Source: Amnibacterium sp. (GTDB taxonomy: Bacteria > Actinomycetota > Actinomycetes > Actinomycetales > Microbacteriaceae). From it: a stretch of DNA of 33,094 nucleotides. The stretch covers positions 1 through 33,094 of the forward strand of contig NZ_JAODBE010000055.1 of NCBI RefSeq assembly GCF_025463795.1, written 5' to 3'. Positions 1-33,094 of this stretch are shown here, piece after piece (the first letter of the stretch is position 1; the number at the start of each line of letters is the position of its first letter). A model generated the notes under the pieces. The model ran no database searches. It was given only the letters and a program-made list of their open reading frames with translations, and was not told where the DNA came from. Made by a program: the position numbers and the translations under genes.

Positions 1-60
1 AGGCCGCATCCGTCCTCCGCGAGCGACCGGATCCTCCGTCAGCCATGGCCGGCCGGGCCG

Positions 61-111
61 GGCGTAGGCCGATGTCCCCGGCGTAGGCCTCCGCCCGGCG
101 TGTCGGCCTAC
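61..111. repeat. Intergenic direct and inverted repeats at left edge
   Basis: The 155 bases before the first gene contain GGCGTAGGCC twice (61-70 and 80-89, 19 bp apart) and a 9-bp perfect inverted repeat, GTAGGCCGA at 64-72 against TCGGCCTAC at 103-111. The second direct copy can also pair with the 3' arm (83-89 with 105-111). The element lies 45 bp past the stop of the minus-strand DUF3072 gene, so it could be its terminator, or an operator for a gene left of the window. No T-tract follows either arm. Function unknown. Confidence 0.45.
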
Positions 112-155
112 ACGCGGGACGGACGCCTCCGCCGGGACCCGCGCCGTTCGGCGGG

Positions 156-380
156 CTACTGGCCTCGGCCCGTCTTCTCCTGCAACCGCTCGATGTGCTC
201 GGACGCCTCGGCCTTGGTGATGTCGGCCGGGATCTGCTCACCCGCCTCACGCGCCAGGGTGTCGAGGTAGCTCTTCTGCGCGCCGGTGGCCGGCTCGTCC
301 CCCGTCACCCACTCGCTCGGGTCCTTCTCGGTGCTCGATCCCTGCGGGCCGCCGAGCATCTCCGTCTCGTTCTCGCTCAT
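156..380 (-). CDS. DUF3072 family small protein
   Basis: A 74-residue, hydrophilic, probably cytosolic protein. The core motif TGAQKSYLDTLAREAGE at about residues 32-48, followed by an acidic/basic helix with KAEASEHIERL, matches my recollection of DUF3072, a short actinobacterial/proteobacterial family of unknown function. The N-terminal 30 residues are low-complexity and acidic. The ATG start is supported by a -10-like TACTCT ending 7 nt upstream with no Shine-Dalgarno sequence, the pattern of a leaderless mRNA. The gene stands alone, with its stop facing the left edge. No catalytic residues are evident. Confidence 0.85.
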   Translation of the reverse strand: MSENETEMLGGPQGSSTEKDPSEWVTGDEPATGAQKSYLDTLAREAGEQIPADITKAEASEHIERLQEKTGRGQ

Positions 381-387
381 ACGTTCG

Positions 388-393
388 AGAGTA
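388..393 (-). promoter_or_regulatory. -10 hexamer for leaderless DUF3072 mRNA
   Basis: On the minus strand TACTCT is followed by exactly 7 nt and then the ATG. This fits TANNNT with transcription starting at the A of the start codon. I see no TTGACA-like -35. Confidence 0.5.
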
Positions 394-422
394 CGGACGC
401 CGGATGAACGCGCGCCGAGCGA

Positions 423-1094
423 TCAGCCGCGGTACAGCGGACTCGCATCGAGCTCCGAGAGCAGCTGCGCGACATCGTCGTAGACGGCGACGGCCCCCGC
501 GTCCTCGAGCTCGCCCGGCCCGATGCCGCCCGTGCGCACGCCGATCGAGGCGACGCCGGCCTTCTTCGCGGCCTGCATGTCCCAGGCCGCGTCCCCCACC
601 ATGAGCGCCTGATCCGGCCCGACCCCGGCCTTCTTCAGCGCCATCTGCACCACATCCGGCGCGGGCTTGGCCGTCGAGACGTCCTCGGAGGTCGTGTACT
701 CCGCGATCGCGTCGTCGACCTGCAGCACCTTCTGCAGCACCTCGAACTCCTCCTGCGGCGCGGAGGTCGCGAGCACCACCTTCATGCCGCGCCCGGCGAG
801 CTCCCGCAGGAGCTCCTGCGCCCGGTCGAAGGAGCGCAGCCGCTCGGCGTCCCGCCGGTAGTGCGTCGAGTGCCGCTCCTTCGCCTCGTCGCCGAGCCGC
901 TCGAGGTCGTCGCCGAGCAGGATCTCCATGAGCTTCGCCGAGTCCATGCCGATGGCCCGATGGATCCGCCAGGCCGGCACCGGATGTCCCACCTCCTCGA
1001 GCGCGCGAGCCCACGCGTCGACGTGCAGGTAGTTGGAGTCGACGAGGGTGCCGTCGATGTCGAAGAGGACGGCGGCGTAGCGGGGATCGGGCAT
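423..1094 (-). CDS. HAD superfamily phosphatase/hydrolase
   Basis: A 223-residue haloacid-dehalogenase-fold hydrolase. Motif I is DIDGT with nucleophile D12 and acid/base D14. Motif II is T110/S111 in VLATS. Motif III is K143 in TAKPAPD. Motif IV is GDAAWD with metal ligands D168 and D172. An alpha-helical cap lies between residues 20 and 90, as in the phosphoglycolate phosphatase / beta-phosphoglucomutase (subfamily IA) group. The substrate is probably a small phosphorylated metabolite but cannot be told from sequence. The start chosen is the ATG just before the first HAD strand. The gene is divergent from the phosphoesterase, with 52 bp between the starts. Confidence 0.9.
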   Translation of the reverse strand: MPDPRYAAVLFDIDGTLVDSNYLHVDAWARALEEVGHPVPAWRIHRAIGMDSAKLMEILLGDDLERLGDEAKERHSTHYRRDAERLRSFDRAQELLRELAGRGMKVVLATSAPQEEFEVLQKVLQVDDAIAEYTTSEDVSTAKPAPDVVQMALKKAGVGPDQALMVGDAAWDMQAAKKAGVASIGVRTGGIGPGELEDAGAVAVYDDVAQLLSELDASPLYRG

Positions 1095-1146
1095 GCGCGC
1101 ATCGAAGCAGAGGCGCCTGCACGGGACCCCGGACGAGGATGGGGAG

Positions 1147-1647
1147 ATGCCCGTCCGCCTGCTCGTCGTCGCCGACACGCACCTGCCGATGCGGGCGAAG
1201 GCGTTGCCGCCGGAGGTGCTCGCCGAGCTCGAGGCCTGCGACGGGGTCGTGCACGCGGGCGACTGGGTGGACGAGGCGACGCTCGACCTGCTCGAGGCGC
1301 GCGCGCCGTTCCTGCTCGGCTGCGCCGGCAACAACGACGGCCCGGGGCTGCATCGACGGCTCCCCGAGGTCGCCCGGCGCGAGATCGAGGGCGTCCGCCT
1401 CGCGGTGGTGCACGAGACGGGGGCCGCGACCGGGAGGGAGCTGCGGATGGACGCCCGCTTCCCGGACCTCGACCTACTCGTCTTCGGCCACAGCCACATC
1501 CCGTGGGATTCGACGACGCCGGACGGCCTCCGGCTGCTCAACCCCGGCTCCCCCACCGACCGGCGCCGGCAGCCGCGCCGCACCTACGGGGTGCTCGAGC
1601 TCGACGCCGGCCGCGTCGACTGGACGCTCCACCGCCTCCCGGCCTGA
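1147..1647 (+). CDS. YfcE/MJ0936-type metallophosphoesterase
   Basis: A 166-residue calcineurin-like phosphoesterase. The metal-binding blocks are in order: D10-x-H12 (VADTH), GD at 38-39, GNND at 61-64, H89 in VVHET, and GHSH at 114-117 followed by NPGS. This is the single-domain YfcE/MJ0936 layout, known as broad phosphodiesterases needing Mn2+ or Ni2+. The ATG at 1147 sits right before the first strand and has GAGGA and GGGGAG upstream, so an upstream in-frame extension was rejected. It is cytosolic; the physiological substrate is unknown. It is convergent with the DUF3097 gene. Confidence 0.88.
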   Translation: MPVRLLVVADTHLPMRAKALPPEVLAELEACDGVVHAGDWVDEATLDLLEARAPFLLGCAGNNDGPGLHRRLPEVARREIEGVRLAVVHETGAATGRELRMDARFPDLDLLVFGHSHIPWDSTTPDGLRLLNPGSPTDRRRQPRRTYGVLELDAGRVDWTLHRLPA

Positions 1648-1692
1648 TCCGGGGATCCACGATCGCGCGGATCCGGAGAAACCGCGCGACGC

Positions 1693-1706
1693 GCCGCCTC
1701 GGCGGC
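1693..1706. terminator. Possible bidirectional terminator hairpin
   Basis: Between two convergent genes a tight GC hairpin can form: GCCGCC, TC loop, GGCGGC. A second, looser GGATCC/GGATCC pairing lies just to its left, around 1655-1676. There is no U-tract, so any termination would be of the U-less actinobacterial kind. Confidence 0.25.
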
Positions 1707-1754
1707 CCCGGGCTCGGCGTGTCGCCCGAGAACTCCGGAACGGCGCGATCCGGG

Positions 1755-2591
1755 TCAGGCGGTGACGAAGTCGATCAGCTGCTCCACCTTCGCGAGCAGC
1801 GCCGGCTCGAGGTGCCCGTAGTGGTCGACGCGGCCGAGGATCCGCTTCCACGCGGCGGCGATGTCGGCCTGGTCCTCGTGCGGCCACTTCAGCGCCTGGC
1901 AGATGCCATGCTTCCACTCGATCCCGCGCGGGATGACCGGCCACGCCTTCAGGCCCAGCCGTTCGGGCTTCACGGCCTGCCAGATGTCGATGTAGGGGTG
2001 CCCGACGATCAGCACCGTGTCGCCCCACGGCTTCGCGACCGCCTCGGCGATCCGGCTCTCCTTGCTCCGCGCGACGAGGTGGTCGACGAGCACGCCGACC
2101 CGGCGCTCCGGGTCCGGTTTGAACGCCTTCAGCACCGCGTCGAGATGGTCGACGCCCTCGAGGTACTCGACGGCGACGCCCTCGATCCGCAGGTCGTGGC
2201 CCCACACCTTCTCGATGAGGTCCGCGTCGTGGCGGCCCTCGACGAAGATGCGGCTGCCGCGGGCGACGCGCGCCTTCGCATCCGTCACCGCGTACGAGCC
2301 GGATGCGCTGCGCAGCGGCCGGGACGAGGCCGGCTGCACCTTGGGCACGCGCAACGCGACGGCCTCCCCGTCGATCAGGAAGCCGGGCCCGATCGGGAAG
2401 ACGCGCACCTTGCCGCGGCGGTCCTCGAGCTTCACCATGCGGGCCTCGACGCCCACGACCGCGCCGACGAAGCCGCTCGCGACCTCCTCCACGACGAGGT
2501 CGCGCACCGCCTCGACGACCTTGGGCGGCGGCGCCTTCTTCTTCCACCCGCCGTCGGAGAGCACGTCCGTGCCGTATCGATCCCAGCTCAC
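1755..2591 (-). CDS. DUF3097 family protein with TOPRIM-like core
   Basis: A 278-residue protein recognised as the actinobacterial DUF3097 family from its start (SWDRYGTDVL) and conserved C-terminal half (GHPYIDIWQAVKP, PRGIEWKHGICQ). Residues 36-75 look like a small beta-barrel (GAVVGVEARMVKLEDRRGKVRVF). Residues 113-172 resemble a TOPRIM fold: FVEGRHDADLIEKVWG with E118 and D122, then GVLVDHL with D170 about 50 residues later. The function is not established, so any nucleic-acid role is inference. The start is GTG at 2591, with TACCGT exactly 7 nt upstream and no Shine-Dalgarno sequence. It is a single-gene unit convergent with the phosphoesterase. Confidence 0.88.
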   Translation of the reverse strand: MSWDRYGTDVLSDGGWKKKAPPPKVVEAVRDLVVEEVASGFVGAVVGVEARMVKLEDRRGKVRVFPIGPGFLIDGEAVALRVPKVQPASSRPLRSASGSYAVTDAKARVARGSRIFVEGRHDADLIEKVWGHDLRIEGVAVEYLEGVDHLDAVLKAFKPDPERRVGVLVDHLVARSKESRIAEAVAKPWGDTVLIVGHPYIDIWQAVKPERLGLKAWPVIPRGIEWKHGICQALKWPHEDQADIAAAWKRILGRVDHYGHLEPALLAKVEQLIDFVTA

Positions 2592-2598
2592 CCGGTCG

Positions 2599-2604
2599 AC
2601 GGTA
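2599..2604 (-). promoter_or_regulatory. -10 hexamer for leaderless DUF3097 mRNA
   Basis: Minus-strand TACCGT, 7 nt, then GTG. It matches TANNNT at the spacing of a leaderless start, and no ribosome-binding site is present. Confidence 0.5.
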
Positions 2605-2680
2605 TGCGGCGCATCGCGGAGCGCCGGGATCCTCCGCCGCGCGTCCCCGGACCGCCCGGTAACCGCTCACCGGGCCCCGC

Positions 2681-2686
2681 TAGCGT
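2681..2686 (+). promoter_or_regulatory. -10 hexamer before the SDR/DUF72 pair
   Basis: TAGCGT lies 18 nt before the ATG at 2705. A start site near 2693 would leave a very short leader consisting mainly of the GGGGAGG ribosome-binding site. A CGGTAAC heptamer sits upstream at 2657-2663. Confidence 0.4.
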
Positions 2687-2704
2687 CGGGTGGGGAGGCG
2701 CACG

Positions 2705-3514
2705 ATGATCCGGATCCTCATCACCGGTGCCGCCGGCCGCATGGGCACGGCGCTCACGCCGCTGCTGCGCGACCACGGGTTCGCGCTCCGGCTGCTCGAC
2801 CTGGCGCAGCCGCAGGCGGCCGCTTCGGACGACGAGGTCGTGCTCGGATCCGTCACCGACGAGGCCGTGATGCGGCAGGCGGCCGACGGTGTCGACCTGC
2901 TGCTGCACCTCGCGAGCTTCCCGAACGACCGCGAGTGGCGGCGGATGATCGACACCAACCTCGAGTCGGTGCACGTCGCGCTCGAGGCCGCGCACGCGGC
3001 TGCCGTGCCCGTGACGCTCCTGGCGAGCTCCGGGCATGCCGTCGGCTACACCCCCGCGGACGGCGTCGGGGACCGCGTGCCGTACCCGCGGCCCGACAGC
3101 CTGTACGGGTTCGCGAAGGCGGCGGGCGAGGCGCTCGCGAGCCTGTACGCGGACCACTACGGGATGCGGATCGTCTCCGCGCGCATCCTCACCTTCGACG
3201 AGCGGCCGCGCACGCCGCGGGCGCTCTCGACCTGGGTCTCCCCCGCCGATCTCGCCCGCCTCGTCGTCGCGTCACTCGACGCACCGGCCGGCCACTCGAT
3301 CGTGTGGGGCGTCTCGGCGAACACGCGGCGGCCGGTGTCGCTCGACGCCGGCCTCGAACTCGGCTACCGGCCGCAGGACGATGCCGAGCGGTACGCCGAC
3401 GAGGTCGCGCGGGACCTCGGCCTGCCGAGTGGCTCGGCGATCCCGCCCCTGGGCGCGGAGCCCCTCGGCGGGGAGGTCGCCGACCCGGCCCGGCCCCTCG
3501 GCGAGCCCTGGTGA
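2705..3514 (+). CDS. SDR-type NAD(P)-dependent oxidoreductase, uronate-dehydrogenase-like
   Basis: A 269-residue extended short-chain dehydrogenase. The Rossmann motif GAAGRMG is at about residues 8-14. The catalytic Ser is in LASSGHAVGY (S108/S109), and YGFAK at 134-138 gives Y134 and K138. The order SSGHAVGY, then DSLYGFAKAAGEALASLY, is close to bacterial uronate dehydrogenases, which oxidise galacturonate or glucuronate to the lactone. The substrate is inferred, not proven. The ATG at 2705 has GGGGAGG at 2692-2698. The stop overlaps the GTG of the DUF72 gene (GTGA), so the two are translationally coupled. Confidence 0.85.
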   Translation: MIRILITGAAGRMGTALTPLLRDHGFALRLLDLAQPQAAASDDEVVLGSVTDEAVMRQAADGVDLLLHLASFPNDREWRRMIDTNLESVHVALEAAHAAAVPVTLLASSGHAVGYTPADGVGDRVPYPRPDSLYGFAKAAGEALASLYADHYGMRIVSARILTFDERPRTPRALSTWVSPADLARLVVASLDAPAGHSIVWGVSANTRRPVSLDAGLELGYRPQDDAERYADEVARDLGLPSGSAIPPLGAEPLGGEVADPARPLGEPW

Positions 3515-4236
3515 CGCACCACGTCGGCACGTCCGGCTGGAGCTACGACCACTGGAGCGGCGTGCTCTACGAGCCCCAGCTGCCGCCACGGCAGCGGCTC
3601 GACGTCTACACGGCGCACTTCCCGACCGTCGAGCTGAACGCGAGCTTCTACCGCTGGCCGCCCCCGGCCACGTTCGCGAGCTGGCGGCGGCGACTGCCGA
3701 AGGGCTTCCAGCTCTCGGTGAAGGCGCCGCGGGGCCTCACCCATGCGAAGCGCCTGCTCGAGCCGGAGCAGTGGATCGAACGGATCGCCGCCGGTTGGCA
3801 CGAGCTCGGACCGGTGCGGGCGGTGCTGCTCGTGCAGCTGCATCCGAAGCACGTGCGCGACGACGCGCGGCTCGACTACTTCCTCGGCCACCTGCCCGAC
3901 TGGATCAGCACCGCCGTGGAGTTCCGGCACCCGTCCTGGCACACCGAGGAGGTGTTCGCGATCCTCGAGCGGCACGGCGCGGCCTACTGCGTGATGAGCG
4001 GCGCGAAGCTGCCGTGCATCCTCCGCGCGACGGCACCGCGCGTCTACGTGCGGTTCCACGGCCCGAGCGCGGAGTCCCTGTACGCCGGCTCCTACTCGGA
4101 GGACGACCTGCGGTGGTGGGCGGACCGGATCCGCGAGTGGGAGCAGGCCGGCCACGAGGTGTTCGCCTACTTCAACAACGACGGGGAGGGGCATGCGGTC
4201 CGCAACGCGTGGCGGTTGACCGACCTGCTCCGTTGA
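3511..4236 (+). CDS. DUF72 domain protein (YecE-like)
   Basis: A 241-residue protein beginning GTSGWSYDHW, the hallmark of DUF72. Further conserved blocks are ELNASFYRWP, FQLSVKAPRGLTH, AVEFRHPSW and a C-terminal EVFAYFNNDGEGHAVRNA. The family adopts a TIM-barrel fold and its biochemical function is unknown. GTG at 3511 overlaps the preceding stop by 4 bp and directly precedes the conserved strand, so the start is fairly secure. Coupling to the SDR suggests the two are made in fixed ratio, but no shared pathway can be named. Confidence 0.9.
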   Translation: MTHHVGTSGWSYDHWSGVLYEPQLPPRQRLDVYTAHFPTVELNASFYRWPPPATFASWRRRLPKGFQLSVKAPRGLTHAKRLLEPEQWIERIAAGWHELGPVRAVLLVQLHPKHVRDDARLDYFLGHLPDWISTAVEFRHPSWHTEEVFAILERHGAAYCVMSGAKLPCILRATAPRVYVRFHGPSAESLYAGSYSEDDLRWWADRIREWEQAGHEVFAYFNNDGEGHAVRNAWRLTDLLR

Positions 4237-4301
4237 GCGTGTCGGACCGGCGCGGCAGGATGCGCAGCGAGGTGCGACGAAGCGCCGGGAGGGACCGTGT
4301 G

Positions 4302-4673
4302 ATGCGCGCACGCATCGAGGTGGTGACGGTGCCGGTGTCGGATCCGGACGTGGCGAAGGAGTTCTACGTCGACCGGCTCGGCTTCACGCTCGACCACGAC
4401 CAGACGGTCTCCGAGGAGATCCGGTTCCTGCAGGTCACGCCACCGGGGTCGGCGTGCTCGATCGCCTTCGGGCGTGGGCTGTCCACCATGCAGCCGGGCT
4501 CGCTCAGCGCGGTGATGATGGTCGTCGACGACGCGGACGCGGCGCGCGCGGAGCTCCTCGAGGCCCGTGTGCAGGTCTCGGAGGTCGACGAGCAGGCGTG
4601 GGGCCGGTTCGTGACGTTCGACGACCCGGACGGCAACCACTGGACGCTGCAGCAGCTGCCGGCCCGGCGCTGA
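4302..4673 (+). CDS. VOC/glyoxalase-family protein
   Basis: A 123-residue single-module vicinal-oxygen-chelate protein with two beta-alpha-beta-beta-beta repeats. It opens with VTVPVSDPDVAKEFYVDRLGF and ends with FVTFDDPDGNHWTLQQLP, both typical of glyoxalase/bleomycin-resistance-like proteins. The usual first-repeat His is replaced by Val in VVTVPVSD, so metal ligation may differ. ATG at 4302 is preceded by GGGAGGG (8 nt); GTG at 4299 is an alternative. It ends 4 bp from the stop of the convergent deaminase gene. The substrate is unknown. Confidence 0.85.
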   Translation: MRARIEVVTVPVSDPDVAKEFYVDRLGFTLDHDQTVSEEIRFLQVTPPGSACSIAFGRGLSTMQPGSLSAVMMVVDDADAARAELLEARVQVSEVDEQAWGRFVTFDDPDGNHWTLQQLPARR

Positions 4674-4677
4674 CCGC

Positions 4678-5142
4678 TCAGTCCTCGCCGATGTCCTCGT
4701 TCCAGACCTCGGGGTTGACCCGGATGTAGTCCGCCATCATGGCGATCAGGTCCGGGTCGTTCAGCACGACCACATCGGTGCCGTGCTCCGCGAGCCACTC
4801 CTGGCCGCCGTGGAAGTTCACGTCCTCACCGACGACGACGCGGCCGATGCCGAACTGGCGGACGAGTCCCGAGCAGTACCAGCACGGCGACAGGGTGGTC
4901 GCCATCGTCGTCCGGCGGTAGGAGCGCTGCCGGCCGGCGTTGCGGAAGGCGTCGGTCTCACCGTGCACGGACGCGTCGCCCTGCTGCACGCGGCGGTTGT
5001 GGCCCGCACCGAGCAGCCGTCCCTCGTGGTCGAACAGCGCCGCGCCGATCGGGATGCCGCCCTCACGAGCGCCGATCCGGGCCTGCTCGGCCGCGACGGC
5101 CAGCTTCTCGTCGTCCGTGAGGTAGCGCCGCTCGTCCGTCAC
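4678..5142 (-). CDS. Cytosine deaminase, yeast Fcy1 type
   Basis: A 154-residue CDA-fold deaminase. Zinc ligands and acid/base are H60 and E62 (VHGETDA) with C87 and C90 (TLSPCWYC). The pattern GGIPIGAALFD, GHNRRVQQG, VVGEDVNF and the C-terminal VNPEVWNEDIGED align well from memory with Saccharomyces Fcy1, including the lid residues (F110, W147, D150). This favours free-base cytosine deamination to uracil over a tRNA or guanine deaminase role. GTG at 5142 overlaps the permease stop (GTGA), and GGCGGAG lies 5 nt upstream. With the permease it forms a codBA-like pair in which the deaminase is of the eukaryote-like fold, not the CodA amidohydrolase. Confidence 0.87.
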   Translation of the reverse strand: MTDERRYLTDDEKLAVAAEQARIGAREGGIPIGAALFDHEGRLLGAGHNRRVQQGDASVHGETDAFRNAGRQRSYRRTTMATTLSPCWYCSGLVRQFGIGRVVVGEDVNFHGGQEWLAEHGTDVVVLNDPDLIAMMADYIRVNPEVWNEDIGED

Positions 5143-6620
5143 GCCGTCTCCGCCGCATCGGTGTGCGCGGGCACCTCGAAGCCGTCCTTCGGCAGCGCAC
5201 CGCCGAGCCGCGGCTTGAAGACCGGGAAGAGGGCGACGTAGATGACCGCGGCGAGCACGAAGCCGACGAGCGGCGTGAGGTCGCCGAGCCCGTAGTCGGC
5301 CACGAAGCCGTGGCTGATCGTCTCGGTGGGCCCGACGAGCAGTCCGGTGTACAGGGTCTGATTCGAGAACAGCCAGATCGAGACCACGATGCCGACGATC
5401 AGCGCGATGAAGCCGGGCCAGTTCGCGTAGCGGGCGTCGTCGGCGAGGAACGCCGCGATGCGGGTCCCGCGGCGCATGTAGCGGTCCGCGAGCACCACGC
5501 CGAGCCAGGGGGCGATCCAGTAGGCGATGACGAGCAGGAAGTTCTCGTACGTGCCCTTCGGGTCGGCGCTGGCCGCGAGCGCGATGAAGAAGCCGACCAC
5601 GCCGAACCCGACCGCGACGATCGCGCGGCGCAGCGTGAACGGGATGCGGACGCCGGCGGCGAGGAAGCTCATCGCCCCCGAGTAGATGTTCAGCGCGTTG
5701 GCCGCGATGGCGCCGACGCAGATCGCGAGCAGGGTCAGCTTCCCGATGATCAGCGGCATGACCGCTGTCGAGGCGAAGAGGTCGGTGGGTGTGCCGGCGC
5801 CGAAGTCCACGACGGTGGCCGCCGCGGCGCCCGCCGCCATCAGCACCGTGCAGGAGACGAAGTCGCCGAGGAACGCCGCGACACCCGTCTTCACCGGCGA
5901 CGTGCGAGCCGGCAGGTAACGGGCGTAGTCCGTCGCGTACGGGTTCCAGCCGGCGGCGTAGCCGAACGCGGCGGCGACCGCGACCGTGAAGCCCCCGAAG
6001 CCGGCGGTCATCCCGCCGGGTCCCCCGTGCGCGCCACCGGCGAGGTGGCCCGACGCGATGGCGAAGACCGTCGCGAGCAGGAAGATCACGCCCAGCACGA
6101 TCGACGCGTACCGCTCGAACCCCTGCACGAGGTCGTGGCCGATGAACGCGACCGCCACCTGCACGATCACGATGATCAGCAGGCTGAGCCAGATCGGGAT
6201 GGAGGTGAGGCTGGTGAGCGCGAACGCGCCGCTCACGGAGTTGGTCGCGAACCAGCCGAGCCCCGCCATCACGGTGTTCAGCGCGGCCGGCAGGATGTTG
6301 CCGCGGGTGCCGAACGCGGTGCGGCCGAGCACCATCTGCGCCACGCCGTCGCGGGGTCCCCAGCTCGACAGGATGCCCTGCGTGACGCTCCCGAGGAGGT
6401 TGCCGAGCACGAGGGCGCCCATGGCCGGCCAGAACCCGAGGCCGAAGAACGCGACGGCGATGATCCCCACGTAGACCGTGGCGAACTCGAGGTTCGGGGC
6501 GGTCCAGGTGGCCAGGAGCTGCCACGGCGAGCCGTGGCGGCGGTCGAGCGGGATCGCCTCGATCCCTCCGGCCTCGACGATGGACCTCTTCTCGGCGGGC
6601 GGTGAGCTCAGCGTCGTCAC
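5139..6620 (-). CDS. NCS1 cytosine/purine permease
   Basis: A 493-residue integral membrane protein with about 12 hydrophobic segments. It begins with the NCS1 motif GIEAIPLDRRHGSPWQLLATWTAPN and contains GYAAGWNPYATDYARYLP, the cytosine/purine permease signature around residues 225-245. The likely role is proton- or sodium-driven uptake of cytosine, given the coupled deaminase downstream; other purines or allantoin cannot be excluded. The start is GTG at 6620, with TAGGCT exactly 6 nt upstream and no Shine-Dalgarno sequence. The stop shares GTGA with the deaminase start. Confidence 0.9.
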   Translation of the reverse strand: MTTLSSPPAEKRSIVEAGGIEAIPLDRRHGSPWQLLATWTAPNLEFATVYVGIIAVAFFGLGFWPAMGALVLGNLLGSVTQGILSSWGPRDGVAQMVLGRTAFGTRGNILPAALNTVMAGLGWFATNSVSGAFALTSLTSIPIWLSLLIIVIVQVAVAFIGHDLVQGFERYASIVLGVIFLLATVFAIASGHLAGGAHGGPGGMTAGFGGFTVAVAAAFGYAAGWNPYATDYARYLPARTSPVKTGVAAFLGDFVSCTVLMAAGAAAATVVDFGAGTPTDLFASTAVMPLIIGKLTLLAICVGAIAANALNIYSGAMSFLAAGVRIPFTLRRAIVAVGFGVVGFFIALAASADPKGTYENFLLVIAYWIAPWLGVVLADRYMRRGTRIAAFLADDARYANWPGFIALIVGIVVSIWLFSNQTLYTGLLVGPTETISHGFVADYGLGDLTPLVGFVLAAVIYVALFPVFKPRLGGALPKDGFEVPAHTDAAETA

Positions 6621-6626
6621 GGGGGA

Positions 6627-6632
6627 AGCCTA
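6627..6632 (-). promoter_or_regulatory. -10 hexamer for leaderless permease-deaminase mRNA
   Basis: Minus-strand TAGGCT followed by TCCCCC and the GTG start. TANNNT with a 6-nt spacer implies transcription from the start codon. A CGGTAAC heptamer is further upstream (6681-6687, plus-strand reading). Confidence 0.5.
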
Positions 6633-6712
6633 GAAGGACGGAACGACGTCGGGCCCCGTCGTGATCGAACCGCGAGGGGCCGGTAACAGGACCGAAACGT
6701 CCGCCCGCGCGA

Positions 6713-8155
6713 TCAGTGCAGGACGGGCGGCGTGCGGACGCCGAACTCGTGCCGCAGCACGCTCCGCGCCGCGAGATAGCCCGGCTGGCCGTGCACCCCC
6801 GGACCCGGCGCGGCGGCGGCCGAGCAGAGGTAGACGCCCTTCGCGATCCGCCACGGATCCGCGGACGGGAGCGGCCGCGCGACGAGCTGCCGCACGTCGA
6901 CGGCGCCGGCCGCGATGTCGCCACCGCCGTAGTTCGGGTCGTAGCGCTCCATGTCCGCGGCGCTGTTCGCGTTCGAGGCGAGCACCAGGTCACGGAACCC
7001 CGGCGCGTAGTGCTCGACGCGGGAGGTGATCAGCTCGGTCGGATCGATCCCGGATCCGTTCGGCAGATGCGTGTACGCCCACAGCACGTGCCTGCCCGCG
7101 GGCGCGCGGGTGGGGTCGAGCACCGTCGGCTGCGAGACGAGCACGTAGGGGCGCTCGGGGACGCGGCCCCGGGCGACGGCACGTTCCGCCGCCGCGATCT
7201 CCGGGCGCGTCCCGCCGAGGTGCAGGGTCACGGCCCGGCGGGACTCCTCGTTCGCCCACGGCACCGGGCCGTCGAGCGCGTAATCCACCTTGCCCACGCC
7301 GTCGCCGAAGCGGAACCGGGCGAGCAGCGCCCGGCGGGGTGCCGGCACGCGGTCGCCGGCGATCGCGAGCAGCGCCGGGACGCTCGTGTCGAACAGCACG
7401 GCGGCCGCCGACGGCAGGTCGGCCGGCCCGCGCACGTCGCGGCCCGTCTCGATCCGGCCCCCGTGCGCGACGAGGTCGGCGGCGAGCGCGTCGACGATGG
7501 CCTGGCTGCCGCCGACCGGGATCGGCCAGCCGCCGGCGTGGCCGGCGACGGCGAGGGCGAGCCCGGCCGCCGCGGGGCCGATCGCGGGCATCGGGCGGAT
7601 GGTGTGCGCCATCACGCCGGTGAGCAGCGCGGCCGCCTCGAGGTCGCGCCACCGCCGGTTCCAGCCGGGCAGACCCTGGTCCAGGACGGCGAGCCCGAAC
7701 CGCAGGGCCGTGATCGGATCCGCCGGCACGCGGAGCACGGGACCGCCGGTGAACCGGGCGACCTGCGCGGCGCGAGCGACGAGCGGGCCGAGCAGCCGGC
7801 TCCATGCGGGACCGTCGGCGCCGAGGCCGGACGCGGTGCGCCGCAGGTCGCGCCAGGCCAGCGCAGCCCGCCCGTCCTCCAGCGGATGCGCGTACGAGAG
7901 CTCCGGCGTGAGGAACGGCACGCGGTCGGCGAGGCGGAACCGCCGGAAGAAGGGCGAGGCGACGGCCATCGGATGCACCGCCGACCCGAGGTCGTGCCGG
8001 AAGCCCGGCAGGGTGACCTCGGCGGTGCGCGCACCGCCGCCGATCGTGGTCCCCCGTTCGAGCACCGTCACGGCGAGGCCCGCTCGCGCGAGCACGACGG
8101 CCGCGGCGAGCCCGTTCGGACCCGCACCCACGACGAGCGCGTCGATCGCCGTCAC
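6713..8155 (-). CDS. Phytoene-desaturase-like FAD oxidoreductase
   Basis: A 480-residue flavoprotein of the phytoene dehydrogenase / PYROXD2-like family. The dinucleotide motif is GAGPNG at 10-15 with E33 ending strand 2 (VLERG). GGGARTAEVTLPGFRHDLGSAVHP follows, and the C-terminal FAD motif is KGVYLCSAAAAPGPGVHGQPGYLAARSVL. No crt genes are nearby, so carotenoid work is unlikely to be its sole meaning; the substrate is unknown. The GTG start lacks a Shine-Dalgarno sequence but overlaps (GTGA) the stop of an 11-codon upstream ORF, suggesting translation by coupling. Confidence 0.88.
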   Translation of the reverse strand: MTAIDALVVGAGPNGLAAAVVLARAGLAVTVLERGTTIGGGARTAEVTLPGFRHDLGSAVHPMAVASPFFRRFRLADRVPFLTPELSYAHPLEDGRAALAWRDLRRTASGLGADGPAWSRLLGPLVARAAQVARFTGGPVLRVPADPITALRFGLAVLDQGLPGWNRRWRDLEAAALLTGVMAHTIRPMPAIGPAAAGLALAVAGHAGGWPIPVGGSQAIVDALAADLVAHGGRIETGRDVRGPADLPSAAAVLFDTSVPALLAIAGDRVPAPRRALLARFRFGDGVGKVDYALDGPVPWANEESRRAVTLHLGGTRPEIAAAERAVARGRVPERPYVLVSQPTVLDPTRAPAGRHVLWAYTHLPNGSGIDPTELITSRVEHYAPGFRDLVLASNANSAADMERYDPNYGGGDIAAGAVDVRQLVARPLPSADPWRIAKGVYLCSAAAAPGPGVHGQPGYLAARSVLRHEFGVRTPPVLH

Positions 8156-8187
8156 GGCCGGGCGCCGGAGCCGGGTCGGCGAGGCAT
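8152..8187 (-). CDS. Possible 11-residue leader peptide coupled to the FAD oxidoreductase
   Basis: ATG at 8187 opens a tiny frame encoding MPRRPGSGARP. Its TGA overlaps the GTG start of the oxidoreductase. A strong GGGGAGG sequence sits about 8 nt before this ATG (8202-8196 on the minus strand), whereas the oxidoreductase itself has none. The peptide is Arg/Pro/Gly-rich. It could serve as a ribosome-loading leader or, through its Pro/Arg codons, as an attenuator. This rests on arrangement only. Confidence 0.4.
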   Translation of the reverse strand: MPRRPGSGARP

Positions 8188-8274
8188 CCCCCGATCCTCC
8201 CCGGCCGGGCCTGCCGGCACAACCCGGGACGCCCCGGATTGCCCGGGCACCCGCCGACCGGCAGGATGGCGCGC

Positions 8275-8550
8275 ATGGCCGACATCGTCACCGTGCACGA
8301 CGAGGTGCACTCCCGCTACCTCGCTTCGCTCGACGGCGAGGTGATCGGCGAGGCGGTCTACCGCGACACGGCCGACGGCCGGATCTTCACCCACAGCGAG
8401 ATCAACCCCGCCTACGAGCACCAGGGCTTCGGCACCCAGATGGTGCGGGCGGCGCTCGACGACACGCGCACGGCGGGTCTGAAGCCCATCGGGCAGTGCT
8501 CGATGGTGCGCAACTTCCTCGCCGAGCACCCGGACTACGCCCGCCGCTGA
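8275..8550 (+). CDS. Small GNAT-family acetyltransferase (YjdJ type)
   Basis: A 91-residue single-domain protein. The pattern GRIFTHSEINPAYEHQGFGTQMVRAALDDTRTAGLKPIGQCSMVRNFLAEHPDYA is that of the minimal YjdJ-like GNAT fold. The acetyl-CoA loop is HQGFGT, where the general family has Q/RxxGxG/A. C-terminal CxxVxxxLxxHPxY is also characteristic. The acceptor is unknown. ATG at 8275 has CAGGA 8 nt upstream; an in-frame ATG at 8266 (three residues longer) is possible but worse spaced. It is divergent from the oxidoreductase. Confidence 0.85.
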   Translation: MADIVTVHDEVHSRYLASLDGEVIGEAVYRDTADGRIFTHSEINPAYEHQGFGTQMVRAALDDTRTAGLKPIGQCSMVRNFLAEHPDYARR

Positions 8551-8576
8551 CGCGCAGGGGTGCCGGGCACCCGCCG

Positions 8577-8582
8577 TAGACT
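8577..8582 (+). promoter_or_regulatory. -10 hexamer before the FBP-family gene
   Basis: TAGACT fits TANNNT well. The expected start near 8589 would give an approximately 25-nt leader without a clear Shine-Dalgarno sequence before the ATG at 8614. Confidence 0.4.
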
Positions 8583-8613
8583 GGTTCGGCCGCCGGATGC
8601 GGCGATCGACATC

Positions 8614-9108
8614 ATGCAGCCGTTGACCGAAGCCCAGATCCGCGCGTCGTTCGTGAACGTGTCCAAGGGCGACGCGGCCCGCGTGCCCATGCCCGGCCTG
8701 CACGAGGTCGTCTGGGACGAGCGCGAGTACCTCGGCTGGCACGACGCCCGCGCCCCACAGCGCGCCTACCTCACGGTGTGGCAGGGCGACCGGCCCGTGT
8801 CCATGCTGCTGCGCAGCGCCGACCGGCGGATCCGCTCCGGGATCAGCGCGATGTGCTCGCTCTGCCACATGCCGCAGCCCGGCGGCCAGGTCGCGCTCTT
8901 CGCCGCGCCCCGGTCCGGGGACGCCGGCCGCAACGGCGACACGGTCGGCACCTACATCTGCGCGGACCTCGGGTGCTCGGCGATCATCCGGATCGCGCCG
9001 CCGCCCGCCCCGATGCACATCCCGCCGGAGGAGATCGTGCAGCGGCGCATCGAAGGCCTGGAGAAGCGCCTCGAGGCGTTCACCGGCAGCGTGCTCGGCG
9101 CGGCCTGA
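8614..9108 (+). CDS. FBP-type (EF-G-binding) treble-clef zinc-finger protein
   Basis: A 164-residue protein. The C-terminal four-cysteine module is C81-x2-C84 (MCSLC) and C116-x4-C121 (ICADLGC). It matches the treble-clef zinc finger of FusB/FBP proteins, which bind elongation factor G; in staphylococci, FusB/FusC confer fusidic acid protection. The N-terminal half (PLTEAQIRASFVN, YLGWHDARAPQRAYLTV) matches the actinobacterial version, which lacks the long helical N-terminal domain of true FusB. EF-G binding and any antibiotic relevance here are inference. The start ATG is chosen by family alignment, since no good ribosome-binding site is visible. It is convergent, 4 bp from the next gene. 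Confidence 0.85.
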   Translation: MQPLTEAQIRASFVNVSKGDAARVPMPGLHEVVWDEREYLGWHDARAPQRAYLTVWQGDRPVSMLLRSADRRIRSGISAMCSLCHMPQPGGQVALFAAPRSGDAGRNGDTVGTYICADLGCSAIIRIAPPPAPMHIPPEEIVQRRIEGLEKRLEAFTGSVLGAA

Positions 9109-9112
9109 CGCC

Positions 9113-9616
9113 TCAGAAGCCGACGCCGCCGCCGGAGAAGCCCGGGGTGCCCGCGATCGCCGCGATCTTGTAGATCGCAGCCCTGCGGTCCTCGTCGACC
9201 TCGGATCCCGAGCCCGCGATCGCGTCCAGCTGGTCACGCAGGTAGCGGAACAGGGCCGTCGCGACCCGCAGCCGGTCGGCGTCGTCGTCCCGGTGCTCGC
9301 GATCGGGCTGCTGCAGCGTCAGCGCGATCACCGCTGCGGTGGCCCGCGCCCGCACGAGGGCCTTCGCCTCGGTGACCCGGTTCACGTCGCGGCGCGGCGC
9401 GGCGCCCGGTTCGAGGTGCCATGCGCGCGGCAGCAGCTCCTCGAAGCCACGGATCACCAGTCGGACGCCGTCGAGGTCCTCCCGGAACCGGTTCGGCCCC
9501 GCGTCGCCGGCGAAGAGGCGCGAGTCGCCCGCGAGGATCCGCTCGAGCTCGGCCTCGCGACCGCGCAGCACCGCGAGGTGCTCCCCCATCACCGTCCGAA
9601 GGACCGCCTTCCGCAT
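9113..9616 (-). CDS. Hypothetical protein, mostly helical
   Basis: A 167-residue protein that I do not recognise. It has no signal peptide or membrane segment. It is rich in Arg, Glu and Asp and predicted largely alpha-helical: residues 1-35 (RTVMGEHLAVLRGREAELERIL), 45-70, 85-110 (VTEAKALVRARATAAVIALTLQQ) and 118-140. It ends in a Gly-rich tail (GFSGGGVGF). The start is secure: the ATG has AGGAGG 4 nt upstream on the minus strand. It is convergent with the FBP gene. It lies downstream of the methyltransferase on the same strand, but a 341-bp gap argues against a shared operon. Confidence 0.7.
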   Translation of the reverse strand: MRKAVLRTVMGEHLAVLRGREAELERILAGDSRLFAGDAGPNRFREDLDGVRLVIRGFEELLPRAWHLEPGAAPRRDVNRVTEAKALVRARATAAVIALTLQQPDREHRDDDADRLRVATALFRYLRDQLDAIAGSGSEVDEDRRAAIYKIAAIAGTPGFSGGGVGF

Positions 9617-9957
9617 CCCGCCTCCTCGGTCCAGGTGTACTCCCGCCGGGCGGCGGGCGCCATGGGGCTGCGCGTCGTGGGTGCCGGAGCGTCCGCGCGG
9701 CGGTGCCCTGCCCCGGGCACTCGCTCGTCGCGCAGGGAGGGGGCAGGGATGTGGGTCGCTCGTCGCGGACGGAGGACCTCGTCGACGGCGGAGGATGACA
9801 CGCCGGGTCTCCGTCCGCGGCGGGCGCCCGGTACTCCGTCGGTGACCGCCCCGGCCCTCCCGCGTGCCGGGTGGGGGCGTCCGTCCCGGGCGGAGGGCGG
9901 ATGCCGGCGTGTCGGGCCTGCAGCCGGGACGTCCCCCTGCTCCCGGGCCGCGGCGAG
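9617..9957. other. 341-bp stretch without a convincing gene
   Basis: The stretch lies between the methyltransferase stop and the hypothetical gene, both on the minus strand, and should contain the latter's promoter and the former's terminator. I see no convincing ORF. The only oddity is a perfect palindrome GGGACGTCCC at 9926-9935. A minus-strand reading frame at 9589-9801 lacks protein-like composition. Confidence 0.5.
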
Positions 9958-11475
9958 TCAGGAGGGTGGGCGCAGGAAGCCCTCGACGAGCAGCTCCCGC
10001 ACCGCCGGGAGCACCCGCGCGAGGGTCGCGTCGCCGTCGACCTGCAGGATGCGGGCGACCGCCCGGACGAGCTCCCGCACGGTCAGCTCGCCGTCGCAGG
10101 CGCCGACGACCGCAGCGAGCACGGTGTCGACGCGGCGGACGCGGGCGAAGCCACTCCCCTGGCGCAGCTCGAGCACCGTCGGGTCCGCCTCCCCCGGCCA
10201 GTGGTGCCGGTGCTCGGTCACATCGGGCGCGACCGTGAGGCGGGAGTCGGCGAGGGCGTCGTCCCTGCGGACGGCCTGCCAGTCGTGCGCGGCGAGCCCT
10301 GCGGCGAGCGCCCGGGCGAGCCCGCCGCGCAGCGCGGTGTCGAGATGCTCGAAGCGCCGCAGGGGCGCCGTGCCGGGCCCGGGCGCGCGCAGGAGGAGGT
10401 AGCCGGCGCCGATGCCCGTGACCCCCCGGTCGGCGAAGTCGTCGAGCCACGCCCGCACGAGGGACCGCCAGCGGGGCGAGCCCGGCTGCGCGCCCCCGTC
10501 GCGGACCCAGGTCTCCGCGTACTCGGCGGGATCGAGGAGGTCGCGCTCCACCACCCAGGCGTCGAGGGGACCCACCCACTCGAGCACGCGCTCGCGGGCG
10601 GCGGCGGCATCGTGCTCGCGCACCTCCCAGTTGCCGAGCAGCTGGGCGATCCCGCCGGGCGCGAGATGGTCGCGCGCGCCGCGCACCACGGCGGCCACCA
10701 GACCGTCGCCGACGCGGCCGCCGTCCCGGTAGGTGTACGCCGGCACCTCGGACGCGCCGCGGGGCGTGATGACGAACGGCGGGTTCGAGACGATCCGGTC
10801 GAACCGCTCCCCGGTCACCGGCGCGTAGAGGTCGCCCTCCCGCAGGTCGAGGTCGACGCCGTTCAGCGCCGCGTTCAGCGCCGCGAAGCGCAGGGCGGGC
10901 GCAGACACGTCCGTGGCGACGACGTGCGCGGCCGTGCGCGCCGCATGCAGGGCCTGGATGCCGCTGCCGGTGCCGAGGTCGAGCACGCTCCCGCCGTCGG
11001 TGGGCACCGTGATGCCGGCGAGCGTCGACGACGCCGACCCGGCACCGAGCACGTGCTCCGGCGGCAGCTCCCCGCCGAGCGCCAGCTCCCCGAGGTCGGA
11101 GAGGATCCACCAGGATCCGACCCCGTGCTCGTCCGCGATCGCCGACGGCCGCAGGTCGACGGCCGGCCGCACCTCGTCGCCGACGACCACGACCAGCCTG
11201 AGCGCCACCGCGCCGTCGAGCCCGAGCCGCGGGAACGCGACCGCCGCGGATCCGACCGGGATCGCACCGCCGAGCACGAACAGCCGTCCGAGCAGGCGCA
11301 CCGCGGTGACGGGCCGCCGGTCGAGCTCCCCGAGCGCGGGCACGGGGTCGTCGCGACCGAGCGCCGCCGCGGCGACCGCGCCCCAGGCCGTTTCGAGCCC
11401 GTCGACGGTGAAGCCGGCCGTGTCCAGGTCCTCCCGCAGCGCGCCGAGCAGCTGCGGATCCGGCGCGTGCTGCAC
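9958..11475 (-). CDS. SAM-dependent methyltransferase, HemK/RsmC-like
   Basis: A 505-residue class I methyltransferase. Counting from the GTG start, the SAM loop VLDLGTGSGIQAL is at about 164-176 and the catalytic NPPF motif (IVSNPPFVI) at about 229-236. NPPF/Y marks methylation of planar amide or exocyclic amines (Gln in release factors, or G/A bases in rRNA). N- and C-terminal extensions, including a C-terminal winged-helix-like segment (GELTVRELVRAVARILQ), match a long actinobacterial version whose substrate I cannot name. GTG at 11475 has GAGGA 7 nt upstream and is preferred. An in-frame ATG at 11511 adds 12 poorly protein-like residues without a ribosome-binding site. Confidence 0.82.
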   Translation of the reverse strand: MQHAPDPQLLGALREDLDTAGFTVDGLETAWGAVAAAALGRDDPVPALGELDRRPVTAVRLLGRLFVLGGAIPVGSAAVAFPRLGLDGAVALRLVVVVGDEVRPAVDLRPSAIADEHGVGSWWILSDLGELALGGELPPEHVLGAGSASSTLAGITVPTDGGSVLDLGTGSGIQALHAARTAAHVVATDVSAPALRFAALNAALNGVDLDLREGDLYAPVTGERFDRIVSNPPFVITPRGASEVPAYTYRDGGRVGDGLVAAVVRGARDHLAPGGIAQLLGNWEVREHDAAAARERVLEWVGPLDAWVVERDLLDPAEYAETWVRDGGAQPGSPRWRSLVRAWLDDFADRGVTGIGAGYLLLRAPGPGTAPLRRFEHLDTALRGGLARALAAGLAAHDWQAVRRDDALADSRLTVAPDVTEHRHHWPGEADPTVLELRQGSGFARVRRVDTVLAAVVGACDGELTVRELVRAVARILQVDGDATLARVLPAVRELLVEGFLRPPS

Positions 11476-11511
11476 GCTCCCATCCTCGCCGCCCGCGGGC
11501 GGACGAGCCAT

Positions 11512-11838
11512 CGGCGCGGCGGACGAGGTCGGCGGGATGCGCGGCGCACGGTCTCACGGCGCGCCACGCATCCCGCGGCGCCGTGACGGGTGGGTCCCGG
11601 TCACGGTCGAGGACGCTGCGGATGAAGAGTGAAGAGAGGAGCTGCCTCCGCCGCGTCTGGAAGGACACTATCCGGGGCTCGAAAGCCTCGGGATCCATGT
11701 CGTGCACCCCGTTCCGGGGGGTTTCGGTAACGATTCGATCCGGCCCCGTGCGGACGCCTGGGAAGGGCGTCAGCGGGTGCCCTCAGAACCCGGGGGACGG
11801 GCCCCCGGTCGACCAGGAGCCCGGCGTGTCGTGGGTCG
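11512..11838. other. 327-bp non-coding region upstream of the methyltransferase
   Basis: The region contains the hairpin at 11532-11576, a minus-strand TAGTGT (11670-11665) within GGATAGTGTCC, a locally AT-richer purine run (11621-11640) and a CGGTAAC heptamer at 11725-11731. I see no ORF with protein-like composition. It is best read as the promoter and leader of the methyltransferase plus the 3' end of the VOC unit. Confidence 0.5.
11532..11576 (-). promoter_or_regulatory. Strong hairpin in methyltransferase leader region
   Basis: Arms at 11532-11547 and 11561-11576 form a 16-bp stem with one C-A mismatch and a 13-nt loop, centred about 80 nt before the GTG start. There is no U-tract. Together with a candidate -10 (TAGTGT) near 11665 it would give a leader of roughly 180 nt. 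It may be a leader RNA structure, a protein-binding inverted repeat or a terminator. Confidence 0.5.
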
Positions 11839-12225
11839 TCAGTCGCCCTCCTGCAGCACCGCGAGGATGTTGCCCGCCGGGTCGGCGAACCAGGCGATGT
11901 CCGGTCCGCGGCCCACGGAGCGGCCGCGGGCGACACCCCGTTCGTCCTGCCAGAAGCCCTCGTACACCGTCATGGTCACGCCCGCCGCGGTGAGCGCATC
12001 GACGGCGGCGTCGATGTCGGGCACCGAGAAGTTCAGGACCGTGAAGGCGGCCGGCCGGTGGTCGGACTTCGGGTACACCCAGAGGTGCGCGTCGCCGGGG
12101 AGCTCGACGTTGATGCCGCCCATGCCCTCGTGGATGCGCAGCCCGAGCGTCTCGCCGTAGAACGCCCGCGCGGCGTCGAGGTCGTCGACGGAGATCCCGC
12201 CGAAGGTCGTGGCCTGCTCGAACAT
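11839..12225 (-). CDS. VOC/glyoxalase-family protein
   Basis: A 128-residue single-module VOC protein. It starts FGGISVDDLDAARAFYGETLGLRIHEG and ends DIAWFADPAGNILAVLQEGD, with the second-repeat acid (E in LQEGD) typical of the family. The first-repeat His is absent (GGISV), as in many non-glyoxalase I members. The ATG has GGAG 5 nt upstream on the minus strand. It is divergent from the SDR, with a regular CTCCGTC array in its leader that could be an operator. The substrate is unknown. Confidence 0.85.
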   Translation of the reverse strand: MFEQATTFGGISVDDLDAARAFYGETLGLRIHEGMGGINVELPGDAHLWVYPKSDHRPAAFTVLNFSVPDIDAAVDALTAAGVTMTVYEGFWQDERGVARGRSVGRGPDIAWFADPAGNILAVLQEGD

Positions 12226-12230
12226 GTGCG

Positions 12231-12257
12231 CTCCGTCCGCGACGGAGGGGCTCCGTC
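12231..12257. promoter_or_regulatory. CTCCGTC operator-like array
   Basis: Three 7-mers alternate in orientation at 3-bp intervals: CTCCGTC (12231-12237), GACGGAG (12241-12247), CTCCGTC (12251-12257). The outer two are an exact direct repeat with a 20-bp period. The array covers the leader of the VOC gene, just downstream of a possible minus-strand -10 (TATGGT, 12272-12267). It looks like a repressor site or an mRNA structure overlapping the ribosome-binding site. Confidence 0.4.
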
Positions 12258-12434
12258 CGCGGCGCGACCATAGACCCGCGGTGCGACGCGCGGAAGAGGC
12301 CGCCCTCGGCGACCTCGCAGGCTCGCGGCCGTTCCGGGGGGTCCACCCAAGAGGCCCTGGGAGTCCGGTCCGGCCCCGTTCCGCCGCGCGGACGCCCGTG
12401 CCACCTTCGTTGCCGGAACGGGAGGAGCACGACG

Positions 12435-13274
12435 ATGTCGATGCCGAAGGAGCAGCAGGACCCGCCTGGCACCACCGCGGCCATGGGCCGCAAGCCCGAC
12501 CACGGCGAGGAGTCCTACCGAGGAAGCGGGCGGCTGGCCGGCAAGACGGCGGTCATCACCGGCGGCGACAGCGGCATCGGCCGTGCCGTCGCGATCGCCT
12601 TCGCGCGGGAGGGCGCGGACGTGCTGATCTCCTCCCTCGACGAGCACGAGGACGCGAAGAACACCGCCTCCTGGGTCGAGAAGGCCGGCCGCAGGGCCGT
12701 GCTCGTCCCCGGCGACCTCGCCGATCCCGCCCACTGCCGGGCCGTGATCGCGAAGGCGGCCGAGGAGTTCGGGTCCATCGACGTCCTCGTCAACAACGCC
12801 GCGTTCCAGGCCACGCACGAACGGCTCGAGGACGTGCCCGACGAGGAGTGGGACCGCACCATCGCGATCAACCTCTCCGCGTTCTTCCACCTCACGAAGG
12901 CCGCCCTCCCCCACATGGGTCCGGGCGGCTCGATCATCGGCACGACCTCGGTCAACTCCGACACCCCCGTGCCGACCCTCGCGCCGTACGACGTGACGAA
13001 GGCCGGGGTGGCGAACTTCGCCGCGGCCCTCGCCCAGCTGCTCGCCGAGCGCGGCATCCGGGTCAACAGCGTGGCGCCCGGCCCCATCTGGACTCCGCTC
13101 ATCCCTTCGACGATGCCGCCGGAGCAGGTGGAGCAGTTCGGGCAGCAGGTCCCCTTCGGTCGCCCGGGCGAGCCGGCGGAGGTCGCCCCCGTGTACGTGC
13201 TGCTCGCCTCCGACGAGGCGAGCTACGTGTCCGGTGCTCGGATCGCGGTCACCGGCGGCAAGCCCATCCTCTGA
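12435..13274 (+). CDS. SDR oxidoreductase, general-stress (YghA/YdaD) type
   Basis: A 279-residue classical short-chain dehydrogenase with the N-terminal extension (PKEQQDPPGTTAAMGRKPDHGEESYRGSGRLAGK) typical of the YghA/YdaD (Gsp39) group. The cofactor motif is GGDSGIGR at about 43-50 and NNAA at about 120-123. The catalytic S/Y/K lies in TTSVNS and YDVTKAG. It is presumably an NADP-dependent reductase of aldehydes or ketones; relatives are stress-induced in other bacteria. The ATG has GGGAGGAG 7 nt upstream. It is divergent from the VOC gene and followed at once by a hairpin. Confidence 0.9.
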   Translation: MSMPKEQQDPPGTTAAMGRKPDHGEESYRGSGRLAGKTAVITGGDSGIGRAVAIAFAREGADVLISSLDEHEDAKNTASWVEKAGRRAVLVPGDLADPAHCRAVIAKAAEEFGSIDVLVNNAAFQATHERLEDVPDEEWDRTIAINLSAFFHLTKAALPHMGPGGSIIGTTSVNSDTPVPTLAPYDVTKAGVANFAAALAQLLAERGIRVNSVAPGPIWTPLIPSTMPPEQVEQFGQQVPFGRPGEPAEVAPVYVLLASDEASYVSGARIAVTGGKPIL

Positions 13275-13276
13275 TT

Positions 13277-13312
13277 CCTGGACACAGTCTGTGATCGGCG
13301 CCTGTCCAGGCG
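13277..13312 (+). terminator. Hairpin terminator after the SDR, with alternative stems
   Basis: Three bases after the stop, CCTGGACA (13277-13284) pairs perfectly with TGTCCAGG (13303-13310). Two competing smaller stems exist: CACAG-T-CTGTG (13283-13293) and CGCCTG-TC-CAGGCG (13299-13312). Only a weak pyrimidine run (TTCCTCTC) follows. Confidence 0.5.
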
Positions 13313-13424
13313 TTCCTCTCACCGACGGCAGCGGAGCCTGAGCGGGGTCCCAGGCTCGGCCGACGGACGGCCGCATCCGCGCCGATCGCTCGCGGAGCGC
13401 CTCGGCGTCGTCCATGATGTCCCG

Positions 13425-14297
13425 GTGCCCACCCCGCGCCGCTCCGGCCGACCGCGTCTGCTCGGCGCGCTCGCGGCGCTCGCCGCGACGGCCCTCGGCC
13501 TCTCCGCGTGCTCCGTCGTCGTGCCGGTCCGGGTCGCGGCCGCGGCCGCGGTGAACACGTACGCGCAGGACTACGGCACCGCGAAGGTGATCGACGACCG
13601 GGCGACCGCGTCGGTGCTGATCGTGCCGGCCCATCCGATCGGCACGCTCGCCGTCTTCGTGCACGGCAGCGGACAGACGCGGGACTCGATCCTCAGCACC
13701 CGCCGCGACTTCATCGTGGCGAAGGAGCTCGTCGAGCACGGCTACCTGGTGCTCGCGGCCGATGCGGGCGGCCGGGCATGGGGCGACGCCGCGAGCGTCG
13801 ACGACTACGAGCACCTGATCGACACGACCGTGCGCGACCACGGCGTGCGGGACGTGTTCCTGATGGCGGAGTCCATGGGCGGACTCGCCACGATGCAGCT
13901 CGCCTCCCGGCTGCCGGACGTGCGCGCGGTCACCGCCTGGTACCCGGTGTGCGACCTCCGCACGATGGAGCACAAGCCGCACTTCGCGGCCGCGATCGCG
14001 AAGGCCTGGCGGACGGGCGACCGGCGCCTCGTCTCCCCTGTCGCCGTCCCGGCCGTGCCCCTCACCATCTGGGCGTCGCCGAAGGACACGGTCGTCTCCG
14101 CCGCCCGCAACGCCGCCGTCTGCGCCGCGGAGGGGCGGAAGGCCGGCGCACCCGTGACCTACGTGCGGACCACGGGCGAGCACGGCAGCCTGTCGAACTT
14201 CCACCCGGCGCAGGTGCTGTCGTTCTTCGAGGCGCATCGGACGGCGGTCGAGGTGCGACGCGCGGTGGCGGAATCGGCCCCGAACGCCCGCTCATGA
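13425..14297 (+). CDS. Exported lipoprotein, alpha/beta hydrolase
   Basis: A 290-residue protein. Residues 1-28 are a lipoprotein signal with basic start, hydrophobic core and lipobox LSAC (C29). The mature part is an alpha/beta hydrolase: oxyanion strand LAVFVHGSGQTRDS (about 75-88), nucleophile elbow AESMGG with S150, acid D221 in ASPKDT, and H253 in TTGEHGS. The first elbow Gly is replaced by Ala. The substrate is unknown, perhaps an ester on the outer membrane face. The start is GTG at 13425, with a weak CATGAT exactly 6 nt upstream and no Shine-Dalgarno sequence. The secreted-protein gene follows after 14 nt, so the two may be co-transcribed. Confidence 0.82.
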   Translation: MPTPRRSGRPRLLGALAALAATALGLSACSVVVPVRVAAAAAVNTYAQDYGTAKVIDDRATASVLIVPAHPIGTLAVFVHGSGQTRDSILSTRRDFIVAKELVEHGYLVLAADAGGRAWGDAASVDDYEHLIDTTVRDHGVRDVFLMAESMGGLATMQLASRLPDVRAVTAWYPVCDLRTMEHKPHFAAAIAKAWRTGDRRLVSPVAVPAVPLTIWASPKDTVVSAARNAAVCAAEGRKAGAPVTYVRTTGEHGSLSNFHPAQVLSFFEAHRTAVEVRRAVAESAPNARS

Positions 14298-14311
14298 CGC
14301 ACACTGGGCGG

Positions 14312-15409
14312 ATGCCTCGCCCCGTCGTCCGTGCGCTGATCGCAGCCGCCGTGGCGACCGGCGCGCTAGTCGCCGTGCCGCAGGCGGCCTTCGCGAGCGT
14401 CCCCGCCACCGACACCCGCAGCGGCGGCGTGCACATCGGCGCGCTGATCGCACCTCGTGCCGTGGCGGCGACGACGGCACCGCGGGTGGCGGCGACGACC
14501 ACGCGGCACGCATCGGCGGCCAGGACGAGCACCGCGGTCTCGCGGTCGGCCAAGCCCTCGAGCAGCCCGGCCCCGGCCAAGGCCGTCGCGCCGACGACCG
14601 GATCCGACGTCTCGTACCCCCAGTGCTCGTCGACCCCGCCCTCGAACCAGCTCTTCGGGGTGGTCGGCGTCAACGGCGGGACGGCCAGGGACTTCAACCC
14701 GTGCCTCCTCCCGCAGTTCACCTGGGCGTCCAAGACGGCCGGGAGCACCCCGCAGGGCACGGCGTCGCTGTACGTGAACACGGCCAACCCCGGCTCGCAG
14801 AGCAGCTGGTGGCCCGCGTCGGACGCCGACCGGCCCGCGATCGACACGAGCGCCGCCGGACCCAGGAACGCCCTGCCGGCCGAGCCGATCACCTATCCGG
14901 GCGGAGCGGCTCCCGGATGCTCACCGAGCGTGGATCCCCACGGAGCCGCCTGCGCATACGTCTACGGGTATGTCCGCGCGGAGCAGGCCGTCGAGTACGC
15001 GAAGGAGACGCTCGGACCGGCATACAGCGGCGGTCTCCGCTGGTGGCTGGACGTCGAGACGAGCAACACCTGGGCCGGCCCGACCTCCGCGAACGCCGCG
15101 TCGCTCGCCGGCGCCGCCACGTACCTCGGCCGCGTCGGCGTGGCCGCCGACGGCGTCGCCAGGATCGGCGTCTACTCGAGCACCGCCCAGTACCGCACGA
15201 TCACCGGGGGCACCGGCAGCGCTGTACCGAACCTGCCCGACGGCGAGCGCAGCCCGCTCGTCGGCCTGCCCGAGTGGGGCGCAGGGGCGTCCAGCCTGAA
15301 GGGCGCGCAGTCGAACTGCGGCGTCACGCCGTTCACCGGCGGCTCGATCACCCTCACCCAGTTCGTCTCGGGGGCGTTCGACTACGACGTCTCCTGCCGC
15401 GGGTACTGA
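14312..15409 (+). CDS. Secreted protein with GH25-like acid pair
   Basis: A 365-residue protein with a Sec signal (hydrophobic core 7-22, probable cleavage AFA|S after residue 28) and an Ala/Thr/Ser-rich linker (about 45-98). The compact domain begins DVSYPQC and includes FGVVGVNGG, NPCLLPQFTWA, SLYVNTANPG and WWLDVET (D247, E249). Six cysteines (C105, C131, C202, C213, C335, C361) suggest three disulfides. The order and the DxE pair recall GH25-like / DUF1906 glycoside-hydrolase-like barrels found in secreted actinobacterial proteins. Wall hydrolysis is a guess. ATG at 14312 is preferred over 14294 because it directly precedes the signal peptide. Confidence 0.78.
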   Translation: MPRPVVRALIAAAVATGALVAVPQAAFASVPATDTRSGGVHIGALIAPRAVAATTAPRVAATTTRHASAARTSTAVSRSAKPSSSPAPAKAVAPTTGSDVSYPQCSSTPPSNQLFGVVGVNGGTARDFNPCLLPQFTWASKTAGSTPQGTASLYVNTANPGSQSSWWPASDADRPAIDTSAAGPRNALPAEPITYPGGAAPGCSPSVDPHGAACAYVYGYVRAEQAVEYAKETLGPAYSGGLRWWLDVETSNTWAGPTSANAASLAGAATYLGRVGVAADGVARIGVYSSTAQYRTITGGTGSAVPNLPDGERSPLVGLPEWGAGASSLKGAQSNCGVTPFTGGSITLTQFVSGAFDYDVSCRGY

Positions 15410-15732
15410 CCGCTCCCAGTCGTGGTGGCGGCGCTCCGGCGCCTCCGCACGCATCCGGCCCGGCCGCGGCGACGCAGGGTGCACCGTACGGTGAGGTGTG
15501 CCCCGGGTCGTCGTCGTGCTGCCGTTCGGCCCCCCACGTCACCCGGACCGGCGGACTCCCGCCGCCCGGCGAGGCGACCCTGCGGCACCTCGCGCTCGTG
15601 TCGATGGACCCCGACGATCGGGGCCGGTTCGCGGTGCGCTGGGCCGGCGGGCTCGCGGGCAGGCGCCGGGGCGCGGGCGGCCCGTCAGCATCCGCTCGGC
15701 CGACGTCCGGGCTCCGTTCCTCGCATCGGGGG
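15410..15732. other. 323-bp stretch, possibly a decayed gene
   Basis: No intact gene is visible. TACGGT (15487-15492) lies 5 nt before a GTG at 15498, opening a frame with a strand-like start (PRVVVVLPFG) that soon becomes Arg/Pro-rich. Another frame takes over with more protein-like sequence (GEATLRHLALVSMDPDDRGRFAVRWAGGLAGR), as expected for a frameshifted remnant. I could not assign a family. Confidence 0.3.
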
Positions 15733-15888
15733 ATGCCGCTCGCGACCCCTCCGATCCTCACCACCCTCGGCGTGCTGCAGGTTCCGGCCTCGAGCACCGT
15801 CGCCAGCACGGCGCTCGTGATCATCGCGGTCCTGGTCGTCGTGGTCGTGATCGCGGCGATCGTGTTCTTCGTGCGGCGGAAGCAGTAG
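15733..15888 (+). CDS. Possible small single-pass membrane protein
   Basis: A 51-residue frame: a short N-terminal segment with moderately hydrophobic residues, then one very clear transmembrane helix (about residues 26-46, a run of Ala/Leu/Val/Ile), then RRKQ. Positive charges after the helix predict N-out/C-in. GGGGG lies directly before the ATG, so the ribosome-binding site is poor. Alternatively it is the C-terminal end of a decayed larger gene in the same frame, which is open well upstream of 15605. Confidence 0.45.
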   Translation: MPLATPPILTTLGVLQVPASSTVASTALVIIAVLVVVVVIAAIVFFVRRKQ

Positions 15889-15946
15889 CCGGCCGACACG
15901 CCATCCCCGCGCCGTCCGGAGGGCGCAGGCGTGGTTGCGTGTGGGG

Positions 15947-16597
15947 ATGACGGGCAACACGTACGACCGGCACCGGTTCAACGCCGGGCTCCGACTCGTC
16001 GTCATGGCGGTGGTCGGGATCGTCGCGGGCGTCGGCGTCGGTCTGACGGGCCGATGGATGGTCGCCCCCGACGTCGGGTGGGCGGCCGCCGCCGGCACGT
16101 TCCTGCTCGTGGTCGGCGTGACGGTGGGCCGCATCCCGCCCGACGAGACCGCCGCGCACGCCACCCGCGAGGACGGCAGCCGCACGGCGTCGCACGTGCT
16201 GCTGACGGTCGCGCTCGTCGCGAGCCTCGGCGCCGTCGGTCTGCTGTTGCTGGCCGCCGGCGACACGTCCGGGGCCGCGCGCATCGGGACGATCGCGCTC
16301 GCGCTCGGCACCGTCGCCCTGTCGTGGCTGCTCACGCACACGCTGTTCGCGCTCCGCTACGCGGCGCTCTACTACGAGGAGCGCGGCGGCATCGACTTCA
16401 ACCAGCGGCAGTCCCCGACCTACGGCGACTTCCTCTACCTCGCCTTCACGGTCGGGATGGCGTTCCAGGTCTCGGACACCGCCATCCGTTCCCGCCGGAT
16501 GCGCGGCGTCGTGCTCCGCCACGCGCTGCTGTCCTACGTCACCGGCGCGGTCGTGCTCGCCACGACGATCAACCTCGTGTCCGGGCTCATCCAATGA
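15947..16597 (+). CDS. DUF1345 family membrane protein
   Basis: A 216-residue protein with about five transmembrane helices (near 15-33, 40-56, 80-104, 112-134 and 190-212). The conserved segment ALRYAALYYEERGGIDFNQRQSPTYGDFLYLAFTVGMAFQVSDT is diagnostic of DUF1345, a family of unknown function. The start is uncertain: ATG at 15947 is adopted, with in-frame GTG at 15941 and TTG at 15935. It is the first gene of a run of four coupled genes, overlapping the GNAT gene by ATGA. Confidence 0.88.
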   Translation: MTGNTYDRHRFNAGLRLVVMAVVGIVAGVGVGLTGRWMVAPDVGWAAAAGTFLLVVGVTVGRIPPDETAAHATREDGSRTASHVLLTVALVASLGAVGLLLLAAGDTSGAARIGTIALALGTVALSWLLTHTLFALRYAALYYEERGGIDFNQRQSPTYGDFLYLAFTVGMAFQVSDTAIRSRRMRGVVLRHALLSYVTGAVVLATTINLVSGLIQ

Positions 16598-17190
16598 CGG
16601 CGACGGTGCTGCGCGCAGACGATGCCCGGGCCCCGACGCTGCTGACCGGCGGCTGGCGCGTCGTCGGCGAGTCGTGGGGCGCGCGCCTGCGACTCGACGA
16701 GCCGCCCGACCTCGCACGCTTCGAACGGCTGGTCGAGCGCGCCCGCCGGACCGCCGAGATCCGGGAGCTGCACGTCACCGAGGCCGCGGCGATCGCGACG
16801 CTCGAGGCCGACACCCACGCGGACTTCCCCGTGACTCCCGCCACGCCGCACCACCTGCGGGACGCGGCGGCGACGGCCGCACTGCTGCGCGCCGGGTTCC
16901 GGGCCTTCGGCGCGGTGCTCCAGGGCCGGCTTCTCGCCGTGACGATCGTGCGCGCCGAGGGCGAGTCGGCGGAGACGGACGTCACCGCGGTCACCCGCGA
17001 CGCCCGGCGACAGGGCCTCGCGGCAGGCGTGAAGGCCGCGTCGGTGCTCGTTCTCGCCGCCGAGGGGGTGCGTACGTTCGGCACGGGCGGCGCCGCGATC
17101 AACGCCGGCAGCCTCGCGATGAACCGGGCGGTCGGCTACACCGTCGAGGAGCGCTGGCTGAGCCTCGCGCCCCCCGCGGACGGAGCGTGA
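16594..17190 (+). CDS. GNAT family N-acetyltransferase
   Basis: A 198-residue protein. Motif A of the GNAT fold is recognisable as TDVTAVTRDARRQGLAAGVKAASVLVLAAEGV (about 130-160, acetyl-CoA loop RRQGLA). Motif B is AAINAGSLAMNRAVGYTVEERWLSL. The N-terminal part is a divergent acceptor-side region. The substrate is unknown. The ATG overlaps the DUF1345 stop (ATGA) and its own stop overlaps or abuts the GrpB start, so translation is coupled. Confidence 0.82.
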   Translation: MTATVLRADDARAPTLLTGGWRVVGESWGARLRLDEPPDLARFERLVERARRTAEIRELHVTEAAAIATLEADTHADFPVTPATPHHLRDAAATAALLRAGFRAFGAVLQGRLLAVTIVRAEGESAETDVTAVTRDARRQGLAAGVKAASVLVLAAEGVRTFGTGGAAINAGSLAMNRAVGYTVEERWLSLAPPADGA

Positions 17191-17192
17191 CC

Positions 17193-17738
17193 GTGCCGGA
17201 CGAGGCCGTACCCGCCTGGGCGGTCGAGCGGGTGCGCCTGGTGCCGGCGGACCCCCGGTGGCGGGACGAGGCTCGCGGCCTCGCCTCCTCGGTCGAGCAC
17301 GAGCTCGGTGCGCGGCTCGCAGGACCTGTGCACCACATCGGGTCGACGTCCGTGCCGCACCTGGCAGCGAAACCCGTGCTCGACCTGATGGCGGCGATGT
17401 CGACGTTCGACGACGCGCCGGCGGTCGCGGCGGCCCTGGCGCCGTCGGGCTGGGTGCTCGTGCCGCTGGAGCTGGATGCGCGTCCGTCGCGCCGCTTCCT
17501 GGTCCACGTCGTCGACGAGGCGCGGCATGCGCACCTCCACCTCGTGCTCGAGAACTCCGACGAGCTGTCCCTCCATCTCGCGTTCCGCGACCGGCTCCGC
17601 GCCGAGCCGGGGCTGCGCGGCGAGTACGCGGCCCTGAAGGCCGCCCTCGCCGCCCGGTTCCCGGACGACCGCGAGCGCTACACCGACGGCAAGGCCGCGT
17701 TCATCCTGGCCGCGGCCGGGCCGGGCGCCGAGAGGTGA
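17193..17738 (+). CDS. GrpB family protein (nucleotidyltransferase-like fold)
   Basis: A 181-residue protein with the GrpB signature VHHIGSTSVPHLAAKPVLDLM (about residues 45-65), where GST-S and the D match the nucleotidyltransferase-like active-site strand. It ends with the conserved LHLAFRDRLRAEPGLRGEYAALKAALAARFPDDRERYTDGKAAFI. Family members are of uncharacterised function. GTG at 17193 has GGACGGAG 7 nt upstream; GTG at 17187, overlapping the GNAT stop (GTGA), is an alternative two residues longer. Confidence 0.88.
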   Translation: MPDEAVPAWAVERVRLVPADPRWRDEARGLASSVEHELGARLAGPVHHIGSTSVPHLAAKPVLDLMAAMSTFDDAPAVAAALAPSGWVLVPLELDARPSRRFLVHVVDEARHAHLHLVLENSDELSLHLAFRDRLRAEPGLRGEYAALKAALAARFPDDRERYTDGKAAFILAAAGPGAER

Positions 17739-18712
17739 GCCTGCGCACCGGCCTGCTGCTCGGCGGCGGCGTGCTCCTCGGCGGCCTCGCGCTGCAGACC
17801 GCCGGCCTCGTCGGGCTCGGCCGCCTTCCCGTGGTGGCCGCGCTCGTCGCGCCGCGCGACGCGGAGACCGCGGCGCTGCTCGTGGCCGTGGTCCTGCTGC
17901 TCCTGGTCGCGATCCGACGGCGACCGCGCCCGGCGGCCCTCCCGGTCGCAGTGGCGCTCCTCGCGGCCGGGGTCGTCGGCCTGGTGCCGGCGGCGGCACG
18001 CGGCTGGACGGCCGAGTCCGCGGGTCCACCCCGCGCCGGGACGGTGCGGATCCTCTCCTGGAACATCAACGGCGACCTCGTGCCTCCGTCCACGGTCGCC
18101 CGCCTCGCCGCCCGGGAGCGCGCCGACGTCGTCGTGCTCCCGCAGATCGCGCCCGAGGAGCACGGCGCCGCCTACCTCCCCGCGTTCCGCTCCGCCGGCC
18201 TGCCGGTGACGGCGGCACCGCCGATCGGCGGCGGGCGCCGGCAGACGGTCGTGCTCGTCAGGACCGCGGCGGGACGCTACCGGAGCGACGCGGCCTGGCC
18301 GGCGGCCTCCGACAGCTGGGTCACGGTCCGGCCGTCGGATCCGCGGCTGCCGGTCGTCGTCGCCCTCCACGCCGCGATCCCGGCGGCGGGCGGCAACACC
18401 CTGTGGCAGGCGGAGGCGGCGCGAGCGGCGCTGGCGTGCCGCGATCCGCGCACGATCGTGGTGGGCGACTTCAACGGGACGATCGACGACTTCGGTGGTC
18501 CGGGTCTCGGCACCTGCCGGGACGCGGCGGCGGAGCGCGGCGCCGCGTCCCTCGGGACCTGGCCGACCGCGCTGCCGCCCGTGCTCGCGATGCCGATCGA
18601 CCACGTGCTGGTCGGCCGCGCCTGGACCGTCGACCGCTTCTCGGTGCTGACGTCCGAGGACGCGTCCGGCGCCCGCCACCGACCGATCCTCGCCGTGCTG
18701 GCCCCACGCTGA
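17735..18712 (+). CDS. Membrane-anchored endonuclease/exonuclease/phosphatase-like protein
   Basis: A 325-residue protein. Three N-terminal hydrophobic segments (about 6-26, 44-60, 67-86) are followed by an EEP (DNase I-like) domain: SWNIN at 108-112, H211, GDFN at 243-246, IDHV at 288-291 and RHRPIL at 313-318. The fold places it with exported or membrane EEP proteins acting on phosphodiesters or lipids outside the cytosol. Two usual catalytic acids look altered: the metal Glu after the second strand is Q136 (LPQIAPE), and the Asp of SDH is R313. The start GTG overlaps the GrpB stop (GTGA), the last of the coupled run. Confidence 0.82.
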   Translation: MSLRTGLLLGGGVLLGGLALQTAGLVGLGRLPVVAALVAPRDAETAALLVAVVLLLLVAIRRRPRPAALPVAVALLAAGVVGLVPAAARGWTAESAGPPRAGTVRILSWNINGDLVPPSTVARLAARERADVVVLPQIAPEEHGAAYLPAFRSAGLPVTAAPPIGGGRRQTVVLVRTAAGRYRSDAAWPAASDSWVTVRPSDPRLPVVVALHAAIPAAGGNTLWQAEAARAALACRDPRTIVVGDFNGTIDDFGGPGLGTCRDAAAERGAASLGTWPTALPPVLAMPIDHVLVGRAWTVDRFSVLTSEDASGARHRPILAVLAPR

Positions 18713-18807
18713 CCCGGATCGCAGGCGCTCCTGCCATCCAGCACGGATGGACGACCGGCGCCTCGCGAGCCGACCTCGTCGCCGAGCTGGGACGGATCCG
18801 CGTCTGC

Positions 18808-18834
18808 TGAACCGTTCGTTGCGATCCGGTAACG
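18808..18834 (+). promoter_or_regulatory. Possible ECF-type promoter of the DUF4349-sigma operon
   Basis: TGAACC (18808-18813), 15 bp, GTAACG (18829-18834), then about 38 nt to the GTG. An AAC-containing -35 with a short non-TATA -10 resembles promoters of extracytoplasmic-function sigma factors, and the operon encodes such a factor, so autoregulation is plausible. This was read by eye from one copy. Confidence 0.3.
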
Positions 18835-18871
18835 GCGGAGAGGATCGGGGGCGGCGCGCACACGTCAGGGT

Positions 18872-19729
18872 GTGAGCACCTTCCCAGCCCGCCGATCCCG
18901 CCGCGCCGCCGTCGCGCTGCTGTCCGCCCTGACCGTCGGCGCGCTCGCCGGATGCACCGCTTCGGGCGGGTCCGGCGGGTCGGCCGCCACGACCTCGCGC
19001 GGTGGGGTGAGCGCGAGCGCGAGCGGGGCCAAGTCGGCCACGACCGACAGTCGAGCGGTCGTCACGACCGGCACCCTCGATCTGATCGCCACGGACCCGG
19101 TCGCCACGGCCGACTCCGTCGCGACCGTCGTGGCCGGGAGCGGCGGCCGCATCCAGGCGCGTGACGAGCATCCGACGCGTCCCGCTTCCGCGGACCTCAC
19201 GGTCCGCATCCCGTCCAGCGTGTTCGACAGCACCCTGACCGCGATCGAGCACCGCGCGAAGTCGGTGCGGAGCGTCAGCATCCACGCCTCCGACGTCACC
19301 TCGCAGGTCACCGACTACGCGGTCCGGATCGCGAACCTCCGCACGTCGATCACCCGCCTGCAGACGCTGCTGGCACGCGCCTCCGACACCGCCGCCCTGG
19401 TCGAGATCGAGTCGTCGCTGACCACGCGACAGACCGACCTCGAAGAGCTGCTGGCCCAGCAGAAGGACCTCACCGACCAGGTCTCGTACGCGACCCTCGC
19501 CATCACGCTCGAGTCGCCCGCGATCGCCCACCCCGGCAGCCCGTCCACCTTCATCAGCGGCCTCGTGGCCGGGGTCACCGCGCTCCTCCGCACCGCCGGC
19601 GCGATCGCCGTGCTCCTCGGGGTGCTGCTCCCGTGGGTCCTCACCCTCGGCGCGCTCGCCGCCGTGGGATGGTGGGTCCTCCGGCTCGTCCGACGCCGGG
19701 CTCGGGCCTCGGCCGCACCGGGGGCATGA
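18872..19729 (+). CDS. DUF4349 lipoprotein with C-terminal membrane helix
   Basis: A 285-residue protein. A lipoprotein signal ends in LAGC (C28), followed by a Gly/Ser/Ala linker (29-60). The DUF4349 domain starts near SRAVVTTGTLDLIATDPVATADSVATVVAGSGG and continues to TLAITLESP (about 60-214), with a long coiled coil at about 145-205 (IANLRTSITRLQTLL ... RQTDLEELLAQQKDLTDQ). A transmembrane helix at about 241-270 precedes RLVRRRARAS in the cytosol. The double anchoring (lipid and C-terminal helix) places the sensor-like domain outside. It overlaps the sigma gene by ATGA. DUF4349 has no proven function; a surface sensor for the sigma factor is inference. Confidence 0.88.
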   Translation: MSTFPARRSRRAAVALLSALTVGALAGCTASGGSGGSAATTSRGGVSASASGAKSATTDSRAVVTTGTLDLIATDPVATADSVATVVAGSGGRIQARDEHPTRPASADLTVRIPSSVFDSTLTAIEHRAKSVRSVSIHASDVTSQVTDYAVRIANLRTSITRLQTLLARASDTAALVEIESSLTTRQTDLEELLAQQKDLTDQVSYATLAITLESPAIAHPGSPSTFISGLVAGVTALLRTAGAIAVLLGVLLPWVLTLGALAAVGWWVLRLVRRRARASAAPGA

Positions 19730-20319
19730 ACGCGGTCGCGATCGGAGGCGGCGTGGCGGTCGAGTCGAACCGGTCGACGGCGGCGGCGCCGTCCGATCGG
19801 GTGCTGCTCGCGGCGTCGGGATCCGCCGCCGAGGGGGCCTTCCGGCAGGTCATGCAGCGGCACAGCGGCGTGGTCTACGCGGTCGCCTATCGGCAGGTCG
19901 GCAGCGTCGCGGATGCGGAGGAGCTCGTGCAGGACGCGTTCGTGCTGCTCTGGACCAAGCGCGCCCGGCTGCGCTTCGTGGGCGAGTCCGCGCTCCCGTG
20001 GCTGCTCGTCGCGGTGAAGCATCTCGCCGCCAACCGGCGGCGGGCGATGCAGCGCCGCGGCAGGCACGAGACGGGGAACGACGCGCTCGCCGTGGCGGCC
20101 GCTCCCCCCGATCCGGCGTTCGACGACTTCGTGGCTCGGGCGTTCGACCGGCTCGACCCGCTGGACGCGCTGATCGCCCGGCTGTGCCTGGTCGAGGACC
20201 TCTCCTACGCGGAGGCGGCCCGGCGCGCCGGGCTCACGGAGGCGGCCGTCCGGAACCGGCTCTCGCGCACCCGCGGCCGGCTGCGCCGCGAGCTCGCCGA
20301 CGGACGGGGGGCCCGATGA
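19726..20319 (+). CDS. ECF-type RNA polymerase sigma factor
   Basis: A 197-residue sigma-70 family protein. Region 2 spans about 38-105: AFRQVMQRHSGVVYAVAYRQVGSVADAEELVQDAFVLLWTKRARLRF, with the core-binding AEELVQDAFVLLW, then LPWLLVAVKHLAANRRR. Region 4 is at about 135-190: DRLDPLDALIARLCLVEDLSYAEAARRAGLTEAAVRNRLSRTRGRLRREL, with the helix-turn-helix at 160-185. No region 3 is present, so it is ECF class. The ATG overlaps the lipoprotein stop and its stop overlaps the next start (both ATGA), so all three proteins are coupled. Confidence 0.9.
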   Translation: MNAVAIGGGVAVESNRSTAAAPSDRVLLAASGSAAEGAFRQVMQRHSGVVYAVAYRQVGSVADAEELVQDAFVLLWTKRARLRFVGESALPWLLVAVKHLAANRRRAMQRRGRHETGNDALAVAAAPPDPAFDDFVARAFDRLDPLDALIARLCLVEDLSYAEAARRAGLTEAAVRNRLSRTRGRLRRELADGRGAR

Positions 20320-20807
20320 GCGGCGGCATCCCCACCGACCGGCAGCTCGCCGCGCTCGAGCAGCGCGTCCTGACCCGCATCCGCCGGCGGGCCGCTGTCC
20401 GTGCGCGGCTGATCTCGGGCGCCTCGGCGGCGGCGCTGGTGGTGGGCGCGATCGCCCTCGTGCATCCCGCCGGCACCTCCCTCTCGGGCGGATCGGCGGG
20501 CTCGGGCGCCGGCGATCGGAGCGCCGCGTCGGCGGCCGCCGTGGTGCTCTGCCACAGCACGAGCGCGGCCCGGTCCCCGGCGACGAAGGTGCCGCTGCCG
20601 GGCCACCCGACGAGCGCATCGATCGTCGCCGCGTGCGCCGAACCGGCTGCGCCATCCGCATCCGGCTCGCCCGCGTCGGGGTCGCCGTCGACGACGGAGC
20701 TGCGGTCCCCGATCGTCTGCCGGAACGCGAACGACGGCTGGGAGGTCTTCCCCGCCGACGGTCATCCCGCCACCCTCTGCATCCGGAACGGACTCAGGGC
20801 ACGCTGA
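20316..20807 (+). CDS. Small single-pass membrane protein, candidate sigma regulator
   Basis: A 163-residue protein that I do not recognise. A basic amphipathic N-terminus (DRQLAALEQRVLTRIRRRAAVRARL, about 8-32) is followed by one transmembrane helix (about 33-50). An external Ser/Ala/Pro/Gly-rich region then carries four cysteines (C79, C107, C135, C155), with a compact C-terminus (SPIVCRNANDGWEVFPADGHPATLCIRNG). The position after the sigma gene and the cytosolic-helix/TM/exterior layout are those of an anti-sigma factor, but the zinc anti-sigma motif HxxxCxxC is absent. The start ATG overlaps the sigma stop. Confidence 0.75.
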   Translation: MSGGIPTDRQLAALEQRVLTRIRRRAAVRARLISGASAAALVVGAIALVHPAGTSLSGGSAGSGAGDRSAASAAAVVLCHSTSAARSPATKVPLPGHPTSASIVAACAEPAAPSASGSPASGSPSTTELRSPIVCRNANDGWEVFPADGHPATLCIRNGLRAR

Positions 20808-20863
20808 CCGCGCGCCGAACAGCCGCCCAGCGGACGGTCAGCCGCATCCCGGAGAGTGCGCTC

Positions 20864-21214
20864 ATGAGCTTCCCCGCCGAGAACATCCGCCTCTGGGCGG
20901 GCAAGGACGTCGTCGACTCGAAGGGCGACAAGATCGGATCGATGGAGTCGATCTACTACGACACGGGCGCGGACGAGGCGACGTTCGCAGCGGTCCAGGT
21001 GGGTCTCGTCGGCAAGCATCTCGTGTTCGCGCCGCTCCACGGCGCGGTGGTCGGCCCCGGCTACGTGAAGGTGCAGGTCGACAAGAAGATGGTCCGCGAC
21101 TCGCCCTCCCTCGGTGTGGACGGGGAGCTGACGCGCGATCAGGAGGCCGCGGTGTTCGCGCACTACGGCCTGCCCTACGACTCGTCCGGCGAGCGGCGCC
21201 TCGGTCGCCGCTGA
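20864..21214 (+). CDS. PRC-barrel domain protein
   Basis: A 116-residue soluble protein. Residues 6-75 (ENIRLWAGKDVVDSKGDKIGSMESIYYDTGADEATFAAVQVG ... HLVFAPLHGAVVG) form a PRC beta-barrel, a fold shared by RimM, photosynthetic reaction-centre H subunits and many stress-associated actinobacterial proteins. The C-terminal region (LTRDQEAAVFAHYGLPYDSSGERR) is the usual helix of this short type. The ATG has GGAGAG 8 nt upstream. It is a single gene, convergent with the DUF5107 gene. Partner and role are unknown. Confidence 0.87.
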   Translation: MSFPAENIRLWAGKDVVDSKGDKIGSMESIYYDTGADEATFAAVQVGLVGKHLVFAPLHGAVVGPGYVKVQVDKKMVRDSPSLGVDGELTRDQEAAVFAHYGLPYDSSGERRLGRR

Positions 21215-21220
21215 ACAACT

Positions 21221-23158
21221 TCAGCCAGGACCGCCGCCCGTGTCGCGCATGTCGAACCGGTAGGCGTCCGGCACCGGCACGCCCGGGCGGACCTCCCGCC
21301 AGAGGTCGGCGATCGCGTCCTCGCCCTCCCGCAGATCCGGCACCTCCAGGCCCGCTTCGAGCAGCGCGGCGGCCCGCTCCGGCTCGCCGGTGCGGGCGAG
21401 CGCGGTCGCCAGCAGGAAGCCGGTCCTGCCCCGCTCGACCTCCGCCACCCGGGCCACGGCGAGGAGCGCGAGCGCCCGGTCTGCGCTCCCGGCGGCGAGC
21501 AGCGCGGTGACGGCCTCGACGAGCAGGGGCACGCTCGCTCGGTCGAGTGCGCAGGCGGCGTCGTACGCGGCTCCGGCGGCTCCGATGTCGCCGGCGGCGA
21601 GCGCGAGCAGCGCCAGGCCGCGGTGGGCGATCGGGTGCTCGCGCAGGTGGTTCGCGCGCACGTAGGCGTCCGCCGCCTCGGCGGAGCTGCCGTCGGCATG
21701 GGCGATCGCGCCGAGCTGCAGCAGCGTGTCGGCGGTCTCCGGCGCCGACCGGAGCCGTGCTGCCCAGTCGTCGCCACGGACCGTGGACGACGTCCCGTCG
21801 AATCGGCCGGTGTCGAGCAGTCCGGCCCAGGGCCGCTGCTCCTCCCCCATCGAGCCGTGCGGGAACGGCGCACCGGCGTCCCCGATCGGCGCCTCACCCG
21901 CCCGCGCGCGGCGCCGCTCCTCGAGGGCGCCCCAGCCGGATCCGGTGAGCACGGTCCGGTGCGGCGCGCGGGTCCGCATGCCCGCGAGCGCCGCGTCGGC
22001 GCGGGCGAGGTCCTCGAACGCGGGCCCGAGCCGACGTTCGGCATCGGCGACGGCTGACGGAAGATCGGGGCCGAGTGCGACCGCCGGATCGAGCTCGGGC
22101 GCACCGAACGCCTCGGTCCACGCGACCGTCGCGCCGCCGCCGAGCGGCACGTGCTCGAACTGGGTCTGGGCGAGGCCGGACTGGATCTCGAAGTACCGGC
22201 CGCCGCCCTCCGGGTTCAGCCACCGCTGCCAGCGGTCCCCGCCGGGACCCGCTCCCCAGGTGAAGAGCTTCCGGCCGCGCAGCGGCGCCGTCGAGAGCAG
22301 GGCGAGGCCGGGCTCCCCCGGATCGACCGCCGCGATCCAGCGCCGCTGCCCGGGCGCGAGGTCGAAGAAGAAGTCGCGTGAGGCGGGGCTGCGGCTCGGC
22401 CACGTCGCATCCACCCCGCCGTCGTGGGCGGGATCCACCCGGCTGACGCCGCCGTCGTCCTCGGTCCTGAACGCGGTCGTCGCCGGCGCGAGCACCCGCG
22501 TCTCGGACCGCTCACGGACCGCCGCGTTCGTCCACCAGTACATCGGCACCGGGTCCGGTGACGGGTTGCGGACCGTCACGCGCGTGAAGAGCCACGGCGA
22601 CCCGGCCGGCAGCCACGCGTCGATCGTGAAGACGACGCCCCGCAGCCGCTCGAGCTCCCACATCCGGAGGACGGTTCCGCCGTCCGGACCCTCGACGAGC
22701 GCGGCGTGCAACGGGCTGCACGTGGTCGGCGAGTGCCCGCGCGTCCCGATGTTCCACTCCACGCCCCCGGCGAACCATGCGTTCCGCAGCGCGAGGTTCG
22801 CGAACTGGATCGCCGGCGGCGTGTGCACGAGGGACCGTCCGGAGCGCCGATCGGCGAGCTCCCAGAGCCGGCCGCCGAACGACGGCAGGAACACCGCCCG
22901 AAGCCGGTCGTTCTCGAGCACGACGACCGGCAGCTCCTGCTCGGTGCGCACGCGGTCGTAGTCGTCCTGCGCGGTGTAGGGCGAGAACGACGACGGGTGG
23001 CCGTAGCGCGCGCCCGCGACGATCGACTCCGGGACGGGCGGCTCGATGCGGAACGGCGACTGCAGGGGCGGAGCGAGCATCGGGAGCGGGCTCGCCGGCC
23101 CCAGGCGCGCGATCCGCTGCCGCCGGACCGTGACCTCGACCCGCGTCGACCCCGTCAT
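21221..23158 (-). CDS. DUF5107-TPR protein
   Basis: A 645-residue cytosolic protein. Residues about 40-350 match DUF5107 (VVVLENDRLRAVFLPSFGGRLWELADRRSGRSLVH, WFAGGVEWNIGTRGHSPTTCSPLH, GPGGDRWQRWLNPEGGGRYFEIQSGLAQTQFEHVPL), which I take to be a mutarotase-like beta-sandwich. Residues about 480-620 are degenerate TPR helices (LLQLGAIAHADGSSAEAADAYVRANHL, ALLALAAGDIGAAGAAYDAACALD). Carbohydrate binding or turnover is likely but the substrate is unknown. The ATG has GGAAGG 8 nt upstream. It is divergent from a ROK kinase, which fits a sugar-related locus. Confidence 0.85.
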   Translation of the reverse strand: MTGSTRVEVTVRRQRIARLGPASPLPMLAPPLQSPFRIEPPVPESIVAGARYGHPSSFSPYTAQDDYDRVRTEQELPVVVLENDRLRAVFLPSFGGRLWELADRRSGRSLVHTPPAIQFANLALRNAWFAGGVEWNIGTRGHSPTTCSPLHAALVEGPDGGTVLRMWELERLRGVVFTIDAWLPAGSPWLFTRVTVRNPSPDPVPMYWWTNAAVRERSETRVLAPATTAFRTEDDGGVSRVDPAHDGGVDATWPSRSPASRDFFFDLAPGQRRWIAAVDPGEPGLALLSTAPLRGRKLFTWGAGPGGDRWQRWLNPEGGGRYFEIQSGLAQTQFEHVPLGGGATVAWTEAFGAPELDPAVALGPDLPSAVADAERRLGPAFEDLARADAALAGMRTRAPHRTVLTGSGWGALEERRRARAGEAPIGDAGAPFPHGSMGEEQRPWAGLLDTGRFDGTSSTVRGDDWAARLRSAPETADTLLQLGAIAHADGSSAEAADAYVRANHLREHPIAHRGLALLALAAGDIGAAGAAYDAACALDRASVPLLVEAVTALLAAGSADRALALLAVARVAEVERGRTGFLLATALARTGEPERAAALLEAGLEVPDLREGEDAIADLWREVRPGVPVPDAYRFDMRDTGGGPG

Positions 23159-23234
23159 CGCGCACCGCCTTCCCGCCCCGAGTCTTCCGGACGGCCCGGC
23201 GGGACACCCCGAAGTGCGCAGCGCGACCCATCGT

Positions 23235-23240
23235 TACTGT
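23235..23240 (+). promoter_or_regulatory. -10 hexamer of the ROK gene
   Basis: TACTGT matches TANNNT, 25 nt before the ATG. A short leader with GAGGAGG would follow. It lies in the 107-bp divergent region shared with the DUF5107 gene. Confidence 0.4.
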
Positions 23241-23265
23241 GGTGCTCCGGCGCGAGGAGGGTCCC

Positions 23266-24138
23266 ATGGCGGTCGTGTTCGGCATCGACATCGGGGGCAC
23301 GAACATCAAGGCGCGGCTCGTCGGCGCGGGCGACGCGGTGCTGGCGCAGCAGGTCGTGCCGACACCCAGGAACGACCCGGACGGCGTCGCGACCCTCGAC
23401 ACGGTCGCCGAGCTGGTCCGGCGGGCCGGTCGGGTCGACGCGGTCGGTCTGTCGGTGCCCGGCGTGGTCGATGAGGCGTCGGGCACCTGCCGGTACTCGG
23501 TCAACCTCGGCTGGCGGGACCTGCCGGTCGCGCGGCTGCTCACCGAGCGCACCGGCGTCGCCGCGCTCGCGCTGCACGACGTCCGCGCGGGGGCGATCGG
23601 CGAGAAGTGGTCGGGCGCCGGAGCGGGGCGCTCCGGCCCGCTGGCCTTCGTGCCGCTCGGCACCGGCCTCGCGGTCTCCTTGGTCGACGACGACCTGCGG
23701 CGCGTCGGACCGCCGACGGCCGGCGAGATCGGCCACATCCGCCTTCCCCGCGGCCCGTTCGCCGGGCTGGTGGTCGAGGACGTCGCCTCGGCCGGCGGCA
23801 TGGCCCGCCGGGCCGGGTTGCCGGATGCGGAGGCGGTGCTCGCGGCGGCGCGGAGCGGGGAGCCCCTGGCCGCGGCGGTGTGGCAGGACTGCCTCGATCT
23901 CCTCGGCGACGCGCTCACGTGGCTCGTCACGCTCACCGCGCCGACCACCGTCGTGATCGGAGGCGGACTCGCGAACGCGGGCTCGGCGCTGTTCGAGCCT
24001 CTCGCTGCCGCGGTCGCCGCGCAGACGCCGACGTTCCTGCCGCCGGTGGAGCTGCTGCCGGCCCGCCACGGCTCGAGCGCGGCCGCCGTCGGCGCGGCCC
24101 GGCTCGCCCGCGTCGTGCTCACCGGTGACGCGGGCTGA
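23266..24138 (+). CDS. ROK family sugar kinase-like protein
   Basis: A 290-residue ROK protein without the helix-turn-helix of ROK repressors. The phosphate-1 motif is FGIDIGGTNIKARLV (4-18). GLSVPGVVDEASGTCRYSVNLGW covers the ligand and phosphate-2 region, FVPLGTGLAVSLV the adjacent loop, GEIGHIRLP the conserved ExGH, and TTVVIGGGLANAG the adenosine motif. The zinc motif CxCGxxGCxE expected after EIGH is missing (it reads RGPFAGLVVEDVASAGG), as in zinc-free or polyphosphate-using relatives. It probably phosphorylates a sugar at the 6-OH. GAGGAGG lies 5 nt before the ATG. Confidence 0.88.
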   Translation: MAVVFGIDIGGTNIKARLVGAGDAVLAQQVVPTPRNDPDGVATLDTVAELVRRAGRVDAVGLSVPGVVDEASGTCRYSVNLGWRDLPVARLLTERTGVAALALHDVRAGAIGEKWSGAGAGRSGPLAFVPLGTGLAVSLVDDDLRRVGPPTAGEIGHIRLPRGPFAGLVVEDVASAGGMARRAGLPDAEAVLAAARSGEPLAAAVWQDCLDLLGDALTWLVTLTAPTTVVIGGGLANAGSALFEPLAAAVAAQTPTFLPPVELLPARHGSSAAAVGAARLARVVLTGDAG

Positions 24139-24144
24139 CGCCGA

Positions 24145-25677
24145 TCAGCGCGCCGCACGCTCCAGCACGAGCTCCCGCACGCGGGCGGCGTCGGCCTGCC
24201 CGCGCATCGCCTTCATCACCGCGCCGATGACCGCGCCTGCGGCCTGCACCTTGCCGTCCCGGATCTTCTGCAGCACGTCCGGCTGCGCGGCGAGCGCCTC
24301 GTCGATGGCCGCGGTGAGCGCCGTGTCGTCCGAGACGACCGCGAGACCCCGCGCCTTGACGACCTCCTCCGGCGATCCCTCGCCGGCGACGACGCCCTCG
24401 AGCACCTGCCGGGCGAGCCGGTCGGTCAGGTCGCCGTTCTCGACGAGGGCGATGAGCTCCGAGACGTGCAGCGGCGAGACGAGCGTGCCGGCCTCGACGC
24501 CGCGCGAGTTCGCGATGCGGAGGATCTCGCCCAGCCACCACTTGCGGGCCTGCGCCGGCGCCGCGCCCTTCCCGACGGTCTCCTCGAGCTCGACGAGCAG
24601 GTTCGCGTTGACGAGATCGCGGAACTCCGACTCGGTGAAGCCGTAGTCGGCCTGGAGCCGGCGCCGGAACTGCGTCGGCGTCTCCGGCAGCGCGGCCCGG
24701 AGCTCGGCGATCAGCTCGGCCGACGGCTGGATCGGCAGCAGGTCGGGCTCCGGGAAGTACCGGTAGTCGTCCGCGTCGGACTTCGGCCGGCCGGCCGACG
24801 TCGTGCCGGTGTCCTCGTGCCAGTGCCGGGTCTCCTGCACGATGGTGCCGCCGGCCTCGAGGATCGCGGCCTGGCGCCGGATCTCGTAGCGCACGGCCCG
24901 CTCGACGGAGCGGAGGCTGTTCACGTTCTTCGTCTCGGTGCGGGTGCCGAACCGCTCCCGACCGCGCGGCCGCAGGGACACGTTCGCGTCGCAGCGCAGG
25001 TTGCCGCGCTCCATGCGCGCCTCCGAGATGCCGAGCGAGCGGACGATGTCGCGGATGGTCGCGACGTACGCCTTCGCGAGCTGCGGCGCGGCCGCGCCAG
25101 CGCCCACGATCGGCTTCGTGACGATCTCGACGAGCGGAACGCCGGCCCGGTTGTAGTCGACGAGGGACCAATCGGCGCCCTGGATGCGGCCGGTCGCGCC
25201 GCCGACGTGGGTGAGCTTGCCGGCGTCCTCCTCCATGTGGGCGCGCTCGATCGGCACCGTCCACGTGGTGCCGTCCTCGAGCTCGACCTCGACGGATCCG
25301 TCGAACGCGATCGGCTCGTCGTACTGGCTGATCTGGTAGTTCTTGCCGAGGTCGGGGTAGAAGTAGTTCTTCCGCGCGAACCGGCACGTCTCGGCGATGG
25401 AGCAGCCGAGCGCGAGGCCGAGCGAGATCGAGTACCGAACGGCCTGGGCGTTCACGACCGGCAACGAGCCGGGCAGCCCCATGTCGACCGGAGCGACCAT
25501 CGTGTTCGGCTCCACGGATCCGCTGTCCGCGGCGGCGGGGTTCGGCGCGGCGGAGAACATCTTCGTGCGGGTCGAGAGCTCGACGTGCACCTCGAAGCCG
25601 AGCACCGGTTCGTACTTCGCCAGTGCCTCGTCGTAGTCCAGGAGCGCGTCGCTCGCGAAGGCGGTGCCGTCGGCCAC
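24145..25677 (-). CDS. gatB: Aspartyl/glutamyl-tRNA amidotransferase subunit B
   Basis: A 510-residue GatB, the kinase/amidotransfer subunit that phosphorylates and amidates Glu-tRNA(Gln) or Asp-tRNA(Asn). Conserved blocks are [82 protein letters not shown] and [18 protein letters not shown]. The C-terminal YqeY-like tail domain is [43 protein letters not shown] at 25677 overlaps the gatA TAG by one base (TAGTG), with GGGGGGA upstream. It is the third gene of the gatCAB operon. Confidence 0.97.
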
Positions 25678-27281
25678 TAGAGGGTCCCCCCGTCGGGTTC
25701 GGTGCCGTACCCGGGTGCGGGTGCGGTGCCGGGCGTCGTGCGGATGCGGTCGGATCGCGAGGCGGCCGAGCCCAGCGCGGGCGCCTGCGCGAGGAGCGGG
25801 CCGCCCCACTCCCGTTCGAGGATCGCCTCGAGCGTCGCGCCGACGCGGTAGAGCCTGGCGTCCTCGCGGAGCGGCGCCATCACCTGGAGGCCGACCGGCA
25901 GGCCGTCCTCGGGGGCGAGGCCGATGGGCATGCCGAGACCCGGCACCCCGGCGAGGTTCGCGGGGATGGTCGTGATGTCGTTCAGGTACATGGCGAGCGG
26001 GTCGTCGATCTTCTCGCCCAGCCGGAACGCGGTGGTGGGCGCCGAGGGCGAGACGAGCACGTCGGCCTGCGTGAAGCACGCGTCGAAGTCGCGCTGCACG
26101 AGGGTGCGGACCTGCTGCGCGCTGCCGTAGTACGCGTCGTAGTACCCGGCGGAGAGCGCGTAGGTGCCGAGGATGATGCGGCGCTTGACCTCGGGGCCGA
26201 AGCCCGCCTCGCGGGACAGGGCCGTGACCTGCTCGACGGTCGAGCCGCCCGGGTCGACGCGCAGGCCGAAGCGGACGGCGTCGTACTTCGCGAGGTTGCT
26301 CGACGCCTCCGCGGGCAGGATCAGGTAGTAGGCGGCGAGGGCGTACTCGAAGTGCGGTGCCTGCACCTCGACGATGTCCGCCCCGGCTTCGGCCATGCGC
26401 TTCAGCGCCTCGCCGAAGCGCTGCCGCACCCCGGCCTGGAACCCGGATCCGTCGAGCTGGTGCACGACACCGACCTTGAGCCCGGCGAGCGAGCCGGAGG
26501 CGGCGCCCTCCCTCGCGGCGTCGGCGAACGACGGCCAGCGCTCGTCGAGGCTCGTGGCGTCGTTGGGGTCGTGGCCGCCGATCACGTCGTGGATGAGCGC
26601 CGCGTCGAGCACGCTGCGCGAGACGGGGCCGACCTGGTCGAGCGACGAGGCGAGGGCGATGGCCCCGAACCGGGAGACGCCGCCGTAGGTGGGCTTCACG
26701 CCGACCGTGCCGGTGACGGCGGCGGGCTGGCGGATCGAGCCGCCCGTGTCACTGCCCAGGGCGACGGGCGCCTCGAACGCGGCGACCGCGGCCGCCGACC
26801 CGCCGCCGGAGCCGCCAGGGATGCGGGTGAGGTCCCACGGGTTGCGGCTCGGCCCGTACGCGGAGTGCTCGGTGGAGGAGCCCATCGCGAACTCGTCCAT
26901 GTTCGTCTTGCCGAGCGGGATGAGCCCTGCGGCGCGGAGCCGGGCGACGGGCGTCGCGTCGTACGGCGGGATCCAGCCCTCGAGGATGCGGGAGCCCGCG
27001 GTGGAGGGCATGTCGCTCGTGCAGAGCACGTCCTTGATCGCGATGGGCACGCCGGCGAGCGGGCCCGGCGCGGTCCCGTCGGCGCGCTGCCGGTCGATCT
27101 CCGCCGCGCGGACGAGGGCGTCGTCGCCGGCGACGTGGAGGTAGGCGTGCACGTCGGCGTCGACGTCGCCGATCCGGTCGAGGTGGGCCTGGGTCGCCTC
27201 GACGCTCGAGACCTCACCGGCGGCGAGCGCCTCGGCGAGCCGGGCGGCGCTCCAGCGGACGAGTTCGCGCTCCGCGGCCAT
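25677..27281 (-). CDS. gatA: Aspartyl/glutamyl-tRNA amidotransferase subunit A
   Basis: A 534-residue amidase that releases ammonia from glutamine for the GatB reaction. The amidase-signature triad is K83 (AIKDVL), S158 ([16 protein letters not shown]) and S182 ([12 protein letters not shown]). The substrate-proximal [20 protein letters not shown] is present. It is longer than usual because of a Pro/Gly/Thr-rich tail of about 25 residues after LLAQAPALG. The ATG immediately follows the gatC TAG, with GAGGAG 6 nt upstream. Confidence 0.97.
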
Positions 27282-27599
27282 CTACTGCTCCTCGCCGAGG
27301 ATGGCGGGCACCCGGAACCGGCCGTCGCTCGCGTCCGGCGCCCCGGAGAGCACCTGCTGCTGCGTGAGCACCGCACCGGGCACGTCGGGCCGGAGCACGT
27401 TCACGAGCGGCACCGGGTGGCTCGTCGCCGGCACGTCGGGCGTCGCCACCTCGCGCACCTTCGCGACGGAGTCGACGATCTGGGTGAGCTCCCCCGCGAG
27501 GTGCTCGATCTCCTCGGGGGTCAGTGCGATTCGGGCGAGGCCGGCGAGGTGCTGGACGTCGGCGGCGGTGATCACCACCGGTTCGGGCGCGTCGGTCAT
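27282..27599 (-). CDS. gatC: Aspartyl/glutamyl-tRNA amidotransferase subunit C
   Basis: A 105-residue GatC, which wraps GatA and GatB and stabilises the complex. The signature is ITAADVQHLAGLARIALTPEEIEHLAGELTQIVDSVAKVREV, followed by PLVNVLRPDVPG and a C-terminal GRFRVPAILGE. It is the first gene of gatCAB. The ATG has no Shine-Dalgarno sequence but TAGAAT exactly 7 nt upstream, pointing to leaderless translation. Confidence 0.96.
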   Translation of the reverse strand: MTDAPEPVVITAADVQHLAGLARIALTPEEIEHLAGELTQIVDSVAKVREVATPDVPATSHPVPLVNVLRPDVPGAVLTQQQVLSGAPDASDGRFRVPAILGEEQ

Positions 27600-27606
27600 G
27601 GGATCG

Positions 27607-27612
27607 ATTCTA
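27607..27612 (-). promoter_or_regulatory. -10 hexamer for leaderless gatCAB mRNA
   Basis: Minus-strand TAGAAT, CGATCCC, ATG. This is the best match of the window's leaderless set and lies in the 38-bp gap after the preceding gene. Confidence 0.6.
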
Positions 27613-27637
27613 GGAAGGCGGCCCGCCCCGCCCCGCC

Positions 27638-28900
27638 TCAGCGGGCGAGGGCGAGGGTGCCGGACGTGCGATCGGTGCCGGCGGTCACGTCGCTGCCCCG
27701 GCCGATCCCGACGAGCGCGAGGTTGCGCATCGCCTCGCTCCCGGGCGCGAAGTAGCCGTTGTGGCCCACCGCCGACCCGAGGTTCAGGTGGGTGAGCGGA
27801 TCCACTCCTCCCGAGGTGCCGAGCGGCGTCGCGCCGTAGGAGGGCGCGGCCGGGTCGCTGCCGAAGAACCCGCTCGTCGCGATGCCGTCCCAGACGGCCT
27901 GGCCGACGAACACGTCGCCGGCGGGCACCGAGAGCTGGTGCACCGACTGCGCCGGGCTGCCCGGCGCACCGACCATCGCGAGTGCGTCGGCCGAGAACGC
28001 GTGGTTCTGCAGCGCGAGCAGCGCTGCCGTGGCGCCGTAGGAGTGCGCGAGCACCGCGGTGTACGGCCTCGAGGCCGGACGGGCGGCGTTCAGGCCGTTC
28101 ACCGCATCCGTGAGCCGCGCCGCCCCGATCTGGGCGAGGCCGAAGCTCGCGACGGTGAAGACGTTCGGCGTGCGGTAGCCGATCCACGACACCACGGCAC
28201 TCGCGCGGGAGTCGTCGAACCGGTGCAGCCACTGCTGCTGCTGCGACTGGATCGAAGCGGCCGTGCTCGTCCAGTCGACCATCTGGTCGACGACCGTGAA
28301 GTACATCCCCGGAACCAGGAAGTCGACGTAGTCCGCGGTCTGCACGTCGCCGATCGCGATCGCGGCGCGGTCGCCGTTCGTCGGATCGAGGGCGAGCAGC
28401 GACCGGGCCGGGCCGCCCGGCGCCCGCTGCAGCGCGAGCCGCACCTGCTCGAGGGTGCGCAGCCGCTCGGCCAGGAACTGCGACTCGCCCCGGCCGGAGC
28501 CGGCGCCGATACGGGCGCGGGCGCTCGCCAGGTCGGCGGCGAGCACCGCCCGGTTCGCCACGTCCCGCACCGGGTAGGGCACGCCCTCGAGGTTGCCGAC
28601 CACTCCGGGCGCGGCGGCGAGCAGCACCGACCGGGTGGTGGGCGCGAGGCCGGCCCACCACAGGGCGGTGCGGGCCGGATCGGGGGCCACGTCCTCGAAG
28701 GCGGCGAGGTGCGGCACGAGCGCCCGGACCGCGGCGGCGGCGCCCGTCGGGCGCTCGGCGGCGGCCGTCAGCAGGCCGAGGTCGTGCTGCACGACCGTGC
28801 GGTCCGGTGCCCGGTACGGATCGGTCGCGGCCTTCGGCACGGCGACGGCGCCCATCGTGAGCAGGGCCGCTCCGAGGAGCACGAGGACGCGCATGATCAT
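27638..28900 (-). CDS. Exported alpha/beta hydrolase, DUF1023 type
   Basis: A 420-residue protein with a signal peptide (about 1-25, MRVLVLLGAALLTMGAVA). A helical N-terminal region (40-165) includes GNLEGVPYPVRDVANRAVL, typical of actinobacterial DUF1023 hydrolases. The hydrolase core has AIAIGDVQTADYVDFLVPGM, VVSWIGYRTP and nucleophile S287 in LAHSYGATAA; D336 or nearby and H380 (VGHNGYF) could complete the triad. The first Gly of GxSxG is Ala. The substrate is unknown. ATG at 28900 has a GGGGG run 4 nt before; ATG at 28894 is an alternative. Confidence 0.85.
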   Translation of the reverse strand: MIMRVLVLLGAALLTMGAVAVPKAATDPYRAPDRTVVQHDLGLLTAAAERPTGAAAAVRALVPHLAAFEDVAPDPARTALWWAGLAPTTRSVLLAAAPGVVGNLEGVPYPVRDVANRAVLAADLASARARIGAGSGRGESQFLAERLRTLEQVRLALQRAPGGPARSLLALDPTNGDRAAIAIGDVQTADYVDFLVPGMYFTVVDQMVDWTSTAASIQSQQQQWLHRFDDSRASAVVSWIGYRTPNVFTVASFGLAQIGAARLTDAVNGLNAARPASRPYTAVLAHSYGATAALLALQNHAFSADALAMVGAPGSPAQSVHQLSVPAGDVFVGQAVWDGIATSGFFGSDPAAPSYGATPLGTSGGVDPLTHLNLGSAVGHNGYFAPGSEAMRNLALVGIGRGSDVTAGTDRTSGTLALAR

Positions 28901-28957
28901 GCGTCCCCCTTCCCCCGACTGCACACCGCGGACCGGCCCCTGCCACGGCGTGCCCCC

Positions 28958-28963
28958 AGAGTA
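28958..28963 (-). promoter_or_regulatory. -10 hexamer of the DUF1023-type gene
   Basis: Minus-strand TACTCT with an expected start near 28951, leaving an approximately 50-nt leader. An inverted repeat (28988-29012) lies just upstream of the -35 position. Confidence 0.4.
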
Positions 28964-28987
28964 GGGGCCGATTCGCAGGACTCGCCA

Positions 28988-29012
28988 TACCCCGGCGGAC
29001 ACGATCGGGGTA
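28988..29012. promoter_or_regulatory. Inverted repeat TACCCCG-N11-CGGGGTA
   Basis: A perfect 7-bp inverted repeat with an 11-bp spacer in the 144-bp gap between ligA and the DUF1023-type gene. It could be the ligA terminator (33 nt past the stop, no U-tract) or a regulator site centred near -49 of the downstream promoter. Confidence 0.4.
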
Positions 29013-29044
29013 CGTTCCCGCGCGCCGCGGCGAGGGCGCGCCCC

Positions 29045-32650
<3,606 letters not shown>

Positions 32651-33094
32651 TCAGGGAAGGGCGGCGGCGAGGCGCGGGAGGGCGGCCAGGAGGGCGTCGA
32701 CGTCGGCCTCGGACGACGTGTGGCCGAAGGTGATCCGCAGGGCGCCGCGGGCCTCGTCGGCCGGGAGGCCCATGGCGAGCAGCACCGGTGAGATGCGGGC
32801 GACACCGGCGAGGCACGCGGAGCCCGTGCTCACCGACACGCCGGCCGCGTCGAGGAGGAGGAGCAGGTCCTCGCCGTCGGCGCCGGGGACGGTCACGTGG
32901 AGGTTGCCGGGCAGCCGCGCGCCGGGCGCCGCCGGATCCGCGCCGCGCACGACGGCGCCGGGCAGCCCTGCGACGAGACCGGACAGCGCGCGGTCCCGCA
33001 ACCGGGCTGCGCGGACCGACTCGGCGTCGAGGTCGGCCACGGCCTCCTCGGCGGCCGCGACGAAGGCGACCGCGAGCGGCACCGCGACCGTGCC
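32651..33094 (-). CDS. Cysteine desulfurase (NifS/IscS-like), partial
   Basis: The C-terminal 147 residues of a PLP-dependent aminotransferase-V enzyme; the start lies beyond the window. GTVAVPLAVAFVAAAEEA corresponds to the GT-NV segment after the PLP lysine. SVSTGSACLAG carries the catalytic persulfide cysteine. ALRITFGHTSSEADVDALLAALPRL is the standard C-terminal helix region. It lies 88 bp upstream of mnmA on the same strand, so it probably feeds sulfur to MnmA; general Fe-S roles are not excluded. Lacking the N-terminal part, the subgroup (NifS vs IscS) cannot be fixed. Confidence 0.92.
   Translation of the reverse strand, partial: GTVAVPLAVAFVAAAEEAVADLDAESVRAARLRDRALSGLVAGLPGAVVRGADPAAPGARLPGNLHVTVPGADGEDLLLLLDAAGVSVSTGSACLAGVARISPVLLAMGLPADEARGALRITFGHTSSEADVDALLAALPRLAAALP

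What the first reader, a model, noticed from the sequence alone, without database searches (positions are those of the whole stretch)
18872..20807. DUF4349 lipoprotein, ECF sigma factor and one-TM protein as a coupled surface-signalling triad
Three genes overlap by ATGA at both joints. The first product is anchored outside by a lipid and by a C-terminal helix with a basic cytosolic tail. The second is an ECF sigma factor. The third has a cytosolic basic helix, one membrane span and an external domain with four cysteines. This is the topology of a sensor/anti-sigma/sigma system, but the third protein lacks the zinc anti-sigma motif and the first is a DUF of unknown function with a long coiled coil. 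A disulfide-sensing exterior domain is one possibility.
Basis: partly seen in the sequence, partly recalled or inferred. Interest (0 to 1): 0.62.

Follow-up and report, generated by a model that had tools for sequence, protein, structure and literature searches.

The report
Lipoprotein-linked sigma/anti-sigma signalling operon
Three overlapping genes most likely form one outside-to-inside signalling unit, in which a small membrane protein holds back a transcription switch and a surface lipoprotein of unknown function helps it sense the cell envelope; this gives a testable role to a widespread uncharacterised protein domain.

Summary
In detail: a DUF4349 lipoprotein (18872-19729), an ECF sigma factor (19726-20319) and a one-TM protein with four external cysteines (20316-20807) overlap by ATGA at both joints. 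The triad, with 4-nt overlaps at both joints, is in 7 of 7 genus genomes held. The third protein belongs to a fast-evolving family encoded directly downstream of related ECF sigmas; its four cysteines are invariant in 12 aligned members. A profile of its cytosolic N-terminus alone, trained outside the genus, recovered only ECF-adjacent proteins at E<=0.11 (19 of 19), six of them with the same N-terminus and TM fused directly to DUF4349. Sigma/fused-DUF4349 pairs occur in Microbacterium and Aeromicrobium, and a similar pair in Tsukamurella. In an acidobacterium DUF4349 is fused to a zinc anti-sigma domain. The fusion operons share a promoter (TGAGACGAT-N12-GACAC); a similar element (N13) precedes the DUF4349 gene of the triad, clearly in 4 of 6 genomes tested. 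Best reading: a CnrYXH-like three-part system of one-TM anti-sigma, DUF4349 lipoprotein co-sensor and autoregulated ECF sigma. Sigma contact, signal and any disulfide switch are unproven, and most DUF4349 genes examined have no such sigma beside them.

The parts
18837..18845 (+). putative -35 element GGAGAGGAT of an ECF promoter in front of the triad
   Evidence: PWM from 13 sigma/fused-DUF4349 operons; window site scores 12.0, 600 random 250-mers reach 11 in 1.3%; GAGAC-N16-ACAC in 10 of 13 training upstreams, shuffled maximum 3
18859..18865 (+). putative -10 element CACACGT, 13 nt after the -35; 6 nt before the GTG start, so the message may be leaderless (inference)
18872..19729 (+). DUF4349 lipoprotein P0001 (285 aa)
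   Evidence: PF14257 1.3e-51; lipobox Cys28 and C-terminal TM window 245-263
19052..19675 (+). DUF4349 domain; AlphaFold2 core mostly above pLDDT 90: strand-helix-strand-strand-helix-strand, helical hairpin 143-205, strand, then a long C-terminal helix
19726..20319 (+). ECF sigma factor P0002 (197 aa)
   Evidence: Sigma70_r2 and Sigma70_r4_2
20316..20807 (+). P0003, one-TM putative anti-sigma factor with four external cysteines (163 aa)
   Evidence: A3 profile without genus members finds it as the only G000 hit, E 3.6e-5, profile positions 3-165 of 166
20316..20408 (+). cytosolic N-terminal segment of P0003 (residues 1-31), putative sigma-binding helix
   Evidence: N-terminus-only profile; helix 8-49 in the single-sequence model, block means of pLDDT 73-91 over the first 30 residues
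20409..20465 (+). single membrane span of P0003 (residues 32-50)
   Evidence: hydropathy

Best explanation
The three genes form one co-translated, autoregulated envelope-signalling operon. P0003 is a non-zinc, single-span anti-sigma factor: its short basic N-terminal helix holds the ECF sigma factor P0002 at the membrane, and its four-cysteine exterior is half of the sensor. The DUF4349 lipoprotein P0001, tethered outside by a lipid and by a C-terminal helix, is the partner sensor. It stabilises or gates P0003 in the way CnrX does CnrY. In sister lineages the same DUF4349 domain is built directly into the anti-sigma. When the envelope signal changes DUF4349 and/or the cysteine domain, sigma is released and transcribes the operon from the promoter at 18837-18865. 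Shown: gene order, overlaps, homology of the N-terminus, domain fusions, cysteine invariance, promoter element (clear in 4 of 6 genus members tested). Inferred: sigma binding, DUF4349-P0003 contact, release step, signal.
For: Triad with 4-nt overlaps in 7 of 7 genus genomes. N-terminus-only profile trained on 5 non-genus proteins, run on 15,268 ORFs of the fetched loci: 19 of 19 hits at E<=0.11 lie just downstream (-60 to 220 nt) of an ECF sigma; 5 are training rows, 6 are DUF4349 fusions, P0003 has E 0.014; first other hit at E 0.58. Profile A3 (no genus member): 17 hits at E<1e-10 in 199 genomes, 5 of them training rows, all within 144 nt downstream of an A1-type sigma on the same strand, and P0003 the only hit in its genome. 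Sigma followed by N-terminus+TM+DUF4349 in Microbacterium (5 loci) and Aeromicrobium (1); sigma/DUF4349 pair in Tsukamurella. zf-HC2 (2.9e-7) plus DUF4349 (3.9e-47) in one protein after an ECF sigma in Terracidiphilus. Promoter motif in front of fusion operons and triads but, strictly upstream, in only 1 of 59 stand-alone DUF4349 genes at score >=11. Three different downstream contexts within the genus.
Against: Most DUF4349 genes have no A1-type sigma neighbour: 11 of 199 family genomes have the pair, of 122 with DUF4349, and 1 of 30 top-scoring phylum loci, so DUF4349 has another main job. No structure or assay shows P0003 touching sigma. The N-terminus-only profile recovers 2 of 7 genus proteins and 6 of 13 fusions at E<=0.11; L091, for example, has E 7.7. 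A3 missed the triad proteins of G016, G097 and G159. The promoter score is weak in 2 of 6 genus members (L060 8.7, L134 3.3), and the strict pattern hits the triad in only 2 of 7 genomes. P0003's exterior model is below pLDDT 50. No solved anti-sigma was found by sequence for P0003's family.
Confidence: 0.72

Rival explanations
1. P0003 alone is sensor and anti-sigma (as in the two-gene sigma/4-Cys pairs); the DUF4349 lipoprotein is an output of the sigma factor, an envelope-protective protein that happens to head the operon, perhaps giving feedback as the CseA lipoprotein does in Streptomyces.
For: Two-gene sigma/4-Cys pairs recur in the family: 17 hits in 15 of 199 genomes at E<1e-10; DUF4349 genes without a sigma neighbour are widespread. 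CseA: a lipoprotein whose loss raises sigE promoter activity (PMC6767563, passages).
Against: DUF4349 is fused to the same kind of anti-sigma N-terminus in other genera and to zf-HC2 in an acidobacterium, which argues for a regulatory role of the domain. It overlaps the sigma gene by 4 nt in 7 of 7.
Confidence: 0.22
2. P0003 is not an anti-sigma factor but a positive co-factor or a sigma-controlled membrane protein; sigma activity is set only at the level of transcription.
For: No Pfam match and no zinc motif; some ECFs are not held by anti-sigmas (general knowledge).
Against: The shared cytosolic N-terminus with variable exteriors next to ECF sigmas, and zf-HC2 in the same place in front of DUF4349. 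Weak matches of A2 members to NCBIfam CU044_5270 (4 of 12, best E 2.4e-4) and to an 'anti-sigma factor' model (2 of 12, best E 0.0092).
Confidence: 0.08
3. The gene overlap is only an accident of a compact genome and the three proteins are functionally unrelated.
For: ATGA overlaps are common in GC-rich actinobacteria (general knowledge).
Against: Kept in 7 of 7 genomes over three different downstream contexts; DUF4349-sigma links recur as fusions elsewhere.
Confidence: 0.03

Closest known systems
CnrYXH of Cupriavidus metallidurans (PMC4803752, passages read)
   Same: Three parts: membrane-bound anti-sigma CnrY, sensor CnrX, ECF sigma CnrH; the sigma promotes transcription of its own locus; inactivating CnrY or CnrX turns it on. 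CnrY is a class II anti-sigma of two helices (PMC7406223, passages).
   Different: Sensor here is a DUF4349 lipoprotein with a C-terminal helix, not CnrX; P0003 has its own four-Cys exterior; gene order sensor-sigma-anti-sigma. No sequence kinship was shown; metal sensing not implied.
sigma / fused N-terminus-TM-DUF4349 pairs (Microbacterium, Aeromicrobium; found here) and the Tsukamurella pair
   Same: Related ECF sigma followed directly by a protein with a cytosolic N-terminal segment, TM and DUF4349 exterior; 4-nt overlap in the Microbacterium and Tsukamurella loci; same promoter type.
   Different: DUF4349 is part of the anti-sigma candidate itself and held by two TM helices; no separate four-Cys protein.
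two-gene ECF sigma / four-Cys one-TM pairs of the same family (found here)
   Same: Third gene homologous over full length, four cysteines invariant in the 12 aligned; nearby in the sigma tree with moderate support.
   Different: No DUF4349 gene next to the ones whose neighbourhoods were scored.
zf-HC2 protein fused to DUF4349, Terracidiphilus locus L255
   Same: DUF4349 as exterior of a membrane protein next to an ECF sigma.
   Different: Canonical zinc anti-sigma motif; other phylum.
CseA lipoprotein, sigE-cseABC of Streptomyces coelicolor (PMC6767563, passages)
   Same: Lipoprotein encoded with an ECF sigma; its loss raises the sigE promoter.
   Different: Thought to work on a two-component system; no anti-sigma there; sigE promoter is not a sigma-E target.

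Membership tests
ECF sigma factor | sigma-70 regions 2 and 4 only, over curated cut-offs | tested here: met
   Sigma70_r2 43.7 bits (cut-off 24), Sigma70_r4_2 32.3 (25.7) in a 197-aa protein; TIGR02937 62.3 over cut-off 42.9
DUF4349 (PF14257) | score over gathering cut-off | tested here: met
   175.4 bits, cut-off 27.7, whole profile
class I zinc anti-sigma (zf-HC2/ASDI) | HxxxCxxC motif or zf-HC2 match | tested here: not met
   P0003 has no Cys before residue 79 and no HxxxCxxC; no Pfam match
class I non-zinc anti-sigma (RskA/RseA type) | four-helix ASDI of about 100 residues before the TM | tested here: inconclusive
   P0003 has only about 31 residues before the TM, shorter than an ASDI (PMC7406223, passages), but helix content was judged from a single-sequence model only
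class II anti-sigma (CnrY type) | short helical cytosolic segment that wraps sigma2 and sigma4 | not testable with these tools
   length and topology fit; no complex prediction available; no CnrY among the sequence matches
CnrYXH-like three-part system | separate exterior sensor, one-TM anti-sigma and ECF sigma in one autoregulated operon | tested here: inconclusive
   gene order and promoter element fit; function not tested
CU044_5270 family (NF038083) | score over curated cut-off 100 | tested here: not met
   P0003 10.1 bits, E 0.53; best of A2 members E 2.4e-4

The most novel reading that the evidence does not exclude
DUF4349 is a general envelope-sensing module that has been wired to the same ECF/anti-sigma system at least twice: by fusion to the anti-sigma N-terminus and, in this genus, as a separate lipoprotein whose lipid anchor replaces the anti-sigma's membrane span, so that a doubly tethered DUF4349 works in trans on a four-cysteine anti-sigma. 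Trees favour two hook-ups (DUF4349 tree: 4 fusions cut off by a 96/86 branch; sigma tree: 7 fusion sigmas 99/98, triads near 4-Cys sigmas with moderate support), but AU tests do not reject one origin (p 0.086 and 0.14).
Probability: 0.4. Interest if true: 0.65.

Novelty: new variant of a known kind. Interest (0 to 1): 0.52.

Why it matters
DUF4349 occurs in 122 of 199 sampled genomes of this bacterial family and 174 of 296 sampled genomes of the phylum, and Pfam lists it as a domain of unknown function. Its repeated coupling to sigma/anti-sigma systems makes a regulatory, envelope-sensing role directly testable. The family of short, non-zinc, one-TM anti-sigma candidates with swappable exteriors, and their shared promoter, gives a way to look for partners and regulons of related unassigned ECF sigmas.

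Tried and rejected
Triad as a family-wide unit: rejected. Among 77 DUF4349 neighbourhoods (76 fetched plus the window) 11 had a sigma detected next to the DUF4349 gene; the profile was grown from P0002 and could miss distant ECFs. P0003 itself as query matched 7 of 150 family genomes, only the genus ones strongly.

DUF4349 as a regulon member everywhere: stand-alone DUF4349 regions gave 11 of 59 sites at 9 or more and 7 at 11 or more. Checked: 7 of the 11 are the start codon and first arginine/lysine codons of the signal peptide. Strictly upstream of the first in-frame ATG/GTG only 2 of 59 reach 9 and 1 reaches 11, so there is no evidence that stand-alone genes belong to this regulon.

The motif is not confined to this group: of 102 other ECF upstreams 15 reach 9 and 8 reach 11. 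Six of those 8 are close sigmas of the tree; L053 and L290 are not.

Classical ECF promoter GGAAC/CGTC patterns: no excess upstream of the fusion operons.

Genome-wide regulon: the strict pattern has 17 matches in 7 genus genomes (control pattern 0). In G000 there are 2, one in front of the triad; the other (C130) shares nearly its whole spacer with matches in five further genus genomes and is probably coding (not followed).

Fold of DUF4349: no Foldseek match at E<=0.001. Partial matches to GspL-type periplasmic domains (XcpY, PulL) suggest only a ferredoxin-like core. The VIA-align rows are mostly helical hairpins and say nothing about kinship.

Known structures by sequence: none convincing for P0003's family or P0001. 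Pfam matches of A2 members are weak and few (VirB8 in 2 of 12, best E 0.0049; LSDAT_prok in 1, 0.004).

Tat export of P0001: a Methylobacterium DUF4349 signal peptide was tested as a Tat candidate and, with its lipobox cysteine changed, also used Sec (PMC10924467, passages). The twin-arginine is not constant in the genus, so I draw nothing from it.

Literature: DUF4349 with sigma factor, 0 papers; DUF4349 alone, 2 papers; PF14257, 0; CU044_5270, 0. Searches were broader and I saw only their listings. The library holds only openly licensed papers.

Full report
OBSERVATION. P0001 carries a lipobox (Cys28), a C-terminal hydrophobic stretch (245-263) and a basic tail. P0003 has no cysteine before residue 79, one span (32-50), four exterior cysteines and no HxxxCxxC. 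Pfam gives DUF4349 (1.3e-51), sigma regions 2 and 4, and nothing for P0003 at E<=1.

CONSERVATION OF THE TRIAD. All 7 genus genomes held (own included) have the sigma. In all 7 the DUF4349 gene lies before it and the four-Cys gene after it, with 4-nt overlaps at both joints (in G200 the DUF4349 gene is cut by the contig end). Three different downstream contexts were seen: a PRC-barrel protein (PF05239 2.5e-6) in the window and a like one in G201, a second kind shared by G097, G159, G199 and G200, and a third in G016. Upstream genes were not compared systematically. The constant unit is the three genes.

WIDER FAMILY. DUF4349 is in 122 of 199 family genomes. Coordinates compared by eye put DUF4349 next to an A1-type sigma in 11: G000, G016, G097, G159 (triads) and G045, G116, G171, G106, G164, G027, G185 (sigma first, then a DUF4349 protein). 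These are the top 11 sigma hits; 8 of the 11 sigmas were in A1, while G171, G164 and G185 were not. In 30 top-scoring DUF4349 loci of a 296-genome phylum sample only one, G106 of the same family, had such a sigma within the 1.5-kb flanks. DUF4349 is thus mostly found without this kind of sigma.

FUSIONS. In the sigma-first loci the DUF4349 protein begins with a short cytosolic segment and a TM helix resembling P0003's. Five are Microbacterium, one is Aeromicrobium flavum, and one is Terracidiphilus. The Terracidiphilus protein holds zf-HC2 (30.9 bits, cut-off 22.2) and DUF4349, that is, a zinc anti-sigma motif with DUF4349 outside. A Tsukamurella plasmid record has the sigma/DUF4349 pair too, overlapping by 4 nt, with TGAGACGGT and GACATAG upstream (read by eye). 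Of two annotated plasmid loci looked at, the other (Mycobacterium branderi) has DUF4349 with no sigma among its listed neighbours.

P0003 IS ONE OF A FAMILY. Downstream of several next-best sigmas lie one-TM proteins alignable with P0003 over the full length; the four cysteines are invariant in the 12 sequences aligned. Profile A3, made of the 5 non-genus sequences only, finds P0003 as the sole match in its genome (E 3.6e-5). It gives 17 matches at E<1e-10 in 15 of the 199 genomes, 5 of them training rows, all within 144 nt after an A1-type sigma on the same strand (one search compared). Matches down to E 0.01 (53 genomes in all) are mostly short and were not each checked. A3 did not find the triad proteins of G016, G097 and G159, so the family is fast-evolving. 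Among its weaker, N-terminal-only matches is the DUF4349-fused protein of G185 (E 2.4e-4).

ANTI-SIGMA N-TERMINUS. A profile of only the cytosolic part (about 34 residues, without the TM), trained outside the genus, was run on 15,268 six-frame ORFs of the fetched loci. All 19 hits at E<=0.11 lie just downstream of an ECF sigma: 5 training rows, 6 DUF4349 fusions, two genus proteins (window 0.014, G201 6.4e-4) and six others. The first hit elsewhere has E 0.58. The test is specific rather than sensitive: 5 of 7 genus proteins and 7 of 13 fusions stay above E 0.11. The loci were chosen around ECF and DUF4349 genes, so this shows specificity within that set, not a genome-wide rate. Constant inside, variable outside, next to ECF sigmas: that is the anatomy of an anti-sigma family. 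Some A2 members weakly match CU044_5270 and 'anti-sigma factor' models of NCBIfam.

PROMOTER. Upstream of 13 sigma/fused-DUF4349 operons the pair GAGAC-N16-ACAC occurs in 10 of 13 (shuffled maximum 3). A two-box PWM was built from all 13 (TGAGACGAT-N12-GACACTG); in the scan 12 of 13 training rows score 20 or more, and L119 is missed because its site lies at the end of the stretch. Six genus triads with a complete upstream were scored in front of the DUF4349 gene: window 12.0, L059 16.2, L060 8.7, L061 18.4, L132 16.8, L134 3.3 (N13 in each). 4 of 6 reach 11, against 1.3% of 600 random 250-mers. The two weak ones keep the position, 35 nt before the start, that the window, L061 and L132 have. 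Of 16 distinct four-Cys operons 4 score 20 or more (6 of 18 loci, two counted twice), and the close sigmas L146, L148, L191, L154, L155, L157 score 19-27. The other 12 four-Cys operons score 10.1 or less. Stand-alone DUF4349 genes lack it: strictly upstream 1 of 59 reaches 11. The element in the window is GGAGAGGAT 18837-18845 and CACACGT 18859-18865, six bases before the GTG, so the message may be leaderless (inference). It lies before DUF4349, so the lipoprotein is part of the putatively autoregulated unit.

HISTORY. In the DUF4349 tree (80 rows, 4 fusions) the triad clade (100/100) sits among stand-alone genes and the fusions are apart (96/86). In the sigma tree (54 rows) the triad sigmas (100/100) fall near four-Cys sigmas (branches of 80-95) and the 7 fusion sigmas form their own clade (99/98). 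AU tests do not reject one common clade (p 0.086 and 0.14). Two independent links are favoured, not proven.

STRUCTURE. P0001 with 7 relatives: mean pLDDT 78, DUF4349 core mostly above 90, an alpha/beta core with four strands and two helices, a helical hairpin, a further strand and a long C-terminal helix; no significant PDB match. P0003 alone: a helix 8-49 with fair confidence at its start, the exterior unresolved. No complex could be predicted.

MECHANISM. P0003 holds sigma through its N-terminal helix, and the exterior of P0003 together with DUF4349 reports on the envelope. In fusions DUF4349 is held between two TM helices. In the triad it is held between a lipid and a TM helix, so the topology of the domain is the same in both arrangements. 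CnrYXH is the closest parallel that I found: sensor and anti-sigma are separate proteins and inactivating either turns the system on (PMC4803752, passages). The steps of sigma contact, sensor contact, release and signal are inferred.

VERDICT. A real and coherent signalling operon; a new variant of the ECF sigma/anti-sigma kind with a DUF4349 lipoprotein as third part. The disulfide hypothesis is open.

Noticed in passing
L060:2152-2796, L061:2348-2965, L134:2543-3160, L133:3439-4050: A second, different ECF sigma gene lies about 1.6-1.9 kb downstream of the triad in 4 of the 7 genus genomes; in the three examined it is followed, overlapping by about 4 nt, by a 411-428 aa putative membrane protein.
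   Followed up: partly
L255:3177-4388: Terracidiphilus (Acidobacteriota) zf-HC2 + DUF4349 anti-sigma candidate directly after an ECF sigma.
   Followed up: yes
L181: In G045 a weak four-Cys-type match lies before the sigma rather than after it.
   Followed up: no
window 20864-21214: A PRC-barrel protein (PF05239) follows the triad after a short gap in the window, and a like protein in G201, but not in the other five genus genomes.
   Followed up: partly
G000:C130:13909-13934: Second exact match to the promoter-like pattern; nearly the same spacer in six genus genomes, so probably conserved coding sequence.
   Followed up: no
L060 and L134, upstream of the triad: An inverted repeat (CACGGATCAGG ... 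CCTGATCCGTG) lies just upstream of the triad promoter region, perhaps a terminator of the preceding gene (read by eye).
   Followed up: no
L094:1847-2230: G049 carries a second, partial DUF4349 reading frame about 1.5 kb from its full one.
   Followed up: no
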